NCBI RefSeq assembly: GCF_001477655.1
Contig: NZ_CP011266.1
Location: forward strand, 2,278,001 to 2,342,000
Source: Methanobrevibacter millerae
GTDB lineage: Archaea > Methanobacteriota > Methanobacteria > Methanobacteriales > Methanobacteriaceae
DNA length: 64,000 nt
Direction of reading: 5' to 3'
Shown here: in pieces, positions 1 to 64,000 of the stretch
Position numbering within the stretch: the stretch's first letter is position 1
Layout: every line of letters begins with the position of its first letter
Made by a program: the position numbers and the translations under genes
Notes under the pieces: model-generated
Told to the model about the DNA's origin: nothing
The model's input: the letters and a program-made list of their open reading frames with translations, nothing else
The model's database searches: none

Positions 1-687
1 ATTTTCATCGGATTTTTTATGTTAATATTAACTCCATGTACAGATTGGTATTTAGTATTCACAAAAATGGCAAAAGGAGATTTAAATTTAAGTCTTTCAC
101 TGCTTCCAATCAATCTAATATTGCAGATTATCCTTCTGCCAGTCTATCTGATAATATTCTTTTCAAGCAACAACTCAATGAGTTATATTGATCTTGGATA
201 TTCAATATTGATAGTAATTGTAATACCATTTATCCTGGCCCAATTAACCAAAGTAATATTAAATGATGATATAACTGAAAAAGCATCAGACTTTTTTTCA
301 AATTATCAAATCGTATTCCTTGCACTGGCCGTTTTTGCAATATTCAACAGTACAGGAGAATTATTATTCAAGAATTTGAATTCAGTGTTAACAATATTCA
401 TTCCATTAATAATCTTTTTTATAACAAATACAATTATAGATTTATTGCTGTGTGAAAAAATTAATTTCACATATGAAGAATATGCGAGCCTGACCATGAC
501 AACACTAGCACGCAATTCACCATTGGCGCTGGCCATTGCAATTAACTCATTTCCCGGACGTGAATTAATAGCGATTGCACTTGTAATAGGCCCATTGATT
601 GAACTGCCTGTTTTATATATTGTTTCAAGATTCGTATTATACATCAAAAAATCAGGACTGTTCTTTACATGCAAAATTAATTTGTAG
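1..687 (+). CDS. ACR3/bile acid:sodium symporter-family transporter, 5' truncated
   Basis: The reading frame is open from the first base of the window, so the N-terminal half lies outside and the first internal ATG (19) is not the true start. The visible 228 residues are almost wholly hydrophobic with about six membrane segments. An early TPCTDWYLVFTKMAKGD stretch resembles the conserved 'TPC...AKGD' region of the arsenite efflux (ACR3) branch of the bile acid:Na+ symporter superfamily. The likely role is export of an anionic solute through the cytoplasmic membrane; arsenite is possible but no ars regulator or reductase is visible nearby. The 3' end overlaps the convergent small exporter by 11 bp. 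Confidence 0.75.
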   Translation: MFIGFFMLILTPCTDWYLVFTKMAKGDLNLSLSLLPINLILQIILLPVYLIIFFSSNNSMSYIDLGYSILIVIVIPFILAQLTKVILNDDITEKASDFFSNYQIVFLALAVFAIFNSTGELLFKNLNSVLTIFIPLIIFFITNTIIDLLLCEKINFTYEEYASLTMTTLARNSPLALAIAINSFPGRELIAIALVIGPLIELPVLYIVSRFVLYIKKSGLFFTCKINL

Positions 688-997
688 TCAGATTAAGACC
701 AATAACGCCAGCCACAATTAATGCAATGAAAAATATCCTCAAAGCATCTGCTGACTCACCTAAAAACATCATTCCAAATACAATTACACCAACTGCACCA
801 ATGGCCGTCCAACAGGCATAAGCTGTCCCCATAGGAATTGATTTAAAAGAAATAGATAACAATACTAAACTTAAAATCATGAATATTACAAAAAGTGCTG
901 TGTAAAAAATATTAGAGAAATTATTTGAGAATTTGAGAGCCAAAACCCATGCCATTTCAAAAAGGCCTGCAAATACCAGTATTATCCATGAATTCAT
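677..997 (-). CDS. SMR-family exporter, Gdx/SugE type
   Basis: This is a 106-residue, four-helix small multidrug resistance protein, the usual length for the family. It shows the membrane-embedded glutamate in helix 1 (GLFEMAWVLALKFS, residues 11-24), then PMGTAYACWTAIGAVG and a C-terminal GVIGLNL. The WTAIGAVG and GESA patterns fit the Gdx/SugE (guanidinium exporter) branch better than EmrE. It would act as a dual-topology dimer driven by protons. No guanidine riboswitch can sit upstream, because only 18 bp separate the start from the next gene's stop; it may be co-transcribed with that gene. The substrate is inferred from subfamily only. Confidence 0.85.
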   Translation of the reverse strand: MNSWIILVFAGLFEMAWVLALKFSNNFSNIFYTALFVIFMILSLVLLSISFKSIPMGTAYACWTAIGAVGVIVFGMMFLGESADALRIFFIALIVAGVIGLNLTTN

Positions 998-1015
998 GAA
1001 TATGATATTTAGATT

Positions 1016-1717
1016 TTAATAGTTAATAAAATTTTCAAATAATTTGAATAGAAGTGGAATGCGGACAATTAAAGCTAAAATCACCAAAACACATATTGCA
1101 CCAATTGCGAAGTTTTTATAATACTTTTTAGACGATACCGGAGCAAATAGCTTAACACCTGCTGGTGTTGTTGCATCCAAGACTACATGAGAGAACAATC
1201 CCAAAAATAAAGCTAAAACTATCTGAATATAAGTTATTTCAAAAGATTGTAAAACAACCACTGAAATAAAAAATAATGGAAGAAAAATTGGTAGTAACCT
1301 TTTGTTAAGGAATAGAAAACTTAATAGAGCTATTAAAATTGCAATTAAGTAGTTATTTGGAAGGATAGTTACATTAATTATTAATTCCCAAGCCCATATT
1401 AATATTAATGAAACAGCAGAAGCCAAAATTATAGTTCCAGGGATAGAATGTGTAAAACTTCTGTGTTCAGAAAAATAAAAGGTTACACCCAAAAATACAA
1501 TAATTAAACCAATGAAATAAGGTAATTTTAGGATATATAATGATATAAAAATCAATAAACCTAAAATAATAATCTTATAAACATTTTCCTTTTTAAATTT
1601 ATGGTCAAAATCCGGAATATTAGCACCAATAACGGCTAAAGCAATTATCAGAGGATTAAAAGAAAACATCAATGCCAATATCAATGCAAATAAAGAATGA
1701 CCTTTATAGGAAGACAT
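1016..1717 (-). CDS. Membrane-bound metal-dependent hydrolase (YdjM/DUF457 family)
   Basis: This multi-pass membrane protein has GHSLFALILAL near the N-terminus, IPDFDH and SEHRSFTHSI, the His/Asp pattern of the YdjM-like (COG1988) membrane hydrolases, and a late GLFSHVVLDATTPAGVKLFAP. The substrate of the family is unknown. I place the start at 1717 (MSSYKGHS), because AAGGTGGGAT (about 1721-1730) is a well-spaced ribosome binding site for it; a longer start at 1750 would add 11 atypical residues and bury that site. The gene lies 18 bp upstream of the SMR exporter on the same strand, probably one transcript. About 233 residues. Confidence 0.75.
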   Translation of the reverse strand: MSSYKGHSLFALILALMFSFNPLIIALAVIGANIPDFDHKFKKENVYKIIILGLLIFISLYILKLPYFIGLIIVFLGVTFYFSEHRSFTHSIPGTIILASAVSLILIWAWELIINVTILPNNYLIAILIALLSFLFLNKRLLPIFLPLFFISVVVLQSFEITYIQIVLALFLGLFSHVVLDATTPAGVKLFAPVSSKKYYKNFAIGAICVLVILALIVRIPLLFKLFENFINY

Positions 1718-1895
1718 GTTTAATCCCACCTTATTTAATGAAAATCCCAATGGATTTCATATCATATTTAACTTAATTTAAATATAAGTAACTTATCCAA
1801 GAGCATTTGACAAGTAATAATTGAAATTACCCATATAAAAAGTATAATATAATGTAAATCAATAATATAACATATTGGATTATAGGTTTGGCAAA

Positions 1896-2924
1896 ATGTT
1901 TGAAAAACAAAAAACTAAATTGAACAATTATAATAAAATTGTGATAATATTCACAGTATTATTAATTACAAATATTATTTTTTACATTTCATTATTGATT
2001 GTATTCTATAAGGACATAATTAATGGAATTACAAATTTCGGATTAATCAATAATATTTTCTTAATAGTATCTGCAATCATAATCTTAGGATTTATCTCGA
2101 CGAGACTGCCCCAATTTAGAAAAAGAAATAAAGGTTCAATATATGAAATTGGATATTTAATTCTTTTTGGTATGGTAAGCATAGTTGTGTCTTATTTTAA
2201 TAAAAGTACAGAATTTGATTATATTGTAATGCCACTTTTAGATATGTTTAAAGTTTTGTCAGTCATGTTAATATTAACTTTAATTGCAACAAAAACAAAA
2301 GCATTTAAAGGAGTTATTTCTGGAAAAATAAGTAAAAAAACAATTATTTATTGTTTTATAATATTTAGTATTTTAGGCATTCTTTCATCTATTTACTATG
2401 TTAATGTAGATGGAACCCCTTCTGATGTGAGAAATTTAATAATTATGATTAGTGGGTTGTTTGGTGGACCGTATGTTGGAATTCCTTCAGGCATAATAGC
2501 AGGATTATTTAAATATTCACAAGGTGGAGCCACTGCACTTCCATGTGCTGTTGCAACAGTCATTTGCGGAATTATCGGAAGTTTAATTCATGTTTGGAAC
2601 AATGGGAAATTCCCTAAAACAAGGCATTCTGCAATATTAATGTTCTTATTCATAGGGTTTGATATGTTATTAATTGTCGTGTTAACACCACCATACATCT
2701 CAATAGCATATATCAGAAATATTTATATTCTCACAGTATTCGGATCAGTTATTGGAATGGTTTTGTTTTCAATGATTTTAAACGAAACAAAAACAAAAAA
2801 CACTACAATTAACTATGAAGATTTGAAACTTAAAGAAATGGAAAACACCTTAGACGAATATGATGAAAGAATTGAAAATTTAGAAGAAGAAATTCGGGAA
2901 TTAAAAAATCAAAATCCAAAATAA
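1896..2924 (+). CDS. LytS-type 5TM sensor-domain protein without a kinase
   Basis: The protein has about eight predicted membrane segments. A glycine-rich stretch (MISGLFGGPYVGIPSG...GLFKYSQGG) is typical of the 5TM-LYT sensor domain of LytS/YhcK histidine kinases. The output domain is absent: after the last helix there is only a short charged coiled coil (NTLDEYDERIENLEEEIRELK). It therefore may be a sensory or transport subunit that signals to a separate partner; this is inference. The ATG at 1896, preceded by AGGTTTGG, is preferred over an upstream TTG at 1875. It converges on the next gene with a 16-bp overlap. Confidence 0.65.
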   Translation: MFEKQKTKLNNYNKIVIIFTVLLITNIIFYISLLIVFYKDIINGITNFGLINNIFLIVSAIIILGFISTRLPQFRKRNKGSIYEIGYLILFGMVSIVVSYFNKSTEFDYIVMPLLDMFKVLSVMLILTLIATKTKAFKGVISGKISKKTIIYCFIIFSILGILSSIYYVNVDGTPSDVRNLIIMISGLFGGPYVGIPSGIIAGLFKYSQGGATALPCAVATVICGIIGSLIHVWNNGKFPKTRHSAILMFLFIGFDMLLIVVLTPPYISIAYIRNIYILTVFGSVIGMVLFSMILNETKTKNTTINYEDLKLKEMENTLDEYDERIENLEEEIRELKNQNPK

Positions 2925-3649
2925 GCCAAAAAGCTTTTCATTTGCTTTAATGATCTTTCAAAACTTCCTTTTCCAATTGAAGCAAATGGAGATAAAACTT
3001 CACAAGTAATAGCTGGGATTCCCCTTAAATTACAAGTATCCTCAACAGCACCCTTATATTGTGAGCCTGCAATATCATATTTAATTACTTCACTTCCAAC
3101 ATCATGAGAAATATGTTCTGCAATCAAAACACTTTCAAAAGAAGGATTTCTAGATGAGAATACTGATTCAAATCCAGGATTACTATTATATGCAGTTGAG
3201 TGAAAATCACCGACACAATCTATTTTTAACTCACAAATAGCTCGCAAAATCTGATTGCTTAAAGAATTAGCCATGTGTGCTGCCCTGTTTAAATCGATTG
3301 AATTGAATGATCTCTCATTATTCATGGTAGAATTTGGAGAAGCAAATGGAATAACATAAACAGTATTGTTTAAATCCGTTTTAATCAGTTCATTTAATAA
3401 TGTTAAATTAGCCAATTGTGGAGACAATTCATTTCCATGAATTCCTGATAAAACAAGAATTTTTTTACCGGAATTTCCAATTTTAAAAATAGGAGTTCCA
3501 TAAACGCAAGATGACAAAACAAACTTGGAAAATTTGGTTAATTCTATTTTTTCAAAAATCTGTCTGTTTTTAGAGATATAACCTCTTGAAAGAAAAGAGA
3601 CATAAGTCATTTCTACATTTTCAAAATCATCCACATAATCGAAATCCAT
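2909..3649 (-). CDS. Succinylglutamate desuccinylase/aspartoacylase-family zinc hydrolase
   Basis: This 246-residue M14-type amidohydrolase carries GIHGNELSP (zinc ligands His and Glu), NSIDLNRA, and DFHSTAYNSNPG (third zinc His), followed by CEV, which places the late family glutamate. This is the arrangement of the AstE/AspA family, whose members remove an acyl group from an amino acid or act as small carboxypeptidases. The true substrate cannot be read from the sequence. The gene stands alone and is divergent from the helicase at 3702 with a 52-bp AT-rich gap that must hold both promoters. Confidence 0.8.
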   Translation of the reverse strand: MDFDYVDDFENVEMTYVSFLSRGYISKNRQIFEKIELTKFSKFVLSSCVYGTPIFKIGNSGKKILVLSGIHGNELSPQLANLTLLNELIKTDLNNTVYVIPFASPNSTMNNERSFNSIDLNRAAHMANSLSNQILRAICELKIDCVGDFHSTAYNSNPGFESVFSSRNPSFESVLIAEHISHDVGSEVIKYDIAGSQYKGAVEDTCNLRGIPAITCEVLSPFASIGKGSFERSLKQMKSFLAYFGF

Positions 3650-3701
3650 ATTTATTAATTAAATCAAAGTCTTATTTATTATTTTTACTTGTTGTGATGA
3701 A

Positions 3702-5621
3702 ATGAAAAAATACATTAAAAAATTAATAAAGCTAATCAACTATGAAAGGGAAGCTGAAATAGAACTGATGGTATCTGAAATAGAGAATATGTCTGGTCAA
3801 AAAAGAGAAGAACTCGGAAGAGCCATCAACAAAGTCAAAGGAAAATACCTTGGAAAGGAATTGGGATTAAATATTGTGCAGTTCGGAAGGTCTGAAATTA
3901 TCGATACTGAAATTAGTGTTGGAGATATGGTTTTAGTGAGCACTGGAAATCCTTTGCGAAGCGATTTGACAGGTACAGTTACCGAGAAAGGTGGGCGATT
4001 CATTAAAGTTGCATTTGATAGCAGAGTTCCAAAATGGGCTCTTAAAAAGAAAGTCAGGTTAGATTTATATGCAAATGACATTACATTCAGAAGAATGGAA
4101 GACAATTTAAAGCATCTGACATTGAAAGGAAAAAATGCTCTCGAATATTCCCTAAATAAAAGAGATCCCCAACCCAACAGAGACAATATCTATATCGACT
4201 ACATTGACGAGTCATTAAATGAATCACAGAAATTGGCTGTTAAAAATAGCCTTACAAGTCAAAATTTCTTTTTAATACATGGTCCTTTCGGAACAGGAAA
4301 AACCAGAACACTGGTTGAATTGATATCACAGGAAGTAAGACAGAACAGAAAAGTTTTGGCCACAGCAGAAAGCAATGCCGCAGTTGATAATATTGTTGAA
4401 AGACTGGTTCTGAATAAAAAACTAAAAATAACAAGATTAGGACATCCACAGCGAGTATCTAAAGATAATATTACATATACATTAGCATACAAAGTCGAAA
4501 AACACTCACTTAACGATAAAATCAGGAGAATTCATAAAAAGATTGACAAATTGATTGAAAAAAGAAGCAACTTTACAAAGCCTACACCACAGTACAGAAG
4601 AGGATTTTCAGACCATGACATCCTGTATTATGCATCCAAGGGAAAAGGGGGTCGCGGAATAAGCGCTGAAAAAATGAAATCAATGGCTGATTGGCTTGAT
4701 TACAATTTAGAAATAGATGAATTGCATGATGAAATTAAAAGAGTGGAAAACAAAATGATTAAAGACATTGTTGAAACAAGCGATGTAATTCTATCCACCA
4801 ATTCTTCTGCAGCGCTTGACAGCATTGCAAGTACAAAATTCGATGTTGTCATTGTTGATGAAGCATCACAGGCCACAATTCCAAGCGTTCTGATTCCAAT
4901 TGCAAAGGCAAGAAAGTTCATATTGGCAGGTGACCACAAGCAACTTCCGCCAACAATTATCAGCGACAGGGCATATGATTTACAGGACACACTGTTTGAA
5001 TCTCTGATTGAAAAATACCCCCACAAATCACAATTATTGAATGTACAATACCGTATGAATAAAGTTCTTATGGAATTTCCAAACTCTGAATTTTATGACA
5101 ATAACTTGAAAAGTGATACAAGTGTTAATAATATCACTTTAAAGGATATTTCTGATGTTGAAGATGATGATGCCCTGATGTTTATCGATACATGCAATAT
5201 AGAAAAAAATCATGAAAAACACCTGAAAGATTCAAAATCAATTGTAAACCATATAGAAGCAAGAATCGCAATAAAAGTGGCGACGGATTATATAAAAGCC
5301 GGTATCAGTGAAAAAGACATTGGAATAATAAGTCCCTATGCTGATCAGGTGAAATTAATCTCTGAAAAAACCAACATTGAAGTGAAAACTGTTGACGGTT
5401 TTCAGGGCCGTGAAAAAGAAATCATAATTATTTCAACAGTTAGAAGCAATGAACACGGACAAATTGGATTTTTAAAAGATTTGAGAAGACTTAATGTTGC
5501 AATTACTCGTGCAAAAAGAAAATTAATCATAATTGGAAACAGCAATACTTTAAAATCCAATGCAACTTATGACAGATTAATAAATTTTGTTGATGATAAA
5601 AATTTGAAAGTAGTTATTTAG
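3702..5621 (+). CDS. Superfamily 1 DNA/RNA helicase (SMUBP2/DNA2-NAM7-like)
   Basis: All main SF1B helicase motifs are present. An N-terminal beta-barrel region (about 65-125) precedes Walker A GPFGTGKT (194-201), Walker B VDEASQAT, motif III GDHKQLPPT, motif IV VQYRMN, motif V TVDGFQGREKEIII and motif VI RRLNVAITRAKRKL. Length (639 aa) and order match the IGHMBP2/Hcs1 group of archaeal helicases, which act on DNA or RNA with 5'-3' polarity. The ATG at 3702 follows GTTGTGATG. It stands alone, with the structured RNA locus and argG downstream. Confidence 0.9.
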   Translation: MKKYIKKLIKLINYEREAEIELMVSEIENMSGQKREELGRAINKVKGKYLGKELGLNIVQFGRSEIIDTEISVGDMVLVSTGNPLRSDLTGTVTEKGGRFIKVAFDSRVPKWALKKKVRLDLYANDITFRRMEDNLKHLTLKGKNALEYSLNKRDPQPNRDNIYIDYIDESLNESQKLAVKNSLTSQNFFLIHGPFGTGKTRTLVELISQEVRQNRKVLATAESNAAVDNIVERLVLNKKLKITRLGHPQRVSKDNITYTLAYKVEKHSLNDKIRRIHKKIDKLIEKRSNFTKPTPQYRRGFSDHDILYYASKGKGGRGISAEKMKSMADWLDYNLEIDELHDEIKRVENKMIKDIVETSDVILSTNSSAALDSIASTKFDVVIVDEASQATIPSVLIPIAKARKFILAGDHKQLPPTIISDRAYDLQDTLFESLIEKYPHKSQLLNVQYRMNKVLMEFPNSEFYDNNLKSDTSVNNITLKDISDVEDDDALMFIDTCNIEKNHEKHLKDSKSIVNHIEARIAIKVATDYIKAGISEKDIGIISPYADQVKLISEKTNIEVKTVDGFQGREKEIIIISTVRSNEHGQIGFLKDLRRLNVAITRAKRKLIIIGNSNTLKSNATYDRLINFVDDKNLKVVI

Positions 5622-5633
5622 GCATACCTAAAC

Positions 5634-5641
5634 TTTAAATA
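5634..5641 (+). promoter_or_regulatory. TATA box of the argG-upstream RNA
   Basis: TTTAAATA preceded by AAAC, a BRE/TATA layout close to the tRNA promoters of this window. A start 24-26 bases downstream would fall at about 5662-5666, exactly where the first RNA stem begins. Confidence 0.5.
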
Positions 5642-5663
5642 TGATAAAGCAAATATAATTATA

Positions 5664-5801
5664 TACAGAGACTGAAAGGTGAACCAAAAAATACCTTCAA
5701 ACTCTGCTCTTAATTGGGAGCGTAATTTTTCAAAGCCCATATAACTTTTCAACCTCAATTATATCCCAATTAAGAGTATTCTTCTGTCAAAATCTTTTTT
5801 T
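5664..5801 (+). ncRNA. Candidate structured small RNA, two stacked hairpins plus U-tract
   Basis: The gap between the helicase and argG holds a compact RNA-like unit. Hairpin 1: CAGAG (5666-5670) pairs with CTCTG (5702-5706), enclosing TGAAAGGT (5673-5680) paired to ACCTTCA (5693-5699) with one bulged A. Hairpin 2 follows with no spacer: CTCTTAATTGGGA (5707-5719) pairs perfectly over 13 bp with TCCCAATTAAGAG (5764-5776) around a 44-base loop. Seven T bases (5795-5801) lie 18 bases later. With the TATA box at 5634 this gives a transcript of about 138 nt. argG has its own TATA box after the U-tract, so a free RNA is more likely than a leader. No known RNA family was recognised. Confidence 0.5.
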
Positions 5802-5818
5802 AAAAAATACATTAATGA

Positions 5819-5826
5819 TTATATAC
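5819..5826 (+). promoter_or_regulatory. argG TATA box
   Basis: TTATATAC lies after the U-tract of the upstream RNA and 60 bases before the argG ATG. The sequence TTATATACTATTAAAA resembles the tRNA promoters at 17962 and 19006. Confidence 0.45.
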
Positions 5827-5885
5827 TATTAAAAACAAAAAATAATTGTTATTCATTTTTATAATAAATTATATATGGTGATTAT

Positions 5886-7061
5886 ATGGACAAAGTAGTC
5901 TTAGCATTCAGTGGTGGACTAGATACCTCTGTATGTGTTAAATTATTAGAAGAAAAATATGATGTGGAAGTAGTAACAGCCTGTGTAGATGTAGGACAGG
6001 GTGAAGAAGAAATTAAAAAAGCAGAATCCATGGCTGCTAAAGTAGGTACTGGAAACCATTACACAATTGATGCAAGAGAAGAATTTGCAAACGAATATGT
6101 TGCAAGAGGAATAAAAGCAAATGCTGAATATGAAGGATACCCATTAAGTACAGCACTTGCAAGACCTTTAATCGCTCAAAAAATTATAGAAGTTGCTGAA
6201 AAAGAAGGAGCAACAGCAATCGCACATGGTTGTACCGGAAAAGGAAACGACCAATTCAGATTTGAAGCTGTAATTCTTGCAATGTCTGATTTAGATGTTA
6301 TTGCACCAATCAGAGAATTAAACCTAACAAGAACTGAAGAGCAAGCTTACGCTGAAGAAAAAGGTATCAAATTAAATTATGATAAAATTTACAGTATTGA
6401 TGAAAACATTTGGGGAAGATCCATCGAAGGAGGAAACTTAGAAGACCCTGCAAACGAACCCCCTGAAGACATTTACGAATGGACCAAATCATGGAAAGAT
6501 GCTAATGATGAACCTCAAAAAGTTACTATTGAATTTGAAGAAGGTGTTCCTGTAGCTATTGACGGTGAAATGATGCCTTTAATTGAATTGATTGAAAAAG
6601 CAAATAAAATTGCAGGGGACAATGGTATTGGAAGAGTAGACACCATTGAAAACAGAATGATTGGTCTTAAAAGTAGGGAAAATTACGAAGTTCCTGGAGC
6701 TAAATTATTAATTGCAGCCCACCAAGCATTGGAAGAACTCGTATTGACTACAGATGAATTAAGATTTGCAGAATACATGTCAACTCTTTATGCTGATTTA
6801 GTATACAGAGCATTATGGCAAGAACCTTTAAGAGAAGACTTAGACCAAGCAATTGACAACATGCAACAAAGAGTTAGTGGTGAAGTCACAATGAAACTCT
6901 TTAAAGGATCAATTCAACCATTAGTTAGAAAATCACCTTTCAGCTTACACAGCATCGAACAAATTACGTTTGAAGACAAAGATACCGATCAAAGAGAAGT
7001 TGAAGGTATGATTAAATACCACGGTTTGCAGGCTGCAAACTATCAAAAATTAAACAGATAG
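5886..7061 (+). CDS. argG: Argininosuccinate synthase
   Basis: Joins citrulline and aspartate with ATP to give argininosuccinate, the penultimate step of arginine synthesis in the cytoplasm. The 391 residues begin with the PP-loop ATP motif [17 protein letters not shown] (SGGLDTS 9-15). They continue with [26 protein letters not shown] and [12 protein letters not shown], all hallmarks of the family, and the length is normal. The start is fixed by GGTGATT (5877-5883). No other arg genes are adjacent. A perfect 18-bp palindrome overlaps its stop codon and may end transcription. Confidence 0.97.
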
Positions 7062-7074
7062 CTTTAAAGCTATC
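7057..7074. terminator. Palindrome between convergent argG and helicase
   Basis: GATAGCTTTAAAGCTATC is a perfect 18-bp palindrome covering the argG stop codon (TAG 7059-7061), 4 bp before the end of the convergent helicase gene. T-rich sequence follows on the plus strand (attttacttattttt). It is probably a bidirectional transcription end. Confidence 0.5.
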
Positions 7075-7077
7075 ATT

Positions 7078-8769
7078 TTACTTATTTTTTAATGCTTCAA
7101 TGAAATATTCATTGAAAAAACTTTTATTATAGTCAAACAGAAATTTAAAGTTTGAATCAATGATATACATGTCACAGTAATCATCTTTATCACGAATACC
7201 TCTACCATAAGCTTGCATTAATGCCATCACAGCCTGATAGAAATACCATGAAGAATCCAAAGACTTACGATATTTTACTTGCTCATTTAGTTGAGGATAA
7301 GGAATTTTAAATATTATCTGGAATCTGCATAAATCATCTTTCAGGTCAACACCATCTTTAATTGATGCGCCAATCAGTATTGCATCATCTTCAGTTTCAT
7401 TGAATTCTCGCAATACCTCATTTCTAGTTTCTCCACCAACAAATAACAAATCATATTCCTTTAAATTATCCATAATCCAGAAAGCCTGTTCATTGCTCGA
7501 AGTATGAATAACCCCTTTCTGATTGGGATATCTGTTAATTATTTCTTTAATTTTTAAGATAGCCCTTTTATTTCTCCAATTTGGAACACCATTTCTGTAA
7601 CCACTCATATTTCCAACAAATTCCTTAAAAATAGGTCTATTAGACACTTTAAATGGACTTTTTTCATAAATATAATAAGTATTGTCCGGATTGATATTAT
7701 TCCATTGACAAAATTTTTCCATATCTCCCAATGTGCCTGTCAGAAATATCCTTGTATTTCCAAAGTCCAATAAATTTTGTGTAGCATCAGAAACAGAATA
7801 GGGCTTGAATTCAGCAGAAATATCCATTTTATTTTCCTTAATCTGTTTGAAATCAGGCAAATCTATAATCAAATCGCCACCTTCAAGACCCAGCCTAATG
7901 GAATTGAATTCTTTTAAGTCACTTTCCAAAATTTGTTTTTCGACATAGTCAACTTCAGAGTATTTGGATACATTGTTTTCAAATTCGTCTAACGTAACCT
8001 GAACATCCTTGCCAGTCCCTTCTATTTTTTCAATGTTTTCTCCGCATTTTTTCATTAGCTCACTGCACAGGTCAATCCAATATTGGGATTTATTTTTAAT
8101 GTAGGAATAAGACTTTTCCTTTTTCATCAATGCCTCAAAAATATCAATACCGAATTTAGTTGAAATATATTCACGATTTAGTACATGTGAAGACAGCATC
8201 AGCATTTTACGCTCCAGATTATGTGCTTCATCCAAAATCAATAGCTGTCTTGAATCAAGAAGTTGATTGTCAACTCCCACACGATACATAAAATCATAAT
8301 TTGTAATAACATTTTCAGCCTGTTTGGCCTTCCTAAATGCTATTTGATAATCGCAGTCCTTACATTTTGCCAGATTATATTCTGATTTAAGACAAAAATC
8401 ACAGTTTCCCTTATAATTGCATTTATAATTTCCTTTCCCTTTAATTTCAACCAACATGTCCCCAAAATCGTGCAGATACTGTTCCTGAAGTTGTTTAGTC
8501 ATGGTCAAAATATAAGAGTCTTCATACATATTGGCAAGAGTCGTTGCAATGGCTGATTTACCAATGCCTGTCCCTGCTTCCAGAATAATATTCTTATAGC
8601 CTTCACCAATAGCATGGTTAATTTTATTAATCAGTTTTATTTGGGTGTTTCTAGGATGGTGTCCGGTTAATGACCAATGAATCATCCAATCTAAGTTAGA
8701 ATAATTGTTATTTTCATTCAATTTAATCCCACTCACAAGATATTCACAATAATGTTTATTAAAAATCAT
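7078..8769 (-). CDS. XPD/DinG-type superfamily 2 DNA helicase
   Basis: This is a Rad3-related helicase. Walker A is AGTGIGKS (about residues 65-72 from the chosen start). A cysteine cluster (CNYKGNCDFC...CKDC) matches the 4Fe-4S domain of XPD/DinG. Then come the DEAH box (LILDEAHNLER), TGTLGD, a DGVDLKDD region and motif VI QAYGRGIRDKDD. It would unwind DNA 5'-3' in repair or R-loop removal. The frame is open up to 8913, but the first 48 codons are the antisense of the sir2 gene. I choose the ATG at 8769, which leaves 16 bp to the divergent sir2 start; an ATG at 8685 is also possible. Confidence 0.88.
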   Translation of the reverse strand: MIFNKHYCEYLVSGIKLNENNNYSNLDWMIHWSLTGHHPRNTQIKLINKINHAIGEGYKNIILEAGTGIGKSAIATTLANMYEDSYILTMTKQLQEQYLHDFGDMLVEIKGKGNYKCNYKGNCDFCLKSEYNLAKCKDCDYQIAFRKAKQAENVITNYDFMYRVGVDNQLLDSRQLLILDEAHNLERKMLMLSSHVLNREYISTKFGIDIFEALMKKEKSYSYIKNKSQYWIDLCSELMKKCGENIEKIEGTGKDVQVTLDEFENNVSKYSEVDYVEKQILESDLKEFNSIRLGLEGGDLIIDLPDFKQIKENKMDISAEFKPYSVSDATQNLLDFGNTRIFLTGTLGDMEKFCQWNNINPDNTYYIYEKSPFKVSNRPIFKEFVGNMSGYRNGVPNWRNKRAILKIKEIINRYPNQKGVIHTSSNEQAFWIMDNLKEYDLLFVGGETRNEVLREFNETEDDAILIGASIKDGVDLKDDLCRFQIIFKIPYPQLNEQVKYRKSLDSSWYFYQAVMALMQAYGRGIRDKDDYCDMYIIDSNFKFLFDYNKSFFNEYFIEALKNK

Positions 8770-8785
8770 ATTTAAAAATAATGTT

Positions 8786-9490
8786 ATGTCAAAAATTAAC
8801 GAATTGCAAGAGATAATTGATTCATCAGAAAATATTGTATTTTTTGGAGGAGCCGGAGTATCTACCGAAAGCGGGATTCCAGATTTCAGAAGTGCAGACG
8901 GAATATATTCCAAAACACCAGAAGAGCTGGTTTCGCATACATATTATCTTGAACACACAGAAGAATTCTTTAAGTTTTACAAGGAAAATCTTATTTTTGA
9001 AGATGCAAAGCCTAATCCGGCACATTATAAATTAGCGGAACTTGAAAATGAAGACAAAGTTAAAGCAATCATAACACAAAACATTGACGGACTTCATCAA
9101 AAAGCAGGTTCCAAAAATGTTTTAGAGCTTCATGGAAGCGTTTACAGAAATTATTGTCAGGTATGCAATAAGAGTTATGATTTGGACTACATTTTAAAAT
9201 CAGATGGCGTTCCAAGATGTGAATGCGGAGGAATCATCAAACCAGATGTAGTGCTTTATGAAGAACCTTTGAATAATTCTATTTTGAGTTTTGCTGTTGA
9301 TTACATATCCAACGCAGATACATTGATAATTGGAGGAACTTCACTTGTAGTCTATCCCGCAGCAGGTTTGATAAATTATTTCAACGGGAAAAATTTAGTA
9401 TTAATTAACAAAAGTGAAACTCCATATGACAATTTAGCCACATTAGTAATTAATGATGCAATAGGCGAAACACTATCAAAAATCAGATAA
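8786..9490 (+). CDS. Sir2-family NAD-dependent protein deacylase
   Basis: This 234-residue sirtuin removes acyl groups from lysines using NAD+. Residues 21-36 hold the NAD motif GGAGVSTESGIPDFRS. TQNIDGLH and the catalytic His in LELHGS (His116) follow. The zinc cysteines are C124, C127, C145 and C147 (CQVC...CEC). GGTSLVVYPAAG ends the Rossmann fold. In archaea the best-known target is Alba. The upstream gap to the divergent helicase is only 16 bp, so the mRNA is probably leaderless. The 3' end overlaps sfsA by 15 bp on the opposite strand. Confidence 0.93.
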   Translation: MSKINELQEIIDSSENIVFFGGAGVSTESGIPDFRSADGIYSKTPEELVSHTYYLEHTEEFFKFYKENLIFEDAKPNPAHYKLAELENEDKVKAIITQNIDGLHQKAGSKNVLELHGSVYRNYCQVCNKSYDLDYILKSDGVPRCECGGIIKPDVVLYEEPLNNSILSFAVDYISNADTLIIGGTSLVVYPAAGLINYFNGKNLVLINKSETPYDNLATLVINDAIGETLSKIR

Positions 9491-10168
9491 GTCAAAACCA
9501 ACAGCTTCCGGAATTAAATCAATTCCATCCAATCGATTATCGCACTTATAAACCAGAATTTCTACGCCATTTTCATATGCTTCATTCAGGGTTTTTGAAA
9601 ATAATGGATCATTATCCCAGTTTGGCCTAAATGATTCTGCGAGAGGATGCTGAATCAGGAAAAAAACTGCTGTTCTAAAACCTTCTTTTTTAAGTTTTAT
9701 CAATTCATTTAAATGTTTAGTTCCCCTTTCAGTTGGTGCATCGGGAAATCTTGCTTCAACACCAACGACCAATGTAACCCCCTTGACTTCAACAAAACAT
9801 TTTTCACCATTTTTATTTGACAAGTATATATCTATTCTTGAATTATCAATCGTCTTTTCCCTTTGGTGAAAATCATAGCCGGAAAGTTCATTTATTTTAT
9901 CATTTATGATTGCATCATATACAATTTCATTAGCTTGCTGAGAGTAAATTGACACCAAGTGGCCACGGTTTTCAACAAAAAGCAATGTGAATTTAGTCTT
10001 CCTCTTAGGATTATCAGAGGGTTTCAACCAAACAATCGCATCTTCAACAAGCAATTCCTTACAGCGTCCAGTGTTTGGCACATGAGCTATTTGAATTTCA
10101 TTATTGACTTCCACTTCTGCAATAAATCGATTTGGTCTTTTTTTAAAAATTCCCTTAACATAATCCAT
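9476..10168 (-). CDS. sfsA: SfsA family protein
   Basis: The 230-residue protein shows the family landmarks: an N-terminal OB-like part (AHVPNTGRCKELL), LLFVENRGHLVSIYSQQANE, then the nuclease-like VEVKGVTL and RFPDAPTERGTKHLNEL. The domain is a PD-(D/E)XK-like fold that binds nucleic acid or nucleotides. Its historical name, sugar fermentation stimulation protein, reflects an E. coli phenotype, and the real function is unsettled. It overlaps the upstream nnr gene by 14 bp on the same strand, so the two are translationally coupled. Confidence 0.92.
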   Translation of the reverse strand: MDYVKGIFKKRPNRFIAEVEVNNEIQIAHVPNTGRCKELLVEDAIVWLKPSDNPKRKTKFTLLFVENRGHLVSIYSQQANEIVYDAIINDKINELSGYDFHQREKTIDNSRIDIYLSNKNGEKCFVEVKGVTLVVGVEARFPDAPTERGTKHLNELIKLKKEGFRTAVFFLIQHPLAESFRPNWDNDPLFSKTLNEAYENGVEILVYKCDNRLDGIDLIPEAVGFDLSDF

Positions 10169-11675
10169 TTTTAATCACATTTCCAATATATGAAACTAAA
10201 TCACTGGCTGAAAACCCGTTTCCATTGATTTCATAAGCCTTATCCCCTGCAAGACCATTAATGAATACGCCCAAACAAGCACTGTCAAAAGAACTTAAGT
10301 CTTGTGAAAGCAAACTAACTACAATTCCTGCAAGTGCGTCACCTGTCCCACCTACAGTCATACCCGCATTGCCTGAACGATTTATTCTAAATTTTGATCC
10401 GGATAAAATTAAATCATTCTTACCTTTAACAATTACAGTACCATTGATATTTTTAGTAATCAACTGGAACTCAGTGATATTTTCATCAACCATTTTAAAG
10501 TCATAGCTATCCAAATCAAGCTTTAATTTTGAGTTGAAAAATTGATTAAACTCGGCCAAATGAGGAGTTAGAACAATATTATCTTTATTTTTAATTAAAG
10601 AAATATCGACCTGTTTTAGACCATCAGCATCCAAAACAATTGGTTTTTTGATTTTTGTAACCAAAACATTGAACAGCTTTGAGGTATCATCATTGATGCC
10701 TGAACCCGGACCAATCAATACTGCATCGACCTTATCTGCCAATTCCAAAATTTCATCCAAATGATTTAAAGACAAATAATCTCCGTCAAGTGATTTTACA
10801 ATCAAATCCTCAGATGCAGATTTTACTGGAATTGCTGCACTTTCTGGTGTTGCAATATACACCAAATCGACACCTGCACCGAAAGCAGCTTTACCTGAAA
10901 TAGCTGGTGCTCCATGATAATCCTTGCTTCCACCAACAATCAATACAGAACCATTATTTCCCTTGTGTGATGAGGCATCCCTGTTTTTAAGTCTTAAAAA
11001 GTCACCATAATTAACAAAGTATTCGGCCTCAAGAGGTATACCAATGTCTGCCGTTACAAGACCGCCGACAAGTTCCTCTTCAGCATCCCTTACACCTGTC
11101 TTGATTTTATGAAAACTTATTGTGTAATCTGGGACAACTGCAACATCATCAACACTTCCAGTCAACGGATCCATTCCTGATGGTACATCAATACTTATCT
11201 TAATCCCATTAGACTCGTTGATAACCCCAATAGCTTTTTTGATGTTTTCCTGCAGATTTCCCCTGATTCCTGTTCCCAATATGCCGTCAACAACAATGAA
11301 ATCCTCATCTTCATCAAGCTTAAAGTCGTCAACATCCGTTAAATAGTGAATTGTCAATCTGGACAACCTAGGTTTCATATTCAATAAAATCTCAAGGTTA
11401 ATTTTTGCTTCATTGGAGTGAATATTGTCCTTAAGCATATAGATATCCACATCATAACCCCTATTCAACAGATAACGCGCTGCCACAAAAGCATCACCAC
11501 CATTTCCTCCGGAACCAGTGAACATTACAACTTTTACAGGTTTTGCAAATGTAAAAACAGCTATTTTTGCAACCTCTTCACCTAATGACTTACCTGCAGC
11601 TTCCATCAAACATAATCTAGACAAACCTAAGTATTCACAATTTGCATCCGTAACCATCATATCTATTGGGTCCAT
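10155..11675 (-). CDS. nnr: Bifunctional NAD(P)HX epimerase/dehydratase
   Basis: Repairs hydrated NAD(P)H. The N-terminal epimerase half (residues 1 to about 210) contains FTGSGGNGGDAFVAARYL and VDGILGTGIRG. The C-terminal ribokinase-like dehydratase half contains HKGNNGSVLIVGGS, LIGPGSGIN, VLDADGLK, LTPHLAEF and RSGNAGMTVGGTGDALAG. The 506-residue fusion is the usual archaeal form. The start at 11675 follows GGTGATTAA at ideal spacing. It is co-transcribed with the downstream sfsA (14-bp overlap) and divergent from the K+ channel gene. Confidence 0.94.
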   Translation of the reverse strand: MDPIDMMVTDANCEYLGLSRLCLMEAAGKSLGEEVAKIAVFTFAKPVKVVMFTGSGGNGGDAFVAARYLLNRGYDVDIYMLKDNIHSNEAKINLEILLNMKPRLSRLTIHYLTDVDDFKLDEDEDFIVVDGILGTGIRGNLQENIKKAIGVINESNGIKISIDVPSGMDPLTGSVDDVAVVPDYTISFHKIKTGVRDAEEELVGGLVTADIGIPLEAEYFVNYGDFLRLKNRDASSHKGNNGSVLIVGGSKDYHGAPAISGKAAFGAGVDLVYIATPESAAIPVKSASEDLIVKSLDGDYLSLNHLDEILELADKVDAVLIGPGSGINDDTSKLFNVLVTKIKKPIVLDADGLKQVDISLIKNKDNIVLTPHLAEFNQFFNSKLKLDLDSYDFKMVDENITEFQLITKNINGTVIVKGKNDLILSGSKFRINRSGNAGMTVGGTGDALAGIVVSLLSQDLSSFDSACLGVFINGLAGDKAYEINGNGFSASDLVSYIGNVIKNGLC

Positions 11676-11744
11676 TTAATCACCATTAAATTAATTTAAC
11701 ATAATCACATATAAATAAACATATCTTTTAAAAAGGAACAAAAT

Positions 11745-12881
11745 ATGAGAAAAATAACATTTAAACTTATATCAAGATTTCATGAAAAATATATTACAAC
11801 AGGAATATTATTAATATTATTGCTTTTTGCATACGGTATTATCGGTTCCCATTTCATTATGGGATTGAACTTTATTGATTCATTATATTATTCAGTTGTT
11901 ACAATGGCAACAGTAGGGTATGGAGATTATATTCCCGTGACCGGAATTCAAAAAATTTTTGCAACTACCCTTGCTTTAGGAGGAGTTGGGCTCCTCGCTT
12001 ATGTATTTAATGTTATTTTAACAAATTTCCAGGAAAAAATGGGAGAATATTCTAAAGGAGCAAGAAAAATGAGGGCTATACAAAATATGGATAATTATTA
12101 TGTCCTTTGCGGTTATGGAAGAGTTGGAAAAGTTGTTTTAAAGGAATTGAATCAAAGGAAACAAAATGTAATCATTTTTGAAAAAGATTCTAAAATGACT
12201 GAAAATTTGGTTGAAGATGAAACAATTGTTGTTATAAACAAGGATGCTACAGAAGATGATTTAATAGCAAAGGTTGCCGGTGAAAATTGCAGAAGCGTTA
12301 TTATAAGTACAGGAAGCGATGTCACAAACCTCTTTATAGTACTAACAATAAGGGAAACAAATCCTGATGCATGGATTGTATCAAGAGCAAGCAAATTAGA
12401 AAATATTGCTCGTTTAAGAAAAGCAGGTGCGGATAAGATTGTATCACCAGAAATAATTGGTGGAAAAGATTTGTATTTGGAATCTGCAAAGCCTCATCTT
12501 TTAAGGTTGACAGTACAGCACACCTCTGATGAAATTTTTGATGAATTTAAAATCATTGCAAAACACGGATGCACTCTTGAGAATATTGATTACCACATCC
12601 CAGGAATTGAAACACCATTGAACCGCGAAATAAAAACTATGAACATTAATGACGGTAAAAGATATAAAAAATACTTAAATTCAAATAAAGATGCAAAAGA
12701 AGCATTGGACAATTTGTACAAAAGCGTTAATAATGTCCATTCACACCTCATTTCAGGCCCAGATAGAAATACTTTTGAAAAATTAATTAAAGATTTAGAA
12801 AAACAGGAAAAAATAATTGGTAAAAACCTAACCAACGAAAAAATAATGGAAATAACAAAAAAAATAAATAAAGAGAGATAA
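11745..12881 (+). CDS. Two-TM potassium channel with RCK domain
   Basis: This is an MthK-type channel. Helix 1 (about 18-36), the pore loop with selectivity filter TVGYGD (56-61) and helix 2 (about 70-92) are followed by a cytosolic RCK/TrkA-N domain starting YYVLCGYGRVGKVV with an intact GxGxxG (123-128), and a C-terminal ligand-binding part. The last 80 residues are basic and helical with no recognised domain. It probably releases or balances K+ in response to a ligand such as Ca2+ or a nucleotide. Together with trkH/trkA 3 kb downstream it makes this a potassium-handling neighbourhood. Confidence 0.9.
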   Translation: MRKITFKLISRFHEKYITTGILLILLLFAYGIIGSHFIMGLNFIDSLYYSVVTMATVGYGDYIPVTGIQKIFATTLALGGVGLLAYVFNVILTNFQEKMGEYSKGARKMRAIQNMDNYYVLCGYGRVGKVVLKELNQRKQNVIIFEKDSKMTENLVEDETIVVINKDATEDDLIAKVAGENCRSVIISTGSDVTNLFIVLTIRETNPDAWIVSRASKLENIARLRKAGADKIVSPEIIGGKDLYLESAKPHLLRLTVQHTSDEIFDEFKIIAKHGCTLENIDYHIPGIETPLNREIKTMNINDGKRYKKYLNSNKDAKEALDNLYKSVNNVHSHLISGPDRNTFEKLIKDLEKQEKIIGKNLTNEKIMEITKKINKER

Positions 12882-12886
12882 ACTCT

Positions 12887-13771
12887 CTAGAATAATTCTT
12901 GTAACTTGATTTGGTAAGGACCTAAGTTTCCACCGTAGTTACCAGCACCGATTTCAATAACACCAGGAACTTGGCAAGCAGCTTCGATACCTGCTTTCAT
13001 AGCAGCTTTAACGGATTCTTCATCTACACCGTCAATAACGATTTCCATGTTTCCGAATACGTTTTCTGGTAATTCAGTTTCTACTTGATCTTTTAAAGTT
13101 ACACATTCTTTTTCATTGGTAGATGCACTCATGAAAGAGTATTTGGAACCAGTTTTAGAACCGGAAGCAACCATACCACCAGAGAAAGGAGTAATTACAC
13201 CAGGAACAGCGTGAATAGCATCAACAGCAGCTTCAGCAGCAACAATAGAAGCCATTTGACTGTCAGCCATGATGAAGAAGTTTCCACCAGCTACTCCATC
13301 TTTCCAGCCCATTTCATCTTCTACTAAGAATTCACCAGACATGATAGGAATTACGTGCATTTTTTTACCATTTACATCTTTTTCAGTTTCAAATCCGTCA
13401 CCGAAGAATTTGAGTTGTTTTCCGGTTGGGAAGGATTCTTCACTTTCTAAAGCATTGAATGCAGCTGCAGTAGGAGCGGTTAAAACACATTGACCGATTC
13501 TGTCCATAATTTGTCCGCCTAAAGATTTTTTGGACATGTGACAAATCATGATTGCGTAACCAGGTCTTCCATCTGGAGATTCAGTTGGAGGAACGTATTG
13601 GTCAATACCTGCTTCTGCAGGACATCCGATAACTGAAGTAGCAAAACCAGTAGCTTCAGTAGCTGCAATTTTAGCTAAATGTTTAGTAGCAGCAGTAATA
13701 ATCAATCTAGATACTTTAATTCCGAAACCTTCAGCAAAGGTATCTTGTATTTCTACGCCATTAATTTCCAT
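12887..13771 (-). CDS. ftr: Formylmethanofuran:H4MPT formyltransferase
   Basis: Transfers the formyl group from formylmethanofuran to tetrahydromethanopterin, the second step of CO2 reduction to methane. The sequence [52 protein letters not shown] is diagnostic, and the 294-residue length is that of the soluble tetrameric enzyme. The start is fixed by TTGGTGAAATTATG. It is a single-gene unit, as is common for ftr in hydrogenotrophic methanogens, convergent with the K+ channel gene (5-bp gap). Confidence 0.96.
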
Positions 13772-13852
13772 AATTTCACCAATATATAATACAAAAAATA
13801 ATTTTTTGCTATACTAAAATATCTAAAAATAAAATAAAATAAAGTTTTCTAT

Positions 13853-14905
13853 TTAGTCATCTTCCTCTTCATCAGATATTTCTTTTGAATCTGATCCAAA
13901 TGAGATTTTATCGAGAACTGATGAACCATAATGTGGCAAAATCACCATACCCAAAATTGTAGGCATCCAAAATGAAATTAGCCTTTCAATAACCGTAGCC
14001 CCTGCTGAAATGGATGCAGTGATACCTGCTGCGGTATAAAATATTATCATTATACCGTCAACTGCCCCAAGACCACCCGGAAGAAGAGGTATCATACCAG
14101 CAAGTGAAGCCAAAATGAATACTTCCCCGATAACTATCAGATTAACTGACGCACCGAATGCCAAAAATACAAAATATACTCTCAAAATTTCAAAAATCCA
14201 AATTAAAAAGGATAACGGCAATGCATAATACAATACTTTCTTGTTATGTATCACCATATTCATGGTGTCTTGAAAACCTTTTATTACTCCATGGATCTTT
14301 TCTTCCAGTTCATCAGAGTTTTTCTTATAAAACCTTCTGACAAGACCAATAATCCAGCCATCAACCCGTTTTCCAAAACCAGGATTGATACACATGTATA
14401 TCAGCATTATCAAAAGTACAACAATTGCCGCAACAGCAACAACCATCAATGCAAGAAGACCTGGTGAAAAATTAAATGACAAAGCCATTCCGATAATCGT
14501 TAAAACAGCTAAAACTACAAATGGAAAAGTATCAAGTGCCCTGTCTGCAACAACAGCCGCAAAAGTCTCCTCCATAGGATAGTTTTCCTCACGGGACAAT
14601 AAATATGCCCTTACAGGCTCTCCCCCACCTCGACCTGATGGAGTAATATTGTTAACTGCAAGACCAACCAATACCATGGGAAGGAGTTTGGATGTTTTAG
14701 ATTCCATATTTGCAATTTCATTCAAGGATTTCCACCTTATAGTATACAATACAATGGTGAACAGTTGCATAATAATTGCAATAAGAATCAATCTTAAATC
14801 CGCTACTTTCAAAGCATTTATAACATCATTTATTCCTACAAAATAAAGCATTACAACAAGTATTAAAATACTTATTCCGAGAAAAATGATAGATTTTTTA
14901 TCCAT
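13853..14905 (-). CDS. UPF0104/AglD-like flippase-domain membrane protein
   Basis: The 350-residue integral membrane protein of the LPG-synthase TM/UPF0104 family has seven to nine hydrophobic segments. It carries the family core NNITPSGRGGGEPVRAYLL, ADRALDTFPF and GLGAVDGIMIIFY, and ends in an acidic tail (SDEEEDD). Family members take part in lipid-linked glycan or phospholipid modification; archaeal relatives include the AglD C-terminal half. No glycosyltransferase domain is present here, so it may work with one encoded elsewhere. The start has no clear SD, and a TATATATA stretch lies about 25 bp upstream, suggesting a leaderless mRNA. Confidence 0.8.
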   Translation of the reverse strand: MDKKSIIFLGISILILVVMLYFVGINDVINALKVADLRLILIAIIMQLFTIVLYTIRWKSLNEIANMESKTSKLLPMVLVGLAVNNITPSGRGGGEPVRAYLLSREENYPMEETFAAVVADRALDTFPFVVLAVLTIIGMALSFNFSPGLLALMVVAVAAIVVLLIMLIYMCINPGFGKRVDGWIIGLVRRFYKKNSDELEEKIHGVIKGFQDTMNMVIHNKKVLYYALPLSFLIWIFEILRVYFVFLAFGASVNLIVIGEVFILASLAGMIPLLPGGLGAVDGIMIIFYTAAGITASISAGATVIERLISFWMPTILGMVILPHYGSSVLDKISFGSDSKEISDEEEDD

Positions 14906-14983
14906 AATAATATTATTTTACTTAAAAATTTATATATATATTTATTCAAAATTAAACTTGTATTAAATTTTGAAGGCACATTT

Positions 14984-16417
14984 ATGAGATATATTAATAA
15001 GACTGATTTGTTTATCATAGCAAGAAATTCAGGCATGCTGATGATAGGAATAGGAATCCTGTGTTTGGTTCCAATCATTGTTGACTTGATATATTTCGAA
15101 TTCAATATTGTAGGATATGTAATACCTGCAATAATATCAGTCTGTGCCGGTTTTATTTGTATAAAAGTTTTCGATAAGTATTCAAATCACAAAATGCGAT
15201 TAAAGCATGGTATGATTATTTCATCATTATCCTGGTTATGGGCATGTATTATCTGCGGACTCGTAATGTATTTCGTTACTGACATTAATATTATAGACGG
15301 CATGTTTGAAAGCATGTCTGCACTTACCGGAAGTGGAATTACAATATATTCAGATGTGGAAGTCCTGCCTCAAAGCATACTATTTTTTAGAGCCATACAA
15401 CAATGGGTTGGGGGTCTTGGGGTTGTTGTTATGATTATAGCTATCTTAACAAAGCCCGGTACTTCATCTGCAAAATTATATCAGTCCGAAGCACGTGAAG
15501 ACCGTATCAAACCATCAACCAAAGCAACACTTATCCAAACCATTAAAATTTATCTGATTTATACAGCAGCAGGAATAATTTTATATTTGCTTGCCGGAAT
15601 GCCTGTTTTTGATTCAATCTGCAATACGTTCACCACCATATCAACAGGAGGTATGAGCATCAAAAATGCAAATATAGGATTTTATCAAAATGACGTAATC
15701 TATTTTATAACAATAGTATTGATGATTTTAGGTGCTACCAGCTTTTTAGTTCATTATAAAATTATTAAAACCCGTGGAAAATCATTGCTTCATGATTTGC
15801 AATTTAAAGTAATGATTACATTAATAGCTGCATCAACAATCATTTTGTATTTAGCATCGAATATCATTCCAATTGAACTGTTATTTACTGTTGTATCCGC
15901 CGTTACAACAACTGGAGCCAGTGTGCAACCTTCAACAGTGATGGGGACCTGGCCCCCATTCGTGCTTATTGTACTAATGACATTAATGACCATAGGCGGG
16001 TCTAGCGGATCTACAGTAGGTGCAATAAAACTGATACGAGTAATTACATTTTTTAAAGGAACCTACAAGCATTTGCGTGAAATATTATCTCCTGAAGGCA
16101 GAGTTGTCCCGCTTCAAATTTCCGGTCAAAAAATCCCTGACAAAGCAGTAGCTCAAAGTGGAAACTACATAACTCTTTATATGATTTGTATCTTGATAAC
16201 CTGGGCATTAATATGCTTATGTGGACATGACCCAGTTGTTGGACTATTTTATACAATGTCAATTCAGGGAAATGTAGGTCTGGAAATTGGACAAATAACA
16301 CAAGTACTTCAACCACAACTAAAACTTATAAGTATTTTTAACATGTGGATTGGAAGGCTGGAAATCTATCCTGTACTGATTACATTAAGAGCCATTTTTG
16401 AAATATTTAAAAGATAA
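14984..16417 (+). CDS. trkH: Trk-type potassium uptake protein, membrane subunit
   Basis: The 477-residue protein of the TrkH/KtrB superfamily has four M1-P-M2 repeats. P-loop signatures are visible: ALTGSGITI, TTISTGGMS, AVTTTGASV and a fourth, weaker repeat near SIQGNVGLEIGQ. AIQQWVGGLGVVVMIIAI and GGSSGSTVGAIKLIR are typical. It forms the K+-translocating dimer in the membrane and is gated by the RCK protein encoded 54 bp downstream. The gap to the divergent UPF0104 gene (78 bp) must carry both promoters. Confidence 0.93.
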   Translation: MRYINKTDLFIIARNSGMLMIGIGILCLVPIIVDLIYFEFNIVGYVIPAIISVCAGFICIKVFDKYSNHKMRLKHGMIISSLSWLWACIICGLVMYFVTDINIIDGMFESMSALTGSGITIYSDVEVLPQSILFFRAIQQWVGGLGVVVMIIAILTKPGTSSAKLYQSEAREDRIKPSTKATLIQTIKIYLIYTAAGIILYLLAGMPVFDSICNTFTTISTGGMSIKNANIGFYQNDVIYFITIVLMILGATSFLVHYKIIKTRGKSLLHDLQFKVMITLIAASTIILYLASNIIPIELLFTVVSAVTTTGASVQPSTVMGTWPPFVLIVLMTLMTIGGSSGSTVGAIKLIRVITFFKGTYKHLREILSPEGRVVPLQISGQKIPDKAVAQSGNYITLYMICILITWALICLCGHDPVVGLFYTMSIQGNVGLEIGQITQVLQPQLKLISIFNMWIGRLEIYPVLITLRAIFEIFKR

Positions 16418-16471
16418 CTTTATTAATATAGAAAATACAATATTCATTATTTAAACATAAATGGTGATTAA

Positions 16472-17122
16472 ATGTATATAATTATTATGGGACTTGAACG
16501 TGTAGGGTTATCCCTTGCAAACTTACTGATTGACGACGGATACGATTTAACATTAATCGATGACAATGAATCATTATGCAATGAAGCTGCCGCAGAACTT
16601 GATGCATTAGTTATCTGTGGAAACGGTACCAATTCAAAATTGCTTGAAGAAACAAACATTGAAGACGCTGATTTCTTTATTGCAACAACAGGAAATGACG
16701 AAGCAAACTTATTATCATGCATTCTAGTTAGAAAATATGATGTTCCAAACATCATTGCACGTGTAAGTAATCCTGACCATGAAGAAGCATTCAAGGCCGT
16801 TGGAATCGATAACGTAATCAGTCCTGAAATAACAGCAGCTGGATTTTTAGAAAAACAAGTTACAAGGCCAAACGTGGCAGATTTAATATCTCTTGGAGAA
16901 GGAGATGCGGAAATATTTGATATGACCATTACTAATGACAAAGTTGTCGGAAAACGTATCAAGGACATTTCCCCAACAAAAGATTTCATCATAATTGCGA
17001 TGTATCAAAATGGAAAATTAGTAATTCCACAAAGCGATAATATCATCGCCCGTGGAGAAAAAGTTTCTGTTCTTGTAAAAAGAGGATCCTTTTCCAAAGT
17101 TTCTAAAAAACTTGAAAAATAA
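16472..17122 (+). CDS. trkA: Trk potassium uptake regulatory subunit
   Basis: The 216-residue single-RCK protein has an N-terminal Rossmann domain (1 to about 130) and a C-terminal TrkA-C domain (about 135-216, VVGKRIKDISPTKDFIIIAM). It would form an octameric ring under TrkH and gate it by nucleotide binding. The start is fixed by GGTGATTAAATG. The dinucleotide loop reads GLERVG (residues 7-12) instead of GxGxxG: the second glycine is glutamate. Later parts (CGNGTN, ATGNDEANLLS, GIDNVISPE) are normal, so the fold is probably kept but ligand preference may differ. Confidence 0.92.
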   Translation: MYIIIMGLERVGLSLANLLIDDGYDLTLIDDNESLCNEAAAELDALVICGNGTNSKLLEETNIEDADFFIATTGNDEANLLSCILVRKYDVPNIIARVSNPDHEEAFKAVGIDNVISPEITAAGFLEKQVTRPNVADLISLGEGDAEIFDMTITNDKVVGKRIKDISPTKDFIIIAMYQNGKLVIPQSDNIIARGEKVSVLVKRGSFSKVSKKLEK

Positions 17123-17731
17123 TTAAAATTGACTGTATGATAATTTAACATGTTGACTTCCATTTCCTTCCACAATAGGTCCGTGTCCTGGAAGCAAGTT
17201 AACTACATCCAATTTTGTTAGTTTAAAAACAGATTCTTTTAAATCATCATAATTTCCGCCGATATCAAATCTTCCAACACCACCATGGGAAAATATGGTA
17301 TCTCCGGAAATCAAATTAACACCATCCCACAGGCAGATTCCTCCAGCAGTGTGACCCGGAGTGTGAATGACTTTAAATCCTCTGATTTCATCCCCATCTT
17401 CCAACTCAGTGTCAACCCTCAAATTGCCTGGATTGTCAAATACGTTCATGGAAGTTCCCAAATCATCCTTATTTTTTATAGAAATCGCATCCAACCTATG
17501 AATTGCAATCTCTGCATTTTCAAAAAGGTGGTTTCCTCCCATATGGTCAAAATGACAATGAGTATTGACAACCAAAGAAATGTCTTCAGGTTTAACACCA
17601 TGCTTTTCAAGCTGTGATGTCAAATAGTCATCGTAATAACCTGATCCTGTATCGACCAACATATCATCAATCAAATAGTAATTACAATCAATGTGATAAC
17701 CTTGAATAAATACAATATTATTGGAATTCAT
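17123..17731 (-). CDS. MBL-fold metallo-hydrolase (glyoxalase II-like)
   Basis: This 202-residue metallo-beta-lactamase-fold hydrolase has the metal motif THCHFDHMGG (HCHFDH at 58-63), then the ligand His in HTPGHTAGG, Asp in LISGDTIF and the final His in LLPGHGPIVEG, so the binuclear site is complete. The short length and DTGSGYYDDYL N-terminus match stand-alone archaeal glyoxalase II-like proteins; the substrate is unknown. It converges on trkA with directly adjacent stop codons. Confidence 0.85.
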   Translation of the reverse strand: MNSNNIVFIQGYHIDCNYYLIDDMLVDTGSGYYDDYLTSQLEKHGVKPEDISLVVNTHCHFDHMGGNHLFENAEIAIHRLDAISIKNKDDLGTSMNVFDNPGNLRVDTELEDGDEIRGFKVIHTPGHTAGGICLWDGVNLISGDTIFSHGGVGRFDIGGNYDDLKESVFKLTKLDVVNLLPGHGPIVEGNGSQHVKLSYSQF

Positions 17732-17777
17732 AAAAATAGTTATTATAAAAAGTAGTAAAAAAAGTTTAGTATAAAAA

Positions 17778-17925
17778 TGGGGTCACAGGGATTTGAACCC
17801 CGATCCTGGGATTTCTCTTGCCTCAGTACTCCAATTGATCATCACAACAAGTACTGTTCAGTTACGCGTATATTTCTTCAAAGACAACTGGAGTCCCAGA
17901 TGATGCCTGGTTACACTATAACCCC
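17778..17925 (-). tRNA. tRNA-Trp(CCA) with a 75-nt intron
   Basis: Acceptor GGGGTTA (17925-17919) pairs with TGACCCC at the other end, and the T-arm is CGGGG-TTCAAAT-CCCTG. The anticodon stem TGGGA (17898-17894) pairs with TCCCA (17811-17807), with anticodon CCA at 17891-17889. The exons meet only if 17813-17887 is removed, so the intron lies after position 37, the usual archaeal site. TTGTC at its start can pair with GGCAA near its end, consistent with a bulge-helix-bulge splice motif. The mature tRNA would be 73 nt with A73; CCA is not encoded. Confidence 0.93.
17813..17887 (-). ncRNA. Box C/D guide RNA inside the tRNA-Trp intron
   Basis: Reading the minus strand, the intron contains a degenerate C-like box TTGAAGA (17881-17875), CTGA (17861-17858), a perfect C box GTGATGA (17845-17839) and CTGA (17826-17823). 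The bases before the last CTGA (17836-17827) include TTGGAGT, complementary to ACTCCAG of the tRNA's own 5' exon. Counting five bases from the D box puts G opposite C34, the first anticodon base. Intron-guided Cm34 methylation of pre-tRNA-Trp is established in other Euryarchaeota. The 13 bases before the first CTGA form a second guide whose target I cannot identify. Confidence 0.8.
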
Positions 17926-17961
17926 ACACATAACATTCAATAATTAATATATTTTAATTAG

Positions 17962-17969
17962 TATATAAA
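17962..17969 (-). promoter_or_regulatory. tRNA-Trp TATA box
   Basis: On the minus strand AAACTTTATATACTAATTAA; a start about 26 bases downstream of the box falls near 17939, 14 bases before the tRNA-Trp 5' end. The sequence nearly matches the promoter of the tRNA cluster at 19006. Confidence 0.5.
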
Positions 17970-17974
17970 GTTTA

Positions 17975-18385
17975 TTATTCAAATTTCATTTGCTTATCAA
18001 TGCCAGCAATTTCATCTATTTCCAAACCTTTTTCTAAGGCAAAGTCTTTTTCAACCTTATAATTACCGTTTCTTGTTCTTTCAGTGTTTTCAGGTTCTAA
18101 AAATAGCCATTTAGTATATTTGAATTTGACTCCTATATATGATTTGGCACCAAAAATATTAGAAAATTCCAAAAGAGCATCTATTTGATCTCCATCAATG
18201 TAAATCTTGTCTTTTGTTGTTGTTTTTACTTCAATGGCCAAGTATAATTTACCATTTCCTGCAACAACATCCGGCAAAGGTCTTTTAGTAGCTCCTCCAG
18301 AGGCGGGAGCTCTCATAGCTGCAAAATTTCTCTCCCAAAGTTTATGCACTAAATCTCTTTCTTCAGCAGAACCTTTCTTTGCCAA
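17975..18385 (-). CDS. hjc: Holliday junction resolvase Hjc
   Basis: Cuts four-way DNA junctions during recombination. The 136 residues contain KGSAEERDL near the N-terminus, PASGGATKRPLPDVVAG (Asp39) and AIEVKTT (Glu52, Lys54), the E-D-E-K nuclease site of archaeal Hjc. The frame is open to a TTG at 18397, but GGTGT at 18395-18391 is a ribosome binding site spaced for the TTG at 18385, giving the usual MAKKGS start. It sits between tRNA-His and tRNA-Trp on the same strand and may be read through from the tRNA promoter. Confidence 0.92.
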   Translation of the reverse strand: MAKKGSAEERDLVHKLWERNFAAMRAPASGGATKRPLPDVVAGNGKLYLAIEVKTTTKDKIYIDGDQIDALLEFSNIFGAKSYIGVKFKYTKWLFLEPENTERTRNGNYKVEKDFALEKGLEIDEIAGIDKQMKFE

Positions 18386-18413
18386 AAATAACACCAAAAA
18401 AATAAGTTTATAA

Positions 18414-18490
<77 letters not shown>

Positions 18491-18527
18491 AATTAAATAT
18501 ATGAATTAAATAAAAAAATTTGTAAGA

Positions 18528-18610
18528 TGCGGGAGCAGGGATTTGAACCCTGGTAGACCTGCGTCAACAGGTCCTAAGCCTGTCCCCTTTGGCCTCTCGG
18601 GCACCCCCGC
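18528..18610 (-). tRNA. tRNA-Leu(TAG)
   Basis: This class II tRNA has a long variable arm. Acceptor GCGGGGG pairs with CTCCCGC, the anticodon stem ACAGG pairs with CCTGT around CTTAGGA, the T-loop is TTCAAAT, and the discriminator is A73. CCA is not encoded. Confidence 0.95.
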
Positions 18611-18657
18611 TTATAAACGAAAGTGAATCAGAAACCATTAAAAATCTTAACAAGTTT

Positions 18658-18738
<81 letters not shown>

Positions 18739-18765
18739 ATACAAATGAATAAAAGTTTAGTAACA

Positions 18766-18839
18766 TGGGCCCAATGGGGTTCGAACCCATGGCCTTCCGG
18801 TTATGAGCCGGACGCTCTACCTGGCTAAGCTATGGGCCC
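18766..18839 (-). tRNA. tRNA with CAT anticodon (elongator Met or Ile2)
   Basis: Acceptor GGGCCCA pairs with TGGGCCC, the anticodon stem TCCGG pairs with CCGGA around CTCATAA, and the discriminator is A73. The three consecutive G-C pairs next to the loop that mark initiator tRNA are absent, so it is not the initiator. I cannot separate elongator Met from the agmatidine-modified Ile2 by eye; the GGGCC acceptor and CGGCTCATAACCG arm recall archaeal Ile2. Confidence 0.9.
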
Positions 18840-18845
18840 TAAAAG

Positions 18846-18918
<73 letters not shown>

Positions 18919-19005
18919 ATATGATAACCCACCATCTTAACCAAATATTACCCATGTTTAAAAATCAAAAGACTTTAAACAGTATTTTATCATATATTTT
19001 TACTA

Positions 19006-19014
19006 GTATATAAA
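19006..19014 (-). promoter_or_regulatory. Promoter of the tRNA cluster
   Basis: On the minus strand AAGTTTTATATACTAGTAA, an excellent TATA box about 90 bases upstream of tRNA-Asn. It shares TTTATATACTA and a downstream AAAATATAT with the tRNA-Trp promoter, so it probably drives the whole five-tRNA run. Confidence 0.5.
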
Positions 19015-19074
19015 ACTTATGTTTTTTCCACACATTTTATGATAAAAACAAAAATCATACGAAAAACACTATTA

Positions 19075-19094
19075 ATTAGTTAGGACAAACTAAT
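19075..19094. promoter_or_regulatory. Inverted repeat ahead of the radical SAM gene
   Basis: ATTAGTT and AACTAAT form 7-bp arms six bases apart, ending where the TATA box of the next gene (TAATATATAA, 19091-19100) begins. The position would let a dimeric protein block TBP/TFB binding. Confidence 0.35.
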
Positions 19095-19124
19095 ATATAA
19101 ATTTAATTGCAATAGTTGAAAATT

Positions 19125-20105
19125 ATGGATTCCAATATATTCGATTTAATCAAAGATGCCAATGATTTGACCTTGAAAAAACATGGCGATTTAGTTACAT
19201 TAGAGCGTGCAGTGTTTTTATCATGGTGGTGCGACAAGGGAGACTGTGCATTCTGTTACATGTCTACCCAAAAGGATAAAATCAAAGATCCAAGAAAGGC
19301 AAGGCGAAATGTAAGTAACATTTATGCAGAGGCTGAAATGTGCAAACGCCTGAACTGGAATATTGAATTTCTATCTGGAGGATACAAGTCATTCACCACA
19401 CAGGAAATAAAAGAAATTGCCACAAAAATTAAATATATTACCGGCGATGGTGTTTGGCTGAATACTGGAATCACTGATGAATTGGAAGAATACGGATCTG
19501 AAATCAAAGGAATAACAGGTGCCGTTGAGGTAGCAAATCCCCAAATTCATAATAATGTATGTCCAAGTAAAAGCCTAAATGATATCAGCAGCATGCTGGA
19601 TACTGCAGGAGATTTAGGATTCAAAAAGGCAATAACCATCATATTAGGCCTTGGCGAAACATTGGATGATGTAGAATATGTAACTGACTACATTCGAGAA
19701 CATGAAATCGATAGAGTAATTTTTTACTCACTCAATCCCCACAAAGAAACCATCTATGCAGACAAATCACAACCCGCATCACTTTATTATGCTCAGGTAG
19801 TTGCAAGAGTGCGTTTGGAATTTCCAGAAATTGAAATAATATGCGGAACATGGATTGATAACCTCGCCAACATTGGAATTTTAATATTAAGCGGAGCCAA
19901 TGGAATAACAAAATTCCCTCTTTTTAAAATGTTTGGAACAAAATATGGAAAAAGAGTTGAAGAAGAAGTCAAATGGGCTGGAAGACAATTAAAAGGAACA
20001 TTTACCGATAAATCAAAATTAGGCGAAATGAAAAGTGATGTTTCACCGGATTTGGATAAATTTATTAAAAGATATATTAAAGAATCTCTGAAAAATAAAT
20101 ACTAA
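19125..20105 (+). CDS. Radical SAM protein with CX4CX2C cluster motif
   Basis: The 326-residue TIM-barrel-type radical SAM enzyme is closest in feel to the BioB/HcgA-like proteins of methanogens. The 4Fe-4S cysteines are C36, C41 and C44 (WCDKGDCAFCYM), a spacing of CX4CX2C rather than CX3CX2C. Further features are LSGGYKSF (SAM-binding glycine motif), NTGITDE, GAVEVANPQIHNN and ILGLGETLDD. The ATG at 19125 is chosen over TTG 19116; the TATA box at about 19091-19100 would make the mRNA nearly leaderless. The reaction is unknown. It stands alone between the tRNA cluster and gatB. Confidence 0.8.
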   Translation: MDSNIFDLIKDANDLTLKKHGDLVTLERAVFLSWWCDKGDCAFCYMSTQKDKIKDPRKARRNVSNIYAEAEMCKRLNWNIEFLSGGYKSFTTQEIKEIATKIKYITGDGVWLNTGITDELEEYGSEIKGITGAVEVANPQIHNNVCPSKSLNDISSMLDTAGDLGFKKAITIILGLGETLDDVEYVTDYIREHEIDRVIFYSLNPHKETIYADKSQPASLYYAQVVARVRLEFPEIEIICGTWIDNLANIGILILSGANGITKFPLFKMFGTKYGKRVEEEVKWAGRQLKGTFTDKSKLGEMKSDVSPDLDKFIKRYIKESLKNKY

Positions 20106-20183
20106 AAGACTAATTTTCGATAATCTTTATAAACTCCATATTATATATATTATAATAATATAAATTTTTTTAAAAAAATTTCC

Positions 20184-20192
20184 AAAGGAGGA
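20184..20192 (+). promoter_or_regulatory. Shine-Dalgarno site placed for an ATT start of gatB
   Basis: AAGGAGGAG is the strongest ribosome binding site nearby. It lies 24 bases from the first ATG (20217) but six bases from an in-frame ATT at 20199, the same register seen for argG and ftr relative to their ATG codons. Confidence 0.55.
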
Positions 20193-20198
20193 GTTAAT

Positions 20199-21566
20199 AT
20201 TAGCGACGATTTTAGTATGATGTGTGGACTTGAAATCCACGTACAATTAGAAACGGAATCAAAATTATTCTGTGATTGCCCAACAAATTTTAATGAGGCA
20301 CCAATCAATCAAAACATATGTCCAATTTGTTTAAATCAGCCGGGGGCTAAACCACACCCGACCAATCAACATGCAATAGAAAATGCATTGATGATTGCTT
20401 TAATGTTGAACTGTAAGATAGACCAAGGTTTTACATATTTCATGAGAAAGCATTACGATTATCCTGATTTATCTTCAGGATATCAAAGAACATCCGTACC
20501 TATAGGTTATGAAGGAGAATTGAATGGAATCCGAATTAGGGAAATCCACATTGAAGAAGACCCTGGTCAATACAAACCTGACAGAGGTATTGTTAACTTT
20601 AACCGTTCAGGAATTCCTTTAGTGGAAATTGTTACAGAACCTGATATCACATCTCCTGAAGAAGCTAGAAACTTTTTAAAAGAAATCATTCGTGTTTTAC
20701 AATACAGCGGTGCTGCACGTGGAGAAAATTCAATGAAAGCAGACGTTAACATTTCATTAAATGGTGGAAATAGAGTGGAAATGAAAAACGTTAACTCCAT
20801 CAAAGGTGCATACAGAGCATTGAAATTTGAAATTGTAAGACAAAAAAATCTCATCAAAAGAGGTGTTGAAATCCAACAGGAAACTCGTGCTTACATTGAA
20901 AGCCAAATGATTACCACAAGAATGAGATTAAAAGAAGATGCTGACGATTATAGATTTATCCCAGACCCGGATTTACCTCCAATGGAAATTCCAGATGAAT
21001 TGATTCAAAAAGTAGCAGACATCATGCCTGAAGCTCCTCACCACAAAGTGGAAAGATTCGTTAAAGATTATGGAATTGATGAGGAATCCGCTAAGGTATT
21101 GACCTCAGAGCTTGACTTGGCAATAGCTTATGAAGAAGTTGTAAAAGAAATTGATCCAGTATTTGCTGCTAAATGGATGAGAGATGAACTTAAAAGAGTA
21201 TTATCATACAACAAATTAGATTATGCTGACAGCGGAATTACTGTTGAACATTTAGTTGAATTCCTAAACATGCTTCAAAATAAAGAAATCACAACAAAAG
21301 CAGGCCAAAGAATAATCGAACAAATGCCAAACAATGAAAAATCTCCTAAAGAAATTGCTGAGGAATTAGGATTGCTTGGTGTTGTCAAAGACGATGAAGT
21401 GTTGGCTGCAGTCAAACAGGCTATTGATGAAAATCCTAAAGCAGTGCAGGATTATCACGATGGTCAGAAAGCTTCACTCAATTTCCTTGTTGGTCAGGTC
21501 ATGAGATTGACTCGTGGAAAAGCTGATCCTGGTGAAACTGTAAAGCTTTTAAAAGAAAATTTATAA
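20199..21566 (+). CDS. gatB: Asp-tRNA(Asn)/Glu-tRNA(Gln) amidotransferase subunit B
   Basis: Subunit B of the transamidosome binds the misacylated tRNA and activates its carboxylate. Landmarks are CGLEIHVQLET, LFCDCPTNF, CPICLNQPGA (zinc cysteines C-C...C-C), FMRKHYDYPDLSSGYQ, GIPLVEIVTEPD, KADVNISLNGG and a C-terminal YqeY-like domain. Length is about 455 residues. I place the start at ATT 20199 (reads MSDDFSMMCGLEIH) because of the SD site; the conservative start is ATG 20217. It heads a plus-strand run with the CBS protein (12-bp gap), hisE and a glycosyltransferase. Confidence 0.93.
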   Translation: MSDDFSMMCGLEIHVQLETESKLFCDCPTNFNEAPINQNICPICLNQPGAKPHPTNQHAIENALMIALMLNCKIDQGFTYFMRKHYDYPDLSSGYQRTSVPIGYEGELNGIRIREIHIEEDPGQYKPDRGIVNFNRSGIPLVEIVTEPDITSPEEARNFLKEIIRVLQYSGAARGENSMKADVNISLNGGNRVEMKNVNSIKGAYRALKFEIVRQKNLIKRGVEIQQETRAYIESQMITTRMRLKEDADDYRFIPDPDLPPMEIPDELIQKVADIMPEAPHHKVERFVKDYGIDEESAKVLTSELDLAIAYEEVVKEIDPVFAAKWMRDELKRVLSYNKLDYADSGITVEHLVEFLNMLQNKEITTKAGQRIIEQMPNNEKSPKEIAEELGLLGVVKDDEVLAAVKQAIDENPKAVQDYHDGQKASLNFLVGQVMRLTRGKADPGETVKLLKENL

Positions 21567-21578
21567 AGGAGTATTATC

Positions 21579-22382
21579 ATGGCAGAAAAAAAATCATTTG
21601 TAAAAGATTACATGACAAAAAATGTTATCAGTGTTTCTCCAGATACTCCAACGGAACAGATTATCACTTTGATGAAGGAAAGTCACCACAACAGTTATCC
21701 TGTTGTTGAAAATAACAAACTTGTAGGAATGGTAACAGCATTCGATATTGTAGCTAAAGATTGGCAAGATTACGTTAGTGGAATAATGAGTACTAAACTG
21801 GTTGTCGCTAATGAAAACTTATCCATTAATGATGCATCTCGCGTAATGTTTAGACGTGGAATATCAAGAATGCCTGTTGTTGATGAAAATGGAGTATTAG
21901 TGGGCATAATAACTAATACAGATATGGTTCGTTCACATATTGAAAGATCAACACCAAATAAAGTGGAATACTTTAAGAATACCATGGAACAGTTATACGG
22001 TATCAAAACCACACTGAAAAGAATGAAAGTTCCAACTGACAAGTTAAGACCTACACAGGATAGAGTTTATGCAGACGAACTTGAAGGAAGAAGTTATGAA
22101 TTAAAAATGGGATTGGCTGAACCTGCAATTGTTGTAAAGACAGGAGAGAGATGGATTTTAGTTGACGGACACCACAGAGCTGTAGCTTCAAAACAGATGG
22201 GATGTGAAACCGTAGACTCATATGTTGTGGATTTAGGCCAGGACATCAAGTTAGGTATGGAAAAAACCGCAGACAAAGCAGGAATTCGGAAATTTGAAGA
22301 CATCAATATTATTGATGATGACAAACACCCATTGATTGCTATTACAGAAAGTATCCAGGACAGTGAAGCACATGGCGAATGA
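21579..22382 (+). CDS. CBS-pair protein with ParB/Srx-like domain
   Basis: Residues 1 to about 125 hold two CBS motifs ([32 protein letters not shown] and [28 protein letters not shown]). These typically bind adenosyl nucleotides. Residues about 145-235 form a ParB/sulfiredoxin-like fold with [15 protein letters not shown], the motif of ParB nucleotide hydrolases and serine kinase SerK-type proteins. The domain pair suggests an enzyme gated by ATP or SAM-type ligands. An ADP-dependent serine kinase-like role is possible but unproven. AAAGGAG fixes the start; hisE begins 11 bases before its stop. Confidence 0.85.
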
Positions 22383-22662
22383 ACAAATAATCAGAGAAGT
22401 ATGGGAAGTCCTTGAAAGCAGAAGGGACAATCCAATTGATTCATACACATCAAAAATAATGCAGGACAGCGATAAAAAAGCAGAAGATAAAATACTTGAA
22501 AAAGTCGCTGAAGAGGCAGGAGAAGTATTAATAGCTAGTAAAAACGATGAAAATCTTGTTTACGAATCTGTTGATTTGATTTTCCATACATTATTATTGC
22601 TCGTTTATAAAGGTGTTGAAATAGACGAATTGTTTGAAGAATTTGAAAGAAGAAGAAAATAA
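22372..22662 (+). CDS. hisE: Phosphoribosyl-ATP pyrophosphatase
   Basis: Second step of histidine synthesis, PR-ATP to PR-AMP and PPi. The 96-residue all-alpha MazG-like protein has [15 protein letters not shown] (metal-binding EExxE motif) and [13 protein letters not shown]. The frame is open to 22336, but the ATG at 22372 ([10 protein letters not shown]) gives the normal length. It overlaps the CBS gene by 11 bp, indicating translational coupling. No other his genes are nearby. Confidence 0.93.
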
Positions 22663-22684
22663 ATATTTTTTGGTTGGCTATTAA

Positions 22685-25276
22685 ATGGATAAATTCAAGT
22701 TTTCTGTAGTTATTGCTGCATATAATTCAGATTTATGGATTTCAAAAACAATTAATAGCTTAATTGACCAAACACTTGATTTTAAAAAAAATATCCAAAT
22801 CATCATCGTCAATGATGCCAGTACAGATAATACGGACAAAATTTGCAATAGATTCAAAGCAAAATATCCGAAAAATATTAAGTACATAGTTAATGATGAA
22901 AATTTAGGTCCATCAGAAACCAGAAACATTGGTCTTAAGCATGCTACAGGAAAATACATTAATTTTTTAGACAGTGATGATTATGTCACATCAACTACTT
23001 TTAGAGCCATTTTGAACTTTTTCAATGAACATGAAGATGTTGTCGATATGGTTTCAATACCGATACATTTTTTTGGTGAAAAAAAAGGAGAGCATATTCT
23101 CAACTTCAAATATGACAAAAATAAGGTCGTTAACCTATTTGAACATCCAAATCACATACAATTGTCATCATCATCATGTTTTTTTAAAAGAGAGGCAATT
23201 GGAGATTTGAAATTCAATTCAAACATTTCGGTATCTGAAGATGTTGTTTTTATAAATCAGATGCTTTTAAAAAATCCCAATATTGGTTTTTGTGTTGGCG
23301 GCAAGTATTATTATAGAAAAAGAGAAGAAAAATCCTCCCTTATCGATAATTCTTCCATCAAAAAGGATTATTTCAATGATCGTGCTAAATATTATTTCAA
23401 ATTCTTAATTGACAAAAGCATTGAGGAATACGGTGAAGTTCCATTATTTATCCAATACACCATAATGTATGATTTACAGTGGATGTTTGCTATCTCATCA
23501 GTCAATAAAATTCTAACGATAGTGGAAATCAAACAGCTGAGAAAACAGCTTCATGAAATTATTCAATATATTGACGATAAAGTAATATATGACCAAAATG
23601 ATTTGACAGATATTTTAAAGGCAAACATATTATTTTTCAAATACAAAAATCAGAAAAATACTCCAGAATATAAAGAATTAGAAAATACTGTAGTCAAAAA
23701 ACTAAAGTTGAATACAGTTTATATTGATATCTATGAAATCGTAGATAATACATTATATGTTTTAGGAGATTTGCACACAATATTAAAAAATACTGTTGAT
23801 GTTTATGTTAACGATGAAAAAATTGAATTGAATGAATTGAAATTCCCACAAAGAGATAAATACAGTTTAAGCTATAAATATGCAACCAATTATTCCTTTG
23901 AATTTGAAATTCCATTGGACATTGAAAAGGAATATGAAATAAAATTTAAATCTAATAATCTTGATTTGTATGTGGATTTCTCCAGACCTTGTAATTTTTC
24001 AACGGTTGTTGGCTATGCAAAAACCAAAGATTACTTGTCTTCACTGGAAGGTAAATGCATCAAAATTAAAAGAAAAACCACTGTTGGTTGGATAAAAAAA
24101 GAATTTAAAACCATTTCAGGGATGCTTAGAAAACAGGAAAAAGGATATAAAACTGGTGTGCCTTTAAGAGTAATGTATATAATTGCATATCCTTTCCTTA
24201 GAAACAAAAGAATATGGCTATTTATGGATTTGCCTGCAATGGCAGATGATAACGGAAGAGAAATCTTTTCATATGCGCAAGACAAAGACCCGAACATTAA
24301 AAAATATTTTGTTTTACGAAAAGACAGTAAAGATTTAGATGATATGAAAAAAATAGGTAATGTTTTACATTTTAAATCTATAAAACATCGTTTTATTGCA
24401 TTGTTTGCTGAAAAAATCATTACTTCACACCCCGACAACAACATCATTTACCCATTCTGGGGAAATTATCCCTATTTTGCGGGACTATTGAAATCCCAAA
24501 CAATATTTTTACAGCACGGGATCACCAAAGACAATGTTTCATCCTGGTTAAACAAATATGATAAGCATCTGGCAATTTTTTTGACCGTTTCAAAGCTCGA
24601 ATATAAATCAATTTTTGAATATCCTTACAATTATAAAAGAGAAACAGTCAAGTTGCTCGGTTTTCCTAGGTTTGACAAGCTTGAAAAAAAAGAGGATTCA
24701 AGAGAAATTTTAATTATGCCTTCATGGAGAAGATATCTTAAATTTAAATCCAATGAAGTTATTTTAAACTCACAATTTTTTAAAAGATTCAATTCATTGA
24801 TAAATAATGAAAAATTAATTGAAGCTGCTGAAAAATACAATTATACAATTGTTTTTAAACCCCACCCGAATGTTTATGATTTTATAGATTTATTTGACAG
24901 AAATCCGCGAGTTAAAATAGACTATGAACACGAAAAATATAAAAAAGTATTTAATCATAGCTCCCTTTTAATTACAGATTACTCCTCTGTTGCATTTGAT
25001 TTTGCATATTTGAACAAGCCGGTTTTATATTATCATTACAGTGAAGACTATCACTTCAACTTGAAGGAAAGTTATTTCAATTATGAAACTATGGGCTTTG
25101 GTGAGGTTTGCAAAAGCGAAGATGAACTTGTTAACGAAATCATTGAATACATGAAAACCAATTGTGAGATAAAAGAAGAATATGTAAAGCGCATCAAAGC
25201 ATATTTCCTGTTCAATGACAAGAACAATTCAATGAGAGTTTATGATGCCATAAGAAGGCTCCCTAGGAAACAATGA
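22685..25276 (+). CDS. GT2 glycosyltransferase fused to TagF-like glycerophosphotransferase
   Basis: The 863-residue two-domain enzyme starts with a GT-A glycosyltransferase (about 1-230: FSVVIAAYNSDLWISKTI, IIVNDASTDNT, the acidic LDSDDYV metal site). After a linker of about 250 residues comes a CDP-glycerol glycerophosphotransferase-like domain (about 490-855: FLQHGITKD, GFPRFDKL, IMPSWRRYL, FKPHPN, LLITDYSSVAFDFAYLNKPVLYY). In bacteria this pair makes polyol-phosphate wall polymers. Here it probably builds a phosphate-linked glycan on the archaeal surface. It has no signal or TM segment. It is last in the gatB run and converges on the GNAT gene with a 14-bp overlap. Confidence 0.9.
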   Translation: MDKFKFSVVIAAYNSDLWISKTINSLIDQTLDFKKNIQIIIVNDASTDNTDKICNRFKAKYPKNIKYIVNDENLGPSETRNIGLKHATGKYINFLDSDDYVTSTTFRAILNFFNEHEDVVDMVSIPIHFFGEKKGEHILNFKYDKNKVVNLFEHPNHIQLSSSSCFFKREAIGDLKFNSNISVSEDVVFINQMLLKNPNIGFCVGGKYYYRKREEKSSLIDNSSIKKDYFNDRAKYYFKFLIDKSIEEYGEVPLFIQYTIMYDLQWMFAISSVNKILTIVEIKQLRKQLHEIIQYIDDKVIYDQNDLTDILKANILFFKYKNQKNTPEYKELENTVVKKLKLNTVYIDIYEIVDNTLYVLGDLHTILKNTVDVYVNDEKIELNELKFPQRDKYSLSYKYATNYSFEFEIPLDIEKEYEIKFKSNNLDLYVDFSRPCNFSTVVGYAKTKDYLSSLEGKCIKIKRKTTVGWIKKEFKTISGMLRKQEKGYKTGVPLRVMYIIAYPFLRNKRIWLFMDLPAMADDNGREIFSYAQDKDPNIKKYFVLRKDSKDLDDMKKIGNVLHFKSIKHRFIALFAEKIITSHPDNNIIYPFWGNYPYFAGLLKSQTIFLQHGITKDNVSSWLNKYDKHLAIFLTVSKLEYKSIFEYPYNYKRETVKLLGFPRFDKLEKKEDSREILIMPSWRRYLKFKSNEVILNSQFFKRFNSLINNEKLIEAAEKYNYTIVFKPHPNVYDFIDLFDRNPRVKIDYEHEKYKKVFNHSSLLITDYSSVAFDFAYLNKPVLYYHYSEDYHFNLKESYFNYETMGFGEVCKSEDELVNEIIEYMKTNCEIKEEYVKRIKAYFLFNDKNNSMRVYDAIRRLPRKQ

Positions 25277-25802
25277 ACTCCATATTGTACATTCCCCTTT
25301 TTAGGAAGGATTTTTTATTAAAGACCTTAAAGCCTATTTTTTCATACAAAGCCTTTGCACCGGTATTTCTAAAATCAGCATCCAAAATTACTCTTTTATA
25401 GTTATTTTTACGGGCATAATCCAAAACATCATGAATTACCTTGCTTCCGTATCCTTTTGAGCGGTGATTTTTATCTATGGCAATTTCTGCAATATACAAA
25501 TCACCCTTTTTAATGTCGCACAATACAAAATGATCCAGGATACCAACTATCAACAGCCTTAATGAATTGATACGAGATTTTGGCTTTTTGTCATGAGTAT
25601 AGCAAGTCAGCATCCCTATTATTTCATCATTATCATAGATTAATTTTATGCAGTCATCCTGCTTTATGCTTTTTTCAATTGTCGAAATGGCCTTTTGTTT
25701 GTTTTTAAAAAGCATGTCAAAAGTCCTGAAGTCGACTTCATACCTGTATTCTGCAATCAGTTTTGAATCATGAATTTCAGGATTAAAAATCACATATTCC
25801 AT
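25263..25802 (-). CDS. GNAT-family N-acetyltransferase
   Basis: The 179-residue acetyl-CoA-dependent acyltransferase has a clear GNAT core in the second half. GDLYIAEIAIDKNHRSKGYGSKVIHDVLDYA contains the pyrophosphate-binding R/K-GYG-S loop, followed by RVILDADFRNTGAKALYEKIGF. The N-terminal 90 residues are variable. The substrate (protein, amino acid or small molecule) cannot be read. It directly follows larB on the same strand with a 1-bp gap, so they share a transcript. Confidence 0.88.
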   Translation of the reverse strand: MEYVIFNPEIHDSKLIAEYRYEVDFRTFDMLFKNKQKAISTIEKSIKQDDCIKLIYDNDEIIGMLTCYTHDKKPKSRINSLRLLIVGILDHFVLCDIKKGDLYIAEIAIDKNHRSKGYGSKVIHDVLDYARKNNYKRVILDADFRNTGAKALYEKIGFKVFNKKSFLKRGMYNMEFIVS

Positions 25803-25803
25803 A

Positions 25804-26568
25804 TTATCTACTCTTTACAATAGTTAATGCAAATACAGCTGCCCCAAATCCGTTGTCAATGTTCACCACAGCAATGCCGGGTGCACATGACTGAAGCATT
25901 GAATCAAGTGCAACACGACCGCCTTCACCTACGCCATATCCGACAGACGTTGGAACGGCAATTACAGGTATGTCAACAAGACCCGCAACAACTGACGGCA
26001 GCGCCCCTTCCATTCCGGCACATACAATCAACACATCAACACCTTCCCGCATCATATATGCAATTTGCGGGAAAAGCCTGTGGATTCCGGCAACCCCTAT
26101 ATCATAGGAGGTTATTGCTTCGCATCCCCCTTCCTCAACGATTACCTTTGCTTCTTCTGCAATGTTTATGTCTGAAGTTCCAGCAGTTATAATTCCAATT
26201 TTAGCCACAGGTTCAGTTTTGCTTTCATCAACCCTTATGACTAAAATTTGAGCCTTTTTATTGTAGTCAAAAATTAAATCTGGAAAATCCAAGTCATCCA
26301 ATAACCTTTCATATCTTTCAAAAGACAGTTTTGTAATTATTAAGTTTTGAGGGTCTTCACTTTCAAAGTAACTTTTAATGATTAAAAGCAGGTCATCATA
26401 GTCCTTGCTTGGTGCAAAAACAGCCTCTGGAAAACCGGTTCTGTCCTGACGTTTGGAGTCGAACCTGGCAATTTCATCAAATTCCAGTATTGTCTGTGAT
26501 TTTATCAGGTTTTCTGCAGTTTTTATATCAATTTCCTCATTGATTAATTTTTCAAGTATTTCCCTCAT
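25804..26568 (-). CDS. larB: LarB, nickel-pincer cofactor carboxylase/hydrolase
   Basis: LarB carboxylates the pyridinium ring of nicotinic acid adenine dinucleotide and hydrolyses the anhydride in nickel-pincer nucleotide synthesis. The protein has the PurE-like AIR carboxylase core: KIGIITAGTSDINIAEEA, GVAGIHRLFPQIA, VCAGMEGALPSVVAGLVD, PVIAVPTSVGYGVGEGG and ALDSMLQSCAPGIAVVNIDNGFGAA. The ATG at 26568 (MREILEKL) matches the family start better than TTG 26592. No larC or larE is visible in this window. It is divergent from hypF, another nickel-enzyme maturation gene. Confidence 0.9.
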   Translation of the reverse strand: MREILEKLINEEIDIKTAENLIKSQTILEFDEIARFDSKRQDRTGFPEAVFAPSKDYDDLLLIIKSYFESEDPQNLIITKLSFERYERLLDDLDFPDLIFDYNKKAQILVIRVDESKTEPVAKIGIITAGTSDINIAEEAKVIVEEGGCEAITSYDIGVAGIHRLFPQIAYMMREGVDVLIVCAGMEGALPSVVAGLVDIPVIAVPTSVGYGVGEGGRVALDSMLQSCAPGIAVVNIDNGFGAAVFALTIVKSR

Positions 26569-26635
26569 AATAATTATTAAGATTGAAGACATTAAAAAAA
26601 CTTATTAAAAATTAAGCCCAAATACTATAATATTT

Positions 26636-28867
26636 ATGACAGCAAAAAAGATTTTAACTCAAGGAATTGTTCAGGGTGTCGGCTTTAGACCATATGTATA
26701 TAGATTAGCCACTGATTTGAATTTGAATGGCTATGTCAGAAATTTGGGAAATGTGGTTGAAATCATCCTTGAAGGAAATGATATTGACTTGTTTATTGAA
26801 AGGCTTCAAAATGAATTGCCTCCAATAGCTAGAATTGACTCCATCAAAGTCCTTGACATTGATGAAAAGGATTATGATGATTTTAAGATTGTTGAAAGTT
26901 CAGATTCATATTCCGGAGTAAGTGTAATTCCACCGGACATTGCAATCTGCGACAGCTGTCTTGGAGAAATCAGAAACCCTCAAGACAGACGCTACAAATA
27001 TCCTTTCAATGCATGCACAGACTGCGGACCCAGATTTACCGTAATCGACAGCGTTCCATATGACAGGGACAAGACATCAATGGATGAGTTTCCCCTTTGT
27101 GATGAGTGTTTGGTTGAGTACAGAAATCCCCTTGACAGACGTTATCATGGCGAGGCGATATGCTGCAGCGACTGCGGACCTCAAATGGCAATATATAATG
27201 GGAATTCCATGATTGAATCAGATAATCCCATCAAGTTAGGTGCCGACAAGTTAAAAGAAGGTAAAATCTTAGCAATAAAAGGTATTGGTGGAACACATCT
27301 TGTTGTTGATGCATATAATGATAATGCAATAACAGAATTAAGATCAAGATTAAACAGGCCAAACCAGGCTTTTGCTGTTATGAGCAGTGATTTGAATGCC
27401 ATAAAGAGGTATGCGAAATTATCTGCTAGAGAAATCGAAACCATCACTTCCAACAAAAGGCCAATTGTTATTTTAAAGAAAAATGATAATTATAACTTCC
27501 CGGAAAGCCTATCACCAGGCCTTCACAACATTGGAGTAATGCTTCCATACTCCCCGATGCATTATCTTCTCTTTGATGAAGGAGAAATTGACACCTATGT
27601 TATGACTTCCGCAAACATCCCAGGCGAGCCAATGATGATTGACAATGAAGAAATCATCAACGGCATCAGCGACTATTCATTGATTCATAACCGTAATATC
27701 CTAAACCGATGCGATGATTCGGTAATCAGGTTCAGAAATGATGAGCTTTCATTCATTCGCCGTTCAAGAGGATATACTCCGGAGCCATACACGATAAATT
27801 ATGATGTAAATGACTTGAATGTCTTATCCTTAGGTCCGGAACTTGATGTTACATTTTGTCTTGCAACTGAAGGCATTGCATACCCATCACAGCATATCGG
27901 AAATACCAATAAAGTAAAGACACTTGATTTCCTTAAAAGTTCTATCAAGCATATGAAAAGAATAACAAAGATATGCAATATAGATGCAGTTGCATGTGAT
28001 TTACACCCACAATTTTTCACAACGAAATTGGCTTATGAATTTGGAGTTGATGTAATCCCAGTCCAGCACCATCATGCACATGCTGTCGCCCTTGCAAACG
28101 ACCATGAAGTTGATGAGATGATTGTAATAGCTGCAGACGGAACCGGATATGGCGATGACCACACAAGCTGGGGAGGAGAAATTCTCTACACTGACATTAA
28201 AGATTATGAGAGAATGGCTCACCTGGAAAGACAGAAGATGCCTGGCGGAGACCTTGCAACAAGGTACCCAATCAGAATGCTTTTAAGCATCTTAAAAGAT
28301 GAAAAGATGATTAAAAATTATGTAAAGCATTTCAAATATGGAGAAATCGAAATCAAAAATATATTCAGACAGCTTGATGCAGGAATCAATGTAGGAGTGA
28401 CCACAAGTACTGGAAGAGTTCTTGATTCAGTTTCAGCAGCTTTGGAAATATGCAATGAAAGAACATATGAAGGTGAAGCATCAATGAAGCTTGAATCAGC
28501 AGCATATTATTCAACAAATGATTTAGAATTGCCTTTGATTATTGAAGATAACGTTTTAAATACCTCTGAAATTCTTCGTGAGGTTGTTAATTTATATTCA
28601 AAAGGATATAAAAAATCAGACATTGCCTGCGCCGCTCAAAAAACAATAGCTGAAGGGTTAAGCGAGCTTGCAATCCAATCCGCAGACAAGAAAGGACTTG
28701 AAGATATTGGAGCAACAGGTGGAGTGTTTTATAATGAAGCAATTACTGATGCAGTGAAAAATTATATTGAATCCAAGGAGTATAATTTCCTGCAACATAA
28801 AAACACATGCTGCGGAGACGGTTCAGTTAGCCTAGGTCAGGCAATTGTTGCAAAAATTAAAAAATAG
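26636..28867 (+). CDS. hypF: Carbamoyltransferase HypF, [NiFe] hydrogenase maturation
   Basis: Makes the thiocarboxamide on HypE that becomes the CN ligands of [NiFe] hydrogenases. The domains in order are acylphosphatase (QGIVQGVGFRPYVYRLA, 9-25), zinc fingers (CDSCLGEI...CTDCGPRF...CDECL...CSDCGPQ), YrdC-like (LAIKGIGGTHLVVDA, RPNQAFAVM) and Kae1/carbamoyltransferase (VQHHHAHAVALANDHE, AADGTGYGDD, GATGGVFYNEAI). At 743 residues it is full length. Methanogens of this group depend on several [NiFe] hydrogenases, so the gene is expected to be essential. Confidence 0.96.
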   Translation: MTAKKILTQGIVQGVGFRPYVYRLATDLNLNGYVRNLGNVVEIILEGNDIDLFIERLQNELPPIARIDSIKVLDIDEKDYDDFKIVESSDSYSGVSVIPPDIAICDSCLGEIRNPQDRRYKYPFNACTDCGPRFTVIDSVPYDRDKTSMDEFPLCDECLVEYRNPLDRRYHGEAICCSDCGPQMAIYNGNSMIESDNPIKLGADKLKEGKILAIKGIGGTHLVVDAYNDNAITELRSRLNRPNQAFAVMSSDLNAIKRYAKLSAREIETITSNKRPIVILKKNDNYNFPESLSPGLHNIGVMLPYSPMHYLLFDEGEIDTYVMTSANIPGEPMMIDNEEIINGISDYSLIHNRNILNRCDDSVIRFRNDELSFIRRSRGYTPEPYTINYDVNDLNVLSLGPELDVTFCLATEGIAYPSQHIGNTNKVKTLDFLKSSIKHMKRITKICNIDAVACDLHPQFFTTKLAYEFGVDVIPVQHHHAHAVALANDHEVDEMIVIAADGTGYGDDHTSWGGEILYTDIKDYERMAHLERQKMPGGDLATRYPIRMLLSILKDEKMIKNYVKHFKYGEIEIKNIFRQLDAGINVGVTTSTGRVLDSVSAALEICNERTYEGEASMKLESAAYYSTNDLELPLIIEDNVLNTSEILREVVNLYSKGYKKSDIACAAQKTIAEGLSELAIQSADKKGLEDIGATGGVFYNEAITDAVKNYIESKEYNFLQHKNTCCGDGSVSLGQAIVAKIKK

Positions 28868-28919
28868 ACAATACAAATAAAAAAAGATAAAAAAAGTTAT
28901 AACTAATACAAATTATCAA

Positions 28920-29492
28920 TTATCTGCTTCTTAGAGTTCTCTCAAGGATATATTCAGCTCTTGCCTTTAAATTATCATATAATCTGATTTGATTTTTTAA
29001 TTCCTCTAAGGCTTCCATTTGACCATTATCCAATCTTTTTTCTATATCCAATAACTTGGACCATTCATCACCTGAAGGCAATTGCAGAGTGTCGCGAGTG
29101 TCCTGGAAATTTACATCAAATGAATTCTTATTTATAGTAATCTGTATAGTCACTTCATTGTCAAGATCATAATATTTACGCGGTCTTCCCCTCAAAATCT
29201 TTTTATAAGAAGAATTCAATATCCCCACATCTTCCATAGCCCTCAAGTGAGCGATAACTGCCTTTTGACCGACATTAAGTTCATTTGAGATTTCACTTAC
29301 AAACATCGGTTCCCTTCTTAAGAGGTCTATTATATCTCTTCTTGTTTTACAGCCCATTACATCTAAAATATCTTCTTTATCTATTTCTCCAAGATCACTA
29401 CCGTAATTTCCCCTGATTTCTATACCATCAGAAGAAGAATTACCTTTATTTTGAAACTTGGTATTTTTTTTAATTTCATTTGTATCAGTCAT
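28920..29492 (-). CDS. HSR1-like winged-helix heat-shock regulator
   Basis: The 190-residue ArsR-type winged helix lies at about residues 40-105 (DILDVMGCKTRRDIIDLLRREPMFVSEISNELN, AVIAHLRAMEDVGIL, RGRPRKYYDL). It is followed by a short beta region and a C-terminal helical dimerisation part. The assignment to the archaeal heat-shock repressor HSR1 rests on context. A palindrome TAAC-N5-GTTA lies 29 bp ahead of its own start, and two copies lie ahead of grpE-dnaK-dnaJ 3 kb away. It is probably an autoregulated repressor of the chaperone operon. The gene converges on hypF. Confidence 0.75.
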   Translation of the reverse strand: MTDTNEIKKNTKFQNKGNSSSDGIEIRGNYGSDLGEIDKEDILDVMGCKTRRDIIDLLRREPMFVSEISNELNVGQKAVIAHLRAMEDVGILNSSYKKILRGRPRKYYDLDNEVTIQITINKNSFDVNFQDTRDTLQLPSGDEWSKLLDIEKRLDNGQMEALEELKNQIRLYDNLKARAEYILERTLRSR

Positions 29493-29513
29493 GATTATAC
29501 ATTATATCAAAAC

Positions 29514-29545
29514 ATTTATATAACTTTTTGTTACTATAATATTTG
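29514..29545 (-). promoter_or_regulatory. TATA box and HSR1-type operator of the regulator gene
   Basis: TAACTTTTTGTTA (29521-29533) is a TAAC-N5-GTTA palindrome. On the minus strand it sits directly upstream of TTATATAAATG, the regulator's likely TATA box. The stretch around it (TATAACTTTTTGTTACTATA) is almost the same as at 32314-32333 before grpE. Confidence 0.65.
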
Positions 29546-29650
29546 AAAAATTAATATACCAATTTCATTTTTTCACATAGCCGCACTTCAACAATTTATA
29601 TTTATTACATATTGAAAAATTAGTAATACAGAATTTTCCAAGGTGAGAAA

Positions 29651-29899
29651 ATGGCACATCAAAATATCGATAAGTTCTTCAAAGTATCAGCAATACTTTT
29701 TGGACAGCAATTTGTTGATGCTTTTGGACTGAATTATAATATAATTAGATTATATAGAAATGAACTGAATAGTTTAAATGGAAAAAACTATTTTACAGAT
29801 TTGGTGTTTGAAACACGGGAAGGAATATTGTTGAATTTTGAATTTCAAGATGTGAAAATTAAAAAAAAATGATTTAAAAAGATATATGGAATTTGAACT
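29651..29899 (+). pseudogene. Rpn-type nuclease/transposase, N-terminal fragment
   Basis: After a good SD (AAGGTGAG) the frame reads MAHQNIDKFFKVS... then TDLVFETREGILLNFEFQ, the PD-(D/E)XK signature of the Rpn family of recombination-promoting nucleases (TIGR01784-like putative transposases). A run of nine A bases (29861-29869) shifts the frame and stops it at residue 73; with one base fewer it would go on NDLKRYMEFEL up to the insertion sequence at 29901. The gene is therefore broken twice, by a slipped homopolymer and by the IS. C-terminal remnants lie on the other side. Confidence 0.65.
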
Positions 29900-29900
29900 A

Positions 29901-29922
29901 CCTCGACATATAGATGTCGAGG
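29901..29922. repeat. IS end hairpin (3' side of tnpB)
   Basis: CCTCGACAT and ATGTCGAGG form a 9-bp stem around ATAG, nine bases beyond the tnpB stop. In IS605-type elements this end also forms the 3' part of the guide RNA (omega RNA) used by TnpB. Confidence 0.7.
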
Positions 29923-29931
29923 ATTCTTACT

Positions 29932-31140
29932 TCACGGGCCAGTACTTTCCCACGAAAGTAGAATTACCGTGCTATCCCCCCAGTTCCTGAGGTTCACAAA
30001 TGTTTCATCCATTAAAAGCCTTAATCCTTCTTTTTTGATGTTTTTTGCGGCGTTGATGTCTCGGTCATGGTGTGTTTGGCAATGTGGACATGTCCATTCT
30101 TTTTTGTCGCCTAAGTCTTTGCAGTAGTATCCGCATTGGCTGCAAATTTTGCTTGAAGGAAACCATTTGCTTATTTGGATGAATTTTTTTCCATACCACT
30201 CGCATTTGTATTTTATCATTTCTACTAGTTTTTTCCATGATATGCTTTGTAGGCGTGAGCTTAAATCTGTATTTTGGAATAGTTCTTTGATGTCTAGGCT
30301 CTCCATGCAGATTATGTCGTAGTTTTTTACTATGTAGTGGCTTAATTTGTGGTATGCATCATTTATTCTGTTTGTTTTTCTTTGTATCCATTTGCCTAGT
30401 GTTTTTAGTATTTTATTGTAGCGGTTGCTGTTGTATTTTTTTCGGGATAAGACTCGATAGTATTTTTTGATCATTTTATCCTCGTGTGTGGTGTCTAAAT
30501 TGGTTATCTTTAGTCCGTTGCTGAGGGTGGCTAGTGTTCGTATGCCTAGATCAATTCCTACTGCTTTGTCTGTCTTTTCCATGGGTTGTTTTTCTGTTTC
30601 GATGTTGAAAACTGCGTAGTAATGGTTGTGTTCTTTTTTGATGGTTACGTTGTTGATTTTGGATTCTTTTAGTAATTGTTTATATTGTGGGCTGGTACGG
30701 TAATGTACTTCTCCCAATACAGGTAAAACAATTATGCTACTGGTTATTTTGATATTATTATTGTTTTGTATTCTGAATCCGTTTTTTGGATTTTTTTTGG
30801 ATTTGAATTTTGGATAATTGGAATTTTTTTTAAAAAATCCATTAAATGAGCGTATTAAGTCACGATAGACTTGCTGCAATGTGCTAGATTCGCTTTCATA
30901 TAAAAATGAATATTCCTTTTTCAACATTGTTAACATTGTATTGAATGTGGTTTGATTGCATTTTAGCTTTGTATAACCATGTTGTTTAAATAATTCAAAG
31001 GTTTTTTGGTATTCTGTTAATAAATTATTCCAGACAAATCTAACATTGCCCAGACTCCGATTAAATTTATCCACCATAACCTTATCAGGATACAACTTAA
31101 CCTTTAAACCTTCATTAACAATATTACACTCACCTAACAT
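29932..31140 (-). CDS. tnpB: TnpB, RNA-guided nuclease of IS605-type element
   Basis: The protein of about 402 residues has an intact RuvC nuclease: GIDLGIRTLATLSNG (first Asp), CMESLDIKELF (Glu), a four-cysteine zinc finger (CSQCGYYCKDL...CPHC) and HDRDINAAKNI (last Asp). The N-terminal KVKLYPDKVMVDKFN region is the usual helix-turn-helix start. TnpB is the ancestor of Cas12 and cuts DNA with an RNA from the element's own end. The frame extends to TTG 31155; ATG 31140 is used here, with weak support. The intact catalytic set suggests it is active or recently acquired. Confidence 0.9.
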   Translation of the reverse strand: MLGECNIVNEGLKVKLYPDKVMVDKFNRSLGNVRFVWNNLLTEYQKTFELFKQHGYTKLKCNQTTFNTMLTMLKKEYSFLYESESSTLQQVYRDLIRSFNGFFKKNSNYPKFKSKKNPKNGFRIQNNNNIKITSSIIVLPVLGEVHYRTSPQYKQLLKESKINNVTIKKEHNHYYAVFNIETEKQPMEKTDKAVGIDLGIRTLATLSNGLKITNLDTTHEDKMIKKYYRVLSRKKYNSNRYNKILKTLGKWIQRKTNRINDAYHKLSHYIVKNYDIICMESLDIKELFQNTDLSSRLQSISWKKLVEMIKYKCEWYGKKFIQISKWFPSSKICSQCGYYCKDLGDKKEWTCPHCQTHHDRDINAAKNIKKEGLRLLMDETFVNLRNWGDSTVILLSWESTGP

Positions 31141-31268
31141 GATAAAACACATCAAATATCTATTTTATATTTCAATTAATTTTGAACACAAAATATAATA
31201 TATCAACCGACAATATATAAAGAATAACCAAGAGCATTTGATAACTAATGCCCTTTTTGTGCAATCAT

Positions 31269-31290
31269 CCTCGACTTAAAGAAGTCGAGG
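31269..31290. repeat. IS end hairpin (5' side of tnpB)
   Basis: CCTCGACTT and AAGTCGAGG form a 9-bp stem around AAAG, matching the hairpin at the other end in seven of nine arm bases and three of four loop bases. Confidence 0.7.
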
Positions 31291-31800
31291 TATTCTTGCA
31301 CCATTTAGATAAAAATTACATATTAAGGGAATTACTAAATTTATTCCCATATTATTTAATTTTATTACAAAACCAAATCAAAATTAGCCCACCAAAAAAG
31401 TTCAATTTCAATTATAATACCAATTACAATACCATAAAGCAAAACTCAAAAAAGGAGATAACAATGAATGAGAACACCGATGAAATATATGAAAAAGTAA
31501 TGAACAGTGGAATACTGGAACAGGGAATAAAAATAGGAATGAAAAAAGGAAGAGAAATAGGAAGAGAAGAAGGAATAGAAAAAGGAATAAAAGAAGGAAT
31601 AGAAGAAGGAAGAGAAGAAGGAATAAAAGAAGGAAGAGAAGAAGGAAGAAAAGAAGGAAGAGAAGAAGGAATAAAAGAAGGAAGATTTAATCTAGCAATC
31701 GAATTAAAAAATACTTTATTGAATTGACTAAGCCATCGAACTAAGTGGATTCACCAGAAAAGAACTAGAAAACGAAACATTAACACCAAAACAAACAAAA
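31291..31800 (+). pseudogene. Rpn-type protein, C-terminal remnant (copy 1)
   Basis: After an upstream AT-rich stretch and a good SD (AAAGGAGATAAC), the frame from 31464 reads MNENTDEIYEKVMNSGILEQGIKIG, then a long Glu/Arg/Gly/Ile/Lys helix and RFNLAIELKN, the usual C-terminal tail of Rpn-family proteins. One inserted base near 31711-31725 gives a stop at 31725; the rest of the tail (ELSGFTRKELE-like) continues in another frame. It is a near copy of the following unit. Confidence 0.6.
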
Positions 31801-32196
31801 ATTTAACATAATAGGAGAATTAGCAAAAAAAATTCCCCTACCATTTAATTTTTATATCAAAAAACAAATCAAAATTAACCCACCAAAAAAGTTCAATTTC
31901 AATTATAATACCAATTACAATACCATAAAGCAAAACTCAAAAAAGGAGATAACAATGAATGAGAACACTGATGAAATATATGAAAAAGTAATGAACAGTG
32001 GAATACTGGAACAGGGAATAAAAATAGGAATGGAAAAAGGAAGAGAAATAGGAAGGGAAGAAGGAATAGAAAAAGGAATAAAAGAAGGAAGATTTAATCT
32101 AGCAATCGAATTAAAAAATACATTAGGAATTGACAAAGCCATCGAACTAAGCGGATTCACAAGAAAAGAACTAGAAAACGAAACATTAACCACAGA
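31371..32196 (+). repeat. Tandem duplication of the Rpn 3' region
   Basis: Two direct copies, about 31371-31790 and 31861-32196, share almost every base, including non-coding sequence in front (CCCACCAAAAAAGTTCAATT), the SD and the coding tail. They differ in an 84-bp expansion and a one-base insertion in copy 1. Confidence 0.75.
31549..31684 (+). repeat. 12-bp minisatellite in Rpn remnant
   Basis: Purine-only 12-base units such as GGAAGAGAAGAA and GGAATAAAAGAA encode tetrapeptides (GREE, GIKE). Copy 1 holds seven more units than the matching place in copy 2, a direct sign of repeat expansion. Confidence 0.7.
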
Positions 32197-32200
32197 ATAA
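31955..32200 (+). pseudogene. Rpn-type protein, C-terminal remnant (copy 2)
   Basis: The frame of 81 codons reads MNENTDEIYEKVMNSGILEQ..., a short Gly/Glu/Lys/Arg helix, then RFNLAIELKNTLGIDKAIELSGFTRKELENETL. This is the intact C-terminal tail of an Rpn-family protein without its nuclease domain. It has a good SD (AAAGGAG) and no frameshift, so a small protein might still be made. The nuclease core is absent, so I call it a remnant. Confidence 0.55.
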
Positions 32201-32309
32201 TCAATATAACTTATTTTTAAATTATTAAAAATAAATTCCTAATCTTTTAAATGTAATATATTATTAGAAAATTATTTTTTCAAAAAAGTTAATTCAAATA
32301 ATCGAAACC

Positions 32310-32363
32310 TTTATATAACCTTTTGTTACTATAATAATGTAGGAGAAAGATAACTTTTTGTTA
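32310..32363 (+). promoter_or_regulatory. Heat-shock promoter of grpE-dnaK-dnaJ with two operators
   Basis: The TATA box TTTATATAA (32310-32318) runs straight into the palindrome TAACCTTTTGTTA (32316-32328). A second, TAACTTTTTGTTA (32351-32363), follows 35 bp on. A start near 32340 would lie between them, so a bound dimer would block initiation. Both match the site ahead of the HSR1-like gene. Confidence 0.7.
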
Positions 32364-32380
32364 CTTTAATATTTGGTTTC

Positions 32381-32506
32381 AAAAACTCGGAGTAATAACT
32401 CTTAAAAGATGAACCATTTTCCTATATGTCCATAAATTCCTAAAAACCGAATTGTCAAAGTACAAAAATAGTAATTCTCTGCAATGAGTTATTACAAAGA
32501 GTTTTT
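32381..32506 (+). promoter_or_regulatory. Long-range hairpin in the grpE leader
   Basis: Two nested stems bracket most of the 5' leader. AAAAACTC (32381-32388) pairs with GAGTTTTT (32499-32506), and GTAATAACTC (32392-32401) pairs with GAGTTATTAC (32486-32495). That is 18 pairs with one 3x3 internal loop and an 84-base loop. The grpE ribosome binding site (GGGTGAG, 32518-32524) lies 12 bases past the stem. It is AT-rich and could melt with heat, but this is inference. Confidence 0.5.
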
Positions 32507-32527
32507 AATAAACAATAGGGTGAGTTA

Positions 32528-33079
32528 ATGGTAGACAAGAAAAAAGAAAAAGAAGTAGAAGAAAGCGAAAGTCTTCAAGAAAAATATGATGAACTTCTTG
32601 AGGAGTTAGCCAAAAAGGATGAGGAGATTGAATCCCTTAAGGAAGATCTCGAAAAGCAAGAAGGCGAAACTCAAGAATATGTATCACTATCTCAAAGGCT
32701 TCAGGCAGATTTTGAAAACTTCAAAAAAATAACTGATAAAAGGAATGCTGAAGTTGTAAAATTTGCAAATGAAAATCTCATAAAAGAATTCATCGATTGT
32801 TACGAAGACCTCGAAAGATCCCTAACAATTGAAAAGGATGAAGATTTCAGAGAAGGTGTTGAACTCATATACAATAAATTCAAAGACATCCTAACAAAAG
32901 AAGGCGTTGAAGAAATCCCTGCAAAAGGCGAAAAGTTCGACTTGAACAAACATGAAGCATTGATGGTTCAGGAAAGCGAAGACGTCGAAAACGGATATAT
33001 TATAGATGAGTTGATGAAAGGATACACATATAAAGACAAAGTTTTAAAATACTCAAAAGTAATCGTTTGTAAAAAATAA
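32528..33079 (+). CDS. grpE: GrpE nucleotide exchange factor
   Basis: Releases ADP from DnaK. The 183-residue protein has an acidic N-terminal coiled coil (about 10-60), the GrpE core LQADFENFKKITDKRNAEV, EFIDCYEDLERSL, and the C-terminal beta domain FDLNKHEALMVQES..GYIIDELMKGYTYKDKVLKYSKVIV. It is first in the heat-shock operon, under the two-operator promoter, with a leader of about 190 bases. The ATG at 32528 follows GGGTGAG. It is 46 bp from dnaK. Confidence 0.96.
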   Translation: MVDKKKEKEVEESESLQEKYDELLEELAKKDEEIESLKEDLEKQEGETQEYVSLSQRLQADFENFKKITDKRNAEVVKFANENLIKEFIDCYEDLERSLTIEKDEDFREGVELIYNKFKDILTKEGVEEIPAKGEKFDLNKHEALMVQESEDVENGYIIDELMKGYTYKDKVLKYSKVIVCKK

Positions 33080-33125
33080 TCATGTTTATTAAATTATAAT
33101 TAAATTAAAAAAATTGGTGATAATT

Positions 33126-35009
33126 ATGTCAGATAATAAAAAAGAAAAAATTATTGGTATTGATTTAGGTACAAGTAACTCAGCAGCATCCGTGCTTGTA
33201 GGAGGAAAACCAACCACTATCCCTTCAGCAGAAGGTGCAAGCCAATACGGTAAATCCTTCCCAAGTTATGTTGCATTTACTGAAGACGGTCAAATGTTAG
33301 TCGGTGAACCAGCAAGAAGACAAGCTGTAACCAACCCAGAAAACACCATCAGTGCAATCAAAAGATTGATGGGTACCGACAAAAAAGTAACTGCTAACGG
33401 AAAACAGTATTCCCCACAGGAAATCTCAGCATTCATCTTGCAAAAAATCAAAAAGGACGCTGAAACCTTCCTCGGAGAACCTATTGAAAAAGCTGTTATT
33501 ACCGTACCGGCTTACTTTGACGACAACCAAAGGACTGCAACCAAAGACGCAGGTACCATTGCTGGTCTTGATGTAGTAAGACTCGTAAACGAACCAACCG
33601 CAGCAAGTTTAGCTTACGGTTTAGACAAACAGGATGACGATGACATCAACATCATGGTATACGATTTAGGTGGAGGTACCTTAGACGTAACCATCATGGA
33701 ATTCGGTGGAGGAGTATTTGAAGTAAAATCCACTAGCGGGGACACTCAACTCGGTGGTACTGATATGGATAATGTATTGCTCAACTACTTAGCTGATGAA
33801 TTCAAAGCAAAAGAAGGTATTGACTTAAGAGATAACGATCAGGCAGTACAAAGATTAAGAGAAGCTGCTGAAAAAGCAAAAATCGAATTGTCCACTACTT
33901 TAACCACCGAAGTAAACTTGCCATTCATTGCAATGGGATCTGACGGAACTCCTAAAAACTTAATCGAAAGTTTAACCCGAGCTAAATTAGAAGAGTTAGT
34001 TGATGGAATCATTCAAAAATCAGGTAAACCAATGCAACAAGCATTAGATGATGCAAAAATGAGCAAAAGTGAAATTGATAAAATCATTTTAGTCGGTGGA
34101 CCTACCAGAATGCCATGCGTACAGGCATATGTTGAAAAATTCATTGGTAAACCAGTTGAAAGAGGAATAGACCCAATGGAATGTGTATCCATGGGAGCAT
34201 CCATCCAAGGAGGAGTATTAGCTGGAGAAATTAAAGATTTAGTATTATTAGATGTAACTCCTTTATCCTTAGGTATTGAAACTCTCGGTGGAGTATCAAC
34301 AACCTTAATCGAAAGGAACACTACAATCCCAACCAAAAAAAGCCAAATCTTTTCAACTGCAGCAGACAATCAACCTTCCGTAGACATCAACGTACTTCAA
34401 GGTGAAAGAAGAATGGCTGCTGACAACACTTCCCTCGGACGTTTCCAATTGGTCGGAATTCCACCTGCACCAAGAGGTGTTCCACAAATTGAAGTAACAT
34501 TCGATATTGACGCAAACGGTATTATCAATGTTACTGCAAAAGACAAAGGAACCGGAAAAGAGCAAGCTATTACAATTACTTCTTCAACCAAATTATCTGA
34601 TGAAGAGATTGAACAAAAAATCAAAGAAGCAGAAATGAATGCTGAAGCAGATAAGAAAAAACAAGAAGAAATTGAAATCAGAAACAATGCAGACTCATTA
34701 ATTTACACATCTGAAAAAACATTAGAAGAACTTGGAGATAAAGTATCCGAAGATGAAAAATCAAATGTTGAAAAATTAGTTGGTGAATTAAGAGAAATCA
34801 TAGCCGGAGACGATGTTGACGCTATCAAGTCAAAAACCGAAGAATTAGAAAAAGTAGTCCAAGAAATTGGTGCAAAAATCTATCAGCAAGCACAGGCTGA
34901 AGCACAGGCTCAGCAAGCTGCCGGCCAAGATCCAAATGCTGGCGCTCAAGATGCTCCAAATGATGATGACGACACAATTGACGCAGACTACAAAGTAAAA
35001 GATGATTAG
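33126..35009 (+). CDS. dnaK: Molecular chaperone DnaK (Hsp70)
   Basis: ATP-dependent holdase/foldase, cytoplasmic. The 627 residues begin [19 protein letters not shown]. They contain [39 protein letters not shown] and [10 protein letters not shown], the linker [14 protein letters not shown], and the substrate domain, ending in a Q/A-rich tail and acidic [15 protein letters not shown]. The ATG at 33126 follows GGTGAT (33116-33121) at ideal spacing; the TTG at 33114 would bury it. DnaK in methanogens was acquired from bacteria, and the operon order grpE-dnaK-dnaJ is the bacterial one. Confidence 0.98.
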
Positions 35010-35137
35010 ATTTATTGAATAAATGTTTTATCTCAAAAGTAGTTATCAGAATCAGAATCAATAAAAATAAACTAACAGAGAGATGAAACATTTTTATTTT
35101 TTTATCTAATTTTTTAAATAAATTTTAAGGTGAATAA

Positions 35138-36280
35138 ATGGCAGACAAACGAGATTACTATGAAGTCCTTGGAGTCGATAAAACAGCTGATGAAAAGGAA
35201 ATTAAAAAGGCTTATCGTAAATTAGCTATGAAATACCATCCTGATGTAAGCGAAGAAGAAGGCTCTGAAGAAAAATTCAAAGAAATCAGTGAAGCTTATG
35301 CAGTTTTGTCTGATGATGAAAAACGTCAAAGATACGATCAATTCGGTCATGCAGGAATGGAAGGATACACTGCTGAAGACTTCTATCAAAATGTCAACTT
35401 TGATGACATATTCCAAGGATTTGATATTGGCAATATCTTCGATTTATTCGGTTTTGGTGGAGGTTCACGCTCAAGAGGAAGAACTGGTCCACAAAGAGGA
35501 TCAGATATTTATACAGATGTCCACATTACTCTTGAAGAAGCATTCAACGGTTGTGAAAAGGAGATTAAAGTCACAAGAAGCGAGCTTTGTCCAACATGTA
35601 ACGGTTCAAAATCAAAGCCTGGCCATGACCCTGAAACCTGTCCGACATGTAAAGGTACCGGTCAAATAAAAGAAGTAAGCAACACCTTCCTCGGACAAAT
35701 GGTGAACGTGAGACCATGTCGCCAATGTGGAGGAACAGGTAAAATAATTACTGACCCATGTGACGATTGTCATGGAAAAGGAAGTGTTAGAAAAACCAAA
35801 ACAATTAAACTCGAAATACCTGAAGGTGTGAATGAAGGAAACCACCTAAGAGTATCTGGTGAAGGAAACTGTGGTGAAAAAGCAGGCCTTGAAGGAGACT
35901 TAATAGTATCCGTCCACATCAAGCATCACAAAACATTCGAACGCGAAGGAGACCACCTATACATCGAACAGCAAATAAGTTTTCCGCAGGCAGCATTGGG
36001 TGACATCATAAGCATACCAACAATTGAAGGTAAGGAAGTAGAGTTTAAAATAACGCCGGGAACCCAAAGCGGAACAGTATTCAAATTAAAAGGTCAAGGA
36101 ATGACTTCTGTAAGACATTCTGCAAGAGGAAACCTTTATGTTACTGTAACTGTTGTTGTTCCTAAAAAATTAAATTCAAAACAAAAAGACTTATTGACTC
36201 AATTTGCCGAAGTCAGCGGCGAAGAAATAAAGCACGTTGAAAAAGGCTTAAAAGATAAATTCAAAGAGGTATTTAATTAG
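35138..36280 (+). CDS. dnaJ: Co-chaperone DnaJ (Hsp40)
   Basis: The 380-residue type I J-protein has a J domain (1-70) with HPD in MKYHPDVS, a Gly/Phe-rich region ([19 protein letters not shown]) and four zinc repeats ([32 protein letters not shown]). The C-terminal substrate domains follow. It stimulates the DnaK ATPase and delivers clients. It follows dnaK after 128 bp, a longer gap than inside most operons, and is preceded by AAGGTGAATAAATG. A hairpin and T-run close the operon behind it. Confidence 0.97.
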
Positions 36281-36318
36281 CTACTCTTCCACATAGCTAA
36301 TTATCCCACTCTTTTTTA
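36275..36318 (+). terminator. Terminator of the heat-shock operon
   Basis: AATTAGCTA (36275-36283, including the dnaJ stop) pairs with TAGCTAATT (36294-36302) over 9 bp, followed by CTCTTTTTTA. Confidence 0.6.
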
Positions 36319-36355
36319 TAATTTTAATCAAAATATAGCATTACCCCAAATATTA

Positions 36356-37110
36356 TTAAATTAATGAAAAATCAATTAAAGGAATGTATATAATATCATT
36401 CCCAAATTCAATACTATTTGTTCTATTAGATATCAATATTCCAAAATCAGAGCAATATTCATTTTGTGCTCGGGTTAATTGGCTTTTCGTTTTCTTTTTA
36501 CCAACATCTACTCAATAGGAATTACATCATCGAAATTTTTCAATGAAATCAACACCCTTTTTATTTGAAAAATAAAAAAGACATGAAGTTAAAAGATTCA
36601 TCACACAATCTCTTTAATGTGGATACAACCATATTCTCAGCAAGAACCGCATAACATTTCTCATGATTTAAGTCATATCTACCTATACGATAATTAATTG
36701 CAGATTTAAGACAAGGTGTAGAAAAAAATGATGTTAGGCTTATTTAGGATTTTACCTGCAGACCCATATGCATTGATACTAAAAATAAGCTGAGACTATT
36801 CTAAAGCATTTAAAATATTATTAACTGTTCTAATATTTAGATTAAGGCTTTGAGCCAATGCAGATTTAGATGTAGTTCCAGGTTTTTTAACTGCCAAATA
36901 TGAAATCAATCTTAATATAGTATCATTAGATATCTTATTGAATAATGCAAAATATTTTAAATCTTCCTGTACGATTTTTTTAATTAAATCATTTGTTAAA
37001 CGATGAGTGTAAACTTCATTCATATTAAGATAAAATAGAAATGCACCACTATGCAAAAATTTTTTTAATTCTATTTCAGGATTATTTTTTAATCTATAGC
37101 ATATTTCCAA
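36356..37110 (-). pseudogene. Decayed AAA ATPase with DUF4143, C-terminal part
   Basis: Only a 104-codon piece stays open (36796-37110: HRLTNDLIKKIVQEDLKYF...SKSALAQSLNLNIRTVNNILNALE), but the family continues through stops and frameshifts. Readable islands are YGSAGKILNKPNIIFFY, YRIGRYDLNHEKCYAV, LAENMVVSTLKRLCDES, KGVDFIEKF, KTKSQLTRAQNEYCSDFG, ILISNRTNSIEFGND and IIYIPLIDFSLI. This is the order of the DUF4143 half of archaeal ATP-binding proteins of this type. The N-terminal Walker domain is missing altogether. Clearly non-functional. Confidence 0.75.
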
Positions 37111-37661
37111 ATATTTTTAATTTGAGTTACTAAAAATCACATACCAAAAAACATTTAATTTAGTTAGATTGTAAAAAAATACTCATTTAGCATTGAGTAT
37201 TGATATGTATATAATTTAGACAATAATGGTCCAAACTTTGCGAAAAACACTATAATTTATGTTTTTTAAATGATTATAAACTAAAATATCAGTTCATTGT
37301 TTTGCATAATATTTTATTAATTTTTCTTTAGAAGTCCTAATTAAACATTATTATTTATTTTTTTAAATTACTAAGTATGAAAATACAATATCCATTATAA
37401 ATATGTTATGTACTATAGTACAATACTTTTTATAAGTATATTATGTAGTGTACTGCAATACAAAATTTTCTTTCTAATTTCAAAAAATTATTCTATGCAT
37501 TTTAATAAAAATTATGCATAATAAAATACCTAATCATTAGTAAATTAATTCAAATAATTAACTACATTATTAATAATAATTAAGAAATATGGAAAATTAG
37601 TAAATTTAAATTATACAATATATATGAAAATGCATAAATTTTAAAAAAAGAATATTGAAAA
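37111..37661. other. 550-bp AT-rich gap with imperfect repeat pair
   Basis: No gene is seen. Two related 21-24 bp elements stand 36 bp apart: TTATGTACTATAGTACAATAC (37406-37426, quoted only as a whole-element match) contains the palindrome GTACTATAGTAC (37410-37421), and a second copy near 37440-37463 reads TTATGTAGTGTACTG then CAATAC. The rest is simple AT-rich sequence. Confidence 0.4.
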
Positions 37662-37682
37662 GATGAATGATTAATATTCATC
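37640..37682 (-). terminator. Terminator of the beta-helix adhesin gene
   Basis: GATGAAT (37662-37668) and ATTCATC (37676-37682) form a 7-bp stem overlapping the stop codon. On the minus strand it is followed by TTTTCAATATTCTTTTTTT. Confidence 0.55.
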
Positions 37683-40094
37683 ATCCTTTCTAGATTTACG
37701 TTTATAACCTACGAACAATAATGCTAAAGCAATAAATCCTAAAAGTGCTGGTAATACTAGACTTTGAGGATTTTTAACAATATTATCCAATATTTCATAG
37801 GCTTTTGCAACAGAATTTGCACTTGCAGGATTTTCAGATCCCACACTTTCAACATTTGATGAAGTAGAAGATTTTTCTGAACTTGCAGCTGAATCTTCAC
37901 CGGTATTTGACGGTGAGTCAGTAGTTGTGTTAACTAAAATTGAATTTTGACCACCATAGGAATTTGTATTTGTGGAACCTGAATCCGTATTTGAAGTAAC
38001 ATTATTCTGTTTGGTTTCAGACAAACTTACTCCCTCATTATACTCTGTCACTCCACCATTATCAACACGAGTACCGTTTATATGCTGTGTTTCATCATAA
38101 TGATACGGGTTCGGGGTTGACTGGTCTCCAGGATTTCCATTGGTATTGCTTCCGGAATCCTCAACATATTCATCTCCAGGATTTTCAACAGGTTCACTCG
38201 GATTTTCAATCGGCTCGTCACCAGGATTTACCATGTCCTCTTGCTGTCTAGGCCTGTCACCAGGATTTACATCATCATTATCCCTAGGCCTGTCACCAGG
38301 ATTATCGCCGGACGGATTGTCATTTTCCTCATCACCAGGATTGACCGCATTTTCATTGAAATCATCTGAGAATGTATTGTCATTGTTCCTGTCATTAGGA
38401 TTTGTTGGTACATTCGGCTTATCCGTATTTGTGGAACTTCCATTGTAAAACGGATTATTGTCAAATCCGGGATTATCGTTTTTACCAGGTACATCTGAAG
38501 CATCAATGTTATTGGTTCTGTTGTTGACATTTTCAGGAGTTACATAAGTCGTATTTTCTCCACCGTCAACTTCATTCATATGCCTATAGTTAACCCAATA
38601 CTCATATTCGCTCAATACCTTATTGTTGTAATAGGTATCTCCGCTGTGAGAGCCGGGACCTTCCTTATATCCCTCATAGCTTGAATCAGGAATTCCTTCC
38701 TTGGATGAAACGACAATATTGTCTGTGATTACAGACCCAACAGAATCATAGAGATATACTGCAACTGTTGAATTGCTGAAAACCACATTGTCCTTAATGA
38801 CAAAAGTATGTTCCCCTTCAAGCTTTTGGCGGTAACTTATACCATATAAATTGTCATTATCGCCGACCGGAGCGATAGAAGATACCGCAATAGTATTGTT
38901 TACTATATAGTCATTGTCATCCTGAACCTCAATACCTGCCACCAATGCCCAGGAATCCTCACCTGCAAGACCTGTTACATTGATACGGTTATTGACCAAT
39001 TTTAAAGAAGTCGAACCGCAATAATTGGTGGAATATATTCCCAAATTAGGTCCATTAGATATTGAATAGATATCATTATCATCAATTGTAACATTGCTTA
39101 GAGGTCCTGTCAATTGAATAGGATAAGCGGTACCTGCCTTGTATACACCACCCTGAGTCTTTACAGAGAAATTGTTTGATTTAATAAGCATGTTATCCAC
39201 ATTATAGATATCAAGTCCGTAAAGATAGTTCGGCACACCGATAGCAGTTGCGAAATCCTCCATCTCAAAGGTATTGTTTGCATAAAGAATGTTTTTACCA
39301 TTTTTTATGATTATTCCGTCCAATGTAGGGTCTGCCGTTAATGTTGCTCTGTTGACATCTACAAATACATAATTGTTTGTAATGTTGAGGTTTTCAGTGT
39401 TTAAAACAGCAATTCCTGCAACAGAGTCCCCAATCATCAATCCGCTATCATGGTCAACCGTACGCAATGGAAAAGATGAAATAAGAGTATTACCGTCAAG
39501 CAAAGTATTGTTTGTGTAATACAGCCAGATTCCAAAGTTATCATTGCCCTGAGCATTGTTTGCAACAAAACAGATGGTATTGTTAATCAGGCGGGTTGTG
39601 CTGATATAATTGGATTTCTTACCGTTGACATGAATCCCGTAAGCTTCAGTGTTTTTCGGTGCAGTATAATCCAAAACGACATTTTGAATGGTCGCATTGT
39701 CTGATTGAATCATTATTGCAGATCCGTCATTGTCCTCAAATGACTCGGTTAGAACCAATGTGATGTTTTCTATTGTGACGTTTTGAGCTTTGACATTAAA
39801 AGCAATATTTTCCAAAACAACACCATCATTTGCCGTAAATACAGTATTTGGAGCTTCAATTGTTAAAACACCATAATCCTTAAGGTTTTCTGTAAAAACA
39901 TAAGTTGCATTGGAAAACTCTTCAGTCATCACATTATCCATATCAAAGTAGTCATAGACATTAGCATCATCAATATTGTTGACCGGAGATATCTCCAATG
40001 TAGAATTCACATCCTTGACATCTTCAGCAGATATTGGAGCCAACATTAATGCAAACAACAACAATATTAACAATAATTTACTGCCTAACCTTAT
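37671..40094 (-). CDS. Adhesin-like protein: beta-helix, NPGD stalk, C-terminal membrane anchor
   Basis: A secreted, membrane-anchored surface protein of about 807 residues. The signal peptide reads RLGSKLLLILLLFALMLAPISA. A right-handed parallel beta-helix (PbH1/NosD-like) spans about 60-500 with repeats such as NATIQNVVLDY, NTLLDGNTLIS and NVTIDDNDIYS. A disordered stalk (about 520-690) holds seven NPGD tetrapeptides with E/D/R spacers, then an S/T/N-rich stretch. A single TM helix (LVLPALLGFIALALLFVGY) and a basic tail (KRKSRKDDEY) follow. The start is an ATA at 40094 placed by a perfect SD; a TTG at 40121 would put the SD inside the coding region. Confidence 0.85.
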   Translation of the reverse strand: MRLGSKLLLILLLFALMLAPISAEDVKDVNSTLEISPVNNIDDANVYDYFDMDNVMTEEFSNATYVFTENLKDYGVLTIEAPNTVFTANDGVVLENIAFNVKAQNVTIENITLVLTESFEDNDGSAIMIQSDNATIQNVVLDYTAPKNTEAYGIHVNGKKSNYISTTRLINNTICFVANNAQGNDNFGIWLYYTNNTLLDGNTLISSFPLRTVDHDSGLMIGDSVAGIAVLNTENLNITNNYVFVDVNRATLTADPTLDGIIIKNGKNILYANNTFEMEDFATAIGVPNYLYGLDIYNVDNMLIKSNNFSVKTQGGVYKAGTAYPIQLTGPLSNVTIDDNDIYSISNGPNLGIYSTNYCGSTSLKLVNNRINVTGLAGEDSWALVAGIEVQDDNDYIVNNTIAVSSIAPVGDNDNLYGISYRQKLEGEHTFVIKDNVVFSNSTVAVYLYDSVGSVITDNIVVSSKEGIPDSSYEGYKEGPGSHSGDTYYNNKVLSEYEYWVNYRHMNEVDGGENTTYVTPENVNNRTNNIDASDVPGKNDNPGFDNNPFYNGSSTNTDKPNVPTNPNDRNNDNTFSDDFNENAVNPGDEENDNPSGDNPGDRPRDNDDVNPGDRPRQQEDMVNPGDEPIENPSEPVENPGDEYVEDSGSNTNGNPGDQSTPNPYHYDETQHINGTRVDNGGVTEYNEGVSLSETKQNNVTSNTDSGSTNTNSYGGQNSILVNTTTDSPSNTGEDSAASSEKSSTSSNVESVGSENPASANSVAKAYEILDNIVKNPQSLVLPALLGFIALALLFVGYKRKSRKDDEY

Positions 40095-40098
40095 ATTT

Positions 40099-40109
40099 TC
40101 ACCTCCTTT
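40099..40109 (-). promoter_or_regulatory. Perfect SD placed for an ATA start
   Basis: On the minus strand AAAGGAGGTGA, then four bases, then ATA-AGG (Met/Ile-Arg). There is no ATG, GTG or TTG at usable distance downstream that keeps the charged start of the signal peptide. Confidence 0.6.
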
Positions 40110-40192
40110 GCAGTGAATCAATCTCCCAAAATAAAATTTTAAAAGACATTTAAAGGTTTGTAAAAAATAGTTTATAAAAGTAATGCCTAATT

Positions 40193-40235
40193 GTGAAAAA
40201 AGAAAAAAAAGTTGAGAAGTTTATGTAAACTTCTC
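40193..40235 (-). terminator. Terminator of the large adhesin gene
   Basis: GAGAAGTTTA (40214-40223) and TAAACTTCTC (40226-40235) form a perfect 10-bp stem with a 2-base loop. On the minus strand it is followed by AACTTTTTTTTCTTTTTTC. Confidence 0.75.
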
Positions 40236-40239
40236 ATGT

Positions 40240-43200
40240 TTAAGCTGTTACGGTTACAGTATTAGAGATTCTTGCTTGTCCGTAAGAAGCAGTAATAATG
40301 TATTTTCCAGCTTGCAAGTTAATGTTTAATTTTGCAACACCATTAGCATCGGTTGTACGTTGATACATTACACCGTTGATGTTGAACTCTATTTTTTGGT
40401 TAGCGTATGCTTTACCTTGACCGTCAACTAATTTTGCTTCGTAAGCACCAGATTGACCGTATTTCTTGGTAAGGTCATTACCAGTTAATGTTGGTAAAAC
40501 AGTAACATTGTGAGCAACCTTACATCCTTTATACTCAGCAGTAATAATGTAAGTTTTAGGAGGCAAGTTGATGCTAAGTTTTACATGACCTGTTGCATTG
40601 GTTGTACGGTTGTAGAATACACCGTTGATGTTGTAGGTGACAATTTCACCAGCTTTAGCAGGGTTACCATTATCATCTAAAACTTTCAAGACATACTGAC
40701 TGTCATTGCGGAAGTATTTCACAAGATCAGAATCCTCAGTAAATCTAGGCAATACAGTAATAGTATTTGTTACACTTTCATTGGTAACAGGGTTTGTAGT
40801 CTTAATAGAGTATGTACCCGGTACCAAATTAATGTTCATTCCAGCCTTACCGTTTGCATCGGTGGTTCTGGTATAAGTAATATCATTTAATCCAAAAGTA
40901 ACATCCTTATTAGCCAAAGCATTACCATCACTATCAGTGAATACAGCTTCAAATCTATCAGGTGCCTTTTCAATTTTAGTTAAATTCTCACTAACAACAG
41001 TAATGATTTCTTTTTCAACAGTTACGGTCTTATTAGCAGTAGCAGGTTTGTATTTATCATCCCCAGTGTATGTAACTGTGACTGTGTGATTTCCAGGAGC
41101 CAATTCAGGTAAATCAATTGATGCTTTACCGTCTTTTACAGGAGCATAATAACCTTTACCGTCAACATCAACCAACATGTAACCGGTTGCATCTTTTGGC
41201 AATTCAACGTTAACTGCATCATCAGAAACGTTAATGTCTGCTTTTGGATTAACTGGTTCAGGTGTTGGTTCTTCATCCTCAGGAACAGTTACACTAGCAG
41301 GTTTGCTTGCATTGGTGTATTTGTCATCACCAGCATATGTTACAGTTGCAGGGTAGTTTCCTTCATCTAAACCGATTACGTTTACTGTTGCTTTACCGTC
41401 TTTTACAGGAGCATAGTAACCTTGACCGTTTACATCAACCAATACGTTACCTGTAGCGTCTTTTGGTAAAGTTACTTCAATGGTTGTGTTTGTAACTTTA
41501 ACAGTCATTTCAGGAGTTACAGGTTCAGGGATTGGTTCGTCTTCTTCAGGAATGCTTACAGCAACGCTGCTTGTGTTTGCTTTGTAGTTATCATCACCAG
41601 TGTATGTTACTGTAGCAGTGTAGTTACCGGCATCTAAGCCAGCAACATCAACAGTTGCCTTACCGTCAGTTACTTTTGCATAGTATCCTTTACCGTCAAT
41701 ATCAACTAATACATATCCTGTTGCATCTTTAGGCAATTCAACAGTAATTGTGGAATTGGTTGAATCAACAGTCATGCTAGCATCTTCAGGTTCAATTTCT
41801 TCCTCTTTAGGAACACTGATTTTAACAGTAGTCTCATCTTCTGTGAAATTATCATCACCGACATAAGTTACGGTTGCAGTGTAGTTTTCACCTGCTTCCA
41901 GGCCTTTAACATCGATTATTGCTTGACCGTCTTTGATTTCTGCATAGTAAGTTGTACCGTCAACGTCTACTATTACACCACCTGTTGCGTCTTTGTTAAC
42001 AGTAACAGTTACAGTGGTGTTTTCTGCAGTTGCTTTGAGTTCAGGGTCTTTTGGTTCAACTATTGGTTCAGCAGGGATACTTATTTCAACAGTAGTTTCA
42101 TCTTCTGTGAAATTATCATCACCAGTGTAGGTTACAGTTGCTGTGTAGTCTTTGCCTGCTTCCAGGCCTTTAACATCGATTATTGCTTGACCGTCTTTGA
42201 TTTCTGCATAGTAAGTTGTACCGTCAACGTCTACTATTACACCACCTGTTGCGTCTTTGTTAACAGTAACAGTTACAGTTGTGTTTTCTGCAGTTGCTTT
42301 GAGTTCAGGGTCTTTTGGTTCAATTACTGGTTCTTCTGGAATATTTAATGGAACTTCAAAGGAAGCATTGTTATAGTTGTCATCACCTAAGTATGTTACT
42401 TCAGCAGTGTAATTTCCAGGTTCTAAATTAGGAATTGAAATAACTGCTTCACCATCTTTTACAGGAGCATAATAACCGGTTCCATTAACATCAGCTAAAA
42501 CATAACCAGTTGCATCTTCAGGTAAATCTAGGGTGATTGTTGATTTTTCGGCATCAGCAACAACGTCTGGAATGATTATAGCATCAGCTTTAGTAATTTC
42601 CAATTTTTCAGTATCGTTTACTGCTTCTGTATAATTGTCATCTTCAACATATGTTACGCTAACATCATATATGTTTACTGGTAAAAGCGGTAAAATAAAT
42701 TCTTCACCAATGACAACATCTTCATAAGTTTCATCGCCTACTTTAACAGTCACTTTACCTTCACAGTTGTTTGATGTTACAGTAATGGATGCATTTTCAA
42801 ATACAGTTCCATTATTGATATTAACACTTAATTCAGGAGTTACTTTACTAATTTCTAATTTTTCAGTATCGTTTACTGCTTCTGTATAAACATCATCTTC
42901 ATTGTATGTTACAGTAACATCATAAATTTCCGCAGGTAATAATGGTAAAATAAATTCTTCACCAATGACTACATCTTCATAAGTTTCATCGCCTACTTTA
43001 ACGGTTACATTGCCTTTGCAGTTGTTTGATGTTACAGTAATGGATGCATTTTCAAATACTGTAGCATTATTAATATTGACACTTAATTCAGGAGTTACTT
43101 TAGATACTTCAAAATCAGCTGCAATAATGCTAGTTGCATAGGTACCGTCACTGTTATATTTAGCTTCTACTTCGTAGTTACCAGCACCTAAAGCACCAAT

Positions 43201-46011
43201 GTTCCATGAAGCAGCACCATCAGCAATTGTTGCATTATATTCATTTTTATAATTAACATCTTTTCCTGTAACGGTAAATGTAATGTTTTGACCGTCTAAA
43301 GTAGAATTAATATTTGCAGTGAAAGTAATATTGTCTAAAGTGGTGAATGTGTCATTTGTTTCAAATGTTAAATTAGCATCTTCTAATTTTTGGTTGATTG
43401 CATAAACTTTGTTTTCTGCAGTGTAGAAGTAAATGTTACCTTCATTATCCATTGCACAGTTTTTGACTGCAGAATTGGATTCAGTGTCAACCATCCATTT
43501 TTTATTACCTTCATCATCAAATGCATAGAACTTACCGTCATCACTACCTACATAGATGATACCATTAGCATCAGTCATGATTGTGGAAGCAGTAGATCCG
43601 ATATCATAAACTTCACTTTCAGTCAAATCAGCTAAGGAATATTTGTATAAAGTACCTAATGAGTTAACGGAGTATAAAGCCTTGTTGGTAGTACTTATAG
43701 CCATTCTGGAACCAGTTCCGCCAGTTACAGCCTGGGTTTTTGTAACTCCATTTGTGGAATCTGCTTTTGAAATGCTGTCACTTGTAAAGAAATAGACATT
43801 TCCGTTAGAGTCTGCTACAGGAGTTCCAACAATACCTGGAGCACTGATTGAATTTATTTTATTATTGGAAACATCATATATAATAAAACTATCAGAAGAA
43901 GTAGCCCATGCTTTATTATTAGCAACAATAACATTTAAAAGAGGAGGAAAATGGTGTTGGTCACTATAATCATAAGAGTTATGATATGAGAAATCAGTCT
44001 CACTGAACTCTCTATTATATGTGTAAAATGCAAGATATCCATCAGAAATACAAATATAATTAATTTCATTGTTTTCTATAACATAAACACAATGGAAATT
44101 AGTACCCGTAAGGTCGGGATAAGTCCTTGATTCAAAACGAACTTTAAATTCTCCAGGACTATTGTAATCTTCCGGAAGAATATAAAATGCTTCATAATTA
44201 TTACCCATATTTGATGTATGCGCATAGCCCATAACATTAATAATATTTTCAGAAGAAATAGCAATATTGTAACAATTTAATTTAAGGTTCTCCATCTGAG
44301 GATAGTCAGCCTGTTTCACAAGCATATATTTTTCAACAGTACCTTCATTATTTAAAAAATCTATTCTATTTATTTGACCAATTGTTAAGTATCCATCTTT
44401 ATCAATCACTAACGAAAAAATATCCGCATAACTCTTATTCCAAGACAATATTCCATTTGAAACACCTCCATAAGGTGATTCCATAGAATTGGAAGAATCA
44501 AAACCATCCATAGACCATTGTGGAGTATCTTGACTGTCACCAATTAATTCAACATCATCGACAGATAGGCCAAGCAATTCATTATTAAAAATATTTGATT
44601 GTTGATTGCCTAAATTAGCATACTCAGAAGGAGTATAAAATGTATTGTTGTGTGCTGCAATATAACTTGCATTATTTGATACATAAGCAATATTTACATC
44701 ATTACTATGTGCTTCAACATCAACAAAAGTATTATATGCTATTCCAAACACAGGATTTCCTAATGTAACATTTTCATCCCAAGTATGATTATCATCAATA
44801 TATTCGCCTTCACGAACTGCAATAGCTTTACCTGTTGTAGCAGTATTATTTATAAATGTACTGTAATATAAATGGAAATATCCTGCATCCATAGCAGATA
44901 TAGCTCCACCATAACCTGCAGAATCCAAATTATGATTATTTTTAAAAATACAATTATCAACAGTTACATTATAAGTACTACCATAAGATAATGCTCCAAT
45001 TGCACCGCCACCATTATTAGTAGTACAATTATTTCCTTCAAAAGTAGAATCTGAAACATTTAATATACTATATGTGTATATTGCGCCACCATTCCATCCT
45101 GCAACATTATTTTTGAATGATGAATTTACAATATTCGTTGTTGCATTTGAAAATGAAAGAACAGCACCTGCCCACTTATCAGCACCGTTATTTTCAAAAA
45201 TTGAATTTTGTATATCCATATATCCACAATTGTTAATTGCACCAGGAGCATATGACCCATAATTATTTGTAAATCTACAATCACTAATTGACATTCTTGC
45301 ATTATTTACTGTTGAGCTAGAAGATGAGTAAAAATTAGTAATTGTTCCAAAACTTAAAACATTATTAGTAAAATTACAATTTGTAATATCACCAGCACCC
45401 TGTCTTAAATAAATTATGGATTGTTTATTTCCGGTACCATTAATATTATTAAAATTACAATTTTCACATGCATAATTCCCATTACCTGCAAAATACATTA
45501 AAACACCACTAGTAAAAAAATTAGGGTTTTGAAGGTTAATATTTTGAAAATTAAGATTTTTAAAAGTAATGTTTAATCCATTTGTTGTTGTGGAAAATGG
45601 AATATAATTAACAGTTACAACATTGTTACTTGAAGAACCACCAATATAAGAACCAGATAATCCTTCAATAATTACATTTTTATTTATTGAAATTTGACCT
45701 TTTGTACTTGGTGGAGTTATACCCCCACTAACGTAAATTGTATCATATTGAGTAGCATTTGTACATGCACTCTTTAAATTCGACCACGTAGAAACAGTAA
45801 CTGTTGATGTTGAAGGTGCTGACAATAAATCACCACTGTCAACTTCATCAGTACCATTAATTTCACTAGCACTCACAATGTCACAAGGTGCAGATACATC
45901 ACTATCCACACCAACGGCATCATCAGTACCATTAATTTCACTAGCGCTTACAGCACTTACACTGCAAAGCACTATTAACATTATTGAAATAAACAATAAC
46001 TTTTTTTGCAT
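40240..46011 (-). CDS. Giant adhesin-like protein with beta-helix, propeller and Ig-like repeats
   Basis: This 1923-residue secreted protein has a signal peptide (KKLLFISIMLIVLCSVSAVSA). A duplicated ASEINGTD segment follows. Residues about 75-470 are parallel beta-helix repeats (FKNLNFQNINLQNPNF, GGAIYTYSILNVSDSTFEG). Residues about 500-890 form a PQQ-like beta-propeller (GTPVADSNGNVYFFTSD, GIIYVGSDDGKFYAFDDEG). About nine Ig-like Big_3/Big_5 repeats reach to about 1630. Last is the three-module cassette ending LTKKYGQSGAYEA...NTVTVTA. There is no C-terminal TM helix, so attachment is by the repeats or to other wall components. SD GGGGG before ATG 46011. Confidence 0.88.
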   Translation of the reverse strand: MQKKLLFISIMLIVLCSVSAVSASEINGTDDAVGVDSDVSAPCDIVSASEINGTDEVDSGDLLSAPSTSTVTVSTWSNLKSACTNATQYDTIYVSGGITPPSTKGQISINKNVIIEGLSGSYIGGSSSNNVVTVNYIPFSTTTNGLNITFKNLNFQNINLQNPNFFTSGVLMYFAGNGNYACENCNFNNINGTGNKQSIIYLRQGAGDITNCNFTNNVLSFGTITNFYSSSSSTVNNARMSISDCRFTNNYGSYAPGAINNCGYMDIQNSIFENNGADKWAGAVLSFSNATTNIVNSSFKNNVAGWNGGAIYTYSILNVSDSTFEGNNCTTNNGGGAIGALSYGSTYNVTVDNCIFKNNHNLDSAGYGGAISAMDAGYFHLYYSTFINNTATTGKAIAVREGEYIDDNHTWDENVTLGNPVFGIAYNTFVDVEAHSNDVNIAYVSNNASYIAAHNNTFYTPSEYANLGNQQSNIFNNELLGLSVDDVELIGDSQDTPQWSMDGFDSSNSMESPYGGVSNGILSWNKSYADIFSLVIDKDGYLTIGQINRIDFLNNEGTVEKYMLVKQADYPQMENLKLNCYNIAISSENIINVMGYAHTSNMGNNYEAFYILPEDYNSPGEFKVRFESRTYPDLTGTNFHCVYVIENNEINYICISDGYLAFYTYNREFSETDFSYHNSYDYSDQHHFPPLLNVIVANNKAWATSSDSFIIYDVSNNKINSISAPGIVGTPVADSNGNVYFFTSDSISKADSTNGVTKTQAVTGGTGSRMAISTTNKALYSVNSLGTLYKYSLADLTESEVYDIGSTASTIMTDANGIIYVGSDDGKFYAFDDEGNKKWMVDTESNSAVKNCAMDNEGNIYFYTAENKVYAINQKLEDANLTFETNDTFTTLDNITFTANINSTLDGQNITFTVTGKDVNYKNEYNATIADGAASWNIGALGAGNYEVEAKYNSDGTYATSIIAADFEVSKVTPELSVNINNATVFENASITVTSNNCKGNVTVKVGDETYEDVVIGEEFILPLLPAEIYDVTVTYNEDDVYTEAVNDTEKLEISKVTPELSVNINNGTVFENASITVTSNNCEGKVTVKVGDETYEDVVIGEEFILPLLPVNIYDVSVTYVEDDNYTEAVNDTEKLEITKADAIIIPDVVADAEKSTITLDLPEDATGYVLADVNGTGYYAPVKDGEAVISIPNLEPGNYTAEVTYLGDDNYNNASFEVPLNIPEEPVIEPKDPELKATAENTTVTVTVNKDATGGVIVDVDGTTYYAEIKDGQAIIDVKGLEAGKDYTATVTYTGDDNFTEDETTVEISIPAEPIVEPKDPELKATAENTTVTVTVNKDATGGVIVDVDGTTYYAEIKDGQAIIDVKGLEAGENYTATVTYVGDDNFTEDETTVKISVPKEEEIEPEDASMTVDSTNSTITVELPKDATGYVLVDIDGKGYYAKVTDGKATVDVAGLDAGNYTATVTYTGDDNYKANTSSVAVSIPEEDEPIPEPVTPEMTVKVTNTTIEVTLPKDATGNVLVDVNGQGYYAPVKDGKATVNVIGLDEGNYPATVTYAGDDKYTNASKPASVTVPEDEEPTPEPVNPKADINVSDDAVNVELPKDATGYMLVDVDGKGYYAPVKDGKASIDLPELAPGNHTVTVTYTGDDKYKPATANKTVTVEKEIITVVSENLTKIEKAPDRFEAVFTDSDGNALANKDVTFGLNDITYTRTTDANGKAGMNINLVPGTYSIKTTNPVTNESVTNTITVLPRFTEDSDLVKYFRNDSQYVLKVLDDNGNPAKAGEIVTYNINGVFYNRTTNATGHVKLSINLPPKTYIITAEYKGCKVAHNVTVLPTLTGNDLTKKYGQSGAYEAKLVDGQGKAYANQKIEFNINGVMYQRTTDANGVAKLNINLQAGKYIITASYGQARISNTVTVTA
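41815..42342 (-). repeat. Two near-identical 264-bp Ig-repeat units
   Basis: The units are about 41815-42078 and 42079-42342. Over 168 bp (41891-42058 against 42155-42322) only one base differs, while other Ig repeats of the same gene diverged widely, so the copy is recent. The encoded 88-residue module reads DPELKATAENTTVTVTVNKD onward. Confidence 0.8.
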
Positions 46012-46110
46012 GAGTTTCCCCCATTATTTTTTTTACGAAAATATTTTCATGTATCCAATAACAAATAAAAATTATAAAAAATTAAGCTTTCTTGAATACA
46101 TTATTTTAAT

Positions 46111-46128
46111 ATATTAGTAAACTAATAT
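46111..46128. promoter_or_regulatory. Palindrome between two divergent adhesin genes
   Basis: ATATTAGTAAACTAATAT has perfect 8-bp arms around AA and lies 50 bp before the plus-strand adhesin gene, next to the TATA-like ATTTATAA. It could serve as operator for one or both of the divergent adhesin genes. Confidence 0.45.
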
Positions 46129-46178
46129 TTATAATTAATATAATTGAAAAAAAAAACAATTACATTGGAGATAAAAAA

Positions 46179-49100
46179 ATGAAAAAAACAATTATTTTCA
46201 TAATGATTCTGATAATTTTATTCACATTACCACACGTTAGTGCCATTGATGAGAATTCTACGGATTTGATTAGTGCAACTAATGATGATGAGCTAATTTC
46301 AAGCGATAATGAATATATTGACTATGATGATCCAGATACTGAATTTATATTGGAGATTAATGATACAAAAGATTATGAAACGACTGGAAATATAACGTTT
46401 TACATATATTTTAATGGAACACTCTCATTTGGACCTGAAATTTATGATTTTATAAAAGAACCGATAACAATATATGAAAACAATAAAAATGTAGGAACAG
46501 TACCGGTAAATCAAATAAACTACACAACATTTAATCAAGATGGAAATAATGTTTTTAATGCAACATTTACATGCCAGATTCAAAACAAGACACAAATAAG
46601 ACTACATTACACTGCATGGGATACAAATACATTGACAATTGAAAAAATATTGGAACCCGAAATAAAAGCATTGACAACACAAGCAATCATCATCAGAGAC
46701 AAAAACGGAATAAAATATACTTCAAATAACACATGGAACAATTCAATCAAATATTTAGAAAAGGCAATTAATGTGGCCAGTGCAAACGATGAAATAATAT
46801 TAACAAATATAAACATACAAACAACACCCATATTTACAAATCCAACCCAATCAAGTACCATTAATGTAAATAAAAACCTAAAAATAATCGGAAATAATGC
46901 AGCAATTAATGCGAACAAAAACAGTCATTTATTTGAAATAAATTCCAATGTAACATTCATTAATATGACATTTACTAATTTTTCAAGTTATTTATTCAAA
47001 AACCACGGCAATTTAACTTTTATAAATTGTACATTTAAAGATTCTTACACAAGATTCATAAACAATACTGGAAACTTAATAATATTAAATTCAACATTCA
47101 AAAACATGAAAGAATACTATTCAAATGCGCAAATATCCTTACTTAAAGATTACTATACCGAAATTGGGCTAATATATAACACTGGAAACTTACAAATCGA
47201 CAATTCAGTATTTGATAACTTTGATTATCCAAAAGAAATAGAAATAGATAATTTTACAATTAAAGAGCTTGGAGTGATATATAATCTCAATAGTGCAACA
47301 ATAACAAACACAAATTTTACAAACATTAATACAAGAGCAATAAACAATACCGGAAACTTAAAACTTGAAAAAACATTATTTGAAAACATAACAACAAATA
47401 CTTTAAAGATATTAATAAATACATCAGAATTCAATAAAATCTCTGAAAACACAATCTATCAATCATATACCGGATACAGAGAAAAAACAACATATACAAC
47501 TTATGAAAGTAAAAATTATTTCTTAAATGGTGGTGCAGTATATAACACAAATAACCTGACTATTAGTGAGTCCCAATTCAGAAATATAATCTCATATTAC
47601 GGCGGAGCAATATTCAATGAAGGAAATGCGACAGTAAATAGTACAAATTTCATCAATACTGAAAGTTCTGGAGGAATGGGTGGAGCAATATTCAACAATG
47701 CAAAAATGACTCTTGAAAATACCACAATAAATAATTCCAAAGCAAATTTAAATAACATTCAAATTGGAAAAAATACATTTATACAAATTACCCATGGTGG
47801 AGCAATATACAATAACCAAACATTAACACTTGACAATTCAATCATAACACAATCAACTGCAGCGTATGGTGGAGCAATAGCAAACAACGGACAAATAATT
47901 ATAAACAACACAATATTAGATAAAAATTATGCAAATAATGAAGGATATACTGGTATGAATTATGGTGAGACAATATTCAACGATGAAAATGGAAATTGCA
48001 TTATACATAATTCAAATATAAAAAATACAATAGCAAAAAGAACATCAATAGGTGGCGGTGGTGCATATGGAACGTATGGTGGGATAATATATAATTTAGG
48101 AGATTTAACAATATCAAAAACAATATTTGATAATATGTCTGGAAAATATGAAGATTTTTCATCAGTTGTAGGTGGATCATTTACTATTTTTAATTATGGA
48201 AAAATGAATGTGACAAATAATTACTTTATTAACTCTCCACACAAAGAACACCGTTGGAGTTCTATAGGATATCTAAGTGCATACACTTACGCATACACAA
48301 ACAATCCAAATAATGCATACATGAGCAATAACTACTACTGCCTGAACGCAGACCCATATACAATCGACACCAATTTCCCGGTCAACGACTATTTCATATT
48401 AGCATTCGATCCGGACTATTATGCTCTTAATTTAAATGAAGTGAGAAACATCACATTAAAACTGAAACTTGCAAGCGGAAAAGAATTCAGCAACTACGAA
48501 CTTTTACCAAAAGCAAATGTAACAATATACACTTATGATGAAAACGGAAATAAAATCAACTTCACAAAAGAATTAACGAACGGACAGGTAACATTTCCAT
48601 ACAATTACACATCAACGAAAGGAAGATATATCATTTCAGCAGAAATGGGCGGGGGCAAATGCATTGCAGAAATCGATGTCGGGAAAAACAAAAGCTACAT
48701 GGACATTAAGGCAGCAGACATTTACTATGAAGATAATGCAATATTTATAATGAACGTAACCGGAAACTTAACCAACCAGCCAACGGGAAACGTTTCAATA
48801 ATTCTGGACGGTAAAAAATACACTGCAGAGATAAACAACACAAAAGCAAATCTAACAATCCCTAACATGCAGGCAAAAACATATGACTTAATCATACGCT
48901 ATGAGGGAGATGAAGACTACTTCAAATACATTCACCATCAGAATTTCACAGTATACAAAAAACCAACCGGCATGACACTGCAAATACCTGACGTCTATTA
49001 TGGCGAGCGAGCTATTGGAAGAATTTTTTTAAACACAAGCAAATATTCCGTTAAAGATGGACATATCTACATTACCGATGAGAATAATCAAACAACCGTT

Positions 49101-52100
49101 AACCAGATTGCAATCAGAAACAACACTTATGTAAGGTTAACCAATTTTGCAAGCGGAGATTTAAAAATAACAGTCGAACTGATTGGAAATGAAAACTACG
49201 AATCATCAAACGCAACAGTAATTTTCAAGATTAAAAAATATGAAACAAACCTCACAATAAATGCATCAGACATTAATGCGGGTGAAAGTGAAACGATTAC
49301 AGTCACGCTCACACCGGAAGGTGAAGTTGCAGGAGAGGCCAATCTGACAATAAACAATAAAACAGAAACAATCTATCTAAAAAACGGAAACAATACCGTT
49401 ACATTGGAAAACCTCACAGGAGGATCATACAACATTACGATATTCTTCGCTGGAGATAAAAAATACGCAAACTCAACAGTAACAACCACAATAAGCGTTA
49501 AAAAACATGACACAACAATGGATGTGACTGTTGAAGAGGATAAAATCACAGTAAAAGTCAATCCGTCAAATGCAACCGGAACAGTAAACTTATATATTAA
49601 CAATCAATTGCAGCAATTAAACCTGACCAATGGAACTGCAACATTTGCTCCAAACTACAACAGATTCAACAACAGCATATTCGTCTACTACGAAGGAGAT
49701 GACTACTATAACTACACTACATTCAACACAACATATGAAAACAACAAATTGGCAAATCTTACAGGTTATGACGTATTGACTTATGACGGAGAAAGCGGAA
49801 CAATCTATGTAACGTTAACTGATGAAAGCGGATACGGAATTGCCGGAAAAAACATTACAATAAGCATTAACAACAAAAAATACACTCATACAACCAATCA
49901 ATCAGGAATAGCGGCACTGACACTGACACTTCCGATTGGAAATTACACAATAACATCAAAATATAATAATTACACAGCAGAAAATACTTTCACAGTGCTT
50001 AAAAATATAAACATGACCACTGTAGGAGATATTGAAGTATACGACAACGAAACATTCCAGTACTACGTCAAATTAACTGACGGAAGAAACAACAATATCA
50101 AAAATGCAGAGGTTACATTCACTGTTAACGGCCAAAAATACATCAACAAAACTAATAATAACGGTATTGCAAGAATATTTTTAACACTAAACAAAGGAAA
50201 CTACACAATAACCGCCAAATACAAAACAGAAACCTTAACAAATAAAATTAATGTTCGGGAAAACGACAACTACACAATAACCGCAAATGATTTGGAAATG
50301 CATTATCGTGACGGATCCGCATTCAACATAACACTGAAAGACGGAAACGGCAACACACTAAGCGGCAGAATAATCACATTCACAATCAATAATAACACAT
50401 ACCAAAGAACAACAGATAAAAATGGTGTTGCATCACTTAAAATAAACTTAGCACCTGGAACACATGAAATAAAAACAACCTACATCAATACATCAACTAC
50501 CAATAAAATATTGATTAAAGACTATCCAGTTATCATCACTGGTGAAGATGTGGAAATGTATTACCGTGACGGTACCAAATACACTGTCAGCCTAAAAGAC
50601 ACAAGAGGAATCGCATTAACTAACGTAAACGTAATATTTACTGTTGATGGTGAAAGCTACACAAGAACTACTAATAAAGATGGTATCGCATCCATTGCAA
50701 TCAACCTGCCGGAAGGAACATACACAATAACAGCAACTTATAAAAATGCATCAACAACCAACAAAATCGTTGTTAAAGATTATGCACCAGTAATTACAGG
50801 AAACGATGTGGAAATGTATTATCGTGACGGAACAAACTACACAATAACCCTGAAAAATACTAAAGGATCCCCACTAATCAATGTCGATGTAACATTCACA
50901 ATAGACGGTGAAAACTACACAAGAGCAACAAACAAAGATGGAATTGCATCCATTACAATCAACCTACCAGAAGGAGTTTATTCAATAACAGCAACATACA
51001 GAAATGTTTCAACAACCAATAAAATTATTGTTAAAGACTACGAACCTGTAATAACAGGCAGTGACGTGGAAATGTATTATCGTGATGGAACAAACTACAC
51101 AATCACATTGAAAAATACTCAGGGAACTCCGATTTCCAATGTTGATGTGATTTTCAATATCAACAACAGAAACTACACCAGAATAACTGATTCCAATGGT
51201 ATTGCAAGAATAACAATCAACTTACCGGCAGGAACATACACTATAAAAGCAACATATAAAAACGCTTCAACAACCAACAAAGTTACTGTTAAAGACTACG
51301 AACCTGTAATCGTAGGTAATGACGTTGAATTGTATTATCGTGACGGCACAAACTACACAATCACATTGAAAAACAGCAAAGGAGATATCTTATCAAATAG
51401 GATTGTTACCTTTAATATCAACAACAGGGACTACAACAGAACTACCAACAGCAACGGTGAAGCGTCAGTGACAATTAACCTGCCTGCAGGAACATACACA
51501 ATAAAAGTCACATATGCTAACGCTTCAACAACAAATAAAATCACAGTAAAAGAATATGCACCAGTAATAACCGGAAATGATATCGAAATGTACTACAGAG
51601 ACGGTACTAACTACACAATCACATTGAAAAACAGTAAAGGAGATATCCTATCAAACAAAGTGGTTACATTCAATGTTGATGGTGATGACTATAACAGAAC
51701 TACTAACAGCAATGGTGAAGCGTCAGTGACAATTAACCTGCCAGCAGGAACATACACAATAAAAACAACATATAAAAATGTATCAATAACAAACAGGATT
51801 ACAGTGAAAGAATATCCTCCAGTATTAACAACTGAGGACTTGGAAATGTATTTCCATGACAATTCAACATTTAAAGCAACCTTAACCAATACAAACGGTG
51901 ATGTATTAACAAACAGGAAAGTTACATTCACAATTGGAAATGAAACATACACGGGAACTACTAATAATCAGGGTGTAGCATCTATTGCAATTAATTTGGC
52001 TCCTGGAAACTACACAATAAAAACAGCATACCAAAACTTAACTAAAACAAACAACATTGAAATCAGGACAAACTATAATCTTGAAACTAAAGATTTAGTC

Positions 52101-53087
52101 ATGATTTACAAGGACGGATCAAGGTTTACTGCAAAACTGACTGACAAAAACGGTAACACTCTTAAAAATGCAACAGTTTTATTTACAATCAACGGACAGT
52201 CATACACAAGAAAAACCAATGATGAAGGAATAGCATCAATTGCAATCAATTTAAACAGCGGAATACATACAATCACAACAAGATACCAGGAAGAGTTTAA
52301 AACAAACAATATAACAATCAAAGCTACAGTTGAAGCAAAAGATGTTGTTAAAGTCTATAGAAACGCAACCCAGTATTATGCGAAATTCACTGACAATGCT
52401 GGAAAAGTACTTAAAAATACGCAGGTCACATTCAACATCAATGGTGTCTATTACACAAGAACAACTAATGAATCTGGTGTTGCAAAGCTAAACCTAAACC
52501 TCCAACAAGGAAAATATATACTAACAGCAATCAACCCAATAACCGGAGAAAACGCAGCAAACAACATCACAATACTGCCAACAATAACAGAAAACAGAGA
52601 CATTACAAAATACTACAAGAACGCGACACAGTACACTGTCAAACTAATAAAACCTGATGGAAGCATTGCAGGAGCAGGAGAAAAAGTAACATTCAACATA
52701 AACGGAGTATACTACGAAAGAACAACCAACGAATCAGGAATCGCAAAAATGAACATAAACTTAAACCCTGGAGATTATATAATAACCGCTGAATATGCTG
52801 GTTGTAAAGTATCAAACAAAATCAAAGTACTTCCAACAATAAAAGCACAGGATTTAACCAAAAAATACGGCACACCAAATCCATTTACAGCAACATTACT
52901 TGACGGTGAAGGAAAACCACTGGCAAACGAAAAAGTAACATTCAACATCAACGGAGTATTCTACACAAGAACAACCGATGCTGACGGTATTGCAAAACTC
53001 AACATTAACTTGCAGGCCGGAAAATACATAATAACCTCAAGCTACAACGGACTGAATGTGGCAAACACCGTAACCGTACAAAGCTAA
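46179..53087 (+). CDS. Giant adhesin-like protein, 2302 residues
   Basis: Signal peptide (KKTIIFIMILIILFTLPHVSA), then an N-terminal beta domain (to about 200). Parallel beta-helix repeats occupy about 210-700, with GGAIFN/GGAIYN turns as in chlamydial polymorphic outer-membrane proteins. About sixteen Ig-like modules of 80-95 residues run to the end. Six or seven consecutive modules (about 1450-1900) share VEMYYRDGTNYTITLKNTKG and differ little, showing tandem duplication. The last three modules (RDITKYYKNATQY.., LTKKYGTPNPF.., ending NTVTVQS) match the C-terminal cassette of the neighbouring adhesins. No TM anchor. SD GGAGAT before ATG 46179. Confidence 0.88.
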   Translation: MKKTIIFIMILIILFTLPHVSAIDENSTDLISATNDDELISSDNEYIDYDDPDTEFILEINDTKDYETTGNITFYIYFNGTLSFGPEIYDFIKEPITIYENNKNVGTVPVNQINYTTFNQDGNNVFNATFTCQIQNKTQIRLHYTAWDTNTLTIEKILEPEIKALTTQAIIIRDKNGIKYTSNNTWNNSIKYLEKAINVASANDEIILTNINIQTTPIFTNPTQSSTINVNKNLKIIGNNAAINANKNSHLFEINSNVTFINMTFTNFSSYLFKNHGNLTFINCTFKDSYTRFINNTGNLIILNSTFKNMKEYYSNAQISLLKDYYTEIGLIYNTGNLQIDNSVFDNFDYPKEIEIDNFTIKELGVIYNLNSATITNTNFTNINTRAINNTGNLKLEKTLFENITTNTLKILINTSEFNKISENTIYQSYTGYREKTTYTTYESKNYFLNGGAVYNTNNLTISESQFRNIISYYGGAIFNEGNATVNSTNFINTESSGGMGGAIFNNAKMTLENTTINNSKANLNNIQIGKNTFIQITHGGAIYNNQTLTLDNSIITQSTAAYGGAIANNGQIIINNTILDKNYANNEGYTGMNYGETIFNDENGNCIIHNSNIKNTIAKRTSIGGGGAYGTYGGIIYNLGDLTISKTIFDNMSGKYEDFSSVVGGSFTIFNYGKMNVTNNYFINSPHKEHRWSSIGYLSAYTYAYTNNPNNAYMSNNYYCLNADPYTIDTNFPVNDYFILAFDPDYYALNLNEVRNITLKLKLASGKEFSNYELLPKANVTIYTYDENGNKINFTKELTNGQVTFPYNYTSTKGRYIISAEMGGGKCIAEIDVGKNKSYMDIKAADIYYEDNAIFIMNVTGNLTNQPTGNVSIILDGKKYTAEINNTKANLTIPNMQAKTYDLIIRYEGDEDYFKYIHHQNFTVYKKPTGMTLQIPDVYYGERAIGRIFLNTSKYSVKDGHIYITDENNQTTVNQIAIRNNTYVRLTNFASGDLKITVELIGNENYESSNATVIFKIKKYETNLTINASDINAGESETITVTLTPEGEVAGEANLTINNKTETIYLKNGNNTVTLENLTGGSYNITIFFAGDKKYANSTVTTTISVKKHDTTMDVTVEEDKITVKVNPSNATGTVNLYINNQLQQLNLTNGTATFAPNYNRFNNSIFVYYEGDDYYNYTTFNTTYENNKLANLTGYDVLTYDGESGTIYVTLTDESGYGIAGKNITISINNKKYTHTTNQSGIAALTLTLPIGNYTITSKYNNYTAENTFTVLKNINMTTVGDIEVYDNETFQYYVKLTDGRNNNIKNAEVTFTVNGQKYINKTNNNGIARIFLTLNKGNYTITAKYKTETLTNKINVRENDNYTITANDLEMHYRDGSAFNITLKDGNGNTLSGRIITFTINNNTYQRTTDKNGVASLKINLAPGTHEIKTTYINTSTTNKILIKDYPVIITGEDVEMYYRDGTKYTVSLKDTRGIALTNVNVIFTVDGESYTRTTNKDGIASIAINLPEGTYTITATYKNASTTNKIVVKDYAPVITGNDVEMYYRDGTNYTITLKNTKGSPLINVDVTFTIDGENYTRATNKDGIASITINLPEGVYSITATYRNVSTTNKIIVKDYEPVITGSDVEMYYRDGTNYTITLKNTQGTPISNVDVIFNINNRNYTRITDSNGIARITINLPAGTYTIKATYKNASTTNKVTVKDYEPVIVGNDVELYYRDGTNYTITLKNSKGDILSNRIVTFNINNRDYNRTTNSNGEASVTINLPAGTYTIKVTYANASTTNKITVKEYAPVITGNDIEMYYRDGTNYTITLKNSKGDILSNKVVTFNVDGDDYNRTTNSNGEASVTINLPAGTYTIKTTYKNVSITNRITVKEYPPVLTTEDLEMYFHDNSTFKATLTNTNGDVLTNRKVTFTIGNETYTGTTNNQGVASIAINLAPGNYTIKTAYQNLTKTNNIEIRTNYNLETKDLVMIYKDGSRFTAKLTDKNGNTLKNATVLFTINGQSYTRKTNDEGIASIAINLNSGIHTITTRYQEEFKTNNITIKATVEAKDVVKVYRNATQYYAKFTDNAGKVLKNTQVTFNINGVYYTRTTNESGVAKLNLNLQQGKYILTAINPITGENAANNITILPTITENRDITKYYKNATQYTVKLIKPDGSIAGAGEKVTFNINGVYYERTTNESGIAKMNINLNPGDYIITAEYAGCKVSNKIKVLPTIKAQDLTKKYGTPNPFTATLLDGEGKPLANEKVTFNINGVFYTRTTDADGIAKLNINLQAGKYIITSSYNGLNVANTVTVQS

Positions 53088-53122
53088 AAACATCTATAAC
53101 CATCACCAATCCATAACTTTAA

Positions 53123-53159
53123 TGAAAGATACAATTTGATGGTGAATTGGTATCTTTCA
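53123..53159 (+). terminator. Hairpin downstream of the giant adhesin gene
   Basis: TGAAAGATAC (53123-53132) and GTATCTTTCA (53150-53159) form a perfect 10-bp stem, extended by AATT/AATT past a bulged G. No strong T-run follows directly, so its role as terminator is likely but not certain. Confidence 0.45.
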
Positions 53160-53307
53160 GCCCACACCAATTGATGAAACATTTCTCCTTTATTAAAATA
53201 TTGCTTTAACGAAGTAAAATTTTTTTTAAAGAATAATATTGCTTTAATTTGAACTATAAGATTTATATGGATTGTTAATTAATATTATAATAACTCAGGC
53301 GATTATA

Positions 53308-53745
53308 ATGAAAAAATTACACAATCATATAGATATTTCAACAAAATATGCTTTCATCAAATTAAGCGAAATAATACATGATTACTTCATACTAGATGAG
53401 GAATATATCCATCCGGTAGAAACAGAAGTATAACACTAAACAAAAGAAATCTAAGAATGGACATAGCATATATTAGAAGTGGAAATATCATCAACAACAT
53501 TGAAAATCAAAGTTACTTCACAGACACCAAAAAATTGGAAATAATAGCTGAATATGCAAAATTTGTCCTAATCAATAACGATTCGCTAATAGATTCAATC
53601 ATAATAATCAAAATTGATCCAAAATATTATAAAAAAGAGATACCTCTTAAATAAACGCTGATACTGCGACCATACTACATATACAAAACATCTGAGGAAA
53701 TACTTGAAAGATTAAATAAGATAACAGGTAAAATAAAAAAAAGAG
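53308..53745 (+). pseudogene. Rpn-type nuclease/transposase remnant
   Basis: The first frame (53308-53433, 41 codons) reads MKKLHNHIDISTKYAFIKL...EEYIHPVETEV and stops. A one-base shift continues ITLNKRNLRMDIAYIRSGN...FTDTKKLEIIAEYAKFVL (to the stop at 53652). Reading through that stop goes on TLILRPYYIYKTSEEILERL up to the next gene. The series resembles the N-terminal half of Rpn-family proteins, with the usual ExQ catalytic region weakened to ENQ. It is broken by a frameshift near 53430 and a nonsense codon, and the C-terminal part is missing. Confidence 0.55.
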
Positions 53746-55197
53746 TTAGTTGGTTGCTTTATATCTGGTTAAAGCAAAACTAACAACTAAAACTGCCACA
53801 ATAATAATGGCATCAATCATCAATTCGAAAGGTGCTGCATTACCAAATAGCTTGATAATACCGATTACCCAAATTACGATTAAAAATATAGGCAAAATAT
53901 ATTTAATAACTGTTTTCCACAATGTTCCAACTTTTAATATACCATTTTCATTTAAAATTGGTATGAACTTGTCCAAGCCGTAGAACCATGCGAATATGAT
54001 ACATTGAACACCGATGAGAATCAATATTCCAAACTCATTTACAAAACTGTCAATGATTCCAACCAGATAGCTGCTTATTCCTGTAGTCAGCATCAATGAG
54101 AATATACATCCAATAATGGACAATATTGTTGCTGCTTTTTTACGGGACATGTTTAATTTGATTGCAAGTGAATTGAGCATTGGTTCCAAAAATCCTAAAG
54201 CTGATGTTATTCCTGCAAATAAAATTGCTAAAAACAGTAATGGTGCAAGCACACGTCCAATTGGCCCCATAATATTGAATATCATAGGGAAAACAATGAA
54301 TATAAGACCTGTACCTTCAGTAATTAGCTGTATCATCGGCGTTCCGGCTGTATGAGACATATATCCCAAAATTGAAAATACACCGAATGCGGTACATACT
54401 TCAAAAAGGGAGTTTGATGCAACAACAATTAAAACATTATCTGTCAAACGAGAGTTTTTAGGTAAATAGCTAGCATAAGTTACAGCAATAGCCTGACCCA
54501 TACTCAATGAAAAGATTATCTGTGCAAATGCCGCAAGCCAAATGTTAACATCAAGTAATTTTGACCAGTCAGGTGTCAAAAGAGTATTGATACCTATTCC
54601 GGCACCAGGCAATGTTAATGCATAAATAATGATAAATCCCATTATGACAAATAATGAAGGAATGAGGACTTTTGAAAATTTACCTATTCCCTGATCAACA
54701 TCTTTGTGGGAAATGAACCATAATACAACCCACAATAATGCTACACATATAGTTGTTGGGATTAGTAAAAATCCTGCTGACTCTAAATTAGAGCTTCCAC
54801 CAACAGTATGGGTGAAATATGATACAGTATCCGTTCCCCATCCGAATGTGAAACTAGATAAAAGATATACCAAGTCCCAGCTCAATATAACCATATAATA
54901 AATAACTACTATAAAAACAAAAGATACTAAAATCCAGGCAATAACTTCATATTTTGGGTTGATTTTTTTCAAAATATTGGAAAACGAGTCCTTAAAACTG
55001 AAACCGACTGCATATTCCAATATCAAAAAAGGAATACCCATTATGGCTATTGCGATTAAATATGGGATAAAAAATGATCCTCCACCATTAGAATAAAGCA
55101 CATAACTAAAACGCCAGATGTTACCTAAACCAACTGCCGCCCCAATCATTGCAAAAATAAATGATAAAGATGAATCCCATTGACCATGTTCACTCAT
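53746..55197 (-). CDS. Sodium:neurotransmitter symporter-family transporter
   Basis: The 483-residue protein has 11-12 membrane segments of the NSS/SNF family (LeuT fold). The N-terminus has the Na+/substrate site GAAVGLGNIWRFSYVLYSNGG, then GIPFLILEYAVG and SLSMGQAIAVTYASYLP. NSS proteins import amino acids or related amines with Na+; the specific substrate is not readable. The full length and intact motifs point to a working importer. It stands alone, with an Rpn remnant on one side and a divergent DUF4258-like gene on the other. Confidence 0.93.
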   Translation of the reverse strand: MSEHGQWDSSLSFIFAMIGAAVGLGNIWRFSYVLYSNGGGSFFIPYLIAIAIMGIPFLILEYAVGFSFKDSFSNILKKINPKYEVIAWILVSFVFIVVIYYMVILSWDLVYLLSSFTFGWGTDTVSYFTHTVGGSSNLESAGFLLIPTTICVALLWVVLWFISHKDVDQGIGKFSKVLIPSLFVIMGFIIIYALTLPGAGIGINTLLTPDWSKLLDVNIWLAAFAQIIFSLSMGQAIAVTYASYLPKNSRLTDNVLIVVASNSLFEVCTAFGVFSILGYMSHTAGTPMIQLITEGTGLIFIVFPMIFNIMGPIGRVLAPLLFLAILFAGITSALGFLEPMLNSLAIKLNMSRKKAATILSIIGCIFSLMLTTGISSYLVGIIDSFVNEFGILILIGVQCIIFAWFYGLDKFIPILNENGILKVGTLWKTVIKYILPIFLIVIWVIGIIKLFGNAAPFELMIDAIIIVAVLVVSFALTRYKATN

Positions 55198-55297
55198 AAT
55201 AATAATATATGTTTATTCATTATTTAAATAATTAATAATAAAATTTAGATAGATTTGAAAATCAATATATTTATTTAATCTATAAATCAACCTTAAT

Positions 55298-55678
55298 ATG
55301 ATGAAAGTTTTTGACAAATTTATTCTTGGGGATACTGAAAGTATAGACTGGTGCTTTGAAAATACTCATTTCAATCAAAGACTCGCCCAAAATGGAATTA
55401 AAAGAGAATATATTGTCGATACGGTAATGTATGAAGAGCCATTGAGATATGAAAAAAGCGGAAATGATGAATATGAGGTAATATATGAAGCGCCAGCAAA
55501 CAAGGATTACAAAGAGCTTAAGCTAATATTTGCATGTCATGGAAACACAATTGACCTTGTTACAATAATGCCTAACTTTCAAACAGCAACCAATCGCCAG
55601 AAGAAGAAATACCAATCAGACAAAAGAAAGGATATTGAAAAAAAGCGTTTGAAAGCTATAGCAAAAAGGAAATGGTAA
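55298..55678 (+). CDS. DUF4258-like small protein
   Basis: The 126-residue soluble protein has an N-terminal part FNQRLAQNGIKREYIVDTVMYEEPLRYE followed by YEVIYEAPANKDYKELKLIFACHGNTIDLVTIMPN, the strand pattern of DUF4258/BrnT-like domains. The last 30 residues are strongly basic (RQKKKYQSDKRKDIEKKRLK), suggesting nucleic acid contact. DUF4258 folds occur in RNA-binding and toxin-like proteins, but no antitoxin partner is visible. The next gene starts one base after its stop, so the two share an mRNA. Confidence 0.6.
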   Translation: MMKVFDKFILGDTESIDWCFENTHFNQRLAQNGIKREYIVDTVMYEEPLRYEKSGNDEYEVIYEAPANKDYKELKLIFACHGNTIDLVTIMPNFQTATNRQKKKYQSDKRKDIEKKRLKAIAKRKW

Positions 55679-55679
55679 A

Positions 55680-56369
55680 ATGGACTTGTCAGACCAGATT
55701 TATAAAAGAAAATCCTGCAGAAAATATAGTGATGATGAAATTGACATGAGTGCAATCAGAGAGTTTATGGATAACGTAAAGCCATTGGACTCAAAAATCA
55801 ACTATTCATATGAAATTTTGACAAAAGATGAGCTCAACATACGAACCAGATGGAATGCACCATATTACTTAGCATTATATTCCCAGAAAAAAGAAAATTA
55901 TGGTGTTAATATCGGATTCATATTTCAGCAGCTCAGCCTATTTCTTCAAAGCCTGGATATTGGAAGCTGCTGGGTTGGCATGGCATCAATCAAAGAAAAC
56001 AAACCGGATTTTGTAATCACAATAGCTTTTGGAAAATCAAATGACCTGACCAGAGACATTTCACAGTTCAAAAGAAAAGGATTATCAGAAATCTCAGATA
56101 GTGAAGATGAAAGGCTAATACCTGCACAGCTGGCACCGTCAGCCGTCAACTCACAGCCATGGTATTTCAAGCACACAGATGATGGATTTGATGTCTATAA
56201 GGTCAGACACAACATCGTGAAAAGAAAGATACTTGGAAAATGGAATGATGTTGATATAGGAATAGCACTATCCCATTTATATGTTTCAAATCCCGATACT
56301 TTTGAATTTAAATTTGAAAATAAAAAAGATTTGAAAGGATATGAATATATCGGACCATTGAAAATTTAA
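55680..56369 (+). CDS. Nitroreductase-family FMN protein
   Basis: The 229-residue protein opens IYKRKSCRKYSDDEID, the FMN-phosphate binding start of nitroreductases. It has GFIFQQLSLFLQSLDIGSCWVGM in the middle and RLIPAQLAPSAVNSQPWYF, a second FMN contact, in the C-terminal half. This two-half layout matches the putative TM1586-type nitroreductases, a compact monomer holding both halves of the usual dimer site. The substrate is unknown. It is co-transcribed with the DUF4258-like gene and converges on capA with a 7-bp gap. Confidence 0.85.
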   Translation: MDLSDQIYKRKSCRKYSDDEIDMSAIREFMDNVKPLDSKINYSYEILTKDELNIRTRWNAPYYLALYSQKKENYGVNIGFIFQQLSLFLQSLDIGSCWVGMASIKENKPDFVITIAFGKSNDLTRDISQFKRKGLSEISDSEDERLIPAQLAPSAVNSQPWYFKHTDDGFDVYKVRHNIVKRKILGKWNDVDIGIALSHLYVSNPDTFEFKFENKKDLKGYEYIGPLKI

Positions 56370-56376
56370 AAGAGGA

Positions 56377-57462
56377 TTATTTATTATCCTCTGTTAAATT
56401 AAATACTAATTTTCCTGTTCCGTTTTCAGTGATGTTTAACTGGTCACACTGTGGAGATAAACTCTGAAGGAAAGACTTTCCGCTTTCAGGTGACATCAGG
56501 TAAGGCAAATATCCGCTGAGAGTAACCGGATAAACAGTCAATACACCGGTATCATTAACCAGATCTATTCGAACCATATAATCATTCAATGTTGATTCTG
56601 TTCCCAAATCGAACATGAAGTTTCCTAAACTGTAGCAGATTGGTTTTCCCTTATACATTTCAATTCCCTGAGGCACATGAGGGTGAGCTCCAATTACAAT
56701 GTCTGCACCATTGTCAATAAGTTCATGGGCTATTTTTTCCTGATCCTGATTTGGAGACATTGAATATTCATTTCCAAAATGGAGTGATGCAATTATAAAG
56801 TCTGAACCGTTTCCACGAGCATCAGAAATCTGTTTTTGAGCATCAGCTGAATCGTATGCAGAATAGCCCGGTGAAGATCCGTTTGCATAAGGCAGCGCCT
56901 CATAGCCGTATTCTGCAAAATTGTTTGAATCCATATAATTAAGTACAGTAATGTTGCGCCCGTTAATATCTTTTGATACGGCCTTATGAGCATCATCTTC
57001 ATTATCACCTGCACCCACTGTAGTTATGCCTGCATCATTGAGATATTTGATTGTATCATGCATTCCATCAATACCATAATCACATACATGGTTGTTTGCA
57101 AGTGTTGCAATGGTATTGTTGTTTGCCTTTGCAAGAGGAACGTAACTAGGATCACATTTCAATGGAACATCACCTTTAACTGCATTTTCAGAATTTGTTG
57201 CTGCATTTTCAAAGTTGATTATAAGCAAATCAACATTTGATGATACATTGGAAACACCTGCAAATGGGGATTTGTCCATACTTAAAACACCTGCCATGTT
57301 ACGTGCAAACATTACGTCTCCTGTAACCGCTATTGAAGCATTTCCCTTTGCCTGGGCAGGTTGAATCTGACCATTGTTGGTCAAAAAAGTTGCTGATGCT
57401 GCAATTATAAGTAAAACAACTAAAATAGCAACAAGAGCAATTATCAATTTATTTACTTTCAT
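56377..57462 (-). CDS. CapA-family poly-gamma-glutamate synthesis-like protein
   Basis: The 361-residue protein has one N-terminal membrane anchor (7-29, LIIALVAILVVLLIIAASATFL) and an extracytoplasmic calcineurin-like phosphoesterase-fold domain of the CapA family. Motifs are SIAVTGDVMFARN, LLIINFENAATNSE, TLANNHVCDYG and VIGAHPHVPQG. CapA is tied to export or anchoring of poly-gamma-glutamate in bacteria; in pseudomurein archaea the polymer is not established. It begins 3 bp after the ftsY stop on the same strand, so the two are one operon, linking a wall-side enzyme to the secretion receptor. Confidence 0.88.
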   Translation of the reverse strand: MKVNKLIIALVAILVVLLIIAASATFLTNNGQIQPAQAKGNASIAVTGDVMFARNMAGVLSMDKSPFAGVSNVSSNVDLLIINFENAATNSENAVKGDVPLKCDPSYVPLAKANNNTIATLANNHVCDYGIDGMHDTIKYLNDAGITTVGAGDNEDDAHKAVSKDINGRNITVLNYMDSNNFAEYGYEALPYANGSSPGYSAYDSADAQKQISDARGNGSDFIIASLHFGNEYSMSPNQDQEKIAHELIDNGADIVIGAHPHVPQGIEMYKGKPICYSLGNFMFDLGTESTLNDYMVRIDLVNDTGVLTVYPVTLSGYLPYLMSPESGKSFLQSLSPQCDQLNITENGTGKLVFNLTEDNK

Positions 57463-57465
57463 TGT

Positions 57466-59070
57466 TTATTCCTCAACAGCCACCTCATCCTCACTGAATA
57501 GCTGATTTAGCATCCAGTCAGCATCATATTCCATGATGTCATCATATCCCTGACCCATACCCAAGAACATGATAGGTTTTTTGATTACATAACCAATAGA
57601 TAATGATGCACCACCTTTACTGTCTGCATCGGCCTTGGTCAGGATTACACCGTCAATGTCAATAGCTTCATTGAATTTTACCGCCTGTTGGGTTGCATCG
57701 TTACCCGTCAATGCATCACCTACAAAGATGACCAAATCAGGATTGGAAACCCTTTTGATTTTTTTCATTTCATCCATAAGGTTTGTATTAGTCTGCATTC
57801 TTCCAGCAGTATCAATCAATACCAATTCTTTTCCTTGTGCTTTTGCATGTTCAACTGCATCATATGCAACTGCTGCAGGATCTGATCCCTTCTGGTGCTT
57901 TATGATTTTTACTCCAACATTGTCTGCATGATGAGTAACCTGTTCGATAGCTCCTGCACGGAATGTGTCTGAAGCCGCAATGACTGGAGTGTATCCTTTC
58001 TTCAAGTAGTAATTAGCCAATTTACCAATAGTTGTTGTTTTTCCAGTTCCGTTAATACCGACAAACATCACTACCAATGGCTCTCCCTGAGCTTTTTTCT
58101 CTTCAATCATTTCGGTCATGGATTTTCCCGGAACATCAATGATTTCTGCAACTGCATTTCTTAAAGCATTGTAAGTGTATTCTGTGATGTCACTGCTTCT
58201 TTTGATTTTACGGCCGACAAGATCATCCTTTACAGAATCGACAACTTCAGTAGCCACTTCCATTGCAACGTCCCCTTCCAAAAGGCCCATTTCAAGTTCC
58301 CATAATGTGTCTTCAACATGTTTTTCTGAAATGGTCTTTTCACGAACGAATGAGAATAATCCTCCACTTCCTTCAGGAGAATCATCATCTTTATTCTTGT
58401 TTCTTGACCAGAAGTGTGATTTTTCTTCTTTTTCTTCTTCATCATCAGAAGTTTCCTCTTCTTTTTTATCGTCCTTTTTATCTCTGGACCAGAAATGAGA
58501 TTTTTTTTCCTCTTTTACAGGTTCTTCAGCAGAAACTTCCTCATCAACAGATTCAACCTCATCAGGAACTTCCTCTTCGACGGACTCACCATCAGATTCA
58601 ACCTCATCAGAAACTTCTTCTGCTTTTTTATCTTCAGAGTCTTCTTTTTTATCGTCTTTCCTACCCCAAGACCAGAAGCGAGATTTTTTCTCTTCTTTAA
58701 CAGGTTCCTCAACGATTTCTTCTTCATCCTGAGATTCAACCTCCACAGGAGATTCATCCCCAACAACCTCATCGACAGATTGCTCTTCATCAGAAGTTTC
58801 ATCTTCTTTTTTATCGTCCTTTTTGCCCCTAGACCAGAAATGAGATTTTTTCTCTTCGGCCAGTTTCTCTTCACCGGAAGTTTCTTCATCGGATTCAATC
58901 AATTTGGACTCATCAACACTCTCTTCTTTTTTCTTGCGTCCAAAAGAGAAAAATGAACGTTTTTTACCTTCTTCCTCTTGAAGATTGTCTTCTTGTTTTG
59001 CTTCTTCAATAAGCTCTTCTTCTAATTTATCACTTGTTCGTGACAATTTCTTTTTCAATGATTCAAACAA
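57466..59070 (-). CDS. ftsY: Signal recognition particle receptor FtsY, with repeated acidic N-terminus
   Basis: The SRP receptor GTPase docks ribosome-SRP complexes at the membrane. The NG domain fills the C-terminal 300 residues: GINGTGKTTTIGKLANYYL (P-loop), DTFRAGAIEQ, LIDTAGRMQTNTNLMDEM, TKADADSKGG and GMGQGYDDIMEYD. The N-terminal 220 residues are very acidic and contain one KRSFFSFGRKKK and four KKSHFWS-type basic-aromatic patches, each followed by a DDKK segment. The start is TTG 59070 after GGTTGG. At 534 residues it is much longer than the usual 300-400-residue archaeal FtsY. It leads an operon with capA. Confidence 0.95.
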   Translation of the reverse strand: MFESLKKKLSRTSDKLEEELIEEAKQEDNLQEEEGKKRSFFSFGRKKKEESVDESKLIESDEETSGEEKLAEEKKSHFWSRGKKDDKKEDETSDEEQSVDEVVGDESPVEVESQDEEEIVEEPVKEEKKSRFWSWGRKDDKKEDSEDKKAEEVSDEVESDGESVEEEVPDEVESVDEEVSAEEPVKEEKKSHFWSRDKKDDKKEEETSDDEEEKEEKSHFWSRNKNKDDDSPEGSGGLFSFVREKTISEKHVEDTLWELEMGLLEGDVAMEVATEVVDSVKDDLVGRKIKRSSDITEYTYNALRNAVAEIIDVPGKSMTEMIEEKKAQGEPLVVMFVGINGTGKTTTIGKLANYYLKKGYTPVIAASDTFRAGAIEQVTHHADNVGVKIIKHQKGSDPAAVAYDAVEHAKAQGKELVLIDTAGRMQTNTNLMDEMKKIKRVSNPDLVIFVGDALTGNDATQQAVKFNEAIDIDGVILTKADADSKGGASLSIGYVIKKPIMFLGMGQGYDDIMEYDADWMLNQLFSEDEVAVEE

Positions 59071-59228
59071 AATTAACCCAACCTTTTAGTTTTATTAAAA
59101 GTGTTTAATTATAACTTATTTATATTTTTTATAGTATTTAAAAGAAATTTAAAATCAGATTAATGAAACGAAATAAAATCAATTAAATAAAAAATAGCTT
59201 TGATTATTATAATAGTAACTCTTGTAAA

Positions 59229-59274
59229 TATAAAAATAATAAAAAAAGAAATTAGTTAAATTAATAACTAATTT
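59229..59274 (-). terminator. Terminator of the TIM-barrel adhesin gene
   Basis: AAATTAGTTA (59249-59258) and TAACTAATTT (59265-59274) form a 10-bp stem with a 6-base loop. On the minus strand it is followed by CTTTTTTTATTATTTTT. The rest of the 236-bp gap between ftsY and this gene shows nothing else. Confidence 0.6.
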
Positions 59275-59306
59275 TAAAATGTAAAATTTAAATAGGTTTA
59301 TCTAGA

Positions 59307-62078
59307 TTAAGACATTTTTAAACTGTTAAAATTGATGAAGTTTGTAACACCCCATCTAAACATGACAACACCTCTTGCACCGCCGTCCAGGGAAGCCTGC
59401 GCATCACCAGTCAACTCTGAAACAGACAGTCTTGTAATATCATCATCAGACCTGTATGCCTGAAGTCCGCTCCATACCTGCGCACCGTTTGAATTGTCAA
59501 CAAACCATTTAGTCGTGCTTTTAATCCAAGCAGTGCCTTGATTGTAATTACCCTTATAAATCATAGGAAGAACGAAGTCCAAATATTTTGTCAAAGTTGA
59601 ATAATCCTGACCGTCATAGTAAAGCATATTATTCGGTTCAGGCATTAATGCAGCAGAAACCAAACAGTTAGGATTGATGGATTTAACTGCATCAACAGCA
59701 GTCTTTACAAAATAATTAATGGATTCAGCAGCCTTTGGGAAATTATAAGCGGTTCCGCCGAATCTCAAATAGTCAAAGTGAACACCGCTTACGCCGGCTA
59801 CGCTTGCATAGTATTTTGCCTGATTGACCTTTGAGTTGATTAGATCATAGTTATATGTTCCGTCCTTGTTTGATATTCCGTGCCATCCTCCGTCATAAGC
59901 TATCTGCATCCAGATATGGACTTTTATTCCATAGTTGTTTGCCTGCCTAATCCGGGAGGCAACACTGCTTTCCCCATAAGCTGTAAATGCATATGAATGA
60001 AGGAAAATGTGCTGTGTTCCCTGAGAAGCCAAGCTTGCAAGGTTTAAGTCATACATATTGCTATATAATACCCAATATCCGTAGCCGTATGCAATCTGTG
60101 AGGTTATTGCCAATTTTGCAGAGCCTGAAGATGGAGCATAAGTCTTGTCTCCTGCAAATGAGTATTGAACATCATATGAGCCTTCAGCATAATCATCAAT
60201 GTCAATATGCACCACACCATCTGAATCTGTTTTTTGATTATATGTTTTAGATCCAATTTTAACGGTAATTTCACGATTAGGCAATACTTTGTCTGCCTTT
60301 AATTCAAGGTTATATGTAATTCCTGAATTTTTATGGAAAGTTGAACCTGTAAGAACAGTCAAGGTAGTTTTGACTCTTGAATTTACTGTCAAAATTGATG
60401 AATTTGAACAAGGTAAAAACTCATCATTACCCGCATAATAATATTTTATGGAATATTTTCCTGCATTTAAATTAATAGTTATGTTTACAAGACCATTCTC
60501 GTTAGTTTCACGAGTATAATTTACTCCATTAATTTCAATAATTACCTTTTCATTAGGCAATACGATGGAATCGACATACAAACATGCAAATAGCTGATCA
60601 CCACATCCTTCATTTACCTGAAAAGTCATTGGGACTATAAGGGTTTTTGTATTTTCTATGACTGAAATTTTAGAGAAGTTTGATGTGAATTTATATCCAG
60701 TTCCATTATAAAAAATCCTGGCATTATAAATTCCTCCTGAAACATCAACATTGAATTTTGCAACACCATTGTCATCTGTCACTGCTGAGAGAACTTTTGA
60801 GCCAATTCCCATATAAACAGTCTGATTTGCAAATTCTTTATTGTTTTTATCATACAATTTTATTTCATAGTCATTATTCATTAAAATCAAAGCATCTTCA
60901 CATACAATTTTTACCTTGATGCCACCATATGTTTCAACTGTTGATTTAGCTGATGAAGCTCCATAGACTGAATTTGCATCATGAGTAAATGTTAATGAAT
61001 AGTTTCCCTGCTTCAAATTCAAATTGAAACATGCTACACCATCATCATCAGTAACAGTAGAATATTTGTTATTGCCAATGACCAAATCAATTGTCTCGCC
61101 GCTGACACCATAATTCAACTTGTTGGTTAATCTGGCCTTTATCGTATCATCATCATTCTGTTGGAAAACATAGTTTTGTGTAGTCAGTTTTGTCTCGGAA
61201 TTTGCATTGACAACAATTGTGTTTGAAGTTAGCTCACCTGTAAGCAAATTGTTGGCTGTAATGATATATTTTCCAGCAGGTAAATTTATGTTGAGTTTTG
61301 CATTACCGTTTTTGTCAGCCAAACGAGTATAAAATACTCCATTGACATTGAACTCAACATTTGTAAATCCCATACGATTACCCGAATAATCTCTGACGGT
61401 TACCCAGTATTGATGGCTGTCTCTGTAAATCTTATTCAGATTGCTTCCGTTGATGGTTGAAAGAACACGAATATAATTTGAAAATGAGAATCCGTCACGT
61501 GGATTGTATGCTGTCAATATGTAATTTCCAGAATTCAGATTAATGTTTAATTTTGCAACACCGTTCTGATTGGTGTGACGAGTATAGAACACACCGTTAA
61601 TGTTGAACGTTACTTCCTCATTATCCAAAACCTCGCCATCACTTCCCAAAAAAGTGGCAAAGTATTGAGAATCATTTTTGTAATATTTAACCAAATCATT
61701 TCCACTTATTGTAGGCAAAACATTTACATTAACAGATTTGTTTGAAGGAGAATACTGGTTATTTCCTAAAAAATATATATTTGCCAAGTATTTTCCGGGA
61801 ATCAGATTTATGGCTATTGAAGCCTTTCCATCATCGTTAGTGGTTCTAGTATAATTCTGATTATTGATACTGAATACCAAATCACAATCCGGCAAAGGAT
61901 TATCATTTAAATCATTTAACTCTGCACTTAAACGTGTTCCATTTTTATAATACATAGATATATCATTTGCATCTATATTGACATCCTCTAATGTTGAAGT
62001 AGAATTTTCATCAGCACATACTAAAGACATGCTTAAAAATAATACTAGAACCATAGAGAACAGATAATATTTCCTAAT
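59307..62078 (-). CDS. Secreted Ig-repeat protein ending in a TIM-barrel glycosidase-like domain
   Basis: Signal peptide RKYYLFSMVLVLFLSMSLVCA, then about seven Ig-like modules (to about residue 645) of the NDLVKYYKNDSQY..NINGVFYTR type. A final domain of about 270 residues reads YGYWVLYSNMYDLNL, VHIWMQIAYDGGWHG, GVSGVHFDYLRFGG, CLVSAALMPEP, DFVLPMIYKG and GGARGVVMFRWG. This strand pattern is that of GHL10/DUF4015-like putative glycoside hydrolases, with a HFDYLR acidic centre. In this wall type the substrate could be pseudomurein glycan (inference). The start is ATT 62078 after GGGGG; ATG 62054 would remove the charged signal-peptide start. Co-directional with the gene upstream (45-bp gap). 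Confidence 0.82.
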   Translation of the reverse strand: MRKYYLFSMVLVLFLSMSLVCADENSTSTLEDVNIDANDISMYYKNGTRLSAELNDLNDNPLPDCDLVFSINNQNYTRTTNDDGKASIAINLIPGKYLANIYFLGNNQYSPSNKSVNVNVLPTISGNDLVKYYKNDSQYFATFLGSDGEVLDNEEVTFNINGVFYTRHTNQNGVAKLNINLNSGNYILTAYNPRDGFSFSNYIRVLSTINGSNLNKIYRDSHQYWVTVRDYSGNRMGFTNVEFNVNGVFYTRLADKNGNAKLNINLPAGKYIITANNLLTGELTSNTIVVNANSETKLTTQNYVFQQNDDDTIKARLTNKLNYGVSGETIDLVIGNNKYSTVTDDDGVACFNLNLKQGNYSLTFTHDANSVYGASSAKSTVETYGGIKVKIVCEDALILMNNDYEIKLYDKNNKEFANQTVYMGIGSKVLSAVTDDNGVAKFNVDVSGGIYNARIFYNGTGYKFTSNFSKISVIENTKTLIVPMTFQVNEGCGDQLFACLYVDSIVLPNEKVIIEINGVNYTRETNENGLVNITINLNAGKYSIKYYYAGNDEFLPCSNSSILTVNSRVKTTLTVLTGSTFHKNSGITYNLELKADKVLPNREITVKIGSKTYNQKTDSDGVVHIDIDDYAEGSYDVQYSFAGDKTYAPSSGSAKLAITSQIAYGYGYWVLYSNMYDLNLASLASQGTQHIFLHSYAFTAYGESSVASRIRQANNYGIKVHIWMQIAYDGGWHGISNKDGTYNYDLINSKVNQAKYYASVAGVSGVHFDYLRFGGTAYNFPKAAESINYFVKTAVDAVKSINPNCLVSAALMPEPNNMLYYDGQDYSTLTKYLDFVLPMIYKGNYNQGTAWIKSTTKWFVDNSNGAQVWSGLQAYRSDDDITRLSVSELTGDAQASLDGGARGVVMFRWGVTNFINFNSLKMS

Positions 62079-62082
62079 AAAA

Positions 62083-62091
62083 AAACCCCCA
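62083..62091 (-). promoter_or_regulatory. SD-like GGGGG placed for an ATT start
   Basis: On the minus strand TGGGGGTTTTTTT then ATT-AGG. Aligned to the AGGAGGTGA consensus, the ATT falls at the same 4-base spacing as the ATA at 40094 and the ATG of argG. Confidence 0.45.
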
Positions 62092-62123
62092 CAATTTTTT
62101 AAATAATAAAATAAATTAAGCGA

Positions 62124-64000
62124 TTAAGCCTCATTTTTAACAGTAATTTTGTTGTTTATATTATATTCATCATAGGATGAAGTTACGATATATTCACCAT
62201 CCGCCAAATTGACAATTAGATTGGCAATTCCTTCGCTGTCGGTTACATTTGTGTATATGACGCCATTAATATTAAAATCTATGCTTTGATTTGCATAAGG
62301 TTTACCTTGTCCGTCAATTAATCTTGCCTTGAAGTTTGTTGCATTTGTATGACTTACAGCATCATCTGCAAACAATACCGGAAGGATAGTTACTATATTA
62401 GTATACTTTAATGAATTATATTCCGCAGTTACGACATAAGATCCCGGCTGCAATCTTAAATTGAGATTTGCATAACCTGATTCATTAGTGGTTCTTGTAT
62501 AGAATACACCATTGATGTTGAATTTAACATCAGCATTCGCTAAAGGATTGCCGACATTATCCAATACCTTGATTGAATATGCAGAATCATTTCTGTAATA
62601 CTTTGTTATGTCATGGCCGTCAACCAAAACAGGCAAAACCTTAACATTGTTACTGTGCTGTTCGCCGTTGTTCGGATTAATTGCAGTTAAAATATAATCT
62701 CCAGGATTTAAATTTATATTCAATTTAGCCTGACCATTGTTATCGGTTGTTCTTGTGTAAAATACACCATTAATATTAAATTGAACACCAACATTAACCA
62801 AAGGTTTTCCAGATGCATCCAAGAATTTAGCATAATATTGAGTGTCGTTTCTGTACATTTTTACAATGTCATTTCCTGAAATAGTATGTAAAACATTAAC
62901 GTTCGCTGTTGTGCTGTTTTTACCAAAAGCACCAGCATAACTTGCAGAGACAGTATAATTTCCTGAATTTAAATTTAATGCAATTGAAGCCAATCCATTG
63001 TCATTTGTGGTTTTTACATAGTCAACACCATTGACATTTATAGTGACATTTTGGCCAGAAATTCCATCATTGTTTACATCCTTCAAGTATACATTGAACC
63101 TTTCAGAACCTTTATAATATTTTTTAACATCATTTGCTGAAATTAAAGCACCATATTCATTTACTTTTAATTTAATGCTATTGACAAAATTATTATTAAG
63201 TGAATATACCAAATCAGATTTTCCGGATTTAACTGCCTTGAGTGAAAGGGTGATGAAATTTTGACTGTTACAATCATTCAAATACCATGTTACAACGCGG
63301 GGAGCGGCATCATAAGTAAATGTTCCTTTTGAAAGGGTGGCTGTGTTGAAATCAAAGCCTTCGGGAATAGCGAATCTAACAACAGGATTTGATTTTGCAA
63401 TATAATTTACTTGATAAGTTAAATCTATTTTTTCTCCAACTATGTATGATTTGACCGGAGACAATAACTTAAAGATTTCAACAGCACTGTTTGAAAAGAC
63501 ATGGGTCCCTAAACCTAATTTGCCGGGAGTAGCCGGAAGAGAAGACCTGGAAATATAATTATTAAAGAAATAAATATTATCTGCCAGGGATGAAGTTGAC
63601 CTTCCAACACCCGCACCGTTGTCATTTGATGCATACACATCAACACTATAGGATAATCCGTTAGATGACTCGGACAGTTTCCAATGGTAAGTCATGAGAT
63701 TTCTTCTGTTGACCCCATAGGAATCAGTATAACCTATCCTAATTGCTTCATCAACAGGACTTGCAGCAGTGTTGAATGTTGATTTTTGAGAATATGAGTA
63801 TACGTTAGGACATACCACAAACTGTCCAGGCTCCAATTTTCCGGTATGATGTAAGTTTGCAAATGCAACACCATAAGTTCCATCGTTTGCCTTGATTACA
63901 AAATGACCCATGGAATATCTGGCGAGGATGTTGTGAATTCTTGAAAGATAACTGTCTGAAATTTGATTGTTTACAACCATTTCACTGGCAATGCTTTCAA
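62124..64000 (-). CDS. Adhesin-like protein with Ig repeats, 5' end outside the window
   Basis: The frame stays open to the window edge, so the first ATG seen (63980) is internal and the signal peptide is missing. The visible 625 residues begin with a globular part (SYLSRIHNILARYSMGHFVIKANDGTYG..NRRNLMTYHWKLSESSNG) of no family I recognise. A CARDB/DUF11-like beta domain follows (VGEKIDLTYQVNYIAKSNPVVRFAIPEGF). Then come five Ig-like modules, the last three being the shared C-terminal cassette (ISGNDIVKMYRNDTQYY.., HDITKYYRNDSAYS.., SHTNATNFKARLIDGQGKPY..). There is no TM anchor. It lies upstream of the TIM-barrel protein in the same direction. Confidence 0.82.
   Translation of the reverse strand, partial: ESIASEMVVNNQISDSYLSRIHNILARYSMGHFVIKANDGTYGVAFANLHHTGKLEPGQFVVCPNVYSYSQKSTFNTAASPVDEAIRIGYTDSYGVNRRNLMTYHWKLSESSNGLSYSVDVYASNDNGAGVGRSTSSLADNIYFFNNYISRSSLPATPGKLGLGTHVFSNSAVEIFKLLSPVKSYIVGEKIDLTYQVNYIAKSNPVVRFAIPEGFDFNTATLSKGTFTYDAAPRVVTWYLNDCNSQNFITLSLKAVKSGKSDLVYSLNNNFVNSIKLKVNEYGALISANDVKKYYKGSERFNVYLKDVNNDGISGQNVTINVNGVDYVKTTNDNGLASIALNLNSGNYTVSASYAGAFGKNSTTANVNVLHTISGNDIVKMYRNDTQYYAKFLDASGKPLVNVGVQFNINGVFYTRTTDNNGQAKLNINLNPGDYILTAINPNNGEQHSNNVKVLPVLVDGHDITKYYRNDSAYSIKVLDNVGNPLANADVKFNINGVFYTRTTNESGYANLNLRLQPGSYVVTAEYNSLKYTNIVTILPVLFADDAVSHTNATNFKARLIDGQGKPYANQSIDFNINGVIYTNVTDSEGIANLIVNLADGEYIVTSSYDEYNINNKITVKNEA

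Follow-up and report, generated by a model that had tools for sequence, protein, structure and literature searches.

Does the intergenic stretch between the gene for an IGHMBP2-type helicase and argG in Methanobrevibacter millerae hold a small RNA gene of its own and, if so, what might control that gene and what might its product do? We addressed this question in a window of 64,000 nucleotides (the whole stretch of DNA analysed; contig NZ_CP011266.1, positions 2,278,001 to 2,342,000), drawn from a genome of 2.54 Mb in a single contig; coordinates are those of the window unless stated otherwise. The helicase gene (TIGR00376) lies upstream of the locus at 3702–5621 and argG downstream at 5886–7061, both on the + strand, as are all elements of the RNA locus described below. 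Elsewhere in the window, six tRNA genes are clustered on the − strand (17778–18918), one of which (17778–17925) is 148 nt long, suggesting an intron.

A first-pass annotation had read this site as a small RNA gene in its own right, roughly 138 nt long, and the elements on which it relied are all present in the sequence: a TATA-like box (TTTAAATA, 5634–5641); a first hairpin (5666–5706); a second hairpin whose 13-bp stem (5′ arm 5707–5719, 3′ arm 5764–5776) stacks directly on the first; a run of seven T residues (5795–5801); and, beyond it, a separate TATA box for argG near 5818–5826. We further delineated a near-invariant unpaired segment in the loop of hairpin 2 (UUCAACCUCAAUUAU, 5748–5762), complementary to the Shine-Dalgarno sequence (GAGGU) and proposed here as a seed, and a conserved tail (UCUUCUGUCAAAAUC), which together with the T-run terminator spans 5780–5801. 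Absent from the earlier description was a DtxR/IdeR-type operator, the exact 16-bp palindrome TTTAGGCATACCTAAA at 5617–5632, which overlaps the helicase stop codon and abuts the TATA box; in nearly all relatives, CTTT(T)ATATA follows right behind it.

Folding of the 142-nt stretch yielded −30.7 kcal/mol, compared with a mean of −17.1 for shuffled sequences (z = −4.1; 0 of 200 shuffles), and hairpin 2 by itself reached a z of −5.7 against its shuffles. Within the genus alignment, two-sided changes were found at 4 of 14 pairs, a count matched by none of 500 shuffles; with other genera included, such changes affected 7 of 13 stem 2 pairs, amounting to 23 cells versus 6.0 in shuffles. The helix is preserved with different letters in distant stems such as CCTTTCAATTGATGCA/TGCATCAATTGAAGG and TCCTTAATTGGTA/TACCAATTAAGGA. 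These counts derive from sequence alignments that were not fitted to structure, and relatedness among the sequences means that they are not independent. Hairpin 1 varies freely in sequence and length among relatives while continuing to fold, with a mean of −7.5 versus −2.7 kcal/mol for its own shuffles (n = 48; mean z −3.0, 37 of 48 below −2). The unpaired segment UUCAACCUCAAUUAU showed a mean column identity of about 0.97, versus 0.61 for the initial portion of the loop, and the tail motif CUUCUGYC is conserved as strongly as the loop. The two-sided changes in stem 2 and the continued folding of hairpin 1 indicate that the RNA structure is under selection.

A switch between two folds, raised by the same annotation, fared less well. 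The GGG/CCC pairing behind it does exist in this strain but has no comparative support. More plausible is an alternative fold involving CCTCAATTA, which is repeated in the loop and which many relatives also carry in the 3′ arm; either copy could then serve as partner for the 5′ arm.

To define the distribution of the RNA, we surveyed 67 genomes of the genus. A DNA search matched 51 of them, a few marginally; 49 matched a covariance model built on hairpin 2 and the tail, leaving about a quarter without a match to the model; the RNA is thus not essential. A second model that included distant members extended the range to homologues in five additional genera of the family, and some genomes carry the RNA twice. 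These homologues combine different stem sequences with the same anatomy: hairpin 2 with a long loop in all, a visible TATA box in nearly all, and in most an exact or slightly altered operator and the tail TTTTCTTCTG, although the tail has diverged in one genus. At two loci of one genome, the upstream stretch examined was too short to reveal an operator. The core TCTTCTG is invariant in the 42-sequence alignment and retained in most other genera. Two further loci, L173 and L181, are degenerate remnants in which a stem is retained and the conserved loop lost; L181 also lacks the operator. No conserved open reading frame was found across the homologues, so a peptide-coding role was rejected, and the first-pass impression that the RNA fits no known family was borne out by the absence of any Rfam covariance-model match, RyhB included. 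Near-matches in Rfam were dismissed as chance.

A repeat element (MITE) or functionless chance hairpins, conceivable insofar as intergenic AT-rich palindromes are common, can be regarded as refuted, because a sequence search found a single copy in the genome and because covariation, a near-invariant loop, the operator and the tail are all present.

A cis-acting role, as a leader or attenuator of argG or as a terminator of the helicase gene, is favoured by synteny with the helicase gene and/or argG, which is common within the genus and also seen in two others; the helicase gene is in fact the upstream neighbour at every genus locus where the contig extends that far. Against this stand several observations. 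The next gene is not argG in about ten members of the genus; argG lies about 500 nt from the RNA in one other genus and was not seen beside it in three others; and the T-run and a separate argG promoter intervene in the source genome. A conserved operator and TATA box belong to the RNA itself, its second copies are located elsewhere, and genomes without it keep both the helicase gene and argG, the argG promoter in some coming directly after the helicase gene. The cis reading is therefore largely refuted, and we grant it only a very slim chance: the RNA is independent of argG, and its adjacency to that gene is incidental. Together with the conservation, the compensatory changes, the conserved promoter and terminator, and the lack of a conserved reading frame or Rfam family, this leads us to conclude, on comparative sequence evidence and without transcript data, that the locus upstream of argG is a genuine small RNA gene not catalogued before.

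The operator offers the clearest indication of how this gene might be controlled. The sequence TTTAGGNNNNCCTAAA, right before the TATA box, is exact in all 49 aligned Methanobrevibacter loci, and across five whole genomes the operator motif occurs in 68 exact copies versus 8 for a reversed-pattern control. Further copies, found in several species, lie before or near feoB (in three genomes), a metal P-type ATPase gene, rubrerythrin, ABC and CbiM-like transporter genes and a marR-gpx-trxB cluster; a number of the operators are paired at a spacing of 68–72 nt. The palindrome TTTAGGCATACCTAAA matches the published IdeR/DtxR half-site TTAGGNNNNCCTAA, which structural work on IdeR identifies as the site occupied by a single dimer (PMC8464063). 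At about 947 kb, the genome encodes one clear full DtxR-family repressor with DNA-binding, metal-binding and FeoA domains, whose best-matching relatives of solved structure are an iron-dependent repressor, ScaR, SloR and IdeR. The RNA thus likely belongs to a metal-repressor (DtxR/IdeR) regulon, a placement that rests on the operator sequence and not on binding or expression data; that this protein binds the operator is likewise inferred in the absence of binding data.

That the sensed metal is iron is inferred from regulon membership. The same RNA and mechanism might instead respond to manganese, or to nickel or cobalt: DtxR proteins can sense manganese or other metals, the DtxR homologs MntR and ScaR were among the database matches, and some operators lie near CbiM-like transporter genes. 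However, operators before rubrerythrin and, in three genomes, before the ferrous iron transporter gene feoB, as well as the FeoA-like C-terminal domain of the repressor, point away from this possibility, which we consider improbable.

The operator also led to a second RNA family. In the source genome, three operator sites are each followed by about 260 nt of closely similar sequence, and a profile built from these stretches recovered one further copy in the same genome and more copies in six other species, where they occur in tandem or divergent from feoB and trxB. Members of this family, about 230–260 nt long, lie at genome positions 723801, 1444954 and 1445414 (+ strand) and at about 797.6k (− strand), and elsewhere at loci L060, L066, L081, L082, L094, L106, L107, L109 and L111. 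Their alignment (n = 16) revealed three hairpins, an unpaired ACAATCTCCAAA and a loop ATCTGCCAAA resembling the tail of the first family, with a UCUGYCAA-like motif common to the two; paired operators often surround the TATA box, and no Rfam match was found for this family. At L111, tandem copies and four exact operators share one intergenic region upstream of feoB. It is possible, although we advance the idea only tentatively, that both RNA families, one DtxR-type repressor and the shared unpaired UCUGYCAA form a post-transcriptional iron-sparing system of the Methanobacteriaceae that evolved separately from the bacterial ones. If so, the two families would retune iron-heavy methanogenesis during iron shortage.

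Taken together, these features make it reasonably probable, in our judgement, that the RNA of the helicase-argG locus is an iron-repressed, trans-acting small RNA, analogous but not homologous to RyhB, FsrA and IsrR, although its targets are unproven and transcript data are lacking. When Fe2+ is plentiful, the DtxR-family repressor on its 16-bp operator beside the TATA box would exclude TBP/TFB from the promoter; when iron is short, the repressor would release and the RNA of about 138 nt would be made together with feoB and other members of the regulon. Repression under sufficiency and release under starvation are inferred from the position of the operator and from known DtxR biology. The two stacked hairpins would stabilise the RNA and present a C-containing loop, UUCAACCUCAAUUAU here and AUGUCAUCUCAGCCUUUU in other genera, that may pair with the Shine-Dalgarno regions of chosen mRNAs, lowering their translation and thereby sparing iron. 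By analogy with IsrR, whose C-rich regions meet Shine-Dalgarno sequences, the RNA probably acts by covering ribosome-binding sites on particular mRNAs, with targets unproven. The direction of control, Shine-Dalgarno pairing and the identity of targets all remain inferences.

Four kinds of search for targets gave no decisive support for particular mRNAs. Long complementary sites were few and near control level, the RNA locus itself excepted, and matches combining the seed with a start codon occurred across eight genomes as often as for a reversed control. When duplexes were predicted for 359 gene starts within 464 kb of genome, no clear excess over flank-shuffled loops emerged, and several of the top matches were dubious reading-frame starts. 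Two hydrogenase subunit-like genes at L359, mvhD and mvhG, rank high in loop pairings, in a ranking that overall did not exceed the control. Four genes with conserved GAGGTT start sites (mmp14, trxB, a DUF gene and one resembling cobyrinate synthase) were also compared in RNA-bearing and RNA-less genomes; shared sites occur in the latter too. The mmp14 site is kept without the RNA and is thus an ordinary Shine-Dalgarno sequence, and mmp14 was rejected as a target. The trxB gene keeps TTGAGGTT in 5 of 12 RNA-bearing versus 0 of 6 RNA-less genomes, a pattern that is only suggestive; trxB, mvhD and mvhG can be named as targets only as guesses.

These results leave room for an RNA that is metal-regulated but works without base pairing, for example by titrating a protein through UCUGYCAA or the double hairpin. 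Such a role would accord with the searches performing no better than controls, with the GAGGTT sites of RNA-less genomes, with a tail as conserved as the loop, and with the similar CUGCCAA loop of the second operator-driven family. Nevertheless, the loop differs between genera, UUCAACCUCAAUUAU being replaced by AUGUCAUCUCAGCCUUUU, yet both versions remain complementary to a Shine-Dalgarno-like sequence, which suggests pairing. We therefore regard a non-pairing role as unlikely, though it survives better than the other alternatives, and retain the pairing small RNA as the preferred reading.

Methanogens rely strongly on iron-sulphur enzymes, and Methanobrevibacter is among the main methane producers in ruminants. 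By analogy, the RNA is probably an archaeal counterpart of the bacterial RNAs that save scarce iron. If an iron-adjusting function is confirmed, iron-sparing control by RNA would prove to have arisen a further time in Archaea, and there would be a concrete way to test the response of rumen methanogens to iron. The kind of iron-responsive small RNA is known from bacteria; as far as we can tell, the RNA family, its archaeal hosts and the repressor class are new.

DtxR-family control of iron homeostasis, as proposed here, is known from the Idr1/Idr2, SirR and TroR regulons of haloarchaea. Archaeal DtxR regulons were reportedly the subject of a comparative study by Leyn and Rodionov in 2015; in the open literature searched, which did not include that study, we found no description of an archaeal small RNA in a DtxR or iron-repressor regulon. 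Archaeal small RNAs acting on mRNAs include sRNA162 of Methanosarcina (PMC3510493) and s479 of Haloferax, which acts on zinc transporter mRNAs and is tied to metal transport (PMC8155600); neither was found described under a DtxR-type operator, and their sequence relation to the present RNA was compared through Rfam only. Among bacteria, FsrA (Bacillus) and RyhB and PrrF (Proteobacteria) are likewise iron-repressed small RNA genes: FsrA binds Shine-Dalgarno sequences through a C-rich motif, much as the loop here is complementary to them, and the paralogous PrrF1/F2 pairs recall the duplicate copies that certain genomes of other genera carry. Unlike the RNA described here, which has no Rfam match, these systems involve Fur and the Hfq or Fbp proteins. 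IsrR of Staphylococcus differs in being bacterial, in answering to Fur rather than DtxR, in having demonstrated targets and in lacking any relation in sequence or synteny. Like the present RNA, however, it carries an iron-repressor box in its promoter and is conserved through a genus, and in an AT-rich genome it presents stem-loops with unpaired C-rich regions complementary to the Shine-Dalgarno sequence (PMC9410917).
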